The notes under the pieces were generated by a model, which made no database searches, was not told the DNA's origin, and was given only the letters and a program-made list of their open reading frames with translations. A stretch of DNA of 64,000 bases from Ilumatobacter coccineus YM16-304 (GTDB lineage: Bacteria; Actinomycetota; Acidimicrobiia; Acidimicrobiales; Ilumatobacteraceae), in contig NC_020520.1 of NCBI RefSeq assembly GCF_000348785.1, forward strand, positions 372,001 through 436,000. Direction: 5' to 3'. Numbering within the stretch: position 1 is the first letter of the stretch; every line of letters begins with the position of its first letter. Both the position numbers and the translations under genes were made by a program. Of this stretch, positions 1 through 64,000 are shown one piece after another.

Positions 1-430
1 GCGAACGCGGGTCGGGGCCGCCGTCCTTGAACCATTGGAGTCGGCGGGACCGGAAACGCCAGGTGCCGTCGACGTCGCGTGCGTACTGGTCGTGATAGCG
101 ACCGCTTCCTCGGATGCGCCAGCCGTGATCGGCCGACAACTCGATCACCAGCAGGTCGACCGAGCCGTTGCCCTTCGCCCCGTCGACCTCGATCACCGGG
201 TTGAGCATGAGGTGGCGTGTGCCGGCCAGCATCGGTTGGTCGCGGGTGTGTTCCTCGGCGAGTGACATCAACCGGTGCAGTTTCGCCCGCGAGCGAATGG
301 TCACGCCGTTGTCGGTGAACTCGGCATCGTCGGTGAAGAGGTCGGCGTACGCATCGGGTTGCCGGGGCCACTCGTCGACGATCTGGCCGTAGCGCCCGAT
401 GAGGTTCGAGATGTGCTGGTAGTCGTTCAC
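1..430 (-). CDS. SnoaL-like (NTF2-fold) protein, 3' end outside the window
   Basis: The minus-strand frame starts at a GTG at 430 and is still open at base 1, so the C-terminus is missing. The visible ~143 residues have the pattern of SnoaL-like polyketide-cyclase/dehydratase-fold proteins: an N-terminal helix (LIGRYGQIVDE), an early DAEFTDNG strand, and the late segment DVDGTWRFRSRRLQWF, typical of this fold. Members are small enzymes or binding proteins with a cone-shaped pocket; the substrate cannot be told. It begins 10 bases after the stop of the esterase at 441 and is the last visible gene of the TetR-led operon 430-3710, so a role with the esterase, decarboxylase-like protein and SDR is inferred. 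Confidence 0.8.
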   Translation of the reverse strand, partial: MNDYQHISNLIGRYGQIVDEWPRQPDAYADLFTDDAEFTDNGVTIRSRAKLHRLMSLAEEHTRDQPMLAGTRHLMLNPVIEVDGAKGNGSVDLLVIELSADHGWRIRGSGRYHDQYARDVDGTWRFRSRRLQWFKDGGPDPRS

Positions 431-440
431 GATGGCTCGC

Positions 441-1433
441 TCACGACCGTGACGCAGGCCCGGCACGAAGGTGGCGATTCATCTCGGCGACGGCGCGGTC
501 GAACGCCTGGAGACCTTCGGGGAGGATGCCGCCCATGTTGCAGAACGCGTGCGGCAGCCCCTGTTCGAGCCGCGCGTCGACCGTCACTCCCGACCGAGCG
601 AGCATCTCCGCGTACCGCATCGCCTCGTCGCGGAGCGGGTCGTACTCGGCGGCAAGAATCAGGGTGGCGGGGTGAGCGGTCGGTACCGAGTCGGCCGATG
701 CGGGGGTGAGACGGGGATCGGTGTGCGTCGCCTCGTCGGGCGCGTACTGGTGCCACATCCATTCCATCTGTTCGCGAGCCGGCGGCAGCAGGCCGCCGAG
801 CGACTGCCACGACGGTGTCGACATGTTGATGTCGAGCGCGGGTTCGAGGAGGAGGAGGAACTGCAGACCCGCGTCGTCGCCGGCGCTCGCTGCCACTGCC
901 GCCGCGAGACCGCCACCCGAGCTCTCACCGGCGAGAGCGATCCGCGTGCGGTCGCCTCCGATGTCGTCGGCGTGGGTTCGTGCCCACCGGACCGCGGCGA
1001 CGCAGTCGTCGAAGGCGGCCGGAAAGGGTGCCTCGGGAGCGAGTCGGTAGTCGACGTTGACGACCACGGCGCCCGTCTGATCGGCCATGCGGCGGCAGAG
1101 GTGATCGGAATGTTCGAGGTCGCCGAGGATCCAACCGCCCGCGTGGAAGTAGACGACGATCGGTTGGCCTGGCTCGTTGCTGGCCCGGTAGACGCGAACA
1201 TCGAATTCGGCGTCGTCTGGGCCGATGCGGTGCTGAGCCACCCGCCACATCTCTTCTCGCTCGGGGACGGTCGCTCGATTCGCGGCCGCTTCCCGGGAGC
1301 CGTCGACACCGATCCGGTTCATGGTCGGCGCGGCCCGGATCGCGCCGAGGATCGCTCCGACGAGCGGTGACGGCTCGGACAGGCCGAGTCCCGCAAAGTC
1401 GATCGGGGCGACGGTCGGGGTGTCGCCACTCAT
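441..1433 (-). CDS. alpha/beta hydrolase, hormone-sensitive-lipase (HSL) family esterase
   Basis: 330 residues from ATG 1433. The HSL-family oxyanion motif appears as YFHAGGWILGD (HAGG instead of the usual HGGG), and the nucleophile elbow is GESSGGGLA, giving the catalytic Ser. Further on come the acid region (EYDPLRDEA) and a C-terminal GLPHAF with the catalytic His. These are the three triad elements in the normal order and at normal length. It should hydrolyse short- to medium-chain esters in the cytosol. The ATG overlaps the TGA of the upstream decarboxylase-family gene by four bases, so translation is probably coupled. The frame stays open upstream to 1610, but that stretch is antisense-like low-complexity sequence, so the ATG at 1433 is preferred. 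Confidence 0.9.
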   Translation of the reverse strand: MSGDTPTVAPIDFAGLGLSEPSPLVGAILGAIRAAPTMNRIGVDGSREAAANRATVPEREEMWRVAQHRIGPDDAEFDVRVYRASNEPGQPIVVYFHAGGWILGDLEHSDHLCRRMADQTGAVVVNVDYRLAPEAPFPAAFDDCVAAVRWARTHADDIGGDRTRIALAGESSGGGLAAAVAASAGDDAGLQFLLLLEPALDINMSTPSWQSLGGLLPPAREQMEWMWHQYAPDEATHTDPRLTPASADSVPTAHPATLILAAEYDPLRDEAMRYAEMLARSGVTVDARLEQGLPHAFCNMGGILPEGLQAFDRAVAEMNRHLRAGPASRS

Positions 1434-2257
1434 GTCGGCGGCTCCAGTCGGATCACGGCATTCCGAGGCAGCGTCACGCGTGAATGGACGACGGTCGCGG
1501 TGCGATATTCGAGTACCGGGAGCGCCCTGAGCGCCTCGATGATGTGCGCGGAGCTCGGTGCTTGCTGCCAGGTGGGAGCGTCGAAGCTGATCGTTCCCTG
1601 GCCCGTCCACGCCTCGGACACCGCGACGGTCGACAGCAGCTTGGTCGGGTAGTCGGCGTCGGCGCCACCTTCGGGATTCGGGATGTACTTCCAGCCGAGC
1701 GCGACCTGTTCTCGCTCACCGCTGAGCGAGGCGAGTACTGACTCGTCGAGCGGTGAGAGGCCGTCGACCTCGCCGCGCACCAGTCGCGTGCCGTACTCGC
1801 TGCATTCGAAGGCGGCGCGGCCATCGGAGCGTTCGTGGTCGGGGATCTCGCCGACGATCTTGGCGTAGCCCTGGAGTTCGCGGCCGGCGATCACGGGCCT
1901 CGGGTCGGATTCCCAGATCACCAGGCTGTACGGGCCGACCACATCGTGATCAGGATCGTGGCCGCCGCTCGACGATCGATGGCGAACGTTCACCTGGACG
2001 CGCACCACGTTGTACTGGCGGCCGCCGAGCCAGTCGACTCCGCCGTTGTGTGAACTCGAGACGGTCACGACCGGATCGCCCTCGACCTCGAAGAACCGAG
2101 GGAGGAACGGCTCGATCGCGGCCCGCTCGGTGAGGAACGGCACGGAGATGTTGCGCAGGTCCTCCATGACGGTCACGTCGGGGAGGAGCGATGGGCCGAA
2201 GACCACGGGCATGTCGTAGCGCTGTGTGGGGTCGAACTCGAAGGCCATGGTGGTCAC
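1430..2257 (-). CDS. acetoacetate decarboxylase family protein
   Basis: 275 residues from GTG 2257; an ATG at 2248 is the alternative. The sequence follows the acetoacetate decarboxylase (ADC) fold: an N-terminal segment ending in PFLPRFFEVEGDP, a central strand set (YNVVRVQVNVRH), and REL-QGYAKIVGE. In that last segment a Lys sits where ADC places its Schiff-base lysine. Many ADC-like proteins are not true decarboxylases, so only the family is claimed. The start codon overlaps the stop of the SDR gene (GTGA), and its own stop overlaps the esterase start. The operon as a whole suggests breakdown of a keto-acid, ketone or ester substrate, which is inference. Confidence 0.8.
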   Translation of the reverse strand: MTTMAFEFDPTQRYDMPVVFGPSLLPDVTVMEDLRNISVPFLTERAAIEPFLPRFFEVEGDPVVTVSSSHNGGVDWLGGRQYNVVRVQVNVRHRSSSGGHDPDHDVVGPYSLVIWESDPRPVIAGRELQGYAKIVGEIPDHERSDGRAAFECSEYGTRLVRGEVDGLSPLDESVLASLSGEREQVALGWKYIPNPEGGADADYPTKLLSTVAVSEAWTGQGTISFDAPTWQQAPSSAHIIEALRALPVLEYRTATVVHSRVTLPRNAVIRLEPPT

Positions 2258-3024
2258 CGCCCTTGGGGAGCTGCCCGGTACTCGACGTTCGCATCGAACT
2301 CGCCGATGGTGAAGGCCGGCTTGTCGTGGAGTCTCACTCTGATCTCACCGTTGGCGCCGGTCAGCATCAAGTCGACCGCTTCGCTCGCCATGTCGGCAGC
2401 GGTGATCAGCGGGATGCCGGCCTGTCGGACGACGTCGGCGATCAGTGTCGTGTCGACTGTTGCCGGACAGAGCGCGTTGATCCGGAGCTGCTTCCCGCGC
2501 ATGCCCTGTGCAGTGCTGCGGACGAGGTGGATCGCAGCGGCCTTGCTGGCGGCGTAGATCGAATCGGCCGCAGTCGGCACCAGCCCCGCTCGAGACGCGG
2601 TGACGGTGATCGCTCCGCCGCGCTCCGTCATGAGCGGGAGTAGGTGCCGGAGCCCGTGGAAGACGCCGTCGACGTTGACCGACATGACCCGACGGTACGC
2701 CTCGAGCGGCGCCTCGTGGACCGCCATGAACGGAGCGTCGCCCGGTGCGGTCATCACCCCCGAGTTGAGGAGCGCGTAGTCGGCGACACCGACCTCGTCG
2801 ACGCTCTGGCTGATTGCGTTGCCGAGGCTCGCGTCGTCGGAGACGTCGCCGTGGAAGAACGCTCCACCCACCTCGTCGGCGAGCAGACCGCCGGCATCGT
2901 CGTTGATGTCGACGATCACCACGCGACGACCCGATGCCGCCATCTGCCGAACTGCCTCGGCCCCGATGCCGGTGGCCCCGCCGACGACGAGTGCTGTCTG
3001 CGCCGCCATGGTCGCTCCTGTCAT
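2254..3024 (-). CDS. SDR family NAD(P)-dependent oxidoreductase
   Basis: 256 residues from ATG 3024, which overlaps the TetR stop as ATGA; a second ATG at 3009 (MAAQTAL) is also possible. It has the classical short-chain dehydrogenase layout: a GGATGIG nucleotide loop near the N-terminus, VDIN at the end of beta-2 (an acidic residue there usually favours NAD over NADP), an LNSGV strand (NAG-like), and the catalytic Ser plus YAASK Tyr/Lys pair. It should oxidise or reduce an alcohol/ketone pair in the cytosol. It sits between the regulator and the ADC-like gene in a tightly overlapped operon. Confidence 0.9.
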   Translation of the reverse strand: MTGATMAAQTALVVGGATGIGAEAVRQMAASGRRVVIVDINDDAGGLLADEVGGAFFHGDVSDDASLGNAISQSVDEVGVADYALLNSGVMTAPGDAPFMAVHEAPLEAYRRVMSVNVDGVFHGLRHLLPLMTERGGAITVTASRAGLVPTAADSIYAASKAAAIHLVRSTAQGMRGKQLRINALCPATVDTTLIADVVRQAGIPLITAADMASEAVDLMLTGANGEIRVRLHDKPAFTIGEFDANVEYRAAPQGR

Positions 3025-3710
3025 GACTCTCGCCGGTCGTAGCCGTCGGCGACCTGCGTCGGGACCTCGTCGGACCACACCCGCTTCCAGATGGCGATCG
3101 TTCGATCGAGCGTCTCGACGAGGTCGGCGTCACCCCCGCCTGCCGCCCATGCTGAGAGTGCCGAGTCGCGTACGTCGAGGCACGACGTCACGATGGCGCG
3201 TGCGACGACGAACCGATCGGGTTGGTCGGGCACGAACGGGAGGATGGTGCGGGTCAACTCGTTGCGCCACCGGTTGTGGAATGCGCCGCTGCGCTCGACG
3301 AAGTGCTTCGACTTCAGTGAGCGTCGCATGCGAGCGACATCATCGGGGTCGTTCGTCATGTCGGTCATCTGGACGATCGAGGCAGCGAGGATCGCATCGG
3401 CCGGTTCGAGATCGTCGAGGAGCAGTCGAGTGAGGGCGACGTGGTCGTCCATCGACGACGGGAGGTCGACATAGATCGCGTCGGCCTTGGTCTCGAAGTA
3501 GCGGAAGAACGTGCGCACCGAGATGTCGGAGCGCTCGGCGATGGCTTCCACCGTCGTCTTGTCGAGACCGCCGTCCTCGCCGCCGTTCTCTTCGTACAAC
3601 TCGACGGCCGCAGCGAAGATGCGGCGACGCTGAGCGTTCTTGCGACGCTTCGCCGGCCCCGGCTCGTCGGCGGCACGCAGGTCGGCGATCCGTGTGGCGA
3701 GGTCGCTCAT
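3021..3710 (-). CDS. TetR/AcrR family transcriptional regulator
   Basis: 229 residues, ATG 3710. The N-terminal ~70 residues form a TetR DNA-binding domain: an RRIFAAAVELYEENG helix, then TVEAIAERSDISVRTFFRYFETKAD, the typical TetR helix-turn-helix with the FRYF signature. The remaining helices are an unassigned ligand-binding domain. It is the first gene of the leftward operon and is divergent from the luciferase-like monooxygenase at 3895. The 184-base gap holds repeated palindrome-like sequences (3767-3797) that are candidate operators. It most likely represses both transcription units until a substrate-derived ligand binds. Confidence 0.92.
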   Translation of the reverse strand: MSDLATRIADLRAADEPGPAKRRKNAQRRRIFAAAVELYEENGGEDGGLDKTTVEAIAERSDISVRTFFRYFETKADAIYVDLPSSMDDHVALTRLLLDDLEPADAILAASIVQMTDMTNDPDDVARMRRSLKSKHFVERSGAFHNRWRNELTRTILPFVPDQPDRFVVARAIVTSCLDVRDSALSAWAAGGGDADLVETLDRTIAIWKRVWSDEVPTQVADGYDRRES

Positions 3711-3766
3711 CGGCGCGCCCTGTCTCCGTGGGCCCCGCTCGGATTCCGACGGTACGGGCTGCTGTG

Positions 3767-3797
3767 TGGCATGACTGCCATCTTGACATGACTGCCA
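3767..3797. promoter_or_regulatory. candidate TetR operator, two copies
   Basis: TGGCATGACTGCCA at 3767-3780 is an inverted repeat (TGGCA / TGCCA, 4-base spacer). Eleven bases of it (CATGACTGCCA, 3770-3780) recur exactly at 3787-3797, 17 bases downstream. The second copy overlaps a TTGACA hexamer at 3783-3788 that could be a -35 box for the rightward gene, though no good -10 is visible. Position between a TetR gene and its divergent neighbour supports operator function; binding is inferred. Confidence 0.5.
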
Positions 3798-3894
3798 ACT
3801 TCATGCAAGGTGGTCATCGTGACGAGCCGACGAACCCGTCGGCGCACGACTGGATGCACCACGCGACGCATCACACGACAGAGGAGACAGCACG

Positions 3895-5070
3895 ATGAAG
3901 GTCGGAGTGACGATCTGGTTCCAGAACATGGCCGACATGCAGGAGCGAGCGATGGCCGGCGTGAAAGACCAGCCGATGCCACGCTCCGACTTCGACTGCC
4001 TCCAGGACGAGTTCGCCCTGTGCGACCTCGTCGAACCGCTCGGCTTCGACAAGCTCTGGACGATCGAGCACCACTGCAGTCCGTACGGGATGACGGTCAC
4101 GCCAGCCCAGATCTTCTCCTACATGGCCGGGCGCACCAGTCGGATCGGCTTCGGCTCGATGGTGATGGTGCTGCCCTGGAACGACCCCATCCGCCTCGCC
4201 GGTGAGATCTCGATGCTCGACAACATGCTCGCCGGACGCGAGTTGTCGATCGGCGTGGGCCGCGGTGCGGCACCACAGGAGTTCGCCGCGTTCCGTACCG
4301 ACTACGCGGAGTCCCGCGAACGCATGCTCGAGATCCTCGAAATCCTCCGTCTGGCGCTCAGTCGCGAGTTCTTCTCCTACGACGGACAGCACTACCAGAT
4401 CCCCGAGACATCGATCCGTCCGCAGCCCTACACCGCCGACCTCACCCGCAACATGCTGATGGCGTGGAGCAGCCCCGAGACGCGCGACCTGGCCGCCCAA
4501 TCCGGTTGTGCTCCACTTTTCAACAACTTCAGCAACTGGAACGGCGTGAAGACGTCCACCGACGAGTTCAACGCGGTCCGCCGGTCGCACGGTTGGGACG
4601 AGGTGGTCGGCACCGTTGCCGGGCCGATCTTCGTCTCGCGTGACAAGGAGAAGGTCGAGCAGGCTCGCGAGTGGGTCAAGATGACCTACGACACCAGCAT
4701 CTGGCACTACGGCCTGTTCAACCAGCCGTCGATACGAGCGCTGCTCGAAGGCAAGGAAGGCGCGGAGCTCGAAGCGACCGTCGAAGCCATCCGCTCCGCT
4801 TCGCTCAACGTCGGTGCGTTCGGGACGCCCGAGGAGGTGCTCGAGACACTGCAGAGCGCCCAGGAGGCCACGGGATTCGGTGAGCTGATCTGCCAGATGA
4901 GCTACGGCATGATGCCCGTCGAGTGGGCGAAGGACAGCATGACCCTCTTCTCCGAAGAGGTGCTCCCGACACTCAAGGCCATCGAGACCGAGAACACCCA
5001 TTCGACCCCGTTCGCTCAGGTCGAGGAGAGCCGCCGCAAAGCGTCCGCTCACCTCACGGCCACGGCGTAG
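3895..5070 (+). CDS. LLM class flavin-dependent oxidoreductase (luciferase-like monooxygenase)
   Basis: 391 residues, ATG 3895. The sequence has the bacterial-luciferase TIM-barrel pattern: a WTIEHHCSPYGMT segment near residue 60 (the E-H pair of the family), SRIGFGSMVMVLPWNDPIRLAGEISMLD as the next strand-helix pair, and ELSIGVGRGAAPQEF. These enzymes use reduced flavin (FMNH2) and O2 to hydroxylate or cleave substrates. A C-terminal segment of ~35 residues is polar. No flavin reductase is visible beside it. It is divergent from the TetR operon and is probably co-regulated with it. Substrate unknown. Confidence 0.9.
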   Translation: MKVGVTIWFQNMADMQERAMAGVKDQPMPRSDFDCLQDEFALCDLVEPLGFDKLWTIEHHCSPYGMTVTPAQIFSYMAGRTSRIGFGSMVMVLPWNDPIRLAGEISMLDNMLAGRELSIGVGRGAAPQEFAAFRTDYAESRERMLEILEILRLALSREFFSYDGQHYQIPETSIRPQPYTADLTRNMLMAWSSPETRDLAAQSGCAPLFNNFSNWNGVKTSTDEFNAVRRSHGWDEVVGTVAGPIFVSRDKEKVEQAREWVKMTYDTSIWHYGLFNQPSIRALLEGKEGAELEATVEAIRSASLNVGAFGTPEEVLETLQSAQEATGFGELICQMSYGMMPVEWAKDSMTLFSEEVLPTLKAIETENTHSTPFAQVEESRRKASAHLTATA

Positions 5071-5143
5071 CCGGCGAGATGATCGACTCGGTTCCGCTCG
5101 CCGGGGGTGACGCTCGGGGGTGTTGCGGCTGACGAGTGTTGCG

Positions 5144-5497
5144 ACCGGCGCAGTGAGCGCCAGCGAGCAAGGCTGGTGTCGGTGCTCGCTGCAGTGGCGT
5201 GATGTCGGATGCGCTGGCAGGCGCCGACGAGCATCACGGTCGGATGCGCTGGCAGGCGCCGACGAGCATCACGGACCGGCGCAGTGAGCGCCAGCGAGCA
5301 AGGCTGGTGTCGGTGCTCGCAGCAGTGGCGTGTTGTCGGATGCCCTGGCGGGCGCCGACGAGCATCACGGTCGGATGCGCTGGCGGGCGCCGACGAGCAT
5401 CACGGACCGGCGCAGTGAGCGCCAGCGAGCAAGGCTGGTGTCGGTGCTCGCAGCAGTGGCGTGTTGTCGGATGCCCTGGCGGGCACCGACGAGCATC
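5144..5497. repeat. 131-bp tandem repeat, about 2.7 copies, with a nested 35-bp direct repeat
   Basis: Units begin at 5144, 5275 and 5406 (each starting ACCGGCGCAGTGAGCG), exactly 131 bases apart with only a few substitutions. Inside each full unit a 35-base segment starting GTCGGATGC and ending GAGCATCACG occurs twice (for example 5204 and 5239). The third unit has one copy only and runs into the last bases of coaA, whose stop is at 5496-5498. Each unit also has a GCGAGCA...TGCTCGC stem with a 13-base loop (5163-5189 in the first). It lies between two convergent genes. The period is not a multiple of three and no protein is implied. Confidence 0.9.
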
Positions 5498-6449
5498 ACA
5501 GCCGGCGGAGTTGGACTCGGTCGATGCGGTGGTCGGCGTTCTTGCGGACGACGAGTGAGGCGCGGTCGCGGGTGGGGGCGATGTTCTCGACGAGGTTCTT
5601 GCCGTTGATGCTGTTCCAGATGCCGCGTGCGGTCTCGACGGCTTCGTCGTCGGAGAGGTCGGCGTAGAAGCGGAAGAAGCTGTTGGGGTCTTGGAACACC
5701 GATTCGCGGAGCGAGAGGAAGCGCTGGATGTACCAGTCTTCGATGTCGGTCTCGTCGGCGTCGATGTAGATCGAGAAGTCGAAGAAGTCGCTGACGAATT
5801 CGTTGGCGCCGTCGGTGCCGGTGGAGGGGCCGGTCTGGAGGACGTTGAGGCCTTCGAGGATGACGATGTCGGGTTGTTCGATGACGACGGATTCGCCCTC
5901 GACGATGTCGTAGACGATGTGGCTGTAGACGGGTGCTTCGACGCGTGCGCTGCCGCTCTTGATCTCGCGGAGCACGCGGATGAGCTCACGAGTGTCGTAC
6001 GACTCGGGGAAGCCCTTGCGGTGCATGAGGCCGCGTTCTTCGAGCACCGAGTTGGGGTGGAGGAACCCGTCGGTCGTGATGAGGTCGACCTTGGGGTGGT
6101 CGGGCCAGTTGGCGAGCAGCGCTTGGAGGATGCGGGCGAAGGTGCTCTTGCCGACGGCGACCGATCCGGCGATGCCGATCACGTACGGCACCTTGGGAGC
6201 CATGGCACCGAGGAAGGTGGCGGTCACCTTGTGGAGGTCTTGGGTGGCGCTGACGTACAGGTTCAGCAGTCGGCTGAGTGGCAGATAGATGGCAGCGACC
6301 TCGTCCATGTCGATCTGCACGTTGATGCCGCGGAGCCGTTGGAGTTCGGGTTCGCGCAGCGTCATCGGTGTCGCTGCGCGCAGGACCGCCCAGTCGTCAC
6401 GATCGAAGATGAGGTAGCGCGAGGTCTCACCCTTGGCAGCGCCGTTCAC
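5496..6449 (-). CDS. coaA: type I pantothenate kinase
   Basis: 317 residues from GTG 6449, the family's usual length. It phosphorylates pantothenate with ATP, the first step of coenzyme A synthesis in the cytosol. The N-terminus has the bacterial CoaA pattern ([10 protein letters not shown], then an LRGIN-like stretch). The P-loop is GSVAVGKST at about residues 92-100, followed by [12 protein letters not shown] and the RKGFPESYD segment, all hallmark PanK-I motifs. The C-terminus ([14 protein letters not shown]) is also typical. The open frame continues far upstream, but that part is arginine-rich shadow of the divergent methyltransferase. The tandem repeat at 5144-5497 reaches into the stop codon. 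Confidence 0.96.
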
Positions 6450-6557
6450 GGTGGCGACGCTAGACGGCAGGGCTGGCTCGGCCCGATTCGCGGGCGTCGG
6501 TGAGACATGTGTCCGGTCCGGGTTCCGCTGCGGGGAGCCGCCACGTAGGGTCCGATC

Positions 6558-7946
6558 GTGGCGATCAGCGAGCAGAAGCGTCGTGGTGCGTGGTACACCC
6601 CGGATGCGCTCGTCGAGCTCGTGGTCGATGCGGTGGTCGATCGAGCATTCGTCGACGGATGCGCGGAGCGTTCGGTTCGTGTGGTCGATCCAGCGTGTGG
6701 CGACGGTCGGTTCTTGGCGGCTGCGGCTGCTCGCGTCGAGGCGTTGGGTGGCCGGTCGGAGCTCGTCGGTGTCGACAGCGACGAGGGTGCGATCGAGGAG
6801 GCGCGGCGTGTGCTCGGGGGCGATGCGCGCTTGGTGCACGCCGACGCGTTGGGTGATCGTGGCCCGGCTGGTCTCGGGCCGTTCGACTTGGTGATCGGCA
6901 ATCCGCCCTACCTGTCGCAGATGGCGTCGTCGACGACGCGCGGTCAGGCGAGTCGTCACGGCGGTGGACCGTATGCCGACGCTGCGGTGGAGTTCGTCGC
7001 GCTCGGTGCGGCGATCGTTCGCCCGGATGGTGGGCGGTTGGCGTATGTGCTCCCGCAGTCGATCCTGTCGGCTCGTGATGCGAAGCCGGTGCGTGAGCGG
7101 GTCGATGCGCGTGCGTCGATGTTCTGGTCGTCGTGGACGGGGGAGCGCGATTTCGAAGCGCAGGTGTTGACGTGCGCGTTGGCGTTCGAGTTCGGTCGTC
7201 CGGACGAGCGGGCCGGCTCGTCGTGGTCGCACGTGGTGACGGCGCGTGCCGGTGTGCCCCCGGTGCCTGATGCGATGTCGGTGTCGGTCGAGACGCTGGG
7301 TGATCGCGCCTGGCTGAACGCCAACTTCCGTGACGAGTACTACGGCATGATCCCGGCGGTCGGTGATCACGAGTCGGGACCGCCGCTCGTCACGAGCGGC
7401 CTGATCGACCCGGGTCGCTCGCTGTGGGGCGAGCGGCCGGTTCGTTTCGCGAAGCAGCGCTTCGACGCGCCGCGGATCGACGTGAGCGCGCTCGACGAGA
7501 GGATGCAGCGGTGGGCGAGCCGTCGGTTGGTGCCGAAGGTGTTGGTGGCGAATCAGACGCCGATCATCGAGGCGGTGTGCGATGCCGAGGGTGCGTGGTT
7601 GCCGGGGGTGCCGGTCGTGTCGGTGTATCCGGAGCACGCCGATGCCGAGACGGCGTGGCAGATCGCCGCGGTGTTGACGTCGCCGGCGGCGTCGGCGTGG
7701 GCGTGGCACGAGCGTGGCGGTTCGGGTCTGTCGGCCAACACGATTCGCGTGGGGCCGGTGATGCTCGCGGCGCTGCCGTGGCCATCGGGTGGTCTCGACG
7801 CCGCCGTCGCAGCACTTCGCGCCGGCGATGTCGTGGCGTGCGGGCGTCTGATCGGCGAGGCGTACGGCGTCGGCGCCGAGGAGGCGGCCGAACTCGACGC
7901 CTGGTGGCTGCCGATCGTGCAGCGGATCGACGAACGGTCGAGGTGA
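6558..7946 (+). CDS. orphan N6-adenine-type DNA methyltransferase (class I SAM-dependent)
   Basis: 462 residues from GTG 6558. The N-terminal [17 protein letters not shown] segment is typical of Eco57I/TaqI-like adenine methyltransferases. Motif I is [12 protein letters not shown] (residues ~42-53, SAM binding), and motif IV, the catalytic tetrapeptide, is IGNPPYL at ~112-118. The C-terminal half probably recognises the target DNA. No endonuclease, specificity subunit or Vsr-like gene is adjacent; neighbours are coaA (divergent) and a cytochrome c. It may therefore be a solitary regulatory or protective methyltransferase. A nonspecific or RNA/protein substrate cannot be excluded, because NPPY also occurs in those enzymes. 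Confidence 0.82.
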
Positions 7947-7996
7947 GACGTCGGTCCGTTGCCGTTGTGAGCTGATCGGTCGCTGCGAGACTGAGG

Positions 7997-8395
7997 GTGA
8001 TGATGAGTCAGCGTGTTGCCCGGTATTCGCTCTCGACGCTCCTCACGGTGGCAATCGCTGTGGGAGCCGCAGCGTGCGGTGGTGACGGCGACAGTGGCCT
8101 GTCGGAGCAGGCTGCCAAGGGCAAGGAGATCGCGGCGAGCAACGGCTGTGCGTCGTGCCACGGGTCCGATGGCCGTGGCGGGGTCGGCCCCACGTGGATC
8201 GGTCTCGCCGGTTCGGAGGTCGAACTCGACGACGGCACCACGGTGACCGCCGACGACGCGTATCTGCTGCGGGCCATCCTCGACCCGGCTGCCGAGGAGG
8301 TGCCGGGTTATGCGGTCAACATGCCCGAGAACGGGCTGAGTGAAGAGCAGGCGCTCGACATCGTCGCCTACATCAAAGAACTCGTCGCCGAGTAG
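7997..8395 (+). CDS. class I cytochrome c, membrane lipoprotein
   Basis: 132 residues from GTG 7997. ATG 8003 is a likely true start, because GAGGG lies just upstream. A signal peptide ([18 protein letters not shown]) ends in a lipobox with Cys for lipid attachment. The mature part has one heme-binding CASCH motif at about residue 50 and a candidate axial Met in [12 protein letters not shown] near residue 108, then the C-terminal helix [10 protein letters not shown]. It is thus a small monoheme electron carrier held outside the membrane, similar to domains that feed terminal oxidases. No oxidase genes are adjacent. It converges on the methionine aminopeptidase gene with a 6-base gap. Confidence 0.92.
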
Positions 8396-8401
8396 CCGTT
8401 C

Positions 8402-9388
8402 TCAGCGTTTCCAGGGGGCGACGGGGCTGACGGCGCCTTCGCCACCGGTGAGCACCTCGGGTTCGTCGTCGGTGACGAGGAGAGTGTGCTCGAACTGTGC
8501 CGTGCGGCGGCCGTCGGAGGTGACGGCGGTCCAGTCGTCGTCCCAGATCTTGAAGTTGATCGTGCCGAGGGTGATCATCGGTTCGATCGTGAAGGTCATG
8601 CCGGGACGCATGATGACGCTGGATCGGCTGTCGTAGTAGTGCAGCACCTGGATGTCGGTGTGGAACTGTTCGCCGATGCCGTGGCCGACGAAGGCTTTGA
8701 CGACGCCGTAGCGGTAGGGCTTCACGTGGTCTTCGATCGCGCGACCGATGTCGGAGAGCGGGCGTCCGGCGCGGGCAGCCTCGATGCCCTTCCACATGGC
8801 GCCTTCGGTCACCTCGACCAGTTGCTTGCTCTCGGGGTCGACGTCGCCGACGTAGAACGTGGCGTTGGTGTCGCCGTGGACGCCGCCGATCCATCCGGTC
8901 ACGTCGATGTTGCAGATGTCGCCGTCTTGCAGTGGGCGCGAGTCGGGGATGCCGTGGCAGATGACTTCGTTGATCGACGTGCAGCAGGCCTTTGGGTAGC
9001 CGTGGTAGTTGATCGTCGACGGGTAGGCGCCGAGTTCGATGAAGCGTTCGTGGACGAAGATGTCGATCTCTTCGGTGGTGACACCGGGGGCGACCATGGC
9101 GCCGGCTTCGGCGAGCACCGTGGAGGCGATCTTGCCGGAGTGGCGCATCGCCTCGATGATCTCGGGGCTCTTGACGCGGTCTTCCTGCCAGGGCTCGTAC
9201 TCGCCGGTGTCGGCGTACGGCGGCCGTGCGATGTGGTCGGGTACGGAGCGCATGGGTGAGACGACACCCTGCAGCACGCGGCCTTCGAGCTTGCGGTGGC
9301 AGCGCTTGTACTTGCGGCCGCTCCCGCACCAGCACGCGTCGTTGGCCTTCGGGAGTACCGCAGGTTCCGCAGCGACGAGATCGGTCAT
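8402..9388 (-). CDS. map: type I methionine aminopeptidase with N-terminal SEC-C-like zinc motif
   Basis: 328 residues from ATG 9388. The enzyme removes the initiator methionine from nascent proteins. The catalytic pita-bread domain has all five metal ligands: Asp in CNIDVTGW and in GDTNATF, His in GHGIG, Glu in FTIEPM and in QFEHTLL. Ahead of it, residues ~17-31 read CWCGSGRKYKRCHRK, a SEC-C-type zinc-binding motif with the C-x-C...C-H pattern. This explains the greater length compared with the ~260-residue minimal enzyme. An upstream open extension to 9568 is unlikely to be translated. Confidence 0.95.
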   Translation of the reverse strand: MTDLVAAEPAVLPKANDACWCGSGRKYKRCHRKLEGRVLQGVVSPMRSVPDHIARPPYADTGEYEPWQEDRVKSPEIIEAMRHSGKIASTVLAEAGAMVAPGVTTEEIDIFVHERFIELGAYPSTINYHGYPKACCTSINEVICHGIPDSRPLQDGDICNIDVTGWIGGVHGDTNATFYVGDVDPESKQLVEVTEGAMWKGIEAARAGRPLSDIGRAIEDHVKPYRYGVVKAFVGHGIGEQFHTDIQVLHYYDSRSSVIMRPGMTFTIEPMITLGTINFKIWDDDWTAVTSDGRRTAQFEHTLLVTDDEPEVLTGGEGAVSPVAPWKR

Positions 9389-9467
9389 GCGGTCAAGGTT
9401 AGACCGCGATCCGGGTGCCTCCGACGTCGCCGCTGATCCTGCCGCTGCGGTCACCGGGCGGCGCGCG

Positions 9468-11309
9468 TCACTCGGTGAACGAGATCGACCAGCTGTCGAC
9501 GCGTGCGTCGCGGTCGCCGCCTCGTGCGTCGCATGCCGTGGCGCCGACGCTGAACACGACGCGGACACGGCATCGGAGTTCGACCTCCATCCGGTAGTAG
9601 GTGTCGGTGTCGAGGGTGGGGAGGGTGAAGGTTCGTTGGTCGTCGCCGGCGATCTTCAGGACTTCCAACGCCTTGAGGCCCGAGCCGATGCCGTCGTCGG
9701 CGAACACGTGCTCCCAGATGGTCGTGTTGGCCGACGATCCGCTGAGCGGGATGAGGCGGACGGCGAGGTACATCTCTGCCGAGGCGGAGGCGCCCACGAA
9801 CGATGTCATCGTGCCCCACCAGTCGAGGTCGATCGAGAAGTCGCCGTTGGCGGTGTACGGGTAGAAGTCGGCGCGGAGTTTCGCCCAGGCCCGGAAGTCC
9901 TGGGCGGTCGCGAACGCCGAGGCGCCGGCGTCGACTTGGAGTCGGCGCGTGTCGGTGTTCCACGTGTACGAGCCTCCGCTCGTGAGGCCGTTGTCTTCGA
10001 CGTGGCCGGTTCCGCTGAGGGTGACCCGATTCCGGTCGGTCAGGTCCATGATTCGAGGGGCAGGCGGCTCGGAGAGATACCAGCCGGCGACATCGGCGGT
10101 CAGGTGCGTGGTCCCCCGGCGGTTGTAGATGGTGAGCTTGCCGTCGTCGCCGAGCTTGAGCACGGCGAGGTTCGGGGTGTTCTGGCCCGGTTCGGTGTTG
10201 AGCGACGCAGCGAGGGGTCGTGTCGTGCCGGTCGGCCAGGCGGAGAGGTACGACGGTTCGGTCGAGGCGATCGAGGTGATGTTGACGACGACCGACGACG
10301 CGTTGGCGGGGATCGGTCCGACGCCGGCGATCTGCACGTCGATCTTGGCGTCGGCACCGAGCGGTTCGGGGTCGGCGCCGAGCCCCTCCCTCGTGTCGAG
10401 CACGCGGTGTGGGCTGGCAGGGACGAACTCGCTGGAGTTCTCGAAGTAGCCCATCACGTCGGCGGTGAGGTGCGTCTGTCCGGCGCTGACGTACATGTCG
10501 ATCTGACCGTCGGTGCCGAGTCGGGCGATCGCCAGGTTGGGGGTGTTCTGGCCGGGTTCGGTGTTGAGCGTGGCGGCGAGGGGACGTTCCGACCCGGTCG
10601 GGAACACGGTCACGTACGCCGGTGCGGTCGCCTGGATCGACGTCACGTTGACGACGACGGCCGAGGCGGTGGTCGGGACGCCGGCGGTCCCGGTCACCTG
10701 CAGGGTGATGGTCGAGTCGCCGTTCACCGGGCCGTCGGTGCCGCCCGTGCCGTCTCTGGTGTCGAGGAGGCGAGCGGGAGCAGTCGGGGTGAGTTCGCTC
10801 GAGCCGGTGAAGTAGCCGGTCACGTCGCCGACGAGGTGGGTGGACCCGGCGCTGTTGTACAGGTTGATCGACCCGTTGCCGAGTCCGATGATGACGAGGT
10901 TCGGCGTGTCCTGGCCGGGGTCGAGGTTGAGGCTGGCGGTGAGCGGCCGGGGTTCGCCGGTCGGCCATGCGGTGACGTAGCCCGGAAGGGTGGCCTTGGT
11001 CGACGTGATGTTGATCACGACCGCTGTCGCGTTGTTCGGGATGTCACCCTCGCCGGCGAGGTCGAGGGTGATGGTCTCGTCGTCGCGCAGCGCTCCCATC
11101 CGTCCGCCGGTGCCGTCTCGGGTGTCGAGCATGCGAGCCGGCGTGATGGCGGTGAAGTCGTCGGCGGCCGCCTCGGCGACGTCGGCTGCGGGCTGCACCG
11201 CCACGACGATGCCGGCGAGTGCCGTGGCGAGAGCGAGGTACACCGACGTCGCTCGCCGACGGAGCGTGGTGCGGTGCGGGCAGGTGGTGCGGGGCGATCG
11301 GAGACTCAT
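9468..11309 (-). CDS. secreted protein with three adhesin-like D-T-R modules and a C-terminal beta domain
   Basis: About 613 residues from ATG 11309 (GGAG three bases upstream); ATG 11318 is the alternative. An arginine-rich N-terminus followed by a hydrophobic stretch (YLALATALAGIVVAV) and A-E-A-A forms a signal peptide. Three consecutive modules of ~125 residues follow. Each opens with (T/S)PAR(M/L)LDTRDG or PHRVLDTREG, has a central N-T-E-P-G-Q-N-T-P-N-L core and closes with DV(T/M/A)GY(F/W). The last ~190 residues are a different, probably all-beta, domain with several Cys near the end. Function is unknown; export to the cell surface is likely. The module recurs in the genes at 36349, 41152, 48928 and 51906. 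Confidence 0.85.
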   Translation of the reverse strand: MSLRSPRTTCPHRTTLRRRATSVYLALATALAGIVVAVQPAADVAEAAADDFTAITPARMLDTRDGTGGRMGALRDDETITLDLAGEGDIPNNATAVVINITSTKATLPGYVTAWPTGEPRPLTASLNLDPGQDTPNLVIIGLGNGSINLYNSAGSTHLVGDVTGYFTGSSELTPTAPARLLDTRDGTGGTDGPVNGDSTITLQVTGTAGVPTTASAVVVNVTSIQATAPAYVTVFPTGSERPLAATLNTEPGQNTPNLAIARLGTDGQIDMYVSAGQTHLTADVMGYFENSSEFVPASPHRVLDTREGLGADPEPLGADAKIDVQIAGVGPIPANASSVVVNITSIASTEPSYLSAWPTGTTRPLAASLNTEPGQNTPNLAVLKLGDDGKLTIYNRRGTTHLTADVAGWYLSEPPAPRIMDLTDRNRVTLSGTGHVEDNGLTSGGSYTWNTDTRRLQVDAGASAFATAQDFRAWAKLRADFYPYTANGDFSIDLDWWGTMTSFVGASASAEMYLAVRLIPLSGSSANTTIWEHVFADDGIGSGLKALEVLKIAGDDQRTFTLPTLDTDTYYRMEVELRCRVRVVFSVGATACDARGGDRDARVDSWSISFTE

Positions 11310-11393
11310 GGTCTCCATCGAAGAGGATCGGCGCTCGCCCGGCGATCGTGTGAGTGGGTGTGTTCGTGGGGAAGCAGGCACCCCCACGGTCGG

Positions 11394-12515
11394 TCAGACC
11401 GCGGACGGGAGCGACCAGAGCAGGTTCTCGAGGAGCAGCTTCTCGTTCGGGTTGCGTTCGAGTGATTCGAGCGCGTCGTGGATCGCGTGAACGGCTCCCG
11501 CCGCGGCATCGATGTTGCGGGCGGTGCCCTGCGTGAGGCTGTCTCGGTAGGTCTGGGCCATGGTGGTGAGGCCGGCGCGGAGTTCGTCGGTGCGCGCTCG
11601 CCGCACTTCGCGCTTGTGGCGGTCTTCGAGTTGCTTCTTGCCGCTGCCGCGCTCGCCGAACTCCTTGATGCGAGCGTCGAGTTCGGCGATTTCGTTCTCG
11701 TGGCGCGCCTTGATCGCGTCGGCCGAGGCGTCGATCGCGGCGAGGAGTTCGCCGGCGAGTCGCATCGCCACCGTGCCGCTGCCGTCGAGTTGCCCGGCGA
11801 TGCTCAGGAACAGTTTGCGGCGCTCGGCGAGGGTGGGGTCGGTCGCCAGGAGCCGTGCTCGGTCGAGGTCGCCGAGCGAGGCCTTCGATGCGGCCTGGGC
11901 CTCGACGGGGCCGATGCCTTCGGTGAGCAGGCGGGCGGCGATGACGTCGGCGCTGATCGCCCGGAAGTCGACCCGGGTGCAGCGCGACGAGATCGTGATC
12001 AGGTCGTGCGGGACGAACTCGCAGAGGATGATGAACGTCGTGGAGTCGGGCGGCTCCTCGATCGTCTTGAGCATGAGCCCGGCACCCGTCGGATTGAGCA
12101 GGTGGAACTCGTCGAGGATCAAGACCTTGCGGCTGCTCTCGGACGGGGCCATCGCCGCGACGCGGACGATCTCGCGAGCCTGGTCGAACGAGATCGACGC
12201 GCCGCTTCGCTGCACTTCCGTGATGTCGGGGTGCACGCCTTCGAGCGCGAGGCGGGCATCGCGCTGGTCGCGGTCTTCGCTGCCCGAGATGATGCGCCCA
12301 GCGAACGCCCGAGCGGCTTCGAACTTGGTGCAGCCGGCCGGGCCGACGAAGAGGTAGGCGTGCGCGGCGCCGCGGTCGAGTGCGGCCCGGAGCTGCCCGA
12401 TGGCGTGGCTCTGGCCGACGACGTCGTTCCAGATCGTGCCGGGCTGGCTGCTCGGCGTCGACACGTCGATCCCGGCGTCGGGGTCGAGCATGTCGCCGGC
12501 GTCGACGTCGTTCAT
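11394..12515 (-). CDS. holB: DNA polymerase III subunit delta'
   Basis: 373 residues from ATG 12515, which overlaps the tmk stop (ATGA). It is the clamp-loader subunit that helps load the sliding clamp. The N-terminal AAA+ domain starts VVGQSHAIGQLRAAL. Its P-loop is degenerate (VGPAGCTKFE, residues ~56-65), which fits a subunit that need not hydrolyse ATP. KVLILDEFHLL is the Walker B, and FIILCEFVPHDLITISSRC is the sensor/SRC region of clamp loaders. The C-terminal half is helical and rich in charged coiled-coil residues, as in actinobacterial delta'. The tmk-holB order is conserved in many bacteria. Confidence 0.93.
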   Translation of the reverse strand: MNDVDAGDMLDPDAGIDVSTPSSQPGTIWNDVVGQSHAIGQLRAALDRGAAHAYLFVGPAGCTKFEAARAFAGRIISGSEDRDQRDARLALEGVHPDITEVQRSGASISFDQAREIVRVAAMAPSESSRKVLILDEFHLLNPTGAGLMLKTIEEPPDSTTFIILCEFVPHDLITISSRCTRVDFRAISADVIAARLLTEGIGPVEAQAASKASLGDLDRARLLATDPTLAERRKLFLSIAGQLDGSGTVAMRLAGELLAAIDASADAIKARHENEIAELDARIKEFGERGSGKKQLEDRHKREVRRARTDELRAGLTTMAQTYRDSLTQGTARNIDAAAGAVHAIHDALESLERNPNEKLLLENLLWSLPSAV

Positions 12516-13120
12516 CGTTCGCTCCACTCGGCGATGGAGTCGTAGATCGATTGGGCGACCTGTGCGATCGAGCCGACCGCTTGGACGCTGATCCAGCGGT
12601 CGGGGTCGGCGGCCGCCATCGTGCGGAACCCGTCGATGACGCGATCGTGGAAGTCGTCGCCGGCGGCTTCGAATCGGTCGAGGTTGCGAGTCGACATGCG
12701 TTCGGCGATCACGTCGTCGGGCGTGTCGATGAACACCACCAGGTCGGGCCACAGCCCACCGGTCGCCCAGTCGTTGATCTGCCGGAGTTGGTCGACGTCG
12801 AGGCGTCGCCCGTAGCCCTGGTAGGCCAGCGTCGAGTAGACCGAACGGTCGCTGACCACGGTGCGCCCGGCGTCGAGCGCGGGCCGCACGACCTGGTCGA
12901 GGTGCTGTGCCCGGTCGGCAGCGGCGATCAGCGCCTCGGCGCGAGGCGCCATGTCGTGGATCGACGTGTCGTGCAGGATCTCGCGGAGCCGTGCACCGAT
13001 GTCGGTCCCGCCGGTCTCTCGCGTGAGCACGGCATCGATCGCCGACGCATATCGCGCAGCCTGCGTCGACTTGCCACACCCTTCCGCGCCCTCGAAGGCG
13101 ATGTATCGAGGTCCGGTCAT
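12512..13120 (-). CDS. tmk: thymidylate kinase (dTMP kinase)
   Basis: 202 residues from ATG 13120. It phosphorylates dTMP to dTDP for DNA synthesis. The P-loop is FEGAEGCGKST (residues ~8-18), the substrate-binding DRS/Y region is VVSDRSVYSTLAYQG, and the base-specific segment is PDLVVFIDTPDDVIAERM, with RNLDRFE as part of the lid. All are characteristic of bacterial thymidylate kinase. Its stop overlaps the holB start and 64 bases separate it from the topA stop. The topA-tmk-holB order is the usual actinobacterial arrangement. Confidence 0.96.
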   Translation of the reverse strand: MTGPRYIAFEGAEGCGKSTQAARYASAIDAVLTRETGGTDIGARLREILHDTSIHDMAPRAEALIAAADRAQHLDQVVRPALDAGRTVVSDRSVYSTLAYQGYGRRLDVDQLRQINDWATGGLWPDLVVFIDTPDDVIAERMSTRNLDRFEAAGDDFHDRVIDGFRTMAAADPDRWISVQAVGSIAQVAQSIYDSIAEWSER

Positions 13121-13184
13121 CGTGGGCGAGTCTAGAGACAAGTCGCTACGGCCCAAGGGTGCGCGCTGCGACGCACCGGAGCGA

Positions 13185-15980
13185 TCAGTCGTTGAGGTCG
13201 ACGACAACGACCCCGTCGTCGCCTCCGGCAGTCGATTTCTTGGCGGCGGACTTCTTCGCTGCCGCCTTCTTCTTCGCCGGGGCCTTCTTCTTCGCAGCCT
13301 TCTTCTTGGCGGCGGACTTCTTGGCCGCAGCCTTCTTCTTGGCAGCTGCCTTCTTCTTCGTGGCCTTGGCCTTCTTGCCCGGGGTGCCGCCCTTGGCGAT
13401 GATCGCCTCACGCCGGATCGCGAGCAGTTCGAAGGCACGCTCGGGAGTGATCTCCTCGAGACGGTCGCCCTTGCCGAGCGACGCGTTGGTCTCGCCGTCG
13501 GTGACGTACACGCCGAATCGTCCGTCCTTGGCGGTGACGTTCTTCTCGCTGACCGGGTCGGTGCCGAACTCCTTCAGCGGGCCCTTCGCGGCCATGTTGC
13601 GGTTGCCCCGCTTGTACACCTTGGGCTCGCTGTAGATCTTGAGCGCCTGTTCGAGCGTGATCTCGAAGATCTGGTCTTCGGAGTCGATGTTGCGGTAGTC
13701 CTTTTCCTTCTGCACGTACGGTCCGTAGCGGCCGTTGTTCGCGTAGATGGGTGTGCCGTCCTCCGGGTCGTCGCCGAGGTGGCGCGGCAGCGAGATGAGC
13801 TTCTCGGCCTGCTCGAGCGTGATCTCTTCGAGCGTCATGTTGCTGAAGAGACTCGACATCTTCGGCTTCTCGAGCCCGGGAGGCGGGTTGTCGTGGTCGC
13901 CCCACTGGACGTACGGGCCGTAGCGGCCGTTCTTCGCGTAGACGGGCAGGCCGTCGAGTTCGCCGATCGGCTCGTCGCCCTTGGGTGCGGCCAACAGTTC
14001 GATGGCCTTGGCGACCGTGAGCTCGTCGGGCGGGAGGTTGTCGGGCAGGCCGGCGGTGTCTTCGCCGCGCTTGACATAGGGGCCGTAGCGGCCCGGCTTG
14101 ACGACGATGAGTTCGCCGTTCTCGTCGTTGCCGAGCGGGAACGTGTTGATCTCGGCGGCGTCGATGTGGTCGAGGTTCTCTTCGACCAGGCGCTTGAGGC
14201 CGAGCAGCGCGTCGTCGGCCGAACCCGCTTCGGCCGTGATCGCCGGAACATCGTGGTCGTCGGTCTGGCCGAAGTAGAACCGCGTGAGCCACTGATCTTT
14301 CTGCCGCTCGCCTCGCGAGATGGCGTCGAGGTCGTTCTCGGTCGACGCGGTGAAGTCGTAGTCGACGAGCGCGTCGAAGTGCTCCTCGAGCAGGCGGATG
14401 ACGGCGAACGCGGTCCAGGTCGGAACGAGCGCTTGGCCCTTCTTCCACACGTAGCCACGGTCTTGCACCGTCTGGATGATCGAGGCCCAGGTGGACGGGC
14501 GGCCGATCTCGAGTTCTTCGAGCCGCTTCACCAGCGAGGCTTCGGTGAACCGGGCGGGCGGTGTGGTCGTGTGGCCGTTGGGTGTGACCGAGGCGACGGG
14601 GACGATGTCGCCGACCTTGAGTTCGGGAAGCAGCGCTTCCTTGTCGGCTGCGTCGTCGCCGCGCTCTTCCTTCGACGCCACGTACACGGCGCGGTAGCCG
14701 GGGAACGTGATCGTGGTGCCCGATGCCGAGAACTCGCACTCGACGATCTCGCCGGTGGTGCGGTCGGTGGCGGGGGCGGTGAGCCGGACGCTGACCGTGA
14801 CGCCGGTGGCGTCGGCCATCTGCGACGCGAGGGTGCGCTGCCAGATGAGGCGGTAGAGCGAGAGTTCCTGGCTGTTGAGCTCGGCCGACACGGCGTCGGG
14901 CGAGCGGTACGGCGTGGTCGGGCGGATCGCTTCGTGAGCGTCTTGGCCCTTCGACTTCTTCTTGTACTGCTTCGGCGCGGCGTTGAGGTACTTCGATCCG
15001 TACTCCTTGGTGACCGCGTCACGCGTCGCCGCCATGGCTTCGTCGGAGAGGATGACGTCGTCGGTACGCATGTAGGTGATGAACCCACGCTCGTACAGGC
15101 CCTGAGCGACACGCATCACCTGCGACGACGACAGACGCAGTTTGCGGCCGCCTTCCTGTTGCAGCGTCGAGGTCATGAACGGGGCCTTCGGCGACGACTT
15201 GTACGGCTTGTCTTCGACCGACTTCACGGTGAAGTCGGACTCGGCGAGGCTCTCGGCCAGGCCGGTCGCACGAGCTTCGTCGAGCGCGGTGACCTTGTCG
15301 CTGACGTTGCCGCGATTGTCGAAGTCTTTGCCGCCCGCGACTCGCGCTCCGGCGACGGCGTGGAGCTTCGCGTCGAACTCGGGGTCGGTCGCGGTGACGA
15401 CGTCGATGTCCCAGTAGTCGGCGGTGATGTAGGCGATGCGCTCGCGCTCGCGTTCGACGATGAGTCGGACGGTCGGGCTCTGCACGCGGCCGGCCGAGAG
15501 GCCGCGGTTGACGCGACGCCACAGCACCGGCGACACCTCGTACCCGTACAGGCGGTCGAGGATGCGGCGGGTCTCGGCGGCGTCGACCATGCCGTAGTCG
15601 ATGCCGCGCGGGTTGTCGACGGCGTGGTCGATCGCGGCTTTGGTGATCTCGTGGAACACCATCCGCTTCACCGGGACCTTCGGCTTCAGGTACTCGAGCA
15701 GGTGCCACGAGATGGCCTCCCCCTCGCGGTCTTCATCGGTTGCGAGATAGAGCTCCGAAGCGTCTTTGAGCGCCGCTTTGAGTTCTTTGACGACGGTCTT
15801 GCCGCGTTCGGTGAGCTCGTAGGTGGGCTTGAAGCCGTTCTCGGTGTCGATGTTCAGACCCTTCGACGGCAGGTCGGCCACGTGCCCCACCGAGGCGCGC
15901 ACGTCGTAGTCACTGCCGAGAAACTTCGAGAGGGTTTTCGCCTTGGCAGGCGACTCGACGACGACGAGTGGCTTTGACAT
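13185..15980 (-). CDS. topA: DNA topoisomerase I
   Basis: 931 residues from ATG 15980. This type IA enzyme relaxes negative supercoils. The Toprim domain begins LVVVESPAKAKTLSKFLG and has the acidic metal site YLATDEDREGEAISWH. The active-site Tyr is in GFITYMRTDD near residue 300. Four C-terminal topoisomerase repeats follow, three carrying NGRYGPYV- or PGRYGPYV-type cores and one DGRFGVYV. The last ~70 residues are an alanine/lysine-rich tail, as known in mycobacterial TopA, which helps DNA binding. No Cys4 zinc fingers are present. It heads the topA-tmk-holB block and is divergent from the propeller gene at 16194. Confidence 0.97.
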   Translation of the reverse strand: MSKPLVVVESPAKAKTLSKFLGSDYDVRASVGHVADLPSKGLNIDTENGFKPTYELTERGKTVVKELKAALKDASELYLATDEDREGEAISWHLLEYLKPKVPVKRMVFHEITKAAIDHAVDNPRGIDYGMVDAAETRRILDRLYGYEVSPVLWRRVNRGLSAGRVQSPTVRLIVERERERIAYITADYWDIDVVTATDPEFDAKLHAVAGARVAGGKDFDNRGNVSDKVTALDEARATGLAESLAESDFTVKSVEDKPYKSSPKAPFMTSTLQQEGGRKLRLSSSQVMRVAQGLYERGFITYMRTDDVILSDEAMAATRDAVTKEYGSKYLNAAPKQYKKKSKGQDAHEAIRPTTPYRSPDAVSAELNSQELSLYRLIWQRTLASQMADATGVTVSVRLTAPATDRTTGEIVECEFSASGTTITFPGYRAVYVASKEERGDDAADKEALLPELKVGDIVPVASVTPNGHTTTPPARFTEASLVKRLEELEIGRPSTWASIIQTVQDRGYVWKKGQALVPTWTAFAVIRLLEEHFDALVDYDFTASTENDLDAISRGERQKDQWLTRFYFGQTDDHDVPAITAEAGSADDALLGLKRLVEENLDHIDAAEINTFPLGNDENGELIVVKPGRYGPYVKRGEDTAGLPDNLPPDELTVAKAIELLAAPKGDEPIGELDGLPVYAKNGRYGPYVQWGDHDNPPPGLEKPKMSSLFSNMTLEEITLEQAEKLISLPRHLGDDPEDGTPIYANNGRYGPYVQKEKDYRNIDSEDQIFEITLEQALKIYSEPKVYKRGNRNMAAKGPLKEFGTDPVSEKNVTAKDGRFGVYVTDGETNASLGKGDRLEEITPERAFELLAIRREAIIAKGGTPGKKAKATKKKAAAKKKAAAKKSAAKKKAAKKKAPAKKKAAAKKSAAKKSTAGGDDGVVVVDLND

Positions 15981-15995
15981 CTGTGTCTTTCGCTG

Positions 15996-16053
15996 GGTGG
16001 TCCGAAGATGGTGTGCGGGTGGTGGGAGGGTGGTCTGAAGTTCGTGTGCAGGT
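15996..16053. repeat. imperfect 25-bp direct repeat upstream of topA
   Basis: In the 213-base divergent gap between topA and the gene at 16194, a 25-base block starting GGTGGTCCGAAGATGGTGTG at 15996 recurs at 16029 as GGTGGTCTGAAGTTCGTGTG, 33 bases apart (about three helical turns), with four mismatches. Such spacing would suit a DNA-binding protein, but no factor can be named and the region is GT-rich, so chance similarity is possible. Confidence 0.35.
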
Positions 16054-16193
16054 GCTCTGGGGCGCCCGACGGGGTGTCACCGGCGGGCCTCGAGATGTGT
16101 TGGTCCTGAGCAGAGTGTGCCGGATCGCGCACGTTTCCACATGTCATAGGCCCGCGAGACGGTCGACACAGCGTCCGCCTAGGGTCGCGAATC

Positions 16194-17876
16194 GTGCCCT
16201 CCGACCCCGACGCGATCTGGAAGCGTGGCTACGACGGTCCCGCTCCCACGTCGCCGGGGCCGGTCGAGATCGAACCGTCTCCGTCGGAGTCGGCAGGGCG
16301 GCCGGAGTCAGCAGGGAGATCGGCGTCACCTGCCTCGTCGGCGCAGCAGCGCACCGGCAGGAGGCGGCGAGTTGCGATGGGCGGCGCGTTGTTGACGGTG
16401 ATCGCCGTGGCAGCGGTCGCCGTGTGGATTCGCAGCGGCGACGATGCCGAGGTCGCGGCGCCGTCGCCGACAGCGGTGAGCCCGACGACCGATCCGTCAC
16501 CGTTGGCACCACCGGTCGATGAACCGGACGAACTCGACCCTGTGGTCGCGGCTGCGCTGCCGTCGCCGCTCGATGTGGTGGCGCCGACAGGAGAACCGTT
16601 CGCCGGTGCCGAGCCGCGCCGTCTTCCCGAACGGGTCGACGAACTGTGGCGATATCGGATCGACACGGTCGACGGCGACGCCGATCGGCCGGCGGGAACG
16701 GCTGCCCAGGTCGAGGTGATCGATTCTCGATACGTGGCGGTCATCGCTGGTGCTGCGCTCGGCACCGAGCGCAGCACGCTCTCGCTGCTCGATGCCTCGA
16801 ACGGGGAAGAGCAGTGGACGATCGAGCTGTCCCTCGGCCACGAATCGTTCGATGTCATCGGCGCGACCGATTCGACGCTGCTGGTCGGATCGTTGCTCGC
16901 CACGCGTCCGGTCGTCGGCTTCGACCTCGACACCGGGGTAGAGCGCTGGACGATGATCGAAAGCAACGAGCAACTCGAGGCCCACGGCGGGTCGTCGGGA
17001 TTCGAACTGCTGCGCGGCACGCCGTTCCTCGCGCGTCGCCCGACCGTCGCGACCAACCCGACGCTGCTGTTCGACCCCGAGACCGGAGTCGAGGTCGGAC
17101 GACTCGACGGCGAGATCATCGGCACCGACCACCTCGGCACCTACTACGTCGATGTCGACGACGCGATCGCGGTGTACGACCTGTCGGAGGAGTTCGGTCC
17201 GATGCGACTCGCCAGCGTGGCCGCGGCCGACCCGGGCGACCTCGTCTCGGTGGTCGACGGCAAGGTCGTGATCGTCGCCAACAGGCAGAACGGGCGACCA
17301 GGCGGGGTCTTTGTCGGGATCGACCCCAACGGATCGTTCGTCGGTGCGTTCGACCTCGCCGAGCGATTCGGCGCCGAACCAGGAGTCGCTCGCCTGCCGG
17401 GGGTGATCGCGAACATCGCGCCGATGATCGGACCGACGATGATCGTGTCGGGGTCGGGGCAGATGACCGGCGCCGAACTCGACGGCGACGAGATCCGCCC
17501 GGCGTGGCAGCGCGACGGCATCGTTTCCCGGACCGTGCAGACCGAACGCGGAACCCTGATCCTCGCGTCGCAGAACGGCGGGGCGACGCAGGCGCTCGTC
17601 GACGGCCGAACCGGTGCGACGGTCACGGTGCTCACCATGACCCCCGGCGTGCTCGACAGCCTCGAATTCGCAGGCAACGGCGTACTGACACGACGCACCT
17701 CCGGCGACGGGAATCGGGTGGCCGCAATCGACCTCGACGGCAATGAGATCTGGTCGCTGCCGGGTTCGGCACCGGTCGCGCTCGGCGATGGCGTCGTTGC
17801 CCGACTCGAGACCTCCACCGACGAGGCGGTGGTCGTGGGGTACGGATCAGACCGCAGCGCTACGGTCGCGTCGTGA
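16194..17876 (+). CDS. membrane-anchored PQQ-like beta-propeller protein
   Basis: 560 residues from GTG 16194. The first ~60 residues are polar and Pro/Ser-rich (cytosolic). One transmembrane helix follows (GGALLTVIAVAAVAVWI, residues ~62-78), then an extracytoplasmic Pro/Thr linker. Beyond it, blade-like repeats carry the signatures of PQQ-type propellers: LLDASNGEEQWTIEL, GFDLDTGVERWTM, LLFDPETGVEVGRLDG and AIDLDGNEIWSLPG. No PQQ ligands can be assigned, so it is probably a structural or binding propeller. It overlaps the rsgA start by four bases (GTGA), so the two are translated together, an unusual partner for rsgA. Confidence 0.82.
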   Translation: MPSDPDAIWKRGYDGPAPTSPGPVEIEPSPSESAGRPESAGRSASPASSAQQRTGRRRRVAMGGALLTVIAVAAVAVWIRSGDDAEVAAPSPTAVSPTTDPSPLAPPVDEPDELDPVVAAALPSPLDVVAPTGEPFAGAEPRRLPERVDELWRYRIDTVDGDADRPAGTAAQVEVIDSRYVAVIAGAALGTERSTLSLLDASNGEEQWTIELSLGHESFDVIGATDSTLLVGSLLATRPVVGFDLDTGVERWTMIESNEQLEAHGGSSGFELLRGTPFLARRPTVATNPTLLFDPETGVEVGRLDGEIIGTDHLGTYYVDVDDAIAVYDLSEEFGPMRLASVAAADPGDLVSVVDGKVVIVANRQNGRPGGVFVGIDPNGSFVGAFDLAERFGAEPGVARLPGVIANIAPMIGPTMIVSGSGQMTGAELDGDEIRPAWQRDGIVSRTVQTERGTLILASQNGGATQALVDGRTGATVTVLTMTPGVLDSLEFAGNGVLTRRTSGDGNRVAAIDLDGNEIWSLPGSAPVALGDGVVARLETSTDEAVVVGYGSDRSATVAS

Positions 17877-18940
17877 CCGAAACACCGACATCGCTCGATC
17901 GGCTGGGCTGGTCGGACGCGTTCGCCTCGGCATGGCACGAACTCGGAGAGCCGGGTGAGCCCGCACGGGTCACCCGTCTCGATCGCGGGTGGAGCACCGC
18001 GGCCCGTTCGCTCGAACAGGCGCTCGGAACCGCCGAGCCGGTGCGACTCCGCAACATCGGCGCCGATGTCGCGGTCGGCGACTGGATCATCCCGAGTGAC
18101 GACGGCGAACGTGTCGAGCACGTGCTCGAACGCACCTCGGCGTTCACGCGGCGGGCCTCGTTCGACGGCATGCGCGCCGTGTCGCACACGCTCGCCGCCA
18201 ACATCGACGTCGTCTTCCTCGTGCACGCGCTCGGCTCGCCGCCGAGCCCACGGCGGCTCGAACGCGAGTTGGTGCTGGCGTTCGACTCCGGTGCCGAGCC
18301 GGTCGTGATCCTCACCAAGACCGACCTCGTCGACGATCCCGAACCCGCTCGGGCGGCGTTGGCCGAGGTGGCGTTGGGGGTGCCGGTGCTCCTGGCGAGC
18401 GGCATCTCGGGCGAGGGCATCGACGCCGTGCGGAGCTACGCCGACGGCAACCGGACCCTCGCGTTTCTCGGCGCGAGCGGTGTCGGCAAGTCGACGTTGG
18501 TCAATGGGCTCGTCGGCAGCGAACTGCTCGCCACCTCGGCGGTGCGCGACGGCGACCAGCGCGGTCGCCACACCACGGTCGCGGCCGAGTTGGTCGCGCT
18601 CGACGGTGAAGGGTGGGTGATCGACACGCCGGGCGTCCGAGCGGTCAGCCTGTGGCTGTCGGGCGACGGCATCGAGCGAGCGTTCGCCGATGTGTTCGAC
18701 CTGATGGATGGCTGTCGCTTCCGTGACTGCAAGCACGATCAAGAACCCGGCTGCGCGGTGCAGGCAGCCATCGCGTCGGGTGACCTCGACCCGGTCCGCC
18801 TCGATGCGCTCGAGAAACTGATCGAGGAGGAGGCGGCGCTCGAAGAGGAGCAGCGCGCTCGCGAGAAGGCAGCCGATCGACGAGTCGGTGGCAAGACCCG
18901 CCCGCCCGAGGCGTCGGAGTACGACGGAATGCGTGACTGA
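17873..18940 (+). CDS. rsgA: ribosome small subunit-dependent GTPase A
   Basis: 355 residues from GTG 17873. RsgA is a circularly permuted GTPase that acts in late maturation of the 30S subunit. The N-terminal OB-fold region includes VAVGDWIIPSD. The permuted G motifs follow in the expected order: LTKTDL (G4, ~residue 147), LLASGISGEG (G5), GASGVGKST (G1, ~200), and DTPGVR (G3). The C-terminal zinc motif is present as FRDCKHDQEPGC, with the C-x-H...C spacing. The start codon overlaps the stop of the propeller gene. Confidence 0.95.
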   Translation: MTETPTSLDRLGWSDAFASAWHELGEPGEPARVTRLDRGWSTAARSLEQALGTAEPVRLRNIGADVAVGDWIIPSDDGERVEHVLERTSAFTRRASFDGMRAVSHTLAANIDVVFLVHALGSPPSPRRLERELVLAFDSGAEPVVILTKTDLVDDPEPARAALAEVALGVPVLLASGISGEGIDAVRSYADGNRTLAFLGASGVGKSTLVNGLVGSELLATSAVRDGDQRGRHTTVAAELVALDGEGWVIDTPGVRAVSLWLSGDGIERAFADVFDLMDGCRFRDCKHDQEPGCAVQAAIASGDLDPVRLDALEKLIEEEAALEEEQRAREKAADRRVGGKTRPPEASEYDGMRD

Positions 18941-18969
18941 CTTCCGGGCCTGAAGCCACACCCGCCTCG

Positions 18970-19524
18970 GTGACATCTACGGTTTCTGACGTGGAGCGAC
19001 GGGGCGAGAAGGAGTTGGAGCAAGCGGGTGGCCGCGGCGCGCTGGCACCCAACGGCAAGCCGGTCGAATCGGTCTGGGACTTTCCTCGGCCCCCATCGGT
19101 CGAGCGTGTCGACTGGCGTATCCGCGTCGCTCACGGCGGCGCGATGATCGTCGATGCGCCGTACGCGATGCGCGTCCTCGAAACGAGCCAGGCGCCGGCC
19201 TACTACGTGGCCCCCGAGTTCGTGACGATGTCGCACCTCGAGCCGGTCGGTCGGCAATCGGCGTGCGAGTGGAAGGGCGTGGCGACCTACGCCGACGTGG
19301 TCGCCGGACGCTTCACGGCGAAGGAATCGGCGTGGACCTACCGTGACCCGACGCCTGCGTTCGCGGCCATCCGTGGCCACTGGGCGTTCTACGCACAGGC
19401 GCTCGACGAGTGCTGGGTCGACGACGAGCGGGTCGAACCGAACGACGGCAACTTCTACGGCGGTTGGATCACCGGCAACGTCACCGGCCCCTTCAAGGGC
19501 GCCGCCGGCACGATGTTCTGGTGA
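18970..19524 (+). CDS. DUF427 domain-containing protein
   Basis: 184 residues from GTG 18970; a GTG at 18991 is also possible. The central part shows the DUF427 pattern: VAHGGAMIVDAPYAMRVLETSQAPAYYV-like strands, then CEWKGVATYADVV and AWTYRDPTPAFAAIRGHWAFY, with the conserved Trp, His and Phe. This is a small beta-rich family of unknown biochemical role. It follows rsgA by 29 bases on the same strand. A short CGCCTC/GAGGCG stem at 19525-19539 follows the stop. Confidence 0.85.
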   Translation: MTSTVSDVERRGEKELEQAGGRGALAPNGKPVESVWDFPRPPSVERVDWRIRVAHGGAMIVDAPYAMRVLETSQAPAYYVAPEFVTMSHLEPVGRQSACEWKGVATYADVVAGRFTAKESAWTYRDPTPAFAAIRGHWAFYAQALDECWVDDERVEPNDGNFYGGWITGNVTGPFKGAAGTMFW

Positions 19525-19539
19525 CGCCTCGTCGAGGCG
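19525..19539. terminator. weak hairpin between convergent genes
   Basis: CGCCTC-GTC-GAGGCG forms a six-base stem right after the DUF427 stop and just before the stop of the convergent DUF952 gene. There is no T-tract, so terminator function is only possible. Confidence 0.3.
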
Positions 19540-19560
19540 CGTGCGACGCGTCGGCGACGG

Positions 19561-19941
19561 TCAGGCGAGGTCGTCGAGGCGCCAGCCGGCTCCGTCGGCG
19601 TCGATCGAACGAAGCCAGTAGTTGGTGGTGATGACGGCGCTGATCGGCAGCGGGCCGTAGATGTGCGGGAAGAGCGTGTCGACGCCCGGCGCTGGAGCCT
19701 CCCACTTGATCTCCGACGGCACTTTCAGTGGGTCGATCGTGAGCAGCACGAGTTGGTCGACGTCGGCGTAGAAGCGGTTCGCCGTGCCTTCGACCTGCTC
19801 GCGGGTCGACAGGTGGATGAAGCCGACCTCGGCCAGCGTCTGGCCGCGAGTCGACATCGTGTACTCGCCGGTCTCGAACGCGGTAGCCCAGTCGTCGGGC
19901 ATCGCTGCGTGGAACAGTGGCTGGTCGTCGGCTGCGTTCAT
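19561..19941 (-). CDS. DUF952 domain-containing protein
   Basis: 126 residues, ATG 19941. DUF952 signatures are clear: an early FHAAMPDDWATAFETGEYTMST, then VGFIHLSTREQVEGTANRFYADVDQLVLLTID, and a later PHIYGPLPISAV with the conserved H-x-Y-G-P-L. The fold is related to ADP-ribosyltransferase-like RNA phosphotransferases, but members are uncharacterised. It starts two bases before the photolyase stop on the same strand, so the two are probably co-transcribed, with the photolyase first. Confidence 0.88.
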   Translation of the reverse strand: MNAADDQPLFHAAMPDDWATAFETGEYTMSTRGQTLAEVGFIHLSTREQVEGTANRFYADVDQLVLLTIDPLKVPSEIKWEAPAPGVDTLFPHIYGPLPISAVITTNYWLRSIDADGAGWRLDDLA

Positions 19942-19943
19942 CG

Positions 19944-21443
19944 TCAGAGCTTGCCGTCGTCGAGCAACCGTCGCACCTCGACCGCTCGTTCACGAACCGC
20001 CGGCAGGTCGGACAAGCGCTCCGACGCTCGCACCTGCCGGGCGATCCGCGGGTTCTTCACCAAGAGGTCGTGGTGGCGTGCCAGGAAGTCCCAGTAGAGC
20101 GTCGTGAACGGACAGGCATCGTCGCCGACTCGCTGTTTGCGGTCGTACCGACACGGGCCGCAGTAGTCGCTCATCTTGTCGATGTAGTTGCCGCCCGCCG
20201 CGTACGGCTTGGTCGCCATCCTCCCGCCGTCGGCCCACTGGCTCATGCCGATCACATTGGGCAGCATCACCCACTCGGCGCCGTCGATGAAGTGCGACCA
20301 CATCCAGTCGGTGAGCGCCCAGGGGTCGACGCCGTGCAGCATCGAGAGATTGCCGAGGACCATCAGTCGTTGGATGTGGTGGTTGTACGCCCGCTGCTCG
20401 ACGCCGTCGATGCAGTGCCGTACGCAGTTCATGTCGGTGGTGGCCGCTCCGGTGAACGCCGGTGGCACCGGCCGGTCGGCGCCGAGCGCGTTGCGCGACC
20501 GGTAGTCGGGCATCCACAGCCAGTAGACCCCCCACACGTACTCGCGCCAGCCGATGACCTGCCGGATGAAGCCCTCGGCGGACGCGATCGGGACGTCGCC
20601 ACGATCGAACGCCTCCTGGACGGCGTCGCACACCTCGCCGGGCAGCAGCAGACCGATGTTCATGTACGGCGAGAGCACCGAGTGGGCGAGGTGCCACGAC
20701 CGTTCGACCATGGCATCTTCATGCGGCCCGAACTGGGGCAGCACCTCGTCGACGAAGTGGCGAAGGCGGCTGAGCGCCGCGCGCCGCGAGGTGGCCCAGG
20801 TGCCGTCGGGGTCGCGGCCCCAGGTGTCGACGCCGTGCTCGTCGAGATCGTCGAGCACTTGGCGGTCGGCGTCTCCCAACTCCGATGTCTGCGGCGATGC
20901 CCACGGATCGTCCGGTGCGCTGGGTGGTGGCTCGCGGTTCTCGTCGTCGAAGTTCCATCGTCCGCCGACCGGTTCGTCACCGTCCATCAGGTAGCCGAGA
21001 CGGCGGCGCTGCCAACGGTAGAAGTCCTCCATCTTGAAACGCTGCTTGCCGTCGGCCCAGTCGGCGAACTCGTCGTAGTGGCACAGGAACTGGTTGGAGC
21101 GCACGATGGTGACGTCGTTGCGTTGGAGCAGGCCGAGTCCGTCCCAACTGGCCGGCTCGGTGGCGATCACCTCGTCGGGGCCGAACTGGTCGACGTGCTC
21201 GTCGAGGCCCTGCTGCAACGAGTCGGACCGGCGGAGGTCGACCTCGAAACCGGCGCTGCGGAGTTCGTCGGCGAATCGTCGCATCGAGGCGATGACGAAG
21301 TGCGCACGCTGTCGGTGCCAGCGCTTCGATCGGAGCTTGGCGAACGACTCGACGAGCAGCACCCGGTGCGTGCTGGGGTCGGCGTCGGCGAGCGCACCGA
21401 TCCGGCGGTTGAGCTGATCGCCGAGCACCCACACCGTCTTCAC
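19944..21443 (-). CDS. cryptochrome/photolyase, iron-sulfur (FeS-BCP, PhrB-like) type
   Basis: 499 residues from GTG 21443. The N-terminus (VWVLGDQLN) starts a Rossmann-like domain typical of photolyase-related proteins. The FAD domain includes NIGLLLPGEVCDAV, GFIRQVIGWREYVWGVYW and LMVLGNLSMLHGVDPW. Four cysteines that would hold a [4Fe-4S] cluster are in NCVRHC (~residue 340), YCGPCRYD (~427-431) and DACPF (~443), the pattern seen in Agrobacterium PhrB, a (6-4) photolyase. It would repair UV photoproducts with light. (6-4) specificity is inference. It leads the small operon with DUF952. Confidence 0.92.
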   Translation of the reverse strand: MKTVWVLGDQLNRRIGALADADPSTHRVLLVESFAKLRSKRWHRQRAHFVIASMRRFADELRSAGFEVDLRRSDSLQQGLDEHVDQFGPDEVIATEPASWDGLGLLQRNDVTIVRSNQFLCHYDEFADWADGKQRFKMEDFYRWQRRRLGYLMDGDEPVGGRWNFDDENREPPPSAPDDPWASPQTSELGDADRQVLDDLDEHGVDTWGRDPDGTWATSRRAALSRLRHFVDEVLPQFGPHEDAMVERSWHLAHSVLSPYMNIGLLLPGEVCDAVQEAFDRGDVPIASAEGFIRQVIGWREYVWGVYWLWMPDYRSRNALGADRPVPPAFTGAATTDMNCVRHCIDGVEQRAYNHHIQRLMVLGNLSMLHGVDPWALTDWMWSHFIDGAEWVMLPNVIGMSQWADGGRMATKPYAAGGNYIDKMSDYCGPCRYDRKQRVGDDACPFTTLYWDFLARHHDLLVKNPRIARQVRASERLSDLPAVRERAVEVRRLLDDGKL

Positions 21444-21606
21444 CCGATGATCGTCTCGCGGCTGCCGCCGGCATGCCAACTCGATCTCCGGATCCGTCAG
21501 GAGCGGCGTGACCGCCCTCTGGCCGGTCGACGAGACGGTCGGCCGGCAGGCCTCGTCGCCGCCAGCGATCGGAAGCCGGGTGGGAGTGTCCTCCTACAGT
21601 GAGCCG

Positions 21607-22353
21607 ATGGATCTCGATCTCACCGACAAGCGCGTTCTCGTCACGGGCGGCAGCAAGGGCATCGGTCGCTCGATGGCTCAGACGCTGTTGACCGAGGGAG
21701 CAAAGGTCGCCATCTGTGCACGCGACGCCGACGGTCTCGCCGCAGCAGCCGGCGAGTTGTCAGCGTCGGGGGAAGTGCATCACCGCCCCACCGACATGGC
21801 TGTCGAGGGTGAGCCATCTGCGCTCGTGGAGTGGGCAGCCGATCAGCTGGGCGGACTCGACATCGTCGTGTCGAACGTGTCCGCGATGGCAGGCACCGAT
21901 TGGACCGCATCGGTCAACGTCGATCTGGTTCGCACCGACGAGCTGCTCCGAGCAGCGCTCGGGAGGATGGGCGACCACGAGGGCGCGAACATCGTCTGCA
22001 TCGGGTCTCGCGCCGCCAACACCGGAGCGCCACGCATTCCTGCCTACGCGGCGGTGAAGGCCGCGACCGTCAGCATGGTGAAGTCACTCGCACTCGAAGT
22101 GGCTCGGCGCGGTATCCGAGTGAACGTGGTCTCGCCCGGCGACATCATCTTCCCCGGTGGAACATGGGACAAGGCGCGCGAAGAGGGCGGCAAGCTCTGG
22201 GAGTCGACCGTCAAGCAGAACCCGTTCCGGCGGCTGGGTACACCGGAGGAGGTCGCCAACGTCGTTGCGTTTCTCGTCAGCGATCGCGCCAGCTTCGTCA
22301 CCGGAGCGAACTATCTCGTCGACGGTGGCGCGACCACCGGCCTGCAGATCTGA
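21607..22353 (+). CDS. SDR family oxidoreductase
   Basis: 248 residues, ATG 21607. Short-chain dehydrogenase features are TGGSKGIGRS (nucleotide loop, residues ~12-21), ICARDADGL (Arg after beta-2, suggesting NADP), a VVSNVSAM strand (NAG variant), IGSRAANTG with the catalytic Ser region, YAAVK (Tyr/Lys pair), and the C-terminal FVTGANYLVDGGATTGLQI. It resembles the FabG-like reductases. It is a monocistronic rightward gene divergent from the photolyase and convergent with the TetR gene at 22386. Substrate unknown. Confidence 0.92.
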   Translation: MDLDLTDKRVLVTGGSKGIGRSMAQTLLTEGAKVAICARDADGLAAAAGELSASGEVHHRPTDMAVEGEPSALVEWAADQLGGLDIVVSNVSAMAGTDWTASVNVDLVRTDELLRAALGRMGDHEGANIVCIGSRAANTGAPRIPAYAAVKAATVSMVKSLALEVARRGIRVNVVSPGDIIFPGGTWDKAREEGGKLWESTVKQNPFRRLGTPEEVANVVAFLVSDRASFVTGANYLVDGGATTGLQI

Positions 22354-22385
22354 GATCGGCGAGGGTTCGCTGAAACCGCCGGGGC

Positions 22386-23000
22386 CTACGAGGTCACCGA
22401 AGCGCCGGCTCGGGCCAATCGGCTGGCCTCGGTGGCGATGGTGCGACAGGCGAATCGGGTGGCGGAACGGGCCTCGTCCACGTCGAGTCGGCACGTGTCG
22501 AGCATCGCAGGCACCGCTTGCGAACCCATTGCGAGTGCGAGGGCGTGGCGAACGCTTCGGCGTTCGCTGTGCGAGAGTCGGTCTGCGATCGGTTCGAGCG
22601 CAGCATCGATGTAGCCGAGGCGGCGCGCGGCACGATCGGTGTCTTGGGCCATGCCTCTGAGGCTGCGATCGAGAGCCGCCCGTTCGAAGGCGCGAGCGCC
22701 GTCGGGGTCGTCGAACAAGTATCCGTTGATGGCTTCCTCCGCGGCCAGCACTCGGTCGGTGATGTCGTTGCCGGCTGCCGCCATCACTGCGTCGACGTCA
22801 GCGATCGCACGGTCGGACATCACCTCCCACACGACCTCGCTGGACGAGTCGAAGTACCGGTAGGCCGTCGCCCTGCTGACCTGCGCCGCCTCGGCGATCT
22901 GATCCATCGACGGTTCTGCAGTGCCGTCGGCGAGCACCCGAGCCGCCCCATCGAGCAACGCTTGCCGAGTGCGCGCCTTCTGGTTCGATCGAATCGCCAT
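22386..23000 (-). CDS. TetR/AcrR family transcriptional regulator
   Basis: 204 residues, ATG 23000. The N-terminal TetR domain reads TRQALLDGAARVLADG, then MDQIAEAAQVSRATAYRYFDSSSEV, the classical HTH. The rest is an all-helical ligand domain with no recognisable ligand. It is divergent from the cupin gene at 23116. Two copies of a GTGAGACA-type palindrome occupy the gap, one of them only 21 bases upstream of this start, so autorepression together with control of the cupin gene is likely. Confidence 0.92.
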   Translation of the reverse strand: MAIRSNQKARTRQALLDGAARVLADGTAEPSMDQIAEAAQVSRATAYRYFDSSSEVVWEVMSDRAIADVDAVMAAAGNDITDRVLAAEEAINGYLFDDPDGARAFERAALDRSLRGMAQDTDRAARRLGYIDAALEPIADRLSHSERRSVRHALALAMGSQAVPAMLDTCRLDVDEARSATRFACRTIATEASRLARAGASVTS

Positions 23001-23020
23001 CGTGCGAACCCTATCTCATC

Positions 23021-23072
23021 GTGAGACAAATGTCTTGCAATGGGGGTGGCGCTCGTGATACATCTGTCTCAC
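23021..23072. promoter_or_regulatory. double TetR-type operator
   Basis: GTGAGACAAATGTCTTGC at 23021-23038 and GTGATACATCTGTCTCAC at 23055-23072 both match one palindrome, GTGAGACA-NN-TGTCTCAC. The first has two mismatches in its right arm and the second one in its left arm. Their centres are 34 bases apart, and they sit in the gap between the divergent TetR and cupin genes. This is the standard layout for a TetR repressor controlling itself and a neighbour. Confidence 0.75.
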
Positions 23073-23115
23073 GAAGAACGGTCAGACGAAGAACCGCGAG
23101 ATGAAAGAGGAGCTC

Positions 23116-23592
23116 ATGACAATCACGGAGAACCCCACCGGCAAGAAGTTCTGGTTCGACAGCTTCCTGATGGAAGTGCTGGTGTCGGCCGCAGACACCG
23201 ACGGGTCGCTGTCGGTCTGCAAGCAGACGCATCGGGCGGGCTACGGCACGCCCGTGCATGTGCACGAACGCGAAGACCAGACCCTCTTCGTGCTCGAGGG
23301 AACGATCACCGCGTGGCTGGACCCCATGGGGGATCGGGTCGAAAAGGTCGTCGACGCAGGTGAGGGCGTCTTCCTTCCCCGAGGGGTGCCACATGCCTTC
23401 CGCGTCGAGGCCGACAGCAAACTGCTGGAGATCAACACACCCGGGGGGTTCGAAGGCTTCCACATCGCTGCCGGCGAACCTGCACTCCACGACGGCCTCC
23501 CGGAACCGTCGGCGCCCGACATCGAGAAGCTGATGCGCCACGGTGCCGACTACGCCTGCCAGGTGCAGGGTCCACCCGTCGGCGCCAACTGA
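23116..23592 (+). CDS. cupin domain-containing protein
   Basis: 158 residues from ATG 23116, with AAGAGGAG just upstream; an in-frame ATG at 23101 lies before that ribosome-binding site and is less likely. Cupin motif 1 is HVHEREDQTLFVLEG (two His, one Glu for metal), and motif 2 is GVFLPRGVPHAFRV with the last His. The single-domain architecture resembles quercetin-dioxygenase-like cupins; substrate unknown. Expression is probably controlled by the divergent TetR protein through the two palindromes. A hairpin at 23594-23616 follows. Confidence 0.9.
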   Translation: MTITENPTGKKFWFDSFLMEVLVSAADTDGSLSVCKQTHRAGYGTPVHVHEREDQTLFVLEGTITAWLDPMGDRVEKVVDAGEGVFLPRGVPHAFRVEADSKLLEINTPGGFEGFHIAAGEPALHDGLPEPSAPDIEKLMRHGADYACQVQGPPVGAN

Positions 23593-23593
23593 C

Positions 23594-23616
23594 TGTTCGG
23601 CCACTCCGGCCGAACA
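23594..23616. terminator. bidirectional hairpin terminator between cupin and tadE
   Basis: TGTTCGGCC-ACTCC-GGCCGAACA is a perfect nine-base stem with a five-base loop, starting two bases after the cupin stop and ending ten bases before the stop of the convergent TadE gene. Placement supports termination from both sides. Confidence 0.7.
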
Positions 23617-23626
23617 CACTTCCCGC

Positions 23627-24022
23627 TCACGGTGGCTCGACGGCCATCGTGGCGGTGGCCCGATGCGTGATCGGACCGATGGCGGCACCGATGATCGCGA
23701 TGTCGGTCGGGTCGACGTAGGTGACCGTGACCGACACGCGACCGCCGCCTGACGCCGTCGACACCTCGATCGGCAACGACACCGCTCGCCTCGCCGCAGC
23801 CGCGGCCGCGCCGGCGGGGTCGCCGGACACAGCCGCGGCGCGAGCGCCCTCACGGGCAGCCAACTCGACGGCAACCTCGTTGCGCACCGACACCCCCACC
23901 TGCGTGATCGCCAGCAACACCACCACGATCAGCGGCAACGCCACCGCGAACTCCACCGCAGCCTGGCCGTTCTCGACGCGGGCGTCGAAGCGGCCCGCGG
24001 TGGGAGCATCGGCGGCGGTCAT
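23627..24022 (-). CDS. tadE: TadE-family pseudopilin
   Basis: 131 residues from ATG 24022 (ATGA overlap with the upstream pilin-like gene). After a short polar leader comes NGQAAVEFAVALPLIVVVLLAITQVG. This is a prepilin-type site (Gly then Gln, with Glu at +5) followed by a single transmembrane helix, the TadE signature. Next is ELAAREGARAAAV, the conserved segment of actinobacterial TadE-like proteins, then an extracytoplasmic beta-rich tail. TadE is a minor pilin needed for Flp pilus assembly. It is the last gene of the Tad operon 23627-27648. Confidence 0.88.
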   Translation of the reverse strand: MTAADAPTAGRFDARVENGQAAVEFAVALPLIVVVLLAITQVGVSVRNEVAVELAAREGARAAAVSGDPAGAAAAAARRAVSLPIEVSTASGGGRVSVTVTYVDPTDIAIIGAAIGPITHRATATMAVEPP

Positions 24023-24306
24023 CAGACGCGGTCGATGACGGCGTCGATCACGCGGTTGAACAGGCGACTGACCCTGGCTGCGCCACCGCCGGCCGTCGCC
24101 CAGGCGACGACGAGCAACGCGACGAGCGCGGCGGCCAAGAGTACGAGGGCGTACTCGGTCGTCGCCTGGCCGCGATCGTCTCGACACCGGGCGACGAGTC
24201 GCTCGACTCGATTGGCGAGACGGTCGCCGAGGTCGAACGCCCAGCGGTGGGCGAGGACGGCCACGGTCAGCAGCGCGCTGAACGGATGAAAGGTGATGAA
24301 CGGCAT
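24022..24306 (-). CDS. Flp pilin-like protein of the Tad system (DUF4244 type)
   Basis: 94 residues from ATG 24306. A GTG at 24357 would add 17 residues and overlap tadC, so the start is uncertain. The key feature is DDRGQATTEYALVLLAAALVALLVVAWA: a prepilin cleavage site after Gly, Glu at +5 followed by Tyr, and one hydrophobic helix, as in Flp major pilins and the actinobacterial DUF4244 family. The leader before the cleavage site is unusually long (~45 residues or more). It probably forms the pilus fibre. It lies between tadC and tadE. Confidence 0.75.
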   Translation of the reverse strand: MPFITFHPFSALLTVAVLAHRWAFDLGDRLANRVERLVARCRDDRGQATTEYALVLLAAALVALLVVAWATAGGGAARVSRLFNRVIDAVIDRV

Positions 24307-24340
24307 GAGTGCTCCAGACGGATCGAGAGAGGACGGGCGG

Positions 24341-25075
24341 TCACCAGGTGGTGTCACCGAGCGACGAAAGGGCGGCGATCACCGCAGGAGCGATCGCCAC
24401 GAGCACGAACGACGGAAGGGTGCAGAACACCAACGGAAACGAGAGCCGCACGGGCAGCTTGCGGGCGTCGGCCTCGGCCAGACGGCGCCGCTGCTGTCGG
24501 ACCTCGCCCGCCAGCTGGACGAGCGCATCGCCGATCGGGGTGCCGTAGCGCTCGGCGATGGCGAGCGTGTCGGCGATGGGGTCGAGCGCCGAGCCCAACA
24601 CGTCGGGCAATCCGCGCAACGCGTCGGCGAGCGGCTGGCCTCGATCGAGTCGCCGCACGACTTCGGCGAAACCCGGCCGAATCGGTTGCGGCGACTGCGC
24701 CGACGATGCGCGCACGGCCTGATGCGGGGTGAGCCCCGCATGGATCATCAAGATCAGGAGTTCGATCGCATCGGGCACGGCGGCGGCGATCAGCACGCGT
24801 TGCCGCCGATCGTGCAGCGCCCGTCGGATCGGTGGTGCGACGACGAGGCCGAGGCCGATCGCGACCGGGATGATCGGGTCGACCAGCGCAGCGGCGAGCA
24901 GACCGACGCCGGCGAGCACCCGACGCTGTCGACGCGTCATCTGGCGCTCGTGCACCGCCGGCCGAGCGTCACCGACCGAGGTGGCGACGACTCGACGCGC
25001 GCTGATTCGACAGCGCAGCATCCACCCACCGACGAGCACGCCGGCCATCGCGCTGAGCTCAGGGACGAACATCAT
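24341..25075 (-). CDS. tadC: type II/IV secretion system F family protein, TadC-like
   Basis: 244 residues from ATG 25075, overlapping the tadB stop. It has the F-domain layout: N-terminal hydrophobic segments (VLAGVGLLAAALVDPIIPVAIGLGLVV), then DAIELLILMIHAGLTPHQAVRA with the P-D-A...L-x-x-A-G-L pattern of TadB/TadC, and a C-terminal membrane helix (FVLVAIAPAVIAAL). TadC pairs with TadB as the inner-membrane platform of the Flp pilus machine. The short length is usual for actinobacterial TadC. Confidence 0.85.
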   Translation of the reverse strand: MMFVPELSAMAGVLVGGWMLRCRISARRVVATSVGDARPAVHERQMTRRQRRVLAGVGLLAAALVDPIIPVAIGLGLVVAPPIRRALHDRRQRVLIAAAVPDAIELLILMIHAGLTPHQAVRASSAQSPQPIRPGFAEVVRRLDRGQPLADALRGLPDVLGSALDPIADTLAIAERYGTPIGDALVQLAGEVRQQRRRLAEADARKLPVRLSFPLVFCTLPSFVLVAIAPAVIAALSSLGDTTW

Positions 25076-25821
25076 CGGCCACCACTCGTGATGATCCGAC
25101 GCATCCACCAGCCGCCGAGCACGTTGAGAGCCAGGCCGCACGCGACGACCGCTGCGCCAGGGGGCGACCGGACCACCGAGCGAACGTCGTCGTCGAGCGC
25201 GAGCAACAGCGCGAGCATGGCGACGGGAACACAGGTGAGCACACGTGCCGAGATCAGTGCTTGCGCGCTCTGAGCACCCCGCTCCGACTCGTCGGCTGCG
25301 GTCTGGCGTAGCGCTGCAGCGAGCCGATCGAGCGGTGCCGCTGCACCGCCGCCGACCGACGACGAGATCGACAGCACCGACGCCGTCGAGCGCAGATGTC
25401 GTTCGACGCGATGGTCGGCCGTGAGTTCAGATCCCCACTCGCTGCTGGCGGCGGCCACGTCGGCACCGCGCTGCACGCGATGTCGGAGCGGCTCGGTCGA
25501 CGCGGCGAGCCCGTCGTGATCGGGCCGAGTGTCGATGATGGTCTGCCTGAGCGTGATGCCGCGCCGCACCGAGCGAGTGAGGTCGTCGACCCACGCCGCC
25601 ACGTCGGACGGGCCGATCCGCTGACGCTCGACGCGACGACGTTGCCACCACGCCCCGACCGTCATCGACCGACGAGCGAGTCGTTGCCTCCAACCGGCAT
25701 GCTCCGCCGGTGGTGCCTGGCCGGGAGTGCAGAGCTCACGCGCGGGCTGCCGCGAGTGCCACCAACTGGCCATCACGACGATCACGCCCGCCGACGCGAC
25801 CGGAGCGAGCAGCGCGATCAC
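25072..25821 (-). CDS. tadB: TadB-like inner-membrane platform protein
   Basis: 249 residues from GTG 25821, overlapping the tadA stop as GTGA. The N-terminal membrane segment is VIALLAPVASAGVIVVMA, followed by a basic cytosolic region. The central part (VAAWVDDLTRSVRRGITLRQTI) matches the conserved L-x-x-x-L-R-A-G-x-x-L helix of TadB. The C-terminal half has two further hydrophobic segments (CVPVAMLALLLAL and AAVVACGLALNVLGGWW). It is the partner of TadC in the Flp assembly platform. The reading frame extends upstream but only over tadA sequence. Confidence 0.82.
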   Translation of the reverse strand: MIALLAPVASAGVIVVMASWWHSRQPARELCTPGQAPPAEHAGWRQRLARRSMTVGAWWQRRRVERQRIGPSDVAAWVDDLTRSVRRGITLRQTIIDTRPDHDGLAASTEPLRHRVQRGADVAAASSEWGSELTADHRVERHLRSTASVLSISSSVGGGAAAPLDRLAAALRQTAADESERGAQSAQALISARVLTCVPVAMLALLLALDDDVRSVVRSPPGAAVVACGLALNVLGGWWMRRIITSGGR

Positions 25822-26939
25822 GTCCGCCGCCGACGCTGGAGCCGACCGACGAGTTCGAGCCGGTCGGCAGAGGTGATGGTGGCGAGCTCGCGTAGCGACG
25901 GTCGCCTCGACTCGTCGTCGGGCACCTGCGCCTCGGCGATCGAGACGATGCGTCGCTGCGAACCACGTCGGGCGACATGGACGATGACGTCGATCGAGCG
26001 GGCCAGCTGCTGGCGCACCGCTGGCAGTGGCCACTGCGGCGCCGCCGCCAGCACCAACGATTCGAGCCGGAGCAGCGCATCGAGCGGACCGTTGGCGTGG
26101 CACGTGGAGAACGATCCGTCGTGCCCCGTGTTGAGGGCCTGCGTGAGCGCCAGCACCTCGTCACCGCGCACTTCACCGACCACCAGCCGGTCGGGCCGCA
26201 GGCGCAGCGCGGTCCGTACCAACTGCTCGAGCGGCACTGCCGGCAGGCCCTCGGCCGACGACGGCCGGGCTTCCATCCGCACCAGGTGTGGTGCCTCGCA
26301 CGGCAGTTCGCTGGTGTCTTCCAGCACGATGATTCGTTCGGCGTCGTCGACCTCGGCGATCATCGCGGCGAGCAGTGAGGTCTTGCCCGACGAGGTGGCT
26401 CCCGACACCACGACGTTGCAGCCGGCCTGCACCAGTTCGACGCAGAGTGCTCGGCCGACGGGGTCGGTGAACTCGTCGAGCCGTCGAGCGGTCGATGCGA
26501 ATCGGCGGATCGACAACGTCGGGCCGTTCATCGAGATCGGGGGCACGACGGCGCACACCCGGGCACCGCTCGGCAGGCGAGCGTCGATGATCGGGCTCGT
26601 GCGATCGACGCGTCGGCCGATCGGTGCCAGGATCCGTTCGATCACCTGCTCGGTGCTGGTGGTGGTGAGCGACCCGGCGCGCGTGAGCTCGCCGTTGCGG
26701 TCGACCCAGATGGCGTGGTCGTTGACCAGGATCTCGTCGATGGTCGGATCGGCGACGAGCGCCTCGAGTTCGCTCAGCCCGGTCAGGCGGGCGGTGGCCT
26801 CGGCGTGGATGCGTCGTCGTTCGAGTGCGGTGGCCAGCGGCGCGAGCCGCCGCAGTTCGGCATCGATCAACTCGTCGATGTCGCCGTGTTCGTCGGCGAC
26901 GGCGCGGCACACGGCGTGCACGATCTGAGCGTCGACCAT
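25818..26939 (-). CDS. tadA: CpaF/TadA-type pilus assembly ATPase
   Basis: 373 residues from ATG 26939. This secretion ATPase powers Flp pilus assembly. The N-terminal domain includes LVADPTIDEILVNDHAIWVDRNG, the TadA/CpaF signature. The Walker A is VSGATSSGKTSLLAAM (~residues 178-193), the Asp box VLEDTSELP, and the Walker B LVVGEVRGDE (~257-266), followed by ALNTGHDGSFSTCHAN, the His box of PilT/VirB11-type ATPases. It starts four bases after the tadZ stop and leads into overlapping tadB and tadC. Confidence 0.95.
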   Translation of the reverse strand: MVDAQIVHAVCRAVADEHGDIDELIDAELRRLAPLATALERRRIHAEATARLTGLSELEALVADPTIDEILVNDHAIWVDRNGELTRAGSLTTTSTEQVIERILAPIGRRVDRTSPIIDARLPSGARVCAVVPPISMNGPTLSIRRFASTARRLDEFTDPVGRALCVELVQAGCNVVVSGATSSGKTSLLAAMIAEVDDAERIIVLEDTSELPCEAPHLVRMEARPSSAEGLPAVPLEQLVRTALRLRPDRLVVGEVRGDEVLALTQALNTGHDGSFSTCHANGPLDALLRLESLVLAAAPQWPLPAVRQQLARSIDVIVHVARRGSQRRIVSIAEAQVPDDESRRPSLRELATITSADRLELVGRLQRRRRT

Positions 26940-26943
26940 GCGA

Positions 26944-27648
26944 TCAGGCGGCGATCGACTCGGCGAGGACGTGTGAGCGGAGGAGTCGCCGCAACTCGCG
27001 CGACGTGGAGCGGCCGACGCGGCGAGAGGTGAGGAGGCCGGCATCGACCGAGCGGGCGATCGCGGGTTCCCAGGTGAGCGATGCCGACACGGGCGCACCG
27101 ACCGAGGTGGCGATGTCGTGATCGGTGAGCGTGCGCCCCGGCTCGCGTACGACCACGACGCCCGTCGACGACAGCGATCGGCGTGACGCCTCACGCAGCG
27201 CGAGATAGCACGACCTCGTCACCAGCAGTCGTTGATCGCACGCCGCCACGAACTCCTGCGGCAACGGTTGCGTGCCGGCGTCGACGAACACCCGACCACC
27301 CGATCGAGTCGCCCACGATCGGCACCACGACGAGAGTTGCATCCAGCGCGTCGTCGATGCCTCGAGCCGTGCCGCGGCCGAACCAGCGGCGCCGGCGTCG
27401 AGACGCGTCGTCAGCATCGAGGTGGATGTGTTGACCTCGACCATCAGGTCGGACAGATGATCGAGCGGCGCGTCGCTCCCGAGCCAGTCGACGACACCGG
27501 GCCGATCGGTGCCACCGACGCCGAGCGCGGCCGGGAGTTCGTCGTCGAGGTCGACGAGCAGTGTCGGCCCCCGGTGCGCCAGCGCGGTGAGCGCCGTGGT
27601 GACCGTGGTGCCGCTCCCGCCCTTGACGGCGTGGAACATCGTGAGCAT
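26944..27648 (-). CDS. tadZ: TadZ/CpaE-like MinD-family ATPase
   Basis: 234 residues, ATG 27648. A deviant Walker A motif (VKGGSGTTVTTALTAL, residues ~8-23) places it in the ParA/MinD superfamily, and LLVDLDDELPAALGV is the following strand with the acidic residues. CpaE/TadZ proteins position the pilus machine at a cell site. It lacks the N-terminal receiver-like domain of longer CpaE proteins. It is the first gene of the Tad operon. A leftward promoter must lie in the 141-base gap to ahpF, but I see no convincing boxes. Confidence 0.8.
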   Translation of the reverse strand: MLTMFHAVKGGSGTTVTTALTALAHRGPTLLVDLDDELPAALGVGGTDRPGVVDWLGSDAPLDHLSDLMVEVNTSTSMLTTRLDAGAAGSAAARLEASTTRWMQLSSWCRSWATRSGGRVFVDAGTQPLPQEFVAACDQRLLVTRSCYLALREASRRSLSSTGVVVVREPGRTLTDHDIATSVGAPVSASLTWEPAIARSVDAGLLTSRRVGRSTSRELRRLLRSHVLAESIAA

Positions 27649-27685
27649 GGTGTCTCCCCTTGATGTGAAAGGTCACGGGGAGGGA

Positions 27686-27708
27686 GTCGGTACGGGCAAG
27701 GTACCGAC
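27686..27708. terminator. hairpin between ahpF stop and tadZ start
   Basis: GTCGGTAC-GGGCAAG-GTACCGAC is a perfect eight-base stem with a seven-base loop, 82 bases downstream of the ahpF stop on the minus strand. It has no clear T-tract. It could end the ahp transcript before the Tad operon, or act as a binding site for Tad control. Confidence 0.45.
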
Positions 27709-27789
27709 GTGCGTCAGAACGCCAACACGCGCGCGGCGACGGTCAGGTGTGAGATGTCTGGAGCGAGGCGGCGTCGGAACGCCGCGGCA

Positions 27790-29370
27790 TCAGGCCGGAA
27801 CCGAGGCGTCGGACGTGCGGATCAGGTGGTCGAACGCCGACAGCATCGCTGTGGAACCGGCACCCATCGACACCACGATCTGCTTGAACGGCACCGTGGT
27901 GCAGTCGCCGGCGGCGAACACACCGGGAATCGACGTGGCGCCGTGGCTGTCGATCTCGATCTCGTTGTGCTTCGACAACGCGATCGTGCCGTCGAGCCAC
28001 TCGGTGTTGGGCAGCAGACCGATCTGCACGAAGATGCCTTCGAGTTCGACGGTGTGCTCGGAGTCGTCGTTGCGGTCGCGGTAGACCAGCGAGGTGACCT
28101 TCTTGCCGTCGCCGACGACCTCGGTCGTCATCGCGCTGGTGATGATCGTGACGTTGGGGAGGCTGCGAAGTTTGGCCTGCAGCACTTCGTCGGCGCGCAG
28201 CTGGTGATCGAACTCGATCAACGTGACGTGGTCGACGATGCCGGCCAGGTCGATGGCGGCCTCGACACCCGAGTTGCCGCCGCCGATCACGGCCGTGCGC
28301 TTGCCCTTGTAGAGGGGGCCGTCGCAGTGCGGGCAGTAGGCCACGCCGCGGTTCGCGTACTCGGCCTCGCCGGGCACGTCGATCTTGCGCCACCGGGCAC
28401 CGGTGGCGAGGATGATCGAACGCGACTGCAGCGCGGCGCCGCTCTCGAGGGCGATCGTGTGGAGGCCGCCAGCGCTGTCGGCGGCTTCGAGGCGCTCGGC
28501 GCGCTGCGCGGTGATGACCTCGACGTCGTGGTCGCGGACGTTGGATTCGAGTTCGGCGGCGAGCTTCGGACCTTCGGTGTACGGGTTGGAGATGAGGTTC
28601 TCGATGCCCATCGTGTCGAGGAGCTGACCGCCGAAGCGCTCGGCGACGACGCCGGTGCGCAGACCCTTGCGAGCCGCATACACGGCCGCCGATGATCCGG
28701 CCGGGCCACCGCCGACGATGAGCACGTCGAACGGGTCGAGTTCGTTGATCTTCTCGACCGCACGGTCGGCGCTGCCGGAGTCGAGCATGGCGACGAGTTC
28801 TTCGAGGGTCATGCGGCCCTGTCCGAAGCTCTCACCGTTGCGGAAGACGGTGGGCACGGCCATGACTTCGCGCGCCTCGACTTCGTCTTGGAACGCGGCA
28901 CCGTCGATGGCGACGTGCTCGATGTTGGGGTTGAGGATGCTCATCAGGTTGAGCGCCTGCACCACGTCGGGGCAGTTCTGGCAGCTCTGCGAGAAGAACG
29001 TCTCGAAGCGGTGGGTGCCCTCAATGTTGCGGATCTGGTCGAGCAGCTCGGGGTCGGCGGTGGAGGGGTGGCCGCCCACCTGGAGGAGTGCGAGGACGAG
29101 CGAGGTGAACTCGTGGCCGAGCGGGACACCACCGAAGGTGACCGACACGGCCGGGTCGTCGACGCGGGTGATGCGGAACGACGGGCGACGTTCGTCGTCG
29201 CCATCGGTCCGGGTGTTGATGTCGGAGGACAAGACGTCCAACTCACCGAGGAGCTCGGTGATCTTCGTGCTGGTCGCGCTGTCGTCGAGCGAAGCCACCA
29301 GCTCGATCGGCTGGACGATCTTGGGAAGATGGGCGCGGAGCGCCTCGGTGAGTTGAGCGTCGAGAATCAT
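27790..29370 (-). CDS. ahpF: alkyl hydroperoxide reductase subunit F
   Basis: 526 residues, ATG 29370, full length for the family. AhpF passes electrons from NAD(P)H to AhpC. The N-terminal tandem thioredoxin-like region carries the CQNC redox pair (~residue 128). The FAD loop [17 protein letters not shown] is at ~222, the disulfide centre is [12 protein letters not shown] (~346), and the NAD(P)H loop is [15 protein letters not shown] (~363). The C-terminal [15 protein letters not shown] is typical of the thioredoxin reductase fold. A GGAG sits ahead of the start, and it follows ahpC by 55 bases as one operon. Confidence 0.96.
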
Positions 29371-29425
29371 CTGTTCAGTTCTCCGTGATGATGGAGGGTG
29401 TACAAGAAATGACGGTGGAGTCGGA

Positions 29426-29995
29426 TCAGATCTTGCCGACGAGGTCGAGCGACGGAGCGAGGGTTGCTTCGCCCTCTTCCCACTTGGCCGGGCACACTTC
29501 GTTCGGGTTGGCGCGGACGTACTGGGCGGCCTTGACCTTGCGGAGCAGTTCGGTGGCCGAGCGGCCGATGTTGCCGGCGTTGATCTCGATGACCTGGATC
29601 TTGCCGTCGGGGTCGATGACGAAGGTGCCGCGCTCGGCGAGGCCGTCTTCTTCGATCATGACTTCGAAGTTGCGGGTGATGACGCCGGTCGGGTCGCCGA
29701 TCATGGGGTAGGTGATCTTGTTGATCGTCTCGCTGGCGTCGTGCCACGCCTTGTGCGTGAAGTGCTTGTCGGTCGACACGGCGTACACCTCGACGCCGAG
29801 CTTCTGGAACTCTTCGTAGTTGTCGGCGAGGTCGCCGAGTTCGGTCGGGCAGACGAACGTGAAGTCGGCGGGGTAGAAGAACACGATCGACCACTTGTCG
29901 CGCAGGTCTGCGTCGGAGACGTCGACGAATTCACCGTTGTGGAACGCGGTGGCCGAGAAGGGCTTGACCTCGGTGTTGATCAGGGAAGTGGACAT
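29426..29995 (-). CDS. ahpC: alkyl hydroperoxide reductase subunit C (2-Cys peroxiredoxin)
   Basis: 189 residues from ATG 29995, with GGAG eight bases upstream. It reduces peroxides using a Cys thiol. The peroxidatic Cys is in [12 protein letters not shown] (~residue 47) and the resolving Cys in [11 protein letters not shown] near the C-terminus, both encoded by ordinary Cys codons. The remaining pattern ([44 protein letters not shown]) is the standard AhpC1 signature. It is promoter-proximal to ahpF, and the pair forms a complete hydroperoxide-reducing system. No regulator such as OxyR is adjacent. Confidence 0.97.
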
Positions 29996-30159
29996 GTTGT
30001 AACTCCTGCGTGTTCGGGGTTTTTGGATCACGTTCACCATACGAACCCGAAGGCCTCATCCGGCAGATGACATGCGTCTCTTTCCCGGATTTGTGGCACA
30101 TCTCGTCACCCGCTCGACGAGTGGTGTAGCGAGGTTCGCGAACGACGTGCCGGAGCGGT

Positions 30160-30612
30160 TCAGCCGGTGCCGGGTTCCCATCCGGGCGGAGCGAGTTCGA
30201 ACTGGTCGAATCGGAATCCGGGCGCGACCGTGCAGCCGACGAGCGTCCACGATCCCGTGGGTTCTGCCGACTGCCATTCGCCGGTCGGAACGACCACTTG
30301 GGGCCGCTCGCCGCGGTCGACGGCGACGCCCAACAGGTGCTCGGTCACCGACTCGCCATCGGGTGAGATGCGGAGTCGCAGCGCGTCGCCGGCGTAGTGG
30401 TGCCACACCTCCGAGGCGTGGAGCACTCGATGCCACCGAGATCGTTCGCCTGCGTTCAGGAGGTAGTAGATCGCGGTCGATCGCAGCGTGCCGTCGGTCG
30501 CCTCGTCGGCGAACGTCTGTCGATACCAGCCGCCTTCCGGATGCGGCTCCAGTCCGAACTCGTCGATGAGCCGGCGCGCCTCGTCGCTGATCGGTGCTGC
30601 GTGGTCGCTCAT
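30160..30612 (-). CDS. cupin domain-containing protein (DUF985 family)
   Basis: 150 residues from ATG 30612. The sequence matches DUF985 cupins: LIDEFGLEPHPEGGWYRQTF at the N-terminus, then STAIYYLLNAGERSRWHRVLHASEVWHHYAGDAL with the metal-type His/Glu set, and GSWTLVGCTVAPGFRFDQFELA at the C-terminus. The family is small and uncharacterised, with a single beta barrel. The stop lies 165 bases upstream of the ahpC start region on the same strand, so co-transcription is not obvious. Confidence 0.88.
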   Translation of the reverse strand: MSDHAAPISDEARRLIDEFGLEPHPEGGWYRQTFADEATDGTLRSTAIYYLLNAGERSRWHRVLHASEVWHHYAGDALRLRISPDGESVTEHLLGVAVDRGERPQVVVPTGEWQSAEPTGSWTLVGCTVAPGFRFDQFELAPPGWEPGTG

Positions 30613-30735
30613 GACTCTCGATGCTGCCAGTCGCGGTGGGCGATGCGGCGGTGTTCGACGAATCGGTGGTGCCGAACGCTTCAGGTCGGTGCCCGTTGCT
30701 CCGATGAAGAGGCGAACCCTCGAACGGAACGACTC

Positions 30736-31293
30736 ATGCCCAACGCTCTCACTTCCCTGCCGCGCCTCGGTGCCGGTGCCCTCGCCGCCGTGTGCCTGCT
30801 CGGCGTGACCGCGTGCGGACGAGGCGACGACGACTCGGCCTCGGCCGACGCTCCCGTGGCCTCCACGGTCGAGACGGCGGCGCCCACGACCACGCCGGCG
30901 ACGACCGTGCCCGAGACGACGACCACCGTTGCTGCGGTCGTGATCGAGGCAACCGACGAACTCACTGCCTTCGCGAGCGAGCACGGTGCCTTGGTCGCCG
31001 ATTGGTCGGCCCAGCTCGAAGTGTTCGGCGAGCAGGCGGTCGATCACCTCGATGATCTGTCGGCCGCACCGGCGTCGCCAGGCGTTCGCGAGGTCTCCGA
31101 CGAACTGGTCGCAGCGGTCGGTGCCGACGCGACCGACCCGGGGCTGGTGACGCTCCGCGACTTCGCAGCGAGTGCATCCGAGGCGCTCAGACTCGCCGCC
31201 GACGGCGATCACCCCGGCGCCTTCGCCGGTTTCCTCGACCTGCAGACCCAGGCCGACGACCTGACTGCCGTGGTCGACCTCATCACCGGCTGA
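30736..31293 (+). CDS. hypothetical lipoprotein
   Basis: 185 residues from ATG 30736. The signal peptide (LGAGALAAVCLLGVTACG) ends in a lipobox with Cys, so the protein should be anchored outside the membrane. A Thr/Pro/Ala-rich linker of ~40 residues follows. The C-terminal ~120 residues are predicted helical, with regularly spaced acidic and hydrophobic residues (LTAFASEHGALVADWSAQLE, LVTLRDFAASASEALRLA). No known family was recognised. It ends 48 bases before the tRNA-Sec gene. Confidence 0.75.
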   Translation: MPNALTSLPRLGAGALAAVCLLGVTACGRGDDDSASADAPVASTVETAAPTTTPATTVPETTTTVAAVVIEATDELTAFASEHGALVADWSAQLEVFGEQAVDHLDDLSAAPASPGVREVSDELVAAVGADATDPGLVTLRDFAASASEALRLAADGDHPGAFAGFLDLQTQADDLTAVVDLITG

Positions 31294-31341
31294 GTCGCGT
31301 TCGACCGCCGCGCGGCCGGTAGCGTCAGGCCTGCACTACCG

Positions 31342-31437
31342 GGAGGTGTCTGGGTACCTGGTGGGCTCCGCCGCCTTCAAAGCGGTTGGGATGGGCGATC
31401 CCCATCCGGCGGGTTCGATTCCCGTCCACCTCCGCCA
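31342..31437 (+). tRNA. selC: tRNA-Sec (anticodon TCA)
   Basis: A 96-base tRNA gene with encoded CCA. The acceptor arm is long, as in bacterial tRNA-Sec: GGAGGTGT (31342-31349) against CCACCTCC before G-CCA; the eighth pair is a mismatch. The anticodon loop CTTCAAA puts TCA at 31377-31379, the selenocysteine anticodon. A long variable arm (GGATGGG/CCCCATCC around a CGAT loop) and the T-arm GCGGGTTCGATTCCCGT complete it. Only the D-stem pairing is hard to assign by eye. No selA, selB, selD or Sec-containing gene is in the window. Confidence 0.93.
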
Positions 31438-31534
31438 ACATCGTTGTCACGGGCTTGTTCGTCGACGACCCGGTCGCCCCAACGAAGTTCCGCACCAGGT
31501 AAACCCGTGAGGGGCCGGCTGCGTCAATGATGAT

Positions 31535-32974
31535 GTGACCGTGGCGACCGACACCGACTTCGAGGTGCTGTTCAAGGAGCAGTACCCGCGACTGGTCGCG
31601 CTCGGTATCGCGCTGACGAGTAGCGGCGAGGTCGCGAACGATCTTGCTCAGGAGACACTCGCGCGAGCACACGCCAACTGGGAGCATGTCAGCGACACGG
31701 AATCGCCTGCGGCCTGGCTGCGAACGGTCGGCGGTGGACTGCTCAGCTACGGATCGGGCGAGGATGATTCCCGAAGCGTCGACGACATGAGCGTGATCCG
31801 TCCGTTCGGCCAGCCTGTTCGAGCAGCGGTGACGACCGATCGTGTGGCGATCAGTTCGTCGACGGCTGACATCGAGGCATGGCAGCGTGGCGGCGATCGC
31901 CTGATCGACGATCCCCGCATGCGAGCCGCGGCCGAAGCGCTCGACGAGTTCTCGCTCATCGAAGTCCAGGCCTACGTCGTGGATTTCTCGGTGGCGGCGA
32001 GGATCGACGCATCCGCCGTACCCGAGCCGATACCGATCTCCGAGCCGTTCTCGGTGATCGCTGTGGGCACGACCGTCGACGGCGCAGGTGATCTCAGCAC
32101 GGTGATCACGTACGTGTTCGATGACCCAGAGGCGGCAACAGCGATGAGCGACAGTGTCGAACGTGCTTGGCACCAGCCATCGGCACGGGATGCGCTGGCG
32201 CCCGCCACCTTCTACCAGTCGATCGACGTCGAGGCCGTCGGTCGAACGATCGTCGTCACCGCTCCGCTCGACGCGAACACGTCGAGCAGCAAATGGATCG
32301 AGTTTCTCGCCCGCGGAGAGGCGGTCTTCACCCACGCGCCGAGCGAGAACACAGACCCGGCGGAGGTCGATCGCCCCGACGCCACCTGTGCGGCACCGGA
32401 AGTATGTCTTCGGTACTCGATCGAGGAGGGTGACTACGCGGTGCTCATCGCCGAGACCTTCTGCATCAGCATCGGTGAACTTGCAAAAGCGAACGGGTGG
32501 AGCGATGTGAACGTCGATTTCCCCGGTCCTGACAGCACGATCGTGATCCCGTCCTTCGAGTCCCGATCGTCTTGCCCCGACCCGACCGATGGGTTCGTGG
32601 CCTCGTCGCTCGACGCGGCCGGTGGCGTCGAGGGTCCACTCGTGTACTGGAGCGAGCGGCCCGACGGAGAGCGGGAGAGTGAGGCGGCGCTGATCGAGGG
32701 CCTGCTGATGCAGGAAGGCGACTGTCTCTACGTCGGGAGCGACGAGTTTCGCTCGGTCGTGCTCTGGGAGTACGGAACTCGATGGCTCGCCGACGAGGTC
32801 GCGGTCCTGCTGCCCGACGGGTCGACCATCCCGGTCGGGTCGACCATCGACGGCAGGGGCGGCGGGTACCACGCCCCGAGCCAGTTGTCGGCCTTCACCA
32901 CGAGCGATGCCGTCATCGGCCGAGCCGAACAGTGCGCCGGGCCCACAGGAGAGGTCGCCGTCATCCAGTCATGA
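31535..32974 (+). CDS. chimeric protein: ECF sigma region-2 fragment fused to a LysM-like domain protein
   Basis: 479 residues from GTG 31535. Residues ~6-70 are clearly the N-terminus of a SigE-type ECF sigma factor: FEVLFKEQYPRLVALGIALT, then DLAQETLARAHANW and AAWLRTV. The sequence then switches abruptly to GGGLLSYGSG and loses the rest of region 2 and all of region 4. The remainder is acidic, Ser/Thr-rich, and includes a LysM-like segment around residues 290-345 (CLRYSIEEGDYAVLIAETF, then LAKANGW and TIVIPSF). No transmembrane or signal segment connects the parts. A deletion joining two neighbouring genes in frame is the best explanation; function is doubtful. Confidence 0.65.
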   Translation: MTVATDTDFEVLFKEQYPRLVALGIALTSSGEVANDLAQETLARAHANWEHVSDTESPAAWLRTVGGGLLSYGSGEDDSRSVDDMSVIRPFGQPVRAAVTTDRVAISSSTADIEAWQRGGDRLIDDPRMRAAAEALDEFSLIEVQAYVVDFSVAARIDASAVPEPIPISEPFSVIAVGTTVDGAGDLSTVITYVFDDPEAATAMSDSVERAWHQPSARDALAPATFYQSIDVEAVGRTIVVTAPLDANTSSSKWIEFLARGEAVFTHAPSENTDPAEVDRPDATCAAPEVCLRYSIEEGDYAVLIAETFCISIGELAKANGWSDVNVDFPGPDSTIVIPSFESRSSCPDPTDGFVASSLDAAGGVEGPLVYWSERPDGERESEAALIEGLLMQEGDCLYVGSDEFRSVVLWEYGTRWLADEVAVLLPDGSTIPVGSTIDGRGGGYHAPSQLSAFTTSDAVIGRAEQCAGPTGEVAVIQS

Positions 32975-32996
32975 TGTGGTCCGGGTACGTGCCGAC

Positions 32997-33237
32997 CTAC
33001 TCGCCGAGTTGGCGGAGTCGGCTGGCGATCGCGTTGAGGGCCGTGGCGCCCGCGGCTACGCCGATCACGAGGTCGTAGACGTGGTCGTTGCTGGCCTTCG
33101 AGATCGCGACGCCGTGGGGGGCGGGCGACAGCGGCGCCGACCAGTCCGATCTCGCGGATCGGAGGCGGATCGCCGAGCAGCCTGATGGCCAACCCGACGA
33201 CGTCGTCGAGATCGAGGAACTCGACGGCGCTGCTCAC
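32997..33237 (-). pseudogene. doc: doc (death-on-curing toxin) remnant with internal deletion and frameshift
   Basis: From a GTG at 33237 the frame reads VEFLDLDDVVGLAIRLLGD...IREIGLVGAAVARP, a good Doc-toxin N-terminus. At a run of C at about 33114-33121 the frame must change. The next frame then reads ASNDHVYDLVIGVAAGATAL...LRQLGE and stops at 32997, matching the Doc C-terminus. The ~55-60 residues between them, including the catalytic Fic motif H-x-F-x-D-x-N-K-R, are absent. No intact Phd-type antitoxin is visible upstream, only a few residues (NRKLGE) that might be its tail. Confidence 0.75.
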
Positions 33238-33275
33238 TCCCCGAGCTTCCTGTTCGTCGTCGGCGGGTGAGCCGG

Positions 33276-34838
33276 TCACTGGTCGGGTGCGGCACCGCGG
33301 TCGCGGCCGCCGCCCCCACCACCGCGCCCGACGGCGACGGACTCGCTTGCCTCCGTGGCGGTCGCGGTGCCGATCTCGTCCGAGTCGGCGAGCACGGTGT
33401 AGGTCTCGCCCGGCACCACCTCGGAAGCGGTGACGGTGAGCGAGGTGGCCGTGGTCGTGGCCACGAAGTCGGCGACGGTGGTGCCGTTGGCTCCGACGAT
33501 CGAGATCGTGTCGCCGGCGGCGATGGCGCTCGCATCGACCGTGACGATGCCCGGCGCAGAGAACGTGCCGTTCACGTCGAGCGCACCGTTGCCACCGTTG
33601 GAGCTGGCGCCCGTGGCGATGGCGAGCGTGCCGCCCGTGATCGTGGCCACGCCGTTGGAGTCGAGGCCGTCCGACCCGGCAGCCACGGTCATGGTGCCGC
33701 CGGTCATCGTGAAGGCGACGCCTTCTTCCACGGCCTCGGCGCCGCCGTCGGCGGTGTGGGCGGTGGCGTTGAGGCCGTCGTCGGAGGCGACGACGTCGAC
33801 ACTGCCGCCCGCCATGGTGATCACCATCGCTTGCAGGCCTTCGTTCGACTCGATCACGTCGACGTCGCCGCCGATGACCGTGACGGCGCCGTAGCCGTCG
33901 AGCCCCTGAGCCCCGGCCGACACGGTGATGGTGCCCGCCTCGACCTGCACCCAGCCGAACTCGTCGGCGGTGTCGTTGTCGGACTTGATCCCGTCACCGC
34001 CGGCGACGATGTCGATGGTGCCACCGGCGACGTAGACGTAGTCCTTACCGCGGATGCCGTCGTCGACCGCGTCGACGTTGATCGTGCCGGACAGGATGAC
34101 GAGGCCATCCATGCTGGTGATGGCGTCGTTGCTCGCCCCCGTCACGTTCAGCGTGCCCGACCCGACGATCGTCAGATCGTCGTCGGAGAACAGCGTGGCG
34201 TTCGGTGCGTCCTCGAGGTCGTCGTCGTCACCCGATGCTGCGGCGTCGGCGAGGGTGTTGACCGAACCGTCGGCGAGCACCACGACCGCTTCGTCGGCCT
34301 GGGCGAACACGATCGGTGATGTGGTCGACGATGCGATGTCGGCGCCGTCGAGCACGAGGCGGACCTTGCCGTCGTCTGCGCTGTCGACAACGATCTGACC
34401 GTCGGAGAGTTCGCCCGACACGACGTAGGTGCCGGCGTCGGTGATGGTGACGACGTCGCCGCTCACCGTTGCACCGTCGCCCGACACTGCGGTGGCACCG
34501 TCGGCGAGGGTGATCGAGATGGCGTCGGCCGAGTCGTACTCGCCGTCGTTGTCGTCGGCGTGCGTGTCGTCCAAGACGGGGAGGCCGCCGACCGCTGCTG
34601 GCTCGACGGTCGCCAAGTCATCTCCGGTCGCGTCGGTGGTGGACGTCGTCTCGTCGACCGAGGTGGCGACCTCGTCGGTCTCCTCGGCCGATGGCGTCGC
34701 GTCGGTGACGACGGCGGTCGAGTCCGCGTCGGCGGCGTCGGACCCGGCGCACGCGGTGAGCGTCAAGCTCAGGGCGACGACGGATGCGGTGAGGCCCCGA
34801 CGGATGGCCGGGTGGTTGCTGATGCGCTGCTTGATCAT
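33276..34838 (-). CDS. carbohydrate-binding-like lipoprotein (DUF4353 family)
   Basis: 520 residues from ATG 34838. The signal peptide (LTASVVALSLTLTACAG) ends in a lipobox Cys. A Thr/Asp-rich linker comes next, then a long run of short beta-solenoid-type repeats with Gly-Gly and Asp pairs. Examples are VVSGELSDGQIVVDSADDGKVRLVLDG cut into strands, GTLNVTGASNDAI, GTINVDAVDDGIRGKDY and GGTIDIVAGGDGIKSDNDTA. These are typical of DUF4353, and D-G-I/D-G-L turns recur about every 25-30 residues. A second domain and a Gly-rich tail (RGGGGGGRDRG) follow. Probably a surface beta-helix that binds polysaccharide; this is inference. Confidence 0.85.
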   Translation of the reverse strand: MIKQRISNHPAIRRGLTASVVALSLTLTACAGSDAADADSTAVVTDATPSAEETDEVATSVDETTSTTDATGDDLATVEPAAVGGLPVLDDTHADDNDGEYDSADAISITLADGATAVSGDGATVSGDVVTITDAGTYVVSGELSDGQIVVDSADDGKVRLVLDGADIASSTTSPIVFAQADEAVVVLADGSVNTLADAAASGDDDDLEDAPNATLFSDDDLTIVGSGTLNVTGASNDAITSMDGLVILSGTINVDAVDDGIRGKDYVYVAGGTIDIVAGGDGIKSDNDTADEFGWVQVEAGTITVSAGAQGLDGYGAVTVIGGDVDVIESNEGLQAMVITMAGGSVDVVASDDGLNATAHTADGGAEAVEEGVAFTMTGGTMTVAAGSDGLDSNGVATITGGTLAIATGASSNGGNGALDVNGTFSAPGIVTVDASAIAAGDTISIVGANGTTVADFVATTTATSLTVTASEVVPGETYTVLADSDEIGTATATEASESVAVGRGGGGGGRDRGAAPDQ

Positions 34839-34978
34839 GTCGAGTTCCGATCGGGGGAGTGGGAGGTGGAGAGTGGAAGATCTGTTGGCCAGCCAAGTCG
34901 TCGAACTTGTGAAATCGGTGTGAGCTTCCTCCGAGCTTCTCAGCAACCGAGAGGGCGCTCGCCTACGCTCCGGATCGC

Positions 34979-35719
34979 ATGTACGACCCGGTCAAAGACG
35001 GCGTTGCGAAGAACGTCGAGTCGGTCGTCTACACCGAGGTGCGTCCACCCGCCGAGCTCGGTGAGCTCGTGCACTGCTTCTGGGAGATGCGCACCCTCAC
35101 CGATCTCGACGAGGACTTCACGCTGCACGCCGTGCCCGACGCCTGCGTCAACCTGCTGTTCGACCAGCACGACACCCGCATCGCCGGGGTGACCCAGTTG
35201 CAGACCACGCACACCTCGCTCGATCTCGGCAGGTCGTTCCACTTCGCGGGGATCCAGTTCTTCCCCGGCGTGTGGCGTGGCGACCCCGACGCATCGGTCG
35301 ACCACTACGTCGGCGAACCGTACGAGGGCGACCTGCCGCTCGTCGACGTGTGTGTGGCGGCTGCCGAACACGACCTCGACGGCAAGGTCGCCGTGTTCTC
35401 CGACTTCGTCGTGACGCTGCGGGAAGCAGGGCTCGTCGAACCCAACCCGGTGACCGCCGCGATCCTCGACAACCTCGACCAGATCTACAGCGTCGCCGAC
35501 ATGGCCGAGGTGGCGGCACTGTCGCCGCGCCAACTCCAGCGCGCGTTGAAGTCGACCACCGGCTTCACACCGCACGACCTGTGGAAGGTGCTGCGGGTGC
35601 AGCACTCGTTCCGCAACGACTACCTGTTGCTGTTCGCCGATCAATCGCACTTCACCCATTCGTTCCGGAAACTGACGGGCTACACCCCCGGTCAGTTCAA
35701 CAAGACGTTCGATGTCTGA
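34979..35719 (+). CDS. AraC-family transcriptional regulator
   Basis: 246 residues, ATG 34979. The N-terminal half (PPAELGELVHCFWEMRTL, then LHAVPDACVNLLFD and GIQFFPGVW) matches the DUF6597-type ligand domain often fused to AraC regulators. The C-terminal ~85 residues are an HTH_18 domain: YSVADMAEVAALSPRQLQRALKSTTGF for the first helix-turn-helix, and FADQSHFTHSFRKLTGYTPGQF for the second with the AraC signature. It lies 140 bases from the divergent DUF4353 gene and ahead of a VOC protein, either of which could be its target. Confidence 0.9.
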   Translation: MYDPVKDGVAKNVESVVYTEVRPPAELGELVHCFWEMRTLTDLDEDFTLHAVPDACVNLLFDQHDTRIAGVTQLQTTHTSLDLGRSFHFAGIQFFPGVWRGDPDASVDHYVGEPYEGDLPLVDVCVAAAEHDLDGKVAVFSDFVVTLREAGLVEPNPVTAAILDNLDQIYSVADMAEVAALSPRQLQRALKSTTGFTPHDLWKVLRVQHSFRNDYLLLFADQSHFTHSFRKLTGYTPGQFNKTFDV

Positions 35720-35801
35720 TATCTACAATCCTTCTCGCTCTCGGTCGACTTGAGTGGTCTTCGAAGACACACGGTCTTCGCAACCACGAAAGGACACGAT
35801 C

Positions 35802-36182
35802 ATGCGCAAAGTTGGATGGTTCGACATCTACGTCGAGGACATGGAGCGGGCACAGGCCTTCTACGAGACGGTGCTCGACACCAAGCTCTCACCCATGGGT
35901 GACCCGAACGACCCGAGCGCTCAGATGCGGGCCTTCGAAGACGACTTCACGTCGCACGGCGCCGGCGGTGCCCTCGTGAAGCTCGACTACGCCCAGCCCG
36001 GCCCGGGCGGGTCGATGGTCTACTTCTCCTGCGACGACTGCGCCGTGGAAGCCGAGCGGGTGCCGGCCGCCGGCGGAACCATCGTGCGGCCGAAGTTCTC
36101 GATCGGCGAGCACGGGTTCGTCTCGATCGTCACCGACACCGAAGGCAACATGATCGGTCTTCACTCGGTCGCCGCCGGGTAG
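35802..36182 (+). CDS. VOC family protein (glyoxalase/bleomycin-resistance fold)
   Basis: 126 residues from ATG 35802, with AAAGGA eight bases upstream. Paired beta-alpha-beta-beta-beta units are visible: VGWFDIYVEDMERAQAFYETVL opens the first module, and MVYFSCDDCAVEAERVPAAGGTIV opens the second. GEHGFVSIVTDTEGNMIGLHS ends the second with the conserved E/G-N-x-I-G-L-H tail. Many such proteins are metal-dependent, but the substrate cannot be assigned. It follows the AraC gene on the same strand, separated by 82 bases. Confidence 0.88.
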   Translation: MRKVGWFDIYVEDMERAQAFYETVLDTKLSPMGDPNDPSAQMRAFEDDFTSHGAGGALVKLDYAQPGPGGSMVYFSCDDCAVEAERVPAAGGTIVRPKFSIGEHGFVSIVTDTEGNMIGLHSVAAG

Positions 36183-36348
36183 CACCGTGTTCGTGGCTGC
36201 GAGGTCGAGCATCGACACAGGTGCTCGACCTCGCGAGGCACACGGATCGGGCGTGGAAAGAATGTCGCGCAAAAAGTGAAAGGAACGGCGAGGTCGGTCC
36301 TCTTGTACGGCGAGCACTCACCGTGGGTGCCGAACGAGAGGAACCCAG

Positions 36349-37599
36349 ATGACCACCATCCGCCACACCAACGAACAGAACACGAGCGACCAGCACTGCG
36401 GTGGCAACGCCGCCGGCCACCGACGCTCACTCCGCAACGGAGCCCGCGTCGCCGTCGGGCTCGGTCTCGCCGCCACGATCGGTTTCGGCGCACAGACCTT
36501 CGCCGGCATCTCGGGCGAAGCGCCCGACACGTCGCCGCCTCCCGGTGAACCGGTCGTGCCCGAGCCCGCCGACGGGCCGGCGCTCACGTCGGGCGACGGT
36601 GACTCGCTCGTCACCACGAGCTCCGCCAACTACGACCCGACGATCCTCACCAAGTTCATCCACGCCCGTGGGTTCACCGCCATGCAGGGTGACCCGCTCG
36701 ACAACACCGACGACCGCGTCGACGTGGGCCCCCACGGATGTCTGAGCCCGAGCGCGGCGTCGACCGGAACACTGACCCGTCTCTACGCTCCGGTCGAGCT
36801 TCCCGACGGTGCCCGCATCAAGCGCGTCGAGTTCTACGGCGACGACAACAGCGCTGACGACATCGTCATCAGTCTGCACCGCACCACCGCCACCCTCGGC
36901 CCGTTCCTGGCTCCGACCGCCGGACTGAGCTCCGCGACCGTCACGTCGTTCTCGACGTCGGGCGTGTCGGCTGGCGATGCGGTCGCATTCATGAGCGACG
37001 ACAACCTCGACGAGGTCACCGGCTCGTACAACACGGGCGGCATGGTCCTCGGAACCGACCACAACTTCCACACCGTGCAGGTGGCGATGGACAACGCGGC
37101 GCTGGCCGATCAGTTGCTCTGTGGCGTCGAGATCGAGTACCAGGTGCCGCTCGCCGAGGACGCCGGTGAGGCGTACTTCCCGATCGAGCCGATGCGTGTG
37201 TTCGACAGCCGCATCGACACGTACGACGAGTTCAGCCTGCTCATCCCGAACGACTCGAAGGTCATCGACGTCAGCGACGGCTACGACCTCGACGGCGTGG
37301 CCATCCCCGGCCTCGTCGACGCGGTCCCCGCCGACGCGACGGCCATCACCTACAACATCGCGGTCGCGGGCACCACCGGCCCGAACTTCGTGTCGGTCAC
37401 CGCTGGTGACGCCACCGAGTTCAACACCGCTGTGCTGAACTTCGGTGTGGGCCAGGCGCTGTCGAACAGCGCCACGGTGCCCGTCGACGGCAGTCAGCAG
37501 ATCAAGGTCTGGGGCGGCGACCAGGGTGGAGCGGCCCACGTCATCATCGACGTGACCGGCTACTACGCACCGGGTGCCCATCCGAACATGGGCAACTGA
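36349..37599 (+). CDS. secreted protein with C-terminal D-S-R adhesin-like module
   Basis: 416 residues, ATG 36349. The N-terminus is long and polar, then VAVGLGLAATIGFGAQTFAG gives a signal peptide or anchor. A Pro/Gly linker leads to a beta-rich domain (residues ~80-270) with LYAPVELPDGARIKRVEFYG and FHTVQVAMDN. From ~280 comes one copy of the repeated module: EPMRVFDSR, VPADATAITYNIAV, FNTAVLNFGVGQALSNSATV and HVIIDVTGYYAPG. It is one of five exported proteins in the window with this module. Function unknown. A strong terminator lies at 37621-37651. Confidence 0.83.
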   Translation: MTTIRHTNEQNTSDQHCGGNAAGHRRSLRNGARVAVGLGLAATIGFGAQTFAGISGEAPDTSPPPGEPVVPEPADGPALTSGDGDSLVTTSSANYDPTILTKFIHARGFTAMQGDPLDNTDDRVDVGPHGCLSPSAASTGTLTRLYAPVELPDGARIKRVEFYGDDNSADDIVISLHRTTATLGPFLAPTAGLSSATVTSFSTSGVSAGDAVAFMSDDNLDEVTGSYNTGGMVLGTDHNFHTVQVAMDNAALADQLLCGVEIEYQVPLAEDAGEAYFPIEPMRVFDSRIDTYDEFSLLIPNDSKVIDVSDGYDLDGVAIPGLVDAVPADATAITYNIAVAGTTGPNFVSVTAGDATEFNTAVLNFGVGQALSNSATVPVDGSQQIKVWGGDQGGAAHVIIDVTGYYAPGAHPNMGN

Positions 37600-37620
37600 G
37601 CCGACCTGATCAGACGTGAG

Positions 37621-37651
37621 CGATGCCCGGGCCCGAGCGGCCCGGGCATCG
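37621..37651 (+). terminator. intrinsic terminator-like hairpin
   Basis: CGATGCCCGGGCC-CGAGC-GGCCCGGGCATCG is a perfect 13-base stem with a five-base loop, 21 bases after the stop of the secreted protein. No T-tract follows, as is common in high-GC actinobacteria. Confidence 0.75.
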
Positions 37652-37763
37652 TCGCGCTGTCGCTGAAATGTCACGATAGAGAGGTGTCGATGTGGTCGTC
37701 TGCTCGCTGGTTTCCTCGTGAGGTCCGGCGGCGTTCCGGGCTCCGCATGCGGGCGGGGTCAGG

Positions 37764-39245
37764 ATGAACGCCGGGTTCTCGGTCGACACGGGCGTGTTGC
37801 TCGCCGGTGTACTGCTGCTCGTCGGCGTCGTGGCGAGCGGCTTCACGTCCCGCCTGCGCATCCCGAGCCTCTTGCTGTTCCTCGGACTCGGCATGCTCGT
37901 CGCCGACGACGGCCTCGCACTCGTCCGCTTCGACAACGCAGCACTCGCGCAGAACATCGCCGTGGTGGCGCTCGTCGTCATCCTGTTCGAAGGCGGACTC
38001 GGCACCGACCCCGGAGCGTTTCGTTCCGTCGGCGCGCCCGCTGCCGCGCTCGCCAGCGTCGGCGTCGCGATCACGGCAACGGTCGTGGCGTTGGTCGCGT
38101 GGCTCGTGATGGATCTCGAACCCACGACCGCCTTCCTGCTCGGTTCGGTCGTCGCCTCGACCGACGCTGCAGCGGTGTTCGCCGCGCTCCGATCCGAATC
38201 GCTTCCGACGCGGACCCAGCAACTGCTCCAACTCGAGTCGGGGATGAACGACCCGGTGGCCGTGCTGCTCACCATCGGTGTGCTCGAGACCTGGCGAGCC
38301 GACCCCGGCGTGACCGACTGGGTGTGGTTCCTCGGCGTGCAACTCGGCGCCGGTGTGATTGCGGGGCTGCTCGTCGGTCGGCTCGGACGCTGGATGGTCG
38401 ATCGAGTGAGCGGGACCGCAGCCGTGTCGGTCGGGGTCGTCACCCTCGCGATCGCCGGCATCTCGTACGGGGCAGCGGCAGCCGTCGGCGGCTCCGGATT
38501 CCTGGCCGTCTACCTGACCGGCGTCGTGCTCACCGGGTCGAGGCGGGCGAGTCGCGGCGTGCTGTACTTCCACGAAGGTCTCGCGGCGACGATGCAGGGC
38601 GTGCTGTTCCTGATGCTCGGCACGCTGGTGTTCCCCAGCCAGCTCACCGACCACCTCGGCGTCGCGATCGTGGCCGCCGCGACGTTGATCCTGCTCGCCC
38701 GGCCCATCGCGGTCGCCCTCGTGCTGCTGCCATGGCGCATGCCGCTGCGTCGGATGGCGGTGGTGTCGTGGGCTGGGCTCCGCGGTGCCGTGCCGGTCGT
38801 GCTCGCCACGATTCCGTTCACCGCCGGACACCCCGACGGTGCGGTCATCTTCAACGTCGCGTTCGTGGTCGTCATCCTCTCGGTCGCTCTCCAGGCACCC
38901 ACGGTGGGGGCGCTCGCCCGCCGTCTCGGGGTCGTGGGTGACGAGCGTGTCCGGCTGCGCAGCGAGATCATCCCGGTCGACGCGCACGACGCCGACCTCG
39001 TCGAGATCAGGATTCCCGACGATGCGAACGTTCCGTCGACCACGCTTCGCGTGTCGCCGCCGCCCGCCGGGGCGCGCATCGCAGTGATCCACCGCAACGA
39101 CGCGACGGTGGTCGCTCACGGCGACACCACGATCGAGGCCGGCGACGTCATGTTGATCATCGCGCCCAGGAGCAGCGACCTCGACGAGATCGAACGATGG
39201 GGCCAGAGTTTCGTAGCGCCCGAGGCGGAGCCCGAACCCGAGTGA
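37764..39245 (+). CDS. potassium/proton (cation:proton) antiporter, CPA1 NhaP2-like
   Basis: 493 residues, ATG 37764. Twelve or so transmembrane helices cover residues ~1-390. They include LLLFLGLGMLVADDGLALV, VVILFEGGLGTD, LLGSVVASTDAAAVFAAL (the Asp-containing ion site) and LESGMNDPVAVLLTIGVLE. The soluble C-terminus (residues ~400-480) is a TrkA-C/RCK-like domain with VEIRIPDDANVPSTTLRV and GDVMLIIAP. Together they point to a K+/H+ antiporter of the NhaP2/CvrA type, exchanging cations for protons across the inner membrane. Ion preference is inferred. Confidence 0.92.
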   Translation: MNAGFSVDTGVLLAGVLLLVGVVASGFTSRLRIPSLLLFLGLGMLVADDGLALVRFDNAALAQNIAVVALVVILFEGGLGTDPGAFRSVGAPAAALASVGVAITATVVALVAWLVMDLEPTTAFLLGSVVASTDAAAVFAALRSESLPTRTQQLLQLESGMNDPVAVLLTIGVLETWRADPGVTDWVWFLGVQLGAGVIAGLLVGRLGRWMVDRVSGTAAVSVGVVTLAIAGISYGAAAAVGGSGFLAVYLTGVVLTGSRRASRGVLYFHEGLAATMQGVLFLMLGTLVFPSQLTDHLGVAIVAAATLILLARPIAVALVLLPWRMPLRRMAVVSWAGLRGAVPVVLATIPFTAGHPDGAVIFNVAFVVVILSVALQAPTVGALARRLGVVGDERVRLRSEIIPVDAHDADLVEIRIPDDANVPSTTLRVSPPPAGARIAVIHRNDATVVAHGDTTIEAGDVMLIIAPRSSDLDEIERWGQSFVAPEAEPEPE

Positions 39246-39348
39246 ACGGCTGATCGTGTGACCGGTTCCTCGGACGTCGATACCAACGCGAACCGGTCCG
39301 GTCACTAGGTTCGCGACAGTCCACCGATCTCGAAACTTGGAGAAGCCC

Positions 39349-40680
<1,332 letters not shown>

Positions 40681-40716
40681 TCCTGCGCGCTGAGCGCCTT
40701 CCGACGAACCGTCGAG

Positions 40717-40767
40717 CAGCCGCCGACGACCTCACCGCCTGGTGATGTCGTCGGCGGCTGTGTTTTT
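40717..40767 (+). terminator. intrinsic terminator after the acyl-CoA dehydrogenase gene
   Basis: CAGCCGCCGACGAC (40717-40730) pairs perfectly with GTCGTCGGCGGCTG (40747-40760), and TGTTTTT follows. This is the clearest classical terminator in the window. Confidence 0.9.
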
Positions 40768-41151
40768 CGGTGCGTCGCGACGAATTTCGTGGCCTCGCCG
40801 ATGCTCCGGCTGCCACGTAGCGTGAGTGTGAGCTGGGCGCTGAAATCGTCTTCGATCCGACAAGTGTCACTCGCTTCGCACCTCTTGTTCTCGCTCGGAG
40901 TGGCCGCAATTCCCCAGAGCGTGAGATTCTGGAAGAAAATTGGAGGCCACGGCCGCTCCGGGTGACCTCCTGCCGTGGTTCGTGGTCGGCGCACCAGTTT
41001 GCGCGGTGGGTGGCGGTCGATCCGGTACTTGCATGATTTCGTCAACCCTCGGACTCTCGGACTCAAGTGTCACAGAGGGTGGTCGATACAAGAGGTGAGG
41101 CGCTTGTCACCTCCACACTCAGCCACCACCGCAATCATGGGAGTACCTCAC
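40768..41151. other. intergenic region upstream of the repeat-rich surface protein
   Basis: About 380 bases with no supported gene. It has lower GC than its surroundings in places (for example around 40915-40945). It must hold the promoter of the gene at 41152, but I see no convincing -35/-10 pair. A GGGAG at 41139-41143 serves as ribosome-binding site. Confidence 0.5.
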
Positions 41152-43923
41152 ATGCGAGTACCAGCGATTCATGAAGATCTGGCCGGTCACCGAGGATCAC
41201 GAGCCAGAAGGTTCGCAATCGGCGCAGTGGCGTCGATGTCGGCGCTGGCATTGTCCGGCGTGACGTCGATCAGCGCGTCGTCGATCGACACGTCGGCGTT
41301 CGTCACCTCGGCGTCGGCGGCTTCGCTCGGTGAAGCTGGCGGCCCGTCGGCCGACGAGGCCGAAGTGTTCATCGGCATCTCGCCGGTTCGGCTGCTCGAC
41401 ACCCGTGAAGGGGTCGGTGTCTCGGCCGCTGGTCCGCTCGGGCCTGGTGAGTCGGTCACCGTCAACGTGGTCGGCGTCGGCGGGATCCCGGCTGCTGCGA
41501 CGAGTGTCGCGCTGAACACGACGTTCACCGCACAGACGACGATGCCGAGCTTCATGACGATCTGGCCCACGGGCGACCCGCGTCCGTACACGGCCGTGAA
41601 CAACGCGTCGCCTGGCGTCGCCTCTCCCAACTTCGTGATCGCCAAGCTCGCCGAGAGTGGATCGATCGACGTCTACAACGAACGCGGCAACGCTCACATC
41701 GTGCTCGACGTCGCCGGCTACTACGTGCCGCTCAGCGAACTCGACGACATCGACGCCGCTGGTGGCGCCCTCTGGTCGGATCAGGGGCTGCCCGGACCTG
41801 GCGTCGGCGACGACGGTGACTTCTACATCGACGAAGACACCGGCGACATGTACGGCCCCAAGACCGGCGGCGAATGGGGTGACCCGATCGCCGGTGACGA
41901 CCCTACGCCGCCGAGCGCCGCCAAGGCTCCTGCCCTCCTGTCGGGCAACGGTGCCCCGTCGATCGGTGAAGGTGACATCGAAGACATGTACCTCGACCTC
42001 GCAGCACCTGCCGTGTACGGCCCCAAGACGGCATCCGGCTGGGGCGCGCCTGTCGCTGTCGGTCCCGACGGAACCGGCACCGACTTCCTCGTCGGCGCCG
42101 GTGCGCCGACCGCCGGTGACGGCAGCGACGGCGACATGTACCTCGACGAGAACTCGCTCATGCTGTACGGCCCGAAGGCGGGCGGCGCGTGGGCTCCGGC
42201 CGTCGACCTCGCACTTCCCGGAACCGCTGAGCTGCTCACGGGTGCGACCGCACCGCTGGCGACGCTCGGCGACGACGGCGATCACTACATCGACACCGTC
42301 GGCCTCGACCTCTACGGCCCCAAGACGGCCGGCAGTTGGGGCAGCCCGGTGTCGCTCATCACCGGATCCGACTTCCTGGTCGGCGAAGGTGCGCCCGGCG
42401 CCGGTGACGGCAGCGACGGCGACATGTACCTCGACGAGAACTCGCTCATGCTGTACGGCCCGAAGACGGGTGGCGCCTGGTCGCCGGCCGTCGATCTCGG
42501 TGTCGGTTCGGAGTTCATCACCGGTCTCGTTCCACCGACGGCTGGTGTCGGTGAAAACGGCGATCACTACATCGACACGGTTGCGTCGATGATCTACGGC
42601 CCGAAGGCCGCCGGTGTCTGGCCGACAGGTTCGCCGCTCGGCGACGGCGGTGCTGAGTTCATCACCGGTGCACTTCCCCCGACGCCCGCGATCGGCAGCG
42701 ACGGTGACATGTACATCGACACGCTCGGTTCGAAGATGTACGGCCCGAAGGACTCCGGCGTCTGGCCGGCCGGCATCTCCCTCGGTGGGGGACTCGGCGG
42801 CAGCAGCGACGGTGCGTTCCTGAGCGGCGTCGTGCCCCCGACGGCCGGCGTCGGCAACGACGGCGATCACTACATCGACACCGTCGGACTCATGCTCTAC
42901 GGCCCGAAGGCCAGCGGTGCCTGGCCCGCAGGAACCGACCTCGATCCGGGCGCCGGATTCCTGACTGGCACGGTTCCGCCCGACGACGCCGACGGCAACG
43001 ACGGCGACGTCTACATCGACACGACCAACCTCATGATCTACGGCCCGAAGGTCGGCGGCGTGTGGCCGGCGGGCACCGACCTCAACGGCTCGGTGCTCCT
43101 GAGCGGCGTCGTTCCGCCGACGGCCGGTGACGGCAGCGACGGCGACATGTACATCGACGCCGTGGGTCTGAAGATGTACGGCCCGAAGGCCGGCGGCGCC
43201 TGGCCCATGCCCGGAACGGATCTCAACGGTTCGATCATGTTGAGCGGTGTGGTTCCGCCGACCGCCGGTGACGGCAGCGACGGCGACATGTACATCGACA
43301 CCGTCGGACTCATGCTCTACGGCCCGAAGGCCGGCGGAGCATGGCCCACACCGGGCGCCGATCTGAACGGTTCGATCATGCTCAACGGTGTCGTGCCGCC
43401 CACGGCCGGCGACGGCTCCGATGGCGACATGTACATCGACACCAACACGCTGACCATGTACGGCCCGAAGTCGGGCGGCACCTGGCCCGCTGGCCAGCCG
43501 CTGACCGGCATGCCGACGGCACTCACCGACTCGGCGTTCAGCGCCTACTCGAACGGCGTGAGCATCTCGGTCGCCGTGTTGGGCAGCACGGCCATCGACT
43601 TCGAAACCGACGGCGTCAGCGTCGGGTCGGCGATCAGCCGAGTCGACGACGACACGTTCGTGTTCAACACGGCCGGCACCTACAAGGTGTCGTACGACGT
43701 GACCGCCGGGCTGGCTGTCGCCGGCTCCGTCGCCATCGAAGTGGACGGAGTGGAGGCACCGGGTCGTCTCGTCGACCTGGAGGCGCTCGGGACGTCCTCG
43801 ACGACCGAACTGGTCCACGCTGAAGCCGGCGACACGCTGGAGATCGTGTTGTCGAGCGTCCTCGGCGTCGGCCTCGGAGTCATCGACTCGTCGCTGGTGG
43901 TGGAACTCATCGCCATCGACTGA
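41152..43923 (+). CDS. large secreted protein with 12 Y-G-P-K repeats and a C1q-like tail
   Basis: 923 residues from ATG 41152 (an ATG at 41137 is possible). The arginine-rich start plus FAIGAVASMSALALSGVTSIS is a signal peptide. Residues ~75-205 are one copy of the shared adhesin-like module (SPVRLLDTREGVG ... HIVLDVAGYYVP). Next come twelve repeats of ~46 residues, each with a D-G-D-x-Y-(I/L)-D core followed by YGPK, a Trp, and a VPPTAG-type linker. The last ~140 residues (SAFSAYSNGVSISVAV, TFVFNTAGTYKVSYDV) resemble C1q/BclA-C-type trimeric beta domains. A fibrous trimeric surface protein is inferred. Confidence 0.85.
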   Translation: MRVPAIHEDLAGHRGSRARRFAIGAVASMSALALSGVTSISASSIDTSAFVTSASAASLGEAGGPSADEAEVFIGISPVRLLDTREGVGVSAAGPLGPGESVTVNVVGVGGIPAAATSVALNTTFTAQTTMPSFMTIWPTGDPRPYTAVNNASPGVASPNFVIAKLAESGSIDVYNERGNAHIVLDVAGYYVPLSELDDIDAAGGALWSDQGLPGPGVGDDGDFYIDEDTGDMYGPKTGGEWGDPIAGDDPTPPSAAKAPALLSGNGAPSIGEGDIEDMYLDLAAPAVYGPKTASGWGAPVAVGPDGTGTDFLVGAGAPTAGDGSDGDMYLDENSLMLYGPKAGGAWAPAVDLALPGTAELLTGATAPLATLGDDGDHYIDTVGLDLYGPKTAGSWGSPVSLITGSDFLVGEGAPGAGDGSDGDMYLDENSLMLYGPKTGGAWSPAVDLGVGSEFITGLVPPTAGVGENGDHYIDTVASMIYGPKAAGVWPTGSPLGDGGAEFITGALPPTPAIGSDGDMYIDTLGSKMYGPKDSGVWPAGISLGGGLGGSSDGAFLSGVVPPTAGVGNDGDHYIDTVGLMLYGPKASGAWPAGTDLDPGAGFLTGTVPPDDADGNDGDVYIDTTNLMIYGPKVGGVWPAGTDLNGSVLLSGVVPPTAGDGSDGDMYIDAVGLKMYGPKAGGAWPMPGTDLNGSIMLSGVVPPTAGDGSDGDMYIDTVGLMLYGPKAGGAWPTPGADLNGSIMLNGVVPPTAGDGSDGDMYIDTNTLTMYGPKSGGTWPAGQPLTGMPTALTDSAFSAYSNGVSISVAVLGSTAIDFETDGVSVGSAISRVDDDTFVFNTAGTYKVSYDVTAGLAVAGSVAIEVDGVEAPGRLVDLEALGTSSTTELVHAEAGDTLEIVLSSVLGVGLGVIDSSLVVELIAID
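41806..43498 (+). repeat. 12 in-frame coding repeats (~138-141 bp each)
   Basis: The TACGGCCC(C/G)AAG codon block for Y-G-P-K recurs twelve times. The last four copies begin near 43039, 43177, 43318 and 43459, that is 138-141 bases apart, and are the most alike, with near-identical D-G-S-D-G-D-M-Y-I-D blocks. Earlier copies are more diverged and longer. This pattern suggests recent 3' expansion by unequal crossing-over. Confidence 0.88.
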
Positions 43924-43944
43924 CGATCACCTCGTCGACCGAAG

Positions 43945-43988
43945 CGTCCGCTCGTCTTCCCGATTCGTCGGGGAGCGAGCGGACGTTT
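43945..43988 (+). terminator. terminator after the repeat-rich surface protein
   Basis: CGTCCGCTCG (43945-43954) pairs with CGAGCGGACG (43976-43985), and an inner CCCGA/TCGGG stem stacks inside it. TTT follows. It lies 22 bases after the stop and can also serve the convergent GNAT gene. Confidence 0.75.
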
Positions 43989-44105
43989 CGCGTTCCGGGC
44001 GAGGTGGTCGAGGCGGGGCTCCTCGGTCGAGGCGCGCCAGATCCGAGGCGGGGCAGTGCGGAGGTGGCTGCGAGGAGCCTTGGGGAAGCGGGAGGTGGCC
44101 GCGGC

Positions 44106-44603
44106 TCAGGCGAGCGTGCGGCTGTACTCGAAGATGCGGTTCGGGTTCTGCGGGTACACGGCCAGCAACTCGATGTTGCCGGTCGGACGCCAACCGATCT
44201 TCTCGAAGAACCTGCGCCCCACGGGGCTGTCTTCGGGCACCCAGGTCGTCAGCATTCGGCCGCCGACGGCTCGCAGGTCGTCTTCGACCCGCGAGATCAG
44301 CGCCGAGGCGGCGCCGCAGCCCCACGAGTGCGGATGCACCCAGACATCGTCGACTTCGACGATGCGGCCACGCTTCGACGCCGTGACGAACCCAGCAACA
44401 CGGGACTCGTTCTCGGCGACGTAGGTGTCGATGTGATCTTGCAGGGTGGAGGCCCGACACTCTTCGCGCCGTTCGGCGTCGAAGCGGTCGTCGGCGAACA
44501 CGTCGGCTGCAAACATGTGGCGAAAGCCTTCACGCCAGGCAGCCGTGTACGCAGCGGCCATGACGTCGAAGTCGTCGAGCGTGGCGCGTCGTACCGTGAT
44601 CAT
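44106..44603 (-). CDS. GNAT family N-acetyltransferase
   Basis: 165 residues, ATG 44603. GNAT motifs occur in order: ITVRRATLDDFDVMAAAYTAAWREGF (alpha-1/2), then ESRVAGFVTASKRGRIVEVDDVWVHPHSWGCGAASALISRVEDDL. The latter has motif A Q/R-x-x-G-x-G/A replaced by SWGCGAASAL. VPEDSPVGRRFFEKIGWRPTGN is motif B with the typical FFEKIGW. It transfers an acetyl group from acetyl-CoA to an unknown amine. It stands alone, convergent with the surface protein gene. Confidence 0.92.
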   Translation of the reverse strand: MITVRRATLDDFDVMAAAYTAAWREGFRHMFAADVFADDRFDAERREECRASTLQDHIDTYVAENESRVAGFVTASKRGRIVEVDDVWVHPHSWGCGAASALISRVEDDLRAVGGRMLTTWVPEDSPVGRRFFEKIGWRPTGNIELLAVYPQNPNRIFEYSRTLA

Positions 44604-44660
44604 CAGTGAATGATCGGCCAGACGGGGCCGAGACTTGAGTGCGGCGTGCGCCGCTCCCGA

Positions 44661-45599
<939 letters not shown>

Positions 45600-45879
45600 C
45601 GGCAACTCCTTCGATTCGGGCTGATCATCATCCTGCGCAGTTTGCGAAGATGCGATGATGTCAGCGAAGCTATGAGCGCCCCGTCAGTGATCGGCTCTGG
45701 TGCCGCACACCGGGAGACGAGCGTCACGATACCGAGCCATCACAACCGACCAACTCGCGAACGCAGACGGTGCGGCCTGTATCGCTGGTTGAGATGACGG
45801 AGAGTTTGGTATCACAAATACAGATGGCAGTATCGACGGGGAAGATAGGTCGGAAGTGAGCGCTGAACAGGGGGAACGC

Positions 45880-46215
45880 ATGACCGATCCGGCGATCGAC
45901 GCGAACGGCGAGATCGAACTGGCGGTGGTCACGATGCGCTTCGATGCTGTCGACGATGCTGCGTTGCTCGCGATCCTCTCGAAGTACGTCGTGCTCACCC
46001 GCATGGTCGACGGGTGCCGCAACGTCGATCTGTGTTCGAGCGTCACCACACCCGGTCGACATCTCGTGATCCAGAAGTGGGACGACGCCGACGCGCAGCG
46101 AGCGCACTTCGACTCGCCACTCATGGTCGAGATGGCACAGAGCTGCGTCGGCGTGCTCAGCTCGGCACCCGACATCGACCTGTGGGACGGCACGTCGGCC
46201 CACGACCTGCGCTGA
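45880..46215 (+). CDS. antibiotic biosynthesis monooxygenase (ABM)-fold protein
   Basis: 111 residues from ATG 45880 with GGGGAA just upstream; an in-frame GTG at 45856 is the alternative. The ABM dimeric ferredoxin-like fold is suggested by ELAVVTMRFDAVDDAALLAIL, then CRNVDLCSSVTTPGRHLVIQKWDDADAQRAHFDSPLM, which has the W-x-x-x-x-x-x-x-x-H-x-x-S pattern. Members are small oxygenases or heme-/polyketide-acting enzymes; this one is unassigned. It is divergent from the sigma gene and followed by the BI-1 gene. Confidence 0.82.
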   Translation: MTDPAIDANGEIELAVVTMRFDAVDDAALLAILSKYVVLTRMVDGCRNVDLCSSVTTPGRHLVIQKWDDADAQRAHFDSPLMVEMAQSCVGVLSSAPDIDLWDGTSAHDLR

Positions 46216-46285
46216 CCGCAGCGCGTGGCGAACACCGCCCGGAGAGCCCCGGAACAAACGTGGGTGCGGTAGCGTTCAGAGGAGT

Positions 46286-47122
46286 ATGTCGAATCCACTG
46301 TTCAACGAAAAGCGGATGAACGAAGACCGCGCCGGCTGGGCCGCCCCAGCGATGGGCTCCTCCATCATCACCGACCCCGGCGCCCCCGCAGGTGCGCCGA
46401 TCAACGACGGACCCGTCAGCTCCTGGAACAAGGAGGTGATGACGCTCAACGGCACCATCACCGCCACGGCGTCGCTGTTCATCCTCCTCCTCATCTCCGC
46501 CGCATTCGGCTGGATGGCCTCGTCGGGCCCCACGCTCGAGAACGGTCAGGAGACCTACCAGTTCCCGGCCATCGCCACGATCGGCATCGTCGTCGGTTTC
46601 GTCGCCGTCATCGCGTCGTCGTTCAAGCCGATGTGGGCCAAGTTCCTCGGTCCGGTCTACGCCCTCGCGTACGGCTTCGCCGTCGGCGCCATCTCGCACG
46701 GTTACGAGACGTTCTACGACGGGATCGTGCTGCAGGCCGCTGGGGCCACCGTCGCCGTCGTCGCCTCGATGCTGCTGCTCTACGCAACGGGCATCATCAA
46801 GGTCACCGAGCGGTTCCGCAAGATCGTCATCGGCGCAACGATGGGCATCATGCTCCTCTACCTGGTGTCGTTCATCATCAACCTCTTCGGTGGTGACGTC
46901 GCCTTCCTCCGGAGCGCGAGCCCGCTCGGCATCTTGTTCTCGGTCTTCGTCTGCGGTCTCGCGGCGTTCAACCTGGCGCTCGACTTCGACCTGATCGAAC
47001 GGGGTGTCGCCCAGCGCTTCCCCAAGGCCTACGAGTGGGTCGCCGCACTCGGCCTCGTGGTCACCATCGTGTGGCTCTACCTCGAGATCCTGCGTCTGCT
47101 CGCCAAGCTGCAGCAGCGCTGA
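46286..47122 (+). CDS. Bax inhibitor-1 / YccA family membrane protein
   Basis: 278 residues, ATG 46286. A ~55-residue cytosolic N-terminus (MSNPLFNEKRM) precedes seven transmembrane helices, among them LFILLLISAAFGWM, FPAIATIGIVVGFVAVIASS, ALAYGFAVGAISHGYE, VAVVASMLLLYATGIIKV and IVIGATMGIMLLYLVSFIINLFG. The acidic loop NLALDFDLIERGVAQ near the C-terminus is the conserved Bax inhibitor-1 segment that carries the di-aspartyl sensor. Bacterial members are calcium or ion-leak channels or protease-associated proteins. Confidence 0.93.
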   Translation: MSNPLFNEKRMNEDRAGWAAPAMGSSIITDPGAPAGAPINDGPVSSWNKEVMTLNGTITATASLFILLLISAAFGWMASSGPTLENGQETYQFPAIATIGIVVGFVAVIASSFKPMWAKFLGPVYALAYGFAVGAISHGYETFYDGIVLQAAGATVAVVASMLLLYATGIIKVTERFRKIVIGATMGIMLLYLVSFIINLFGGDVAFLRSASPLGILFSVFVCGLAAFNLALDFDLIERGVAQRFPKAYEWVAALGLVVTIVWLYLEILRLLAKLQQR

Positions 47123-47154
47123 CGCCCTCGACACCCGAACTCACATCCCCTCGA

Positions 47155-47856
47155 ATGAAACGACGCCGACTGTTCGAAGCAGTCGGCGTCGCCGCGCTCG
47201 GGGGAGCGATGGCCGCTGGCGCCGGCTCGCTCGTCGGGCTCACCGTTCCGTTGGCCGCGGTCGGCGCGCTCAACGGCGCGATCTCGGGTTGGCGCGGCGT
47301 CTACGAGTGGAGTTGCAGCCGCGGGCTCGTTGCGTTCACCCTCGATTCGACGTGGGGCCTCACCATGACCACCGCGGGGCTGTTCGCCAACGCGGTCGGC
47401 ATGGCGATGCCCAACTCGGGGTACGCCGCCGAACTCTCGGAGCGACAGAACCGTCACGTCTACCGGCGCGGTTTCATGCCGCGCAAGGGCTTCGCGATCA
47501 CGCTCGGCAACGTCATCGGCGGTGCCGGTGACATCGAGCGCGAGCGCCGCACTCGCCTCATCACCGACCACGAAGACGTGCACTGCTGGCAGGCCCGCTG
47601 GTTCGGGCCGTTCTTCCCGGTGCTCTATGTCGGCTGGATGATCGCCGGGGGTGGGGCCGGGATGGTCATCTGGTTGGTCGCTCGGCGACGCGACCGCTTC
47701 ACGAAGGTGGTCGAGTCGTCGGCGTACTTCATCAACCCGTTCGAGTGGTGGGCGTACAGCCGCGACGACTACTGGCCGCCGAAGGGCAAGGTCGAGGGAA
47801 TGGGGTGGAAGCGGCCGTGCTGTCGGCCGCTCGCCGAGGTGAAGCCGCGCAACTGA
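47155..47856 (+). CDS. hypothetical membrane-associated protein
   Basis: 233 residues from ATG 47155, 32 bases after the BI-1 stop and probably in the same transcript. Two hydrophobic stretches at the N-terminus (AVGVAALGGAMAAGAGSLVGL) and a later one (PVLYVGWMIAGGGAGMVIWL) suggest three or so membrane segments. A soluble part between them contains ITDHEDVHCWQARWFGP. The His-Glu-x-x-His pattern (HEDVH) resembles a zinc-protease site but is followed directly by Cys/Trp, so activity is uncertain. YFINPFEWWAYSRDDYWPP near the end is aromatic-rich. Family not recognised. Confidence 0.72.
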   Translation: MKRRRLFEAVGVAALGGAMAAGAGSLVGLTVPLAAVGALNGAISGWRGVYEWSCSRGLVAFTLDSTWGLTMTTAGLFANAVGMAMPNSGYAAELSERQNRHVYRRGFMPRKGFAITLGNVIGGAGDIERERRTRLITDHEDVHCWQARWFGPFFPVLYVGWMIAGGGAGMVIWLVARRRDRFTKVVESSAYFINPFEWWAYSRDDYWPPKGKVEGMGWKRPCCRPLAEVKPRN

Positions 47857-47875
47857 CGCGTCGGTCGGGCGTCAG
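47853..47875. terminator. hairpin overlapping two convergent stop codons
   Basis: CTGACGC (47853-47859) pairs with GCGTCAG (47869-47875) around a nine-base loop. The arms contain the TGA of the rightward gene and the TCA (stop) of the leftward hydrolase gene, so the element could end both transcripts. Confidence 0.5.
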
Positions 47876-48867
47876 TCGTCGACGGTGCGCAGCGCGGCGA
47901 GCAGCGCTTCGTTGAACTCGCTCGGCTTCTCCTGCTGCGTCCAGTGTCCGGCGTCGGCGATGATCGTCGAGCCGCGGAAGTCGGGGAGCGTGGTCTGCAT
48001 CGAGTCGACGTACTCCATGCGGTGTGCGATCACCATGTCACGGTCACCGCCGATGAACGCGGTCGGCATCGCCGGCGCGGGCAGATCCTTGGTGAGTTCG
48101 TGGTCGGCGTCGAGGTTGCGGTACCAGCTGACCGGACCGAAGAAGCCGGAGTTCGTGAACTGTTCGGTGTAGCGATCGAGATCGGCCTCGGTCATCCACG
48201 GCGGGATGCCGTCGGGGGCGGGGCCGTCGGCGGTGGCAGCGTCGAAGAACCCGTTGCCGTCGGCGGGCACGATGTCGGCCACGTCGGGCGGCGTGCGGTA
48301 CCCCTCGGCGCTGCCGATCCACAGCCACTTGCGCATGCTCTCGCGCGGGTCGGCGTCGAACTCGGCCTCGGCCGGCCCGACGGGTTGGAAGTAGAGCATG
48401 TAGAAGAACCGGTCGCCGTAGGTCGCCTCGAACAGTGCGGTCGGCGGCATCGGCCACGGTGTGTACGGCACGCTCACGTTGACGAGGCCGCGGATCCGGT
48501 CGGGGTGGAATCGGGCGATGTCCCAGCCGAGGAGCGCTCCCCAGTCGTGGCCGACGTAGAGCGCGTCGTCGGCGCCGACGTCGTCGATCAGTGCCACCAG
48601 GTCGGCGCAGAGCCGATCGGAGCGATAGGCGTCGACGTCGCGTGGTGTCGACGAGAACCCGTAGCCGCGCTGGTCGGGGACGAGCACGCGGTATCCCGCG
48701 GCGGCGAGGGGCTCGATCTGGTGGCGCCATGAGTACGACGACTCGGGGAAGCCGTGCGCCAATACGACGACCGGGCCGTCGGCCGGTCCGGCGTCGGTCA
48801 ACTCGATGTCGATCCCGCCGAACTCGCTGGAAGTACGGACACGTCGACGGGAGGCAGGGGCGCTCAT
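47872..48867 (-). CDS. alpha/beta hydrolase, epoxide-hydrolase-like
   Basis: 331 residues from ATG 48867. Epoxide-hydrolase signatures are the oxyanion motif HGFPES at ~residue 46, RGYGFSSTP, the nucleophile elbow GHDWGALLGW (Asp nucleophile instead of Ser), and the C-terminal GHWTQQEKP with the catalytic His. The two-Tyr cap and RxxW/F regions (RFFYMLYFQP) also fit. It would open an epoxide ring with water, or act as a related dehalogenase. Its start lies only 15 bases from a long perfect hairpin (48882-48920). Confidence 0.9.
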   Translation of the reverse strand: MSAPASRRRVRTSSEFGGIDIELTDAGPADGPVVVLAHGFPESSYSWRHQIEPLAAAGYRVLVPDQRGYGFSSTPRDVDAYRSDRLCADLVALIDDVGADDALYVGHDWGALLGWDIARFHPDRIRGLVNVSVPYTPWPMPPTALFEATYGDRFFYMLYFQPVGPAEAEFDADPRESMRKWLWIGSAEGYRTPPDVADIVPADGNGFFDAATADGPAPDGIPPWMTEADLDRYTEQFTNSGFFGPVSWYRNLDADHELTKDLPAPAMPTAFIGGDRDMVIAHRMEYVDSMQTTLPDFRGSTIIADAGHWTQQEKPSEFNEALLAALRTVDD

Positions 48868-48881
48868 CACCCCATCGTCGC

Positions 48882-48920
48882 GCACCGGACGGTTTGTCTC
48901 AGAGACAAACCGTCCGGTGC
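48882..48920. terminator. 19-bp perfect inverted repeat downstream of the Tat-exported protein
   Basis: GCACCGGACGGTTTGTCTC at 48882-48900 and its exact complement at 48902-48920 are separated by one base. It starts eight bases after the stop of the 48928 gene (minus strand), as expected for a terminator. The same core (ACCGGACGGTTTGTCTC) recurs at 51864-51898 behind the paralogous gene. It is also immediately upstream of the hydrolase ATG at 48867, so it may affect that gene too. Confidence 0.8.
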
Positions 48921-48927
48921 CGCGGGA

Positions 48928-50310
48928 TCAGAGGTAGTAGCCGGTGATGTCGATGGTCATGTGGGCGCCGTTGCCCGGACCGAAGACCGCTTCGAGTTCA
49001 CGACTCGAGTTGAGCGTGAACGTACCGGCGTTGCCGATGTTCATGCCGGCTGCCCAGTTGACGGTGGCCGCGGTGATCGCGGTGGTGCCACCCGGGTTGA
49101 TCGAGAGGAAGCCGGTGTCGCTCGTGCCGATCGCGACGACGTTGCCGACGACGGCGGTCGCGCCGGCCGGGACGGCGTCGGCGGTGACGACGGCGTACGT
49201 GTCGACGTCCTTCGAATCGGCCACCGAGATGGTCCGGTTGGAGCCGCCGGTGAACTTGCCGTCGGCTTCCTTGCGGCTGTCGTAGACGCGGAACGGGGTG
49301 ACCGGGTGGAAGGCGCCACCCGTTTCGCCACCGGCGATCTTGCGCCACTTGTTGGCCTCGTAGCAGTACCACAGCGTGCCGTCGGCGTTGCGAGCGATGG
49401 ATCCTGCCGCGCCGGTCGAGGTGGCTCCGATCGCGGGTGACGCTGCGGTGAGGTTGGCGATACCGGTGCCGGCTGCGTAGAGGTCGTATCGGGAGCCGCC
49501 GCCGACGACGCCGTCGCCCGCATCGGAGGTGCCGTAGACGCCGTCGCCGGTGTCGCTGCCGAGGTTCGCGTTGAACGCACCGCGGATGCCGACCGACCCA
49601 CGCGCCGAAGCGACGCCCTCGGTGCCGGAGGAATTCGTTCCGTCGGCCACGCCGTACACGCCGCGGCTCTGCGTGCCGGTGGTCTTGCCGTAGACACCGA
49701 CGCCGGACGAACTCGAGAGCGCCTCGCCGTACACTCCGATACCGCCGACGTTGGTCGCGGTTGCTTCGCCGTAGACACCGGAGCCGTCCGCGCTGACGCC
49801 CTGGACACCGTTGCCAAGTTCCGAATATCCGCGCACGCCGGGACCCGTCTGCGTGGCGCTGTCGTGATGGCCGTACACACCCGCCGCGTTGACAGCACCG
49901 GTGACGCCGTAGACGCCGGCGCTGTCGGGAGAGCTCGTGGTGCCGTGAACGAACTCGCCGCGAACGCCGTACATCGTTGCTCGTGTGCTGGCGTCGGAGT
50001 AGCCGTAGATGGAGGCGTCGCCGGCGCTGTTGCCGCTGCGAACATAGAACGTCGACCCGCCGCTGATCCCGGTCGTGTTGGACGCGACGTTGTTGGCGAT
50101 CGTGTCGGGGCTGTCGAGGTCGCCGAGGTTCAGGTCACTACCATTGGCGGCGCTGGCCCGCTGGCTCATCGCGATGCCGGCCGCCGCGCCGACCGCTGCA
50201 GCGATCGCACCCTTCGACACGAAGTTCCGCCGCGACGTGGAGGCGACGGCCGGCTCGACGACCTCACTTGTTTCGTCCCCGTGTTCGATGTGGTCGAGTT
50301 GATCGGTCAT
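48928..50310 (-). CDS. Tat-exported protein with G-V-Y-G repeats and a C-terminal adhesin-like module
   Basis: 460 residues, ATG 50310. The N-terminus has a twin-arginine signal (TSRRNFVSKGAIAAAVGAAAG, residues ~24-45), so it is exported folded. Residues ~100-310 are built of irregular G-(V/L)-(Y/R)-G repeats, likely a beta-solenoid (AGVYGVTG, AGVYGHHD, GVGVYGKTT, RGVYGVADG). A linker (DGTLWYCYEANKWRKIAGG) and one shared module (TPFRVYDSR ... MTIDITGYYL) end the protein. Its closest relative in the window is the gene at 51906. No catalytic motif was seen. Confidence 0.85.
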   Translation of the reverse strand: MTDQLDHIEHGDETSEVVEPAVASTSRRNFVSKGAIAAAVGAAAGIAMSQRASAANGSDLNLGDLDSPDTIANNVASNTTGISGGSTFYVRSGNSAGDASIYGYSDASTRATMYGVRGEFVHGTTSSPDSAGVYGVTGAVNAAGVYGHHDSATQTGPGVRGYSELGNGVQGVSADGSGVYGEATATNVGGIGVYGEALSSSSGVGVYGKTTGTQSRGVYGVADGTNSSGTEGVASARGSVGIRGAFNANLGSDTGDGVYGTSDAGDGVVGGGSRYDLYAAGTGIANLTAASPAIGATSTGAAGSIARNADGTLWYCYEANKWRKIAGGETGGAFHPVTPFRVYDSRKEADGKFTGGSNRTISVADSKDVDTYAVVTADAVPAGATAVVGNVVAIGTSDTGFLSINPGGTTAITAATVNWAAGMNIGNAGTFTLNSSRELEAVFGPGNGAHMTIDITGYYL

Positions 50311-50370
50311 GGTGGTCCCCTTCTGGGCGAGTCGATTTCGGGTGTGCTGGATGTGCTACGACCAGAGGCC

Positions 50371-50793
50371 GTGGAACAACAACCGAAGCTAGTTGGCCTC
50401 GAACTCATCGTGCGACGAATTGATTCCGTCATCGACGTGTTCACCGAGTCGTTCGGCTGGGAGGTTGCCTATGACGGGCCTGCTCGTGACGCTCGCGGCC
50501 GAGCGGTCGTTTTCGACGCAGGCGACGTCGCGATCACGCTGCTGCAACCCGACGAAGACGGCGACGACATTCTCGCCGACCGAACGCCTCGGCTGAGCCA
50601 GCTGGTCGTTGGTGGGGCGGATCCGAACGGCATCGTCGATCGGCTCACCGAGCTGGGCATCCCCACCCACGGCGCCGAACCCGGACGGCGGTTCGTGCCG
50701 CCGGAAGCGGTCGAAGGCCTCCTCGGTTTCGAGACCGCACTGATGATCCAGGAGGTCGTTGACGACCCCAGCAGCCCGGCGGTCGTGGAGTGA
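50371..50793 (+). CDS. VOC family (glyoxalase-like) protein
   Basis: 140 residues from GTG 50371, preceded by AGAGG; GTGs at 50344 and 50353 are alternatives. It shows two glyoxalase-fold halves: LVGLELIVRRIDSVIDVFTESFGWEVAYDG with AVVFDAGDVAITLLQPDE, then LSQLVVGGADPNGIVDRLTELGIPTHG. A C-terminal segment (PEAVEGLLGFETALMIQEV) follows. Metal ligands are not clearly conserved, so it may bind rather than catalyse. Its TGA overlaps the start of the Fic gene as TGATG. Confidence 0.82.
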   Translation: MEQQPKLVGLELIVRRIDSVIDVFTESFGWEVAYDGPARDARGRAVVFDAGDVAITLLQPDEDGDDILADRTPRLSQLVVGGADPNGIVDRLTELGIPTHGAEPGRRFVPPEAVEGLLGFETALMIQEVVDDPSSPAVVE

Positions 50794-51860
50794 TGTCTGT
50801 CGTCCCGCTCGTTCCCCCGACGGACGACGGTCTTCTCGAGCAGCATCGAGGCGTGCGCGTGGAAGCGAGAGACGCCTTGGGAGCGCTTCCAGATGCGGCC
50901 AGCGCGGTGTACCGCTGGTGGTCGCGTCGGCGCCTGGTCGAGTCGATCGGCAACCTGTTCCTCGATGATCGACCGTTGCTCATCCCCCCGCATCGACGCC
51001 ATCTGCACGACAAGTTCACGGGGAGGCTCGATGGATGTCTGACCGCTTTGCGACATGTCGACGCTCGGGTCGAGATGCATCGTCGCGGTCACGTCACCAG
51101 CGTGCTCGGCACCGACACTCCATACGTTCTCCACGCGCTCGCGGAGAGTCGCAATCCGGGGGGCTCCGAAACGAATCCCGGGTTGCCTCGTCTCGTCGAG
51201 GCGGGGTTCGACCCCACGCAGTCGGCGTTCCTTCCACCGCCGGCTCACGAGTGCGAAGCGTTGGTGAGCGCCTTGGTCGACGTGGCCAACGTCGACGAGG
51301 TTCCGGCGATCGTTCGAGCCGGATGGGCGTGCGCGACGCTGCTCGCGGTCCATCCCTTCGTCGATGGCAACGGGCGCACGGCGCGTCTGGTCTTCCAACT
51401 CCTCGCCAGTTCCGACGAGGAACTGGGCTTCGACTGGGGCACGGTGGAGCAATGGGCCATGCGGCGCGTACCGTACGTCCGCGCTTTGAAGGCGAGTCAA
51501 GCTCCGTCGCTACCCGGCTATGACGGTCGACGGGTCGACACGTCGCCATTCATCGAGTTCGCGGTTCGCACGTCGATCGACGGTGCGGAGGTCGGAGTGC
51601 AACGAATGGCGTGGTTCGCCACCGCGTGGGATCTGCTCGCAGGTGAGGTTGACGCCGACAGCGACGACGGCTTGGCGGTGATCGTCGAGTTGACGGTGGG
51701 CAGCGCCTGGTCAGCTTCGCTCGCCGAGATCGAGGAGGTCGTCGGCCTTCCGCATGCGACCATCGCCGTCAATCGACTGGTGCGTGACGGTCGGCTGATC
51801 TGGGATCGGCGTCGGCTGCTGCGCCTGAGCCCCGATCATCCGCTTCGGGCGTTGCGCTGA
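50793..51860 (+). CDS. Fic family protein (putative AMPylator)
   Basis: 355 residues from ATG 50793. The Fic core motif HPFVDGNGRTAR lies at residues ~187-198 with all catalytic residues (His, Asp/Glu, Gly, Asn, Arg), so it is predicted active as a nucleotidyl (AMP) transferase acting on protein hydroxyls. Upstream, the helical Fic segment VPAIVRAGWACATLLAV is present. The C-terminal ~90 residues (LAEIEEVVGLPHATIAVNRLVRDGRLI) form a winged-helix-like domain. A clear inhibitory S-x-x-x-E-G motif was not found. It is translationally coupled to the VOC gene and lies between the two Tat-exported paralogues. Confidence 0.88.
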   Translation: MSVVPLVPPTDDGLLEQHRGVRVEARDALGALPDAASAVYRWWSRRRLVESIGNLFLDDRPLLIPPHRRHLHDKFTGRLDGCLTALRHVDARVEMHRRGHVTSVLGTDTPYVLHALAESRNPGGSETNPGLPRLVEAGFDPTQSAFLPPPAHECEALVSALVDVANVDEVPAIVRAGWACATLLAVHPFVDGNGRTARLVFQLLASSDEELGFDWGTVEQWAMRRVPYVRALKASQAPSLPGYDGRRVDTSPFIEFAVRTSIDGAEVGVQRMAWFATAWDLLAGEVDADSDDGLAVIVELTVGSAWSASLAEIEEVVGLPHATIAVNRLVRDGRLIWDRRRLLRLSPDHPLRALR

Positions 51861-51863
51861 CCG

Positions 51864-51898
51864 ACCGGACGGTTTGTCTCTGAGACAAACCGTCCGGT
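51864..51898. terminator. 17-bp inverted repeat, second copy of the shared hairpin
   Basis: ACCGGACGGTTTGTCTC at 51864-51880 pairs exactly with the complement at 51882-51898 around one base. It starts four bases after the Fic stop and ends eight bases before the stop of the convergent Tat-protein gene, matching the geometry of the first copy at 48882-48920. It can terminate both transcripts. Confidence 0.8.
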
Positions 51899-51905
51899 GT
51901 GGGGT

Positions 51906-53033
51906 TCAGAGCCAGTAGCCGGTGATGTCGACGGTGAAGTCGATGTTGGTGATGCCGCGAACCAGCACCGTCAGATCGCGGGTGTCGTTGATCTTGAAGA
52001 TGCCGGCGTTGCCGATCGTCTGCCCTTCCTTCCAGTTGAGTGCGGCGGCGCCGACCGACGTGTCGCCACCGGGGTTGACCGTGGCGAAGCCGTTGCCCAC
52101 GGCGTTGATCGCGACGATGTTCGCGGAGATCGCCGTGGCGCCCTCCGGCACGGCGTCGGGGATGGTGACCGCGTACGACTCGGGGTCGCGGCCGTCTTTG
52201 ACCGACAACGTCACGTCGGAACTTCCGGCGATTCCGCCGCTGCCCTCTTCGCGGCTGTCGTAGACACGGAACGGTGTGGCGGGGTGGAATCCGCCAGCGG
52301 TGCCAGCGCCGGCGATCTTGCGCCAACTGCCCGGTGTGCCCGACTCGACGCAGTACCAGAGATCGCCGTTGTCGTCGCAGACGAGTTCACCGCGGGTGTG
52401 GATGTCGGTGCGTGCGCTCGGTGCATCGCCGTCGTTGTAGAACTCGAGGTTCGCTCGGGCACCCCGGGCGAGGATGCCGGCCGAGCCGCTCCCGCCGCCG
52501 TATCCGACCACACCGAACCCGGAGTTCTTGGTGTACCCGTACAGGCCGTTGGCGACCGTCGAGTTCGCATATCCGCCGACCGCCGCTGGATAGCCCGACG
52601 AATTGTCGGCTCCGACGATCACGAAACCCTCGGAGTTGTCGCGGACCGTGAAGATGTTCGCGTTGTAGTCGAACGTCAGGAAGCTGTACGCCGGCGGACT
52701 CGTGTTCTGATATGCGAGCACGGTGGTCTTGGTGCCGCTGTCGCCCGAGTTGGTCTGTTCGCCGGCGGTGATGGCGTCGGTGTCGGCGGCGGCCACGGGG
52801 CCGCCGGACTTGGCGAGCGCCAACGCGGTGCCGCCTGCAGCGGCGCCGGCGGCGAGCTTGAACAGATTGCGACGTGAGCCGTGTGGAACGTCGACGTCGA
52901 CGGGCTCTGCTTCTCGAGCCGCAGTGTCGTGCGATTCGAGTTGTCGGGCGAGTCGCTCGACCGTTGCTTCCAACTGGGCGATGCGGGTCTCGGCATCGCT
53001 CGTCGGGCTGGACGAGTCTTCGATGATGGACAT
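51906..53033 (-). CDS. Tat-exported protein with C-terminal adhesin-like module, paralogue of the 48928 gene
   Basis: 375 residues from ATG 53033 with AAGGAGG seven bases upstream; the frame upstream is not coding-like. A short coiled-coil segment (AETRIAQLEATVERLARQLE) precedes a twin-arginine signal (SRRNLFKLAAGAAAGGTAL, residues ~52-70). The middle is shorter than in the paralogue and has only a few G-(L/V)-(Y/V)-G units. It then shares the linker DNGDLWYCVE...SWRKIAG and the final module TPFRVYDSR ... FTVDITGYWL. The same hairpin follows the stop. Confidence 0.85.
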   Translation of the reverse strand: MSIIEDSSSPTSDAETRIAQLEATVERLARQLESHDTAAREAEPVDVDVPHGSRRNLFKLAAGAAAGGTALALAKSGGPVAAADTDAITAGEQTNSGDSGTKTTVLAYQNTSPPAYSFLTFDYNANIFTVRDNSEGFVIVGADNSSGYPAAVGGYANSTVANGLYGYTKNSGFGVVGYGGGSGSAGILARGARANLEFYNDGDAPSARTDIHTRGELVCDDNGDLWYCVESGTPGSWRKIAGAGTAGGFHPATPFRVYDSREEGSGGIAGSSDVTLSVKDGRDPESYAVTIPDAVPEGATAISANIVAINAVGNGFATVNPGGDTSVGAAALNWKEGQTIGNAGIFKINDTRDLTVLVRGITNIDFTVDITGYWL

Positions 53034-53133
53034 GAGGTGCCTCCTTGTAGCTGGGACACCAGGTTCGCGCGTTTGTGAAGGGGCTCGCGACGGATATTCG
53101 AGGCCCGACGTGGCCGTCGGGTGTTTGCCCTGG

Positions 53134-53715
53134 TCAGCGGCGGGGCAGGTCGGACCAGCCGAGATCGTCGGCGGCCCACAGTTGGTCGAACATGGCGTCG
53201 ACCTCGTCGGTGAACCCGAAGCGGTTGCGGAAGTTGTACCGGAACCGTTGCTGGTTGACCGAGATCCCGACCCGTTCGAGTCGCCCTGCGCAGTAGGCGT
53301 CCCACGACGCGTTCTCCGACAGGCTGAGCTCGGCGTCGGCCGGGGTGTCGGCGAAGTCGGCGCGCATGCGATCGCGGGCGCGCAGCAGCATCCGACCGAG
53401 TGACTGCGCCGCCCGATCGGGACTGAACGTGGTGAGGCGCTTCGTGTTCTCGAGTGCACCGCTCTGCGCCCGGATGCTGACCACGGCATCGGACGACGCC
53501 GGGCCTACGACGTGTTCGCCGTGTTCGTCGAGGAGCATCGCCGACATCTTGGCGAGCGGGGTCGACTCGTCGACGGCGAGGCGGATCGGGTTGGCGACGC
53601 CGAGACGCTCGGCGACGTCTCTCAGCACGGCGGCGATCTCGGCGGGGTCGTAGTCGACGAACGAGAAGACCTCGGGGGTGACCGCGATCTTCGCGGCGGC
53701 GTTGGCGGTGGTCAT
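53134..53715 (-). CDS. conserved hypothetical protein of unknown function
   Basis: 193 residues, ATG 53715. It starts 10 bases after the DUF455 gene stop, so it is in the same operon. The N-terminal part (AVTPEVFSFVDYDPAEIAAVLRDVAERLG) and the middle (VVSIRAQSGALENTKRLTTFSPDRAAQSLGRMLLRARDRM) look alpha/beta with a helical centre. No catalytic motif or membrane segment was seen, and no family was recognised. Codon use is like that of its neighbours. Confidence 0.72.
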   Translation of the reverse strand: MTTANAAAKIAVTPEVFSFVDYDPAEIAAVLRDVAERLGVANPIRLAVDESTPLAKMSAMLLDEHGEHVVGPASSDAVVSIRAQSGALENTKRLTTFSPDRAAQSLGRMLLRARDRMRADFADTPADAELSLSENASWDAYCAGRLERVGISVNQQRFRYNFRNRFGFTDEVDAMFDQLWAADDLGWSDLPRR

Positions 53716-53725
53716 CGCGTGGGGC

Positions 53726-54616
53726 TCACGCCGGCGTGCTGTCGAGGCTCGCGGTCTCCTGCATCGCGCGCACCGCGGCCTTGCGTTCTTCGAGTGCCAT
53801 GAGATCCATCTCGGCGATGGTCGCCACCTCGTCGTCGGTGAATCCGGCGAGTTCGCGGAAACGGCGAGCGAGTTGGAACGACGATTCGTCGCTGTCGCTG
53901 CGGGCGCCGCCGAAGCTGAACAGCTTGTCGACCACCTGCTGGAACTCGAGCGCCTTGGTGCGCCGGTCGGGGTCGTTCTCGGTGACCTTGCGCAACCAGT
54001 CGGAGCCCATCTTCACGTGGGTCACCTCGTCGGCGAGCATCCAGTCTTCGCAGAACTCGAGGAACGGGTCGTCGGCGAGTTGGCCGAACTCCTTCATCTG
54101 CGTGAAGACGTCGATGGCGAGACCTTCGAGCGCCCGGTTGACTCCGGCGAGTCGCAACACCGGATCGTTGGAGCAGGCCGCTTCGAAGAGCACGGTGTTC
54201 TCTTGGAACTCGCCGAGTTCGGTGCCCATCCAGTCGCTCAGCTTTGCGCTGATCTCGACGTGGCGGGCTTCGTCCCAGGCCTGGCGGGCCATGTCGAGCT
54301 TGAGCTCGAAGGGGATCGTGTCGCCCGAGCCATCGCCGGCTTCGAAGTCGTGAGCGGTCCGCCCTGCCCCTTCGAGCGCTTGGATCTCGCCGACCATGAT
54401 GCCGTGCATCAGGCCTCGTGCTGCGTCGGACGCGTCATGGCGATCGGGCGTGAGGCGGTTGTTCGAACCGCGGCTCTTCGACGACTTGCGGGCCGGCGCG
54501 TCGCCCTTGTCGGCGACCGGGATCGCCGATCGCTTGTCGGCGAGACGCGCCGCCATGTTGGTCTGCACGAAGCGCTCGTCGCGAGCGAGGTCTTCGACTG
54601 GCAAGAACTGACGCAT
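53726..54616 (-). CDS. DUF455 family ferritin-like protein
   Basis: 296 residues, ATG 54616. Diiron-type helix motifs are visible: GIMVGEIQALEGAGRTA (Glu-x-x-x-x-Glu), QAWDEARHVEISAKL (E-x-x-H), then GLAIDVFTQMKEFG and DWMLADEVTHVKMGSDWL (E-x-x-H again). This fits the DUF455/MiaE-like ferritin superfamily and a nearly complete four-helix bundle. Such proteins may hydroxylate a small substrate or tRNA base; the function of this branch is unknown. It is flanked by the hypothetical genes at 53134 and 54676 in a leftward operon. Confidence 0.88.
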   Translation of the reverse strand: MRQFLPVEDLARDERFVQTNMAARLADKRSAIPVADKGDAPARKSSKSRGSNNRLTPDRHDASDAARGLMHGIMVGEIQALEGAGRTAHDFEAGDGSGDTIPFELKLDMARQAWDEARHVEISAKLSDWMGTELGEFQENTVLFEAACSNDPVLRLAGVNRALEGLAIDVFTQMKEFGQLADDPFLEFCEDWMLADEVTHVKMGSDWLRKVTENDPDRRTKALEFQQVVDKLFSFGGARSDSDESSFQLARRFRELAGFTDDEVATIAEMDLMALEERKAAVRAMQETASLDSTPA

Positions 54617-54675
54617 GTTGTTCCCCTCACAACTCGTTGTGTCGAAACGCTAACCCAAGTCGGGATCGCTGTCGA

Positions 54676-55326
54676 TCAGCCGATGCTGCCCGGCCCGGTG
54701 ATGCCGCCCGCTTCGACCATGATCGCTTCGAGCGCGGCTTGGTGCCGGGTGGCGCGTTCGACGTGCTCGGGTGTGGTGATCAGCGACTGCAGCATCAGTT
54801 CGCCGTCGCACCAGTCGGCGTACTCGTCGTCGAGTGCGTGCCTGAGCGACCGGATCGTCGGCGCATCGGTGATCTGGCTCGTGTTGTTCAGGTGGTACGT
54901 GTACGCGGCGATGAACCGCGGGATGAGCACGCGGTAGACACCGACGAGCTTCTCGATCGTGAGCTCGGGCGCCTCGGGTTCGGTCATGGCCGCGATGAAG
55001 CGCTCCATGGCCTCGTTGGCCGGAACGGTGAGCCGCTCGGGCTTCATCTCGCGCAGTTCGGGGAGCCGCTTGTGCCACAACTCGGCGTGCCAGGCGTGGT
55101 GGTAGCAGTGGGTGCCGAGCCGCATCTTGACGTCGAGTTCGGGGACGGTGGCGACCCAGCCACCGAGCGCCTCGAACAGCTTCATCTCGGTCCACTTGTA
55201 GTTGCCGACTCGTCGGGCGGTCTCGGCGACGTCGAACGAGCCGGGCAGGTCGCGCCGATCCCACGGTGCGAACGGAGGTCGCGCCGTCGATTCGGTCGCG
55301 GTCGATGAGGTCGTGTCGTCAGCCAT
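54676..55326 (-). CDS. hypothetical helical protein, possibly ferritin-like
   Basis: 216 residues from ATG 55326; a TTG four codons upstream is also open. The protein is all-helical with metal-type pairs: YKWTEMKLFEALGGW, THCYHHAWHAELWHKRL, IPRFIAAYTYHLNNTS and LRHALDDEYADW, whose Glu/His spacing resembles ferritin-like bundles. I infer, without proof, that it is a distant partner of the DUF455 protein 59 bases downstream, with which it shares an operon. No name can be given. Confidence 0.7.
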   Translation of the reverse strand: MADDTTSSTATESTARPPFAPWDRRDLPGSFDVAETARRVGNYKWTEMKLFEALGGWVATVPELDVKMRLGTHCYHHAWHAELWHKRLPELREMKPERLTVPANEAMERFIAAMTEPEAPELTIEKLVGVYRVLIPRFIAAYTYHLNNTSQITDAPTIRSLRHALDDEYADWCDGELMLQSLITTPEHVERATRHQAALEAIMVEAGGITGPGSIG

Positions 55327-55380
55327 CGGTGGCAACAGTAGGTCGTTCTGGACAGGGGGGTGCGGACCAGAACGTTGTTC

Positions 55381-58300
55381 TCATCGCCAGCGATCGAAGA
55401 CGCGGTGTGCGTCGCGACCGATGTCGATGCCGTGGTCGGCGAAGCGTTGCGTCATCAACCCGACCGACCGGGCGGCTGCGGCACGGTCACCGCTCGCGCC
55501 GAGCGCGGCGACGAAGAGCATCGCCGCTCGCTCGCTCAGCTCGTCGGCGTCGAGTGCTCGTTGCGCCCATCGAGCGGCTTCTTCGGGCTCGCCGCGCGCC
55601 GCCACGAGTTCACCGACGCGGCACATCGCGTTGACGGCGAGGGCGCGAAGCCGAGTCCGGGTCAACACGGCCCAGCCGACGTCGAACCCGTGCACGTAGT
55701 CGCCGCGGTACAGGTCGAGCGCGGCGCGGTAGCGGTCGAGGGCCCGAGCCGGCGTGCCGGCGTCGTCGGCACGCCGCGCCTCCCCGATCAGCCGTTCGAA
55801 CTCGTCGACGTCGGTGGCGACGTCGCCGTGCAACGTGACGAGGTCGCCGACGGAGCGCAGGAAATACGGCTCGTTCGAACCGCGCTCCGGCTCGAGCACG
55901 CGTTGGAGCCGTGACATCGTCGTGCGGAGATTGGTGTCGGCCTTGTGGTCGTCGTCGTGGTCGCCCCACATCGCGCCGAGGAGTTCGTGTCGGGTGAGAC
56001 GGCGGCGCTCGGCGAGGAGCGCGAGGAGTTCGCGGACGCGCACGCGTCGGACCCAGTCGGCATCGACGACCTCGACGCCGTTGCGCATCAGCGTGACCGG
56101 ACCGAGCAGACGGAGCTCGACGGTGTGCGGTGCCTCCGGGCGACGCTGGCCGAGCAGCTCGGCCGCCTGCTCGCTGGCGACCGACCGGCCCTCGGCGACG
56201 ACCCGACCGAGGTTGCGGTCGAGGTTCGGAATGGCCGCGAGCGCGTCGGTTGCTGCGTCGGTGCCTTCGTGGATCGCGGCGCAGGCCAGCTCGACGAGGT
56301 GGTGCGGGAGCACGTGGACGCGCAACACGTTCATCTTCGACCAGGGCAGACGTGCGGCGAGGGTCGCGTCGCCGTCGCGCAGCGCCACCAGCGCGCGCCC
56401 GGCATCGAGCGCGATCGTCAGCGACCGGCCCACCCGCATGCGGTCGAGAGTCGGGCGGAAGCCGGGTTGGAGCGCGTAGGCGAGGGGCAGGGCGAGCAGC
56501 TGCGCTCGCGATGGCCACACCGGCGAGCGCGTCGTCGCCACCGACGCAGCGAGCATCTCGGCCGCCCGCTCGTCGGATTCGACGACCGCCGCGACCGAGG
56601 CAGCGGCGATGTCGCCGAACACCTCCGACCCGCGGTCTTCACTCGGTCCGATCAGACTGTTGGCCAGTTCCGACCGACGACGGGCGGCGGCGTCGTCACC
56701 GGCGGCCAGGGCGATCGACGTGGCCACCGAGAGCATCGCGATGACACCCTCTCGGACGCCGCGCGCCTCCATCTCGACGAGCATCGCCTCGACGAACTCG
56801 TGGGCGAACTCGGGGCTCTCCTCACCGCGCAGCCACATCGCGTAGGCGACGAACACCTCGTACCCCTCGGGCAGGTCGGCGAGCTGGCTCGGTGTGAGTC
56901 CTTCGCCCACCCGCTCCGGGTGGCCCAGGTCGATGAGGCGCTGGCTCATCGACACGATGTGCCCTGCCGGGCCGAGCAGTTCGTAGTCGGCGAGTTCGCG
57001 CATCGCGGTGTCGACGTCGCCGACGTGCTGGGCGAGCTGCGAACGGACGTGGGCGAGCGCTCCTCGGGCGAACGGCACGACCTCGGCGAGTTCGACCAGC
57101 CGGTCGAGGTGCTCGCCCTCGACCGCATCGCCGTCGAGGTCGGCGAACTGGGCCTGGAACGCACGGTGCAGGGCCAGGGCTTCGAGTTCGGCGTCGCCGT
57201 GCCGTCGTGCCGACGCTGCGGCGGCGCGCATGTCGTCGACCATCGCGGGTTCGAGCCCGTTGTGTCGTCGGGCGACGCGCAGGATCTCGAGCAGCGGACC
57301 GTCGCGGTCGATCTGTTCGACGAGCCGGGTGACCTCGGCGATGGCGGGTGAGGTCTGGCTGACCGTCGGCGAGTTGATGAATCCGCGGGCGACTTCGCGC
57401 GCCCCGATCTCGTCGTTGGCGACGAGGTGCAGACGAATGGCGGCGACGTGGAGGCCACGCTCGTACCGCAGGTCGGCCGCGAGCGAGGCGGCCTTGCGTC
57501 GATCGGCGGCGGGATGGTCGCGGGCGAGCGCGTCGCGCAGCAGCGCGTGCAGCCGGTAGGTGCCGTCGGTCCGTCGTTCGACGAGGGGGAGCCCGCGCAG
57601 GAGTTCGTCGGCGCCGAAGCGATGGTCGGTGAACAACTCGACGAAGTCGTCGTCGAAGTCGTCGTCGAGCACGGCGAGTCGACGCAGCGCACCGAGCCGG
57701 TCGGCGTCGATGCCGGTCAGCACCTCCTCGTGCAGGAAGTCGGCGCTGGCCGACGAACCCGCCGCCAGACGCAGATCGGCGGTGGCAGCGTGACGCGGCA
57801 GTTCGATGTCGTCGGCGCCGTCGTCGAGCGTCTGCCGGGCGGCGCGCAGTTCGGTGAGTTCGTCGTCGTCGAGATCGAGTTCGGCGTCGTCGATGGCGAG
57901 GACGTTGCGGTGCGCTCGCAGCCGGGCGAGCGGCACGGCGACCTCGTGGCGAGAGAGCAACACCAGATGACCGTTGGACGGGAGTTCGGCGGTGAGCCAG
58001 GCGAGCTCACCGACCGCGGCGGATCCGAGCAGGTGGGCGTCGTCGAGCGTGACCGCCAGTTCGTCGGGAGCCGCCGCCCACACGAGGTCGACGAGACTCC
58101 GGCGAAGTCGATCGAGCGTCTCGCCGCCGACGGGTTCGCTGCCCGCCTGTCGGAGTACGGCGGTGTGGAGATCGACGGGGTCCTCGATCGCGGTGCTGAG
58201 CGGCACGTACAGGTCGCGGCCGCGCGGATCGAGACGGTTGTTCTCGATCGCGAGCGCGATCGCCGAGGTCTTCCCCGCTCCCGCCGGCGCGATCATGGTC

Positions 58301-58392
58301 GTGACCCGGTGCTCGAAGCGCAGGGCGAGTCGCCGCTCGATCCGCGGCCGCTCGATCAGATGCATGCGTCGGCTCGGCTGCGTCGGATCCAT
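55381..58392 (-). CDS. STAND-type ATPase transcriptional regulator with C-terminal winged helix and BTAD domain
   Basis: 1003 residues from ATG 58392. The N-terminal NTPase domain has Walker A MIAPAGAGKTS (~residues 32-43) and Walker B LAVTLDDAHLL (~110). A long helical TPR-like middle follows. From ~755 comes an OmpR-like winged helix (VELRLLGPVTLMRNG ... LTRHELLGAMWGD) and from ~855 a bacterial transcriptional activator domain (RYRAALDLYRGDYVHGFDVGW). It is a MalT-like signal-dependent activator with the DNA-binding part at the C-terminus. It starts two bases after the stop of a full-length paralogue. Confidence 0.88.
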   Translation of the reverse strand: MDPTQPSRRMHLIERPRIERRLALRFEHRVTTMIAPAGAGKTSAIALAIENNRLDPRGRDLYVPLSTAIEDPVDLHTAVLRQAGSEPVGGETLDRLRRSLVDLVWAAAPDELAVTLDDAHLLGSAAVGELAWLTAELPSNGHLVLLSRHEVAVPLARLRAHRNVLAIDDAELDLDDDELTELRAARQTLDDGADDIELPRHAATADLRLAAGSSASADFLHEEVLTGIDADRLGALRRLAVLDDDFDDDFVELFTDHRFGADELLRGLPLVERRTDGTYRLHALLRDALARDHPAADRRKAASLAADLRYERGLHVAAIRLHLVANDEIGAREVARGFINSPTVSQTSPAIAEVTRLVEQIDRDGPLLEILRVARRHNGLEPAMVDDMRAAAASARRHGDAELEALALHRAFQAQFADLDGDAVEGEHLDRLVELAEVVPFARGALAHVRSQLAQHVGDVDTAMRELADYELLGPAGHIVSMSQRLIDLGHPERVGEGLTPSQLADLPEGYEVFVAYAMWLRGEESPEFAHEFVEAMLVEMEARGVREGVIAMLSVATSIALAAGDDAAARRRSELANSLIGPSEDRGSEVFGDIAAASVAAVVESDERAAEMLAASVATTRSPVWPSRAQLLALPLAYALQPGFRPTLDRMRVGRSLTIALDAGRALVALRDGDATLAARLPWSKMNVLRVHVLPHHLVELACAAIHEGTDAATDALAAIPNLDRNLGRVVAEGRSVASEQAAELLGQRRPEAPHTVELRLLGPVTLMRNGVEVVDADWVRRVRVRELLALLAERRRLTRHELLGAMWGDHDDDHKADTNLRTTMSRLQRVLEPERGSNEPYFLRSVGDLVTLHGDVATDVDEFERLIGEARRADDAGTPARALDRYRAALDLYRGDYVHGFDVGWAVLTRTRLRALAVNAMCRVGELVAARGEPEEAARWAQRALDADELSERAAMLFVAALGASGDRAAAARSVGLMTQRFADHGIDIGRDAHRVFDRWR

Positions 58393-58394
58393 GG

Positions 58395-61300
58395 TCAGCC
58401 CAGACGTGCGGCGAGTCTGACCGTCGCCGCGTCGGGAACGATGTCGGCATCGTCCAGCGTGTCGACGAGCGAGCGCATGGCGGTGCGTGCAGCCGACCGG
58501 TCGCCGCTCGCTTCGAGCGCCGCGACGAACTGCCGGCCGGCGCGTTCGTTGAGCGGGTCGATCTCTCGCGCCTGCCCCGCCCAGCGAGCTGCCTGTTCGG
58601 GTTCGCCGCGTGCGGCGACGAGTTCCGCGATGCGGCACAGGGTGGTGACGGCGAGCGACCGGAGTCGGAGGCGCGTCAGCACCACCCAGCTCACGTCGAA
58701 GCCGGCGAGGTAGTCGCCCCGGTAGATCTCGATCGCGGCGACGTACGTGTCGAGGGCACGCGCCGGCAGGCCCGACCGGTCATCGGCTCGGGCCGCCTCG
58801 ACGAGACGTTCGAACTCGACGACGTCGTGCCCGACGCGATCGTCGAGTGCGACCGACTCGCCATCGATCGCGAGGTGGAATGCAGACGTGCCCTTGACCC
58901 GGTCGGGCTCGAGTGCATTGTTGAGCGTCGACAGCGTGGTTCGCAGACTCGCCAGCGCACGTTCGTCGTCGTGCTCGGGCCACAGCAGGTCGATGATCTC
59001 GCGCCGATCGACGCGTCGGCGCTCGGCGAGCAGTCCGAGCAGTTCGCGGACCTTCGGCCGTTTCACGATCTCGGGCGCCGTGACCGGTTGCCCGTCTCGA
59101 TGGAGTTCGACCGGACCCAGCGTCGTGATGTCGAGTCGGAACGGTTCGGCCTGTGGGATGTCGCCGAGCACATCGGCGGCGACGCGCGCTGCCGATCGCC
59201 CCGACACCTCGACGACGCGCTGCAGGAGGCGTCGCTCGTGTGGGAGGGCATGGAGCACGTCGGCCGCGGCCTCGCTGCCGACGCTCATCGCCGCGCACGC
59301 GAGTTCGGCGAGATGCGTGGGGAGCACGTTGGCACGCAGCAGGTCGACCTGATGCCACGGCAGATCGGCTGCCGGAGCGGCGTCGTCGTGCTCGCGCATC
59401 GCGATCACCGCTCGGCCCGCCGCCACCGCTGCTGAGCCGGCCGAACCCAGGTCGACTCGATCGAGCATCGGGCGCAGCGACGGCTGGCAGACGTAGACCA
59501 TCGTGAGCGCGGCGAGGTGTGCCCGACTCGGCCAGTTGTTGTGCTCGTCGACGTACTGCGGGTGGGGCTGGTGCTCGGCGAGGATCGCTGACGCGGCAGC
59601 ATCGCCGTCGAGCACGGCGGCGACCGCAGCGCGAGCGACGATCACCACCTCGAGGATGGACTGGCCGACGCCGCTGCGGGCGAGATCGGCCGCGTGTTCC
59701 GCGTAGCGGCGGGCGACGTCGTCGTGCCCGGCGGCGAGCGCGATGAGCGCGCCGGTGCCGAGGGTGCTCACGGCGGGGTGCGTGAAACCCTGACGCAGCG
59801 TTCGCTCGATCGAGTCACTGACGGCGGCCGCCGACGCGTCGGGTGACGAATCGCCGCGAATCCAGATCGAGATGCCGATGAACGCCGTGGCACCCGGTGT
59901 GAGGTGCGCGACGTCGTCGGAGGTGAGGCCCACGGCGACGAGTTCGGGGCGGGCGAGGTCGTAGAGCCGCTCCGCCCTGGCGACGAGTTCGGTCGAGCGG
60001 CCGAGACCGTGGATGCGGTCGAGTGCGGCGAGTGCGGCGTCGGCATCACCGTCGAGCTGATGGTGGATCGACGACAGGTAGGCCTCGACACCGGCCGCGA
60101 ACTCGTTGTGCTCGGCGAGCTCGACGATGCGGTCGTACGTCGCCCAGTAGTCGTCGGCGTGGTGCAGGAGCTGGGTCTGCGCCGCCCGGTACATCGCCAG
60201 TGCCTCGAGTTCGTCGTCGCCATCGGCGCGGGCTGCCGCGCCGGCTTCGAGAAACATCGCCGCGAGCTGCCCTTCGAGGCCGGCGAATCGGCTGATGGCG
60301 TCGAGCACCTTGCACACGGCTGCGTCCGGGTCGATGCCGCGGGCGATGCGCCGAGTCGTGTGCACCGCATCGAGCGTCTGGAGCATCGTCGGTGCGAGCG
60401 CGAACGCCCGAGCCGTCTCGAGCGCGCCGATCGGGTCGCCCGACTCGTCGTACAGTTCGACCGCCCGCGGGAATCGTTCGCGTCGTCGCTCGGTGTCGGC
60501 GGCGATGGCCAGCGTCTTGCGTCGCTCGCCGGGTTCGAGCCGAGCGATGAGGGCTTCGCGCAAGATGTCGTGGAGTCGGTGGGTGCCGTCGTCGCTGCGT
60601 TCGACGAGTGGGGTTCCGGCGAGCAGGGTCGTGCAGTCGAATGCGCCATCGGTGATGGCGTCGACGAGTTCGTCGTCGAGTTCGTCGAGCACCGCGACGC
60701 GGCGCAGCGCGGTGAGTCGATCGGTGTCGTACGACGCCAGGATCTCTTCCCAGAGGAACGCGGCTCCTGCGTCGAGCCCGGCGGCGAGGCGCAGGTCGGC
60801 GGTCGCCGCGTGCCGTGGCAGCGACATCGCGTCGTGCTGTCGGCGCAGTTGTCGGAGCCGGGCGAGTTCGTCGTCGTCGAACTCGAGGTTGCGTTCGTCG
60901 ATCTCGAGGAGCTCACCATGGGCTCGGAGGCGGGCCAGCGGGATGTCGGGAGTGCTGCGCCCGGCGAGCACCAGGTGACCGTTGGCCGGCAGCCGCGAGA
61001 GCAGTTCTGCGAGCACCTGCATCGACGCGGTGCCGTCGAGACGATGCGCGTCGTCGATCACGATCGCCACGTCGGTCGGGGCCTGCGACCAGATGGCGTC
61101 GATGATCCGTTCGAGCCGACCGTCGTCGACGGTCGACTGGTCGATGCCGAGGGCCGTCGCCAGGCCGCCGACGAAGTGATCGGGTCGGCCGTCGTCACGG
61201 TCGGCGGCGAGCCAGACGTCGCGGCCGACCGGGTCGAGGCGATTGTTCTCGGCGGCCAGGGCCAGCGCCGTGCTCTTGCCGAACCCGGCTTCGGCGATGA

Positions 61301-61412
61301 CGGTCGTGACCCGATGGTCGAAACGCTGGTTGAGCAGACGGACGATCCGCGCGCGATCGATCACGTCGCCGTGTCGTACCGCCGTCGGTTCGAATCGAAA
61401 CCCGTGTGTCAT
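58395..61412 (-). CDS. STAND-type ATPase transcriptional regulator with BTAD domain, paralogue of the next gene
   Basis: 1005 residues from ATG 61412. It has the same architecture as the 55381 gene: Walker A VIAEAGFGKSTALAL (~32-46), Walker B VAIVIDDAHRL (~110), helical repeats, a winged helix from ~760 (LDITTLGPVELHRDG ... VDRREIIDLLWPE) and BTAD to the end (TYVAAIEIYRGDYLAGFDVSW). The two share many short blocks, including RHAATADLRLAAG and VTALRRVAVLDEL-like segments, so they are tandem duplicates. They are separated by two bases and probably co-expressed from a promoter near 61420-61531. Targets unknown. Confidence 0.88.
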   Translation of the reverse strand: MTHGFRFEPTAVRHGDVIDRARIVRLLNQRFDHRVTTVIAEAGFGKSTALALAAENNRLDPVGRDVWLAADRDDGRPDHFVGGLATALGIDQSTVDDGRLERIIDAIWSQAPTDVAIVIDDAHRLDGTASMQVLAELLSRLPANGHLVLAGRSTPDIPLARLRAHGELLEIDERNLEFDDDELARLRQLRRQHDAMSLPRHAATADLRLAAGLDAGAAFLWEEILASYDTDRLTALRRVAVLDELDDELVDAITDGAFDCTTLLAGTPLVERSDDGTHRLHDILREALIARLEPGERRKTLAIAADTERRRERFPRAVELYDESGDPIGALETARAFALAPTMLQTLDAVHTTRRIARGIDPDAAVCKVLDAISRFAGLEGQLAAMFLEAGAAARADGDDELEALAMYRAAQTQLLHHADDYWATYDRIVELAEHNEFAAGVEAYLSSIHHQLDGDADAALAALDRIHGLGRSTELVARAERLYDLARPELVAVGLTSDDVAHLTPGATAFIGISIWIRGDSSPDASAAAVSDSIERTLRQGFTHPAVSTLGTGALIALAAGHDDVARRYAEHAADLARSGVGQSILEVVIVARAAVAAVLDGDAAASAILAEHQPHPQYVDEHNNWPSRAHLAALTMVYVCQPSLRPMLDRVDLGSAGSAAVAAGRAVIAMREHDDAAPAADLPWHQVDLLRANVLPTHLAELACAAMSVGSEAAADVLHALPHERRLLQRVVEVSGRSAARVAADVLGDIPQAEPFRLDITTLGPVELHRDGQPVTAPEIVKRPKVRELLGLLAERRRVDRREIIDLLWPEHDDERALASLRTTLSTLNNALEPDRVKGTSAFHLAIDGESVALDDRVGHDVVEFERLVEAARADDRSGLPARALDTYVAAIEIYRGDYLAGFDVSWVVLTRLRLRSLAVTTLCRIAELVAARGEPEQAARWAGQAREIDPLNERAGRQFVAALEASGDRSAARTAMRSLVDTLDDADIVPDAATVRLAARLG

Positions 61413-61531
61413 CGCTCGTCGCCCATCGTGCACCCGCTCGGAGGCTCTGGCACGTGTGCCGACACTACGACACACCGCCTCGGAGCGTCGGGCCCAATGC
61501 CGTGATCATCGACGTGCACCGATGGTCGATG

Positions 61532-63004
61532 TCAGTGGCTGCTGCGGCTGCGTGTCCAGGCGGCCTCGGTGGCACCCAGTTCGGTCGCGGGTTCGCCGTC
61601 GTTGGTGTACTCGAGCAGCATCGCTCGCCAGGGTCCGTGAGCTTCGAGCTTGCCGAGAATCGCGCTGACACCCCAGATCACACGGTCGAGGATCACGAAG
61701 CTCGGTGGCATGTTGAGCTGCTCGATCACGGGAGCGTGCGGCCCCTGCACGTCGAGGATCGTGGCGAGCGTGTCGCGCATCCACTCGCGTGTGAACGTGA
61801 ACTCGTCGGTGAGGTACGGCACGTACGGGCTCGACACGTAGTCGTAGACCAGACCGGCGTCGAGGCCGTGCCCCGAACGCAGGAACCCCGACGACTCCAT
61901 GCGTCGCACGAGCAACTCGGGGTCGCGGTCGACGATGATCGCGTCCATCGCCGGTTTGAGGGTCTCCCATTCGCCCGGCGACCAACGCTTGACGAGGCCG
62001 TAGTCGAGGAACGACACGCTGCCGTCGTGGTGGAACTTGTAGTTGCCGGGATGCGGGTCACCGTTGAAGATGCCGTAGCGGTGGATGGCGTTCTGCGAGA
62101 AGCGCCACAGCACTTCGGCAGCCCGCTGCTTCGTCTCGGTCGACTCCTGGCGTCGCAGTTGGTCGAAGGTCATGCCGTCGATCCACTCGGTGGTGAGGAG
62201 GTGTTCGGTCGAGTAGTCGGGAACCAGCTTCGGGATCCGCACCCACGGGTGACCGGCGAAGCGTTGCTCGAACTCCGCGACGTTGCTCGCTTCGAGCCGG
62301 TAGTCGAGTTCTTCGCGCATGCGTGACCGCAACTCGTCGACGAGTCCCTTGGCGTCGAGACCCTTGAGCATCATCGACGAGAACATCGCGTACATCACCT
62401 CGGCGGCGTCGAGGTCGCTCTCGATCGCCTCGTGGACGCCGGGGTACTGCACCTTCACCGCGACGTCGCGGCCGTCGGGCGTGACCGCGCGGTGGACCTG
62501 CCCGATCGACGCAGCGGCCACCGGCATGTCGGTCCAGTCGAGGAAGATCTTCTCCGGGGGCTTGCCGAGGTCGTCTCGGACGACGCCGGCGGCGAGCGTG
62601 GGGGCCATCGGTGCGGCATCGGCCTGCAACGTGGCCAGCGCATCTTGTGCCTCGTCGGGAAGTGCTTCGAAGATGAAGCTGATGAGCTGGCCGGCCTTCA
62701 TCAGCACGCCCTTCATCTCGCCGAGTTCTTTGGCGACGTCGGCGGCGGTCTTGATGGCGAACTGTTCGTCGAGTTCGGCGCGGCGGGCCTCGGCGCTGCC
62801 GATGCCGCGAACGCGAGACACGGCGAAACGCGCCGAGTTGCGCGCCGACAGCTTCCACACCTTGGCCGACCGGGAGAAACGGCTCGCGACCGGCGATCCG
62901 ACCACGCCGTCGCTGGCCTTCTTGCCCGCCTTCTGCGCGGCGGTCGCGAGACCGGCCGCCAGCGCCACGATCGACGCGAGCGAGGCGACGGCCTTCTTCT
63001 GCAT
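61532..63004 (-). CDS. ABC1/UbiB-type atypical protein kinase
   Basis: 490 residues, ATG 63004. The ABC1/UbiB motifs are VLMKAGQLISF (K-x-G-Q, ~residue 100), VAAASIGQVHRAV (Ala-rich loop, ~163), and VAVKVQYPG with the Lys. EELDYRLEASN, GDPHPGNYKF (~316) and FLDYGLVKR (~335, the D-Y-G variant of the Mg-binding D-F-G) follow. A hydrophobic N-terminus (ASLASIVALAAGLATAA) may anchor it. UbiB-like proteins support isoprenoid quinone metabolism; a polyprenyl diphosphate synthase gene lies nearby at 63405. It overlaps the small gene at 63004. Confidence 0.93.
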   Translation of the reverse strand: MQKKAVASLASIVALAAGLATAAQKAGKKASDGVVGSPVASRFSRSAKVWKLSARNSARFAVSRVRGIGSAEARRAELDEQFAIKTAADVAKELGEMKGVLMKAGQLISFIFEALPDEAQDALATLQADAAPMAPTLAAGVVRDDLGKPPEKIFLDWTDMPVAAASIGQVHRAVTPDGRDVAVKVQYPGVHEAIESDLDAAEVMYAMFSSMMLKGLDAKGLVDELRSRMREELDYRLEASNVAEFEQRFAGHPWVRIPKLVPDYSTEHLLTTEWIDGMTFDQLRRQESTETKQRAAEVLWRFSQNAIHRYGIFNGDPHPGNYKFHHDGSVSFLDYGLVKRWSPGEWETLKPAMDAIIVDRDPELLVRRMESSGFLRSGHGLDAGLVYDYVSSPYVPYLTDEFTFTREWMRDTLATILDVQGPHAPVIEQLNMPPSFVILDRVIWGVSAILGKLEAHGPWRAMLLEYTNDGEPATELGATEAAWTRSRSSH

Positions 63005-63300
63005 CAGCTGCGCCGGGCGATCGGGTCGGCGGCGAGGACCTCGGGCGGGATCGGCTCGCCGGTCACCTCGTCGGTCCAGTAGGTGCCGTCGGCCAGGCGG
63101 ACGAGTGCGGCGTCGACCCCGTCGAGGTCGGCGGTCATCGCATCGAGGTCGATGTCGTCGGCCGGTGCCGCCACGGGCACCTCGTCCTGCTGCGCGGCCT
63201 CGATCTGCTCGTGATGTTCGGCTGATTCGGCCGTCGACGGCTCGGCCTGCTGCTCTGCCCGGGCCTCGGCGGGCTCGGGCTGGTTCTGCTCGACTGTCAC
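63004..63300 (-). CDS. small DksA/TraR-like protein without zinc cysteines
   Basis: 98 residues from GTG 63300, with the stop overlapping the kinase ATG by one base (TGATG). The first ~55 residues are Glu/Ala/Gln-rich and probably disordered. The C-terminus (LVRLADGTYWTDEVTGEPIPPEVLAADPIARR) follows the DksA/TraR C4 zinc-finger pattern G-T-Y-G-x-C-x-x-C-G-x-x-I, but none of the four Cys is present. It may keep the fold without metal. It sits in an operon with the ABC1 kinase. Role unknown. Confidence 0.72.
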   Translation of the reverse strand: MTVEQNQPEPAEARAEQQAEPSTAESAEHHEQIEAAQQDEVPVAAPADDIDLDAMTADLDGVDAALVRLADGTYWTDEVTGEPIPPEVLAADPIARRS

Positions 63301-63404
63301 GCTTCGAGAACCTAGTGCCGATCCGGCCACTTGCGAAGGGCGACGTTTCGGGCGGCGGCGAGCTGTGTGATGCCCCTCGCCCGATCGCGGCCTAGCCTTG
63401 CGGT

Positions 63405-64000
63405 GTGGCCCTGGAGAACGTGACGTCGAACGCGCAGACGTCTCCGCTGTTCGGAATGTCGACGAGCGACGACGACCGGAAGCGGATCGAAGCAGCGATG
63501 CACGCCGCGGTGGTGACCCCCGATGCGTATCTCACCGAGATCGCGTCGCATCTCATCGTCGCCGGTGGCAAACGTCTGCGGCCGGTGCTGTCGACCGTCG
63601 CCGCGCAGATCGCCGGTGGCGACGCGTCCGACGACGTCGTGCGCGGCGGCGTCTCGTGCGAGCTCGTCCACCTCGGGTCGCTCTATCACGACGACGTGAT
63701 GGACGAAGCCGACACCCGTCGAGGCGTCGAGACCGTCAACGCCAAGTGGGGCAACCTGCAGGCCATCCTCGCCGGCGACTTCCTGCTGTCTCGGGCCTCC
63801 GAGATCGCGGCGTCGCTCGGTACCGAAGTGGCCGGGCTGCTCGCCCGCACCATCGGGTGGCTCTGCGAAGGGCAGATCGAAGAACTTCGACACACCTACG
63901 ACACCAGCCGCACCGAAGACAGCTACTACGCGTCGATCCACGGCAAGACGGCGTCGCTGTACGGCACGGCGGCACGCATCGGCGGCATCGTCGCCGGACA
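63405..64000 (+). CDS. polyprenyl diphosphate synthase, 3' end outside the window
   Basis: A GTG at 63405 opens a frame that is still open at 64000 (198 residues seen); GTG 63420 and ATG 63456 are in-frame alternatives. GGKRLRPVL (substrate-binding region) and LYHDDVMDEADTRRG, the first aspartate-rich motif DDxxD of trans-isoprenyl diphosphate synthases, are at ~residues 62 and 94. The segment CEGQIEELRHTYD and HGKTASLYGTAARIGG (K-T) follow in family order. The enzyme extends allylic diphosphates with isopentenyl diphosphate, probably for menaquinone side chains. Product length cannot be read from this part. Confidence 0.93.
   Translation, partial: MALENVTSNAQTSPLFGMSTSDDDRKRIEAAMHAAVVTPDAYLTEIASHLIVAGGKRLRPVLSTVAAQIAGGDASDDVVRGGVSCELVHLGSLYHDDVMDEADTRRGVETVNAKWGNLQAILAGDFLLSRASEIAASLGTEVAGLLARTIGWLCEGQIEELRHTYDTSRTEDSYYASIHGKTASLYGTAARIGGIVAG

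Follow-up and report, generated by a model that had tools for sequence, protein, structure and literature searches.

A selenocysteine tRNA gene of Ilumatobacter coccineus YM16-304, its shape across the order and the predicted selenoprotein genes it may serve

Does a lone tRNA gene for selenocysteine (Sec), with no other gene of the pathway around it, belong to a working Sec system, and if so, which proteins would it serve? The question is raised by selC in a 64-kb stretch of Ilumatobacter coccineus YM16-304 DNA (the window; bases 372001–436000 of a 4,830,181-bp, one-contig genome). Under the name Ilumatobacter coccineum, the strain is described as a marine, aerobic actinobacterium whose chromosome is circular and of that length (PMC3910706); in the accessible part of that article, the string 'selen' occurs solely in an author's name in a reference.

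selC and the genes of the selenocysteine pathway

A first-pass annotation of the window had proposed a tRNA-Sec gene, and two kinds of search bore this out. The sole tRNA gene that ARAGORN called across the 64 kb was tRNA-SeC, with anticodon tca (Table 1), and the Rfam family RF01852 matched it at full length (31342–31433) with 66.5 bits and an E-value of 2.4e-11, against a gathering score of 47. Across the whole genome, RF01852 gave 11 matches, of which selC was the sole one above the cut-off, indicating a single copy; the best 8 of the other 10 were ordinary tRNAs according to ARAGORN (four Ser and one each of Cys, Leu, Trp and Gly). The UCA anticodon, CTTCAAA loop, long variable arm and encoded CCA that the annotation had pointed to are all present, and the G that precedes the CCA supplies discriminator G73. 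A sigma-70 consensus scan of positions 31150–31650 found no promoter or terminator pattern around the gene. Judging from sequence, we put the probability that selC is a functional bacterial tRNA-Sec gene at about 0.97.

Table 1 Features of selC and of its neighbourhood, in window positions
Feature	Position	Strand	Basis
selC, tRNA-Sec(UCA), discriminator G, encoded CCA	31342–31437	+	ARAGORN, Rfam RF01852
5′ acceptor strand; nt 1–7 paired, U8 (31349) × C85 (31426) mismatch	31342–31349	+	Alignment
D arm, 6 bp, loop TGGT, one bulged purine (A15, 31356)	31352–31368	+	Alignment
Anticodon TCA in loop CTTCAAA (31375–31381)	31377–31379	+	Sequence, ARAGORN
Long variable arm, 7-bp stem by eye	31389–31407	+	Sequence
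T arm, 5 bp and possible sixth pair G67–C85	31408–31426	+	Alignment
AhpC peroxiredoxin, plain Cys, outside Sec pathway	29426–30040	−	TIGR03137, 337.5 bits (cut-off 272); no stop in match
AhpF	27790–29370	−	TIGR03140, 750.7 bits (cut-off 502.9)
CpaE/TadZ-like gene, weak family match	26944–27648	−	TIGR03815, 28.6 bits (below cut-off 154.45)

The annotation had seen no selA, selB or selD in the window and had placed selC apart from the rest of the pathway. Both statements held in the genome search that it had suggested, which found all three proteins, each above its cut-off. SelA (435 amino acids) scored 413.8 bits against a family-profile cut-off of 267.9, and SelB (599 amino acids) scored 291.1 bits against 242.25, with a match spanning residues 30–394; their genes are adjacent, intact open reading frames near 4.31 Mb. 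SelD, at 2441028–2441951, scored 375.3 bits against an NCBIfam cut-off of 125. On the circular chromosome, selC (0.40 Mb) thus lies approximately 0.9 Mb from selAB and far from selD at 2.44 Mb, a separation that does not weaken the case for tRNA-Sec. A low Sec-model score and a genome lacking SelA and SelB, which the annotation had named as signs of a pseudo-tRNA or relic, were not what we found. Judged by its genes, the Sec pathway is complete in this genome, and selC, which falls in a known family, is part of it.

No neighbour of selC is known to belong to the Sec pathway. Upstream lie AhpF, AhpC, a DUF985 cupin and a putative lipoprotein (the last assigned by eye), and downstream lies a protein with sigma-70 region 2. 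AhpC is intact and has no TGA, in agreement with the earlier remark that it uses plain Cys codons. The CpaE/TadZ-like gene, 3.7 kb from selC, gave tblastn matches in 25 of the 66 selC loci of relatives (31 when the low-complexity filter was switched off). The control, 1.2 Mb of its own genome outside the window and not DNA of the relatives, gave none. The recurrence suggests a long-standing proximity of selC to a pilus-type (tad) locus.

Predicted selenoprotein genes

The annotation had held that the organism probably makes selenoproteins and had proposed a search for in-frame TGA codons. We found such codons in formate dehydrogenase (FdhA), SelD and genes of the AhpC/TSA peroxiredoxin family. 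SelD has one in-frame TGA, read FSHGAGUGCK, in agreement with UxxK, the Sec motif that Table 1 of PMC13188914 gives for this protein. The search for formate dehydrogenase alpha revealed a single TGA at NRTUHAPS, within the FdhA Sec motif UHxP listed in the same table. With the pathway complete, these two sites support the expectation that selenoproteins are made. The 14 genome matches to PF00578 (AhpC/TSA) included four with a TGA at the redox site (WAPYUGC, SSWUGC, HNHULPC and WAPTUSIC), and in-frame TGA codons were found in none of the three genome matches to the DsbA family and none of the four to the thioredoxin family.

Further genes came from scanning by codon usage for TGA codons flanked on both sides by coding frame. 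With fixed thresholds, a first scan listed four candidates; of the six sites known at that stage, it picked up two, and scoring by frame competition picked up five, missing SelD, which was missed again in a 484-kb run. That run covered the window, one further stretch (L021) and twenty 20-kb stretches and gave 33 candidates; a second set of forty more stretches (800 kb) gave 57. By eye, we kept one and three of these, respectively, and the remainder looked like gene junctions or non-coding frames. The genes kept were an arsenate reductase (HNQHUNSS), a UGSC protein, a glutathione peroxidase (NVASAUGLTPQ) and a small CC/Se-like gene. The yield, four genes from 1.2 Mb of stretches, suggests with wide error that further selenoprotein genes remain to be found. 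Within the window, the scan, which was not exhaustive in that it missed SelD, gave four candidates, none with a credible Sec site by eye, and the earlier statement that no Sec-containing gene is visible there holds to that extent.

Taking the family searches together with the scan of part of the genome, we count nine well-supported predicted selenoprotein genes and one weaker candidate. The motifs of the nine are all listed with Sec in the available part of Table 1 of PMC13188914, and the CC/Se-like gene is without the CxxU motif listed there for the CC/Se family. By NCBIfam profile (cut-offs in brackets), UGSC at 168.9 (125) and one WAxxUGC protein at 435.9 (300) joined SelD above the cut-off, as did GSHPx at 128.6 (27), ArsC at 51.9 (24) and AhpC-TSA at 62.0 and 52.7 (26) by Pfam. 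Below the NCBIfam cut-offs were FdhA at 625.7 (666.25), the SelL-related protein at 116.4 (120), a second WAxxUGC protein at 200.7 (300), ArsC at 96.9 (106.05), GPx at 166.8 (270), ResA for the TlpA-UxxC protein at 54.5 (170) and CC/Se at 24.9 (40). The ArsC family search gave one match, which lies downstream of the TGA of its gene and contains no stop. Gene callers that take TGA solely as a stop would cut such genes.

Two of the loci deserve separate description. At L111 (G000:C1:3448000-3462000), formate dehydrogenase alpha looks split into separate open reading frames: the catalytic part with the Sec TGA corresponds to the match at 3455269–3457146 and the N-terminal Fe-S part to the match at 3452613–3452780, which is downstream of the catalytic part in the direction of transcription; we read the TGA at the end of the smaller match as a stop. 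The CC/Se-like gene (L158:12116-12424) is interrupted by its TGA, with a GGUC-loop hairpin 20 nt past that codon, and nearby frames seem to resemble ribosomal proteins L21 and L27.

We then compared hairpins downstream of the ten Sec sites with those downstream of 3,127 control TGA codons, each the stop of an open frame longer than 150 codons, all six frames being considered. A rule set after inspection of the sites (a perfect stem of at least 6 bp that lies 16–26 nt past the TGA and closes a 3–5-nt loop containing G[GT][GT]) took in 7 of the 10 sites, 46 of the 3,127 controls and 115 of 7,200 random positions; these figures are post hoc, as is the outcome without the loop letters (again 7 of 10, against 236 controls). 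SelD, the SelL-related gene and the TlpA-UxxC gene have no hairpin under this post hoc rule. A hairpin energy of −7.5 kcal/mol or lower was reached at 5 of the 10 sites and 426 of the 3,127 controls. The broadest published SECIS range accepted all ten sites but also 2,325 of the controls and thus did not discriminate. Folds of the 45 bases past the Sec codon, compared with codon shuffles at six sites, were unconvincing (z from −2.2 to +0.7), and searching the regions of selAB and selD against Rfam at E-values of up to 1 returned no SECIS family, the one match being to a microRNA family (E = 0.41).

The weak or absent hairpins at SelD, the SelL-related gene and the TlpA-UxxC gene, the several proteins under their NCBIfam cut-offs and the low-scoring CC/Se-like gene without its CxxU would also be expected if selC were a true tRNA-Sec serving only a few proteins, some of the TGA genes being frameshifted or truncated. 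We regard this as unlikely, given that nine sites have an in-frame coding signal both before and after the TGA (the tenth, SelD, was missed by the scan), that the TGA stands at the position of a catalytic Cys in nine, and that the UGSC and WAxxUGC families take their names from Sec, with two members here above their cut-offs. The sites and the pathway genes together make a strong case that the organism reads certain UGA codons as selenocysteine. At least nine predicted selenoprotein genes in an aerobe would exceed the published mark of six for 'selenoprotein-rich' organisms, 78.3% of which are given as anaerobes in the available part of PMC5029168. This number, together with a tRNA shape found across the order, gives the locus added interest.

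Shape of the tRNA and its distribution in the order

We aligned 66 tRNA-Sec sequences arm by arm, including selC of the window and leaving one of 67 out (L073, which has a shorter D arm); the sequences are related and unweighted. The 'extended acceptor arm' of the annotation stood with respect to total length, but pairs 1–7 are standard and the eighth, U8 × C85, is mismatched here and in 64 of the 66 sequences overall. Among the 13 positions of the acceptor–T arm in selC, seven acceptor and five T-stem pairs stand, with U8 × C85 unpaired. A 13-bp arm of 7+6 rather than 8+5 may result from the mismatch, through G67–C85; G and C occupy these two positions in 65 of the 66 sequences, in columns that are almost invariant and hence give no proof of pairing.

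The D-stem carries an extra nucleotide, which is A in 45 sequences, G in 20 and T in one. When this nucleotide is bulged, each of the six D-stem pairs stands in 65 or 66 of the 66 sequences, and four pairs show changes on both sides (one of them through a single sequence). In the unbulged register, by contrast, the four outer pairs form in only 28, 62, 1 and 3 of the 66. Some tRNA-Sec genes of the order differ in other ways. One genome (G091) has two tRNA-Sec genes of different types, on L038 and L068, and the divergent copy, on L038, pairs in the unbulged register, its eighth acceptor pair being standard. In two relatives (L072 and L080), the anticodon loop is CTTCAAC rather than CTTCAAA.

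These features bear on whether selC could be a pseudo-tRNA left behind after loss of the Sec pathway, its D-stem bulge and eighth-pair mismatch being marks of decay. The register of the Rfam match does leave D-stem and acceptor positions unpaired, and selC does lie far from selA, selB and selD. But the three pathway genes are intact, and the relic reading therefore fails; ten genes, nine of them well supported, have an in-frame TGA. Nor are the bulge and U8 × C85 explained by decay, because they are common to nearly all the aligned relatives, and we gave up decay as an account of the D-stem mismatches in view of a bulge that is conserved while the stem around it changes on both sides. We consider a relic extremely improbable.

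A functional tRNA-Sec is also what its distribution points to. Among 148 genomes of the order, our own included, 90 had a match to RF01852 at an E-value of 1e-8, or 87 after removal of three with tRNA-Gly alone according to ARAGORN. ARAGORN checks covered 70 of the 91 RF01852 places in relatives and called 66 tRNA-Sec, three tRNA-Gly and one tRNA-Ser, the last being a second match in G019, which we rejected. selA was present in 88 of the 148 genomes (in 86 above the cut-off) and selD in 91. Both selC and selA occurred in 81 genomes, selC alone in 6, selA alone in 7 and neither in 54 (Fisher P = 1.3e-25, uncorrected for kinship). The best SelD match contained an in-frame TGA in 55 genomes and lacked one in 36, where a few of the matches are fragments that may fall short of the site. 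In six genomes (G019, G031, G046, G124, G137 and G143), selC, selD and selA lie within a few kilobases, and the SelD match is without an in-frame TGA. A search pattern made from the tRNA of this order found at least 119 stretches in named genomes, with Actinomycetota or one of its subgroups in 75 of the 80 titles listed; being built from this order, the pattern is mute on looser variants elsewhere.

SelA is reported to read the D arm of tRNA-Sec (PMC7609411). We therefore propose, tentatively and as a possibility that we would not favour on present odds, that the tRNA-Sec of Acidimicrobiales has a lineage-specific architecture (bulged D-stem and 7+6 arm) to which its own SelA and SelB are adapted, serving a large selenoproteome in aerobes. 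If this were true, the bulge would be an identity element, and the tRNA would be partly orthogonal to the SelA of other bacteria. The order-wide bulge and U8 × C85 mismatch offer natural variants for probing what SelA and SelB require.

Proposed function and comparison with known tRNAs

At the level of sequence, the genome has selC, intact selA, selB and selD and genes with a TGA at a redox or catalytic site, most with SECIS-like hairpins, and the tRNA and pathway genes are co-inherited across the order. Expression, charging and Sec insertion would be as in the known pathway. The selC RNA would be charged with serine by SerRS; SelA would convert the seryl form to Sec-tRNA with selenophosphate from SelD; and SelB would deliver Sec-tRNA to an in-frame UGA marked by a downstream SECIS hairpin. 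SelD is itself a predicted selenoprotein, so that production of the enzyme supplying the pathway would in turn depend on selC.

One could instead imagine a UGA-reading tRNA that carries cysteine, of the selC-star tRNA-Cys kind, or an allo-tRNA, since such tRNAs, which have non-canonical arms and some of which have UCA and read UGA, are known in other bacteria; but those described in the available part of PMC7609411 have 8/4 or 9/3 arms in place of the 13 positions of selC, and the G discriminator, the long variable arm, the co-inheritance of SelA and SelD with selC and the TGA codons at sites typical of Sec enzymes make this reading of selC hardly credible.

As a tRNA-Sec, selC shares with the bacterial family RF01852 the UCA anticodon, CTTCAAA loop, G discriminator, encoded CCA, 13-position acceptor–T arm, long variable arm and TGGT D-loop. 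It differs from the usual bacterial tRNA-Sec in the bulged D-stem purine and in having U8 × C85 for the eighth pair, with a possible 7+6 arm. A D-stem bulge has a precedent in Clostridiales, whose tRNA-Sec is described in the available part of PMC5330540 as bulged at 13a, among tRNAs with a 12-bp acceptor–T stem. By our own numbering, the extra nucleotide of selC is in the same place, 13a, but its acceptor–T arm has 13 positions.
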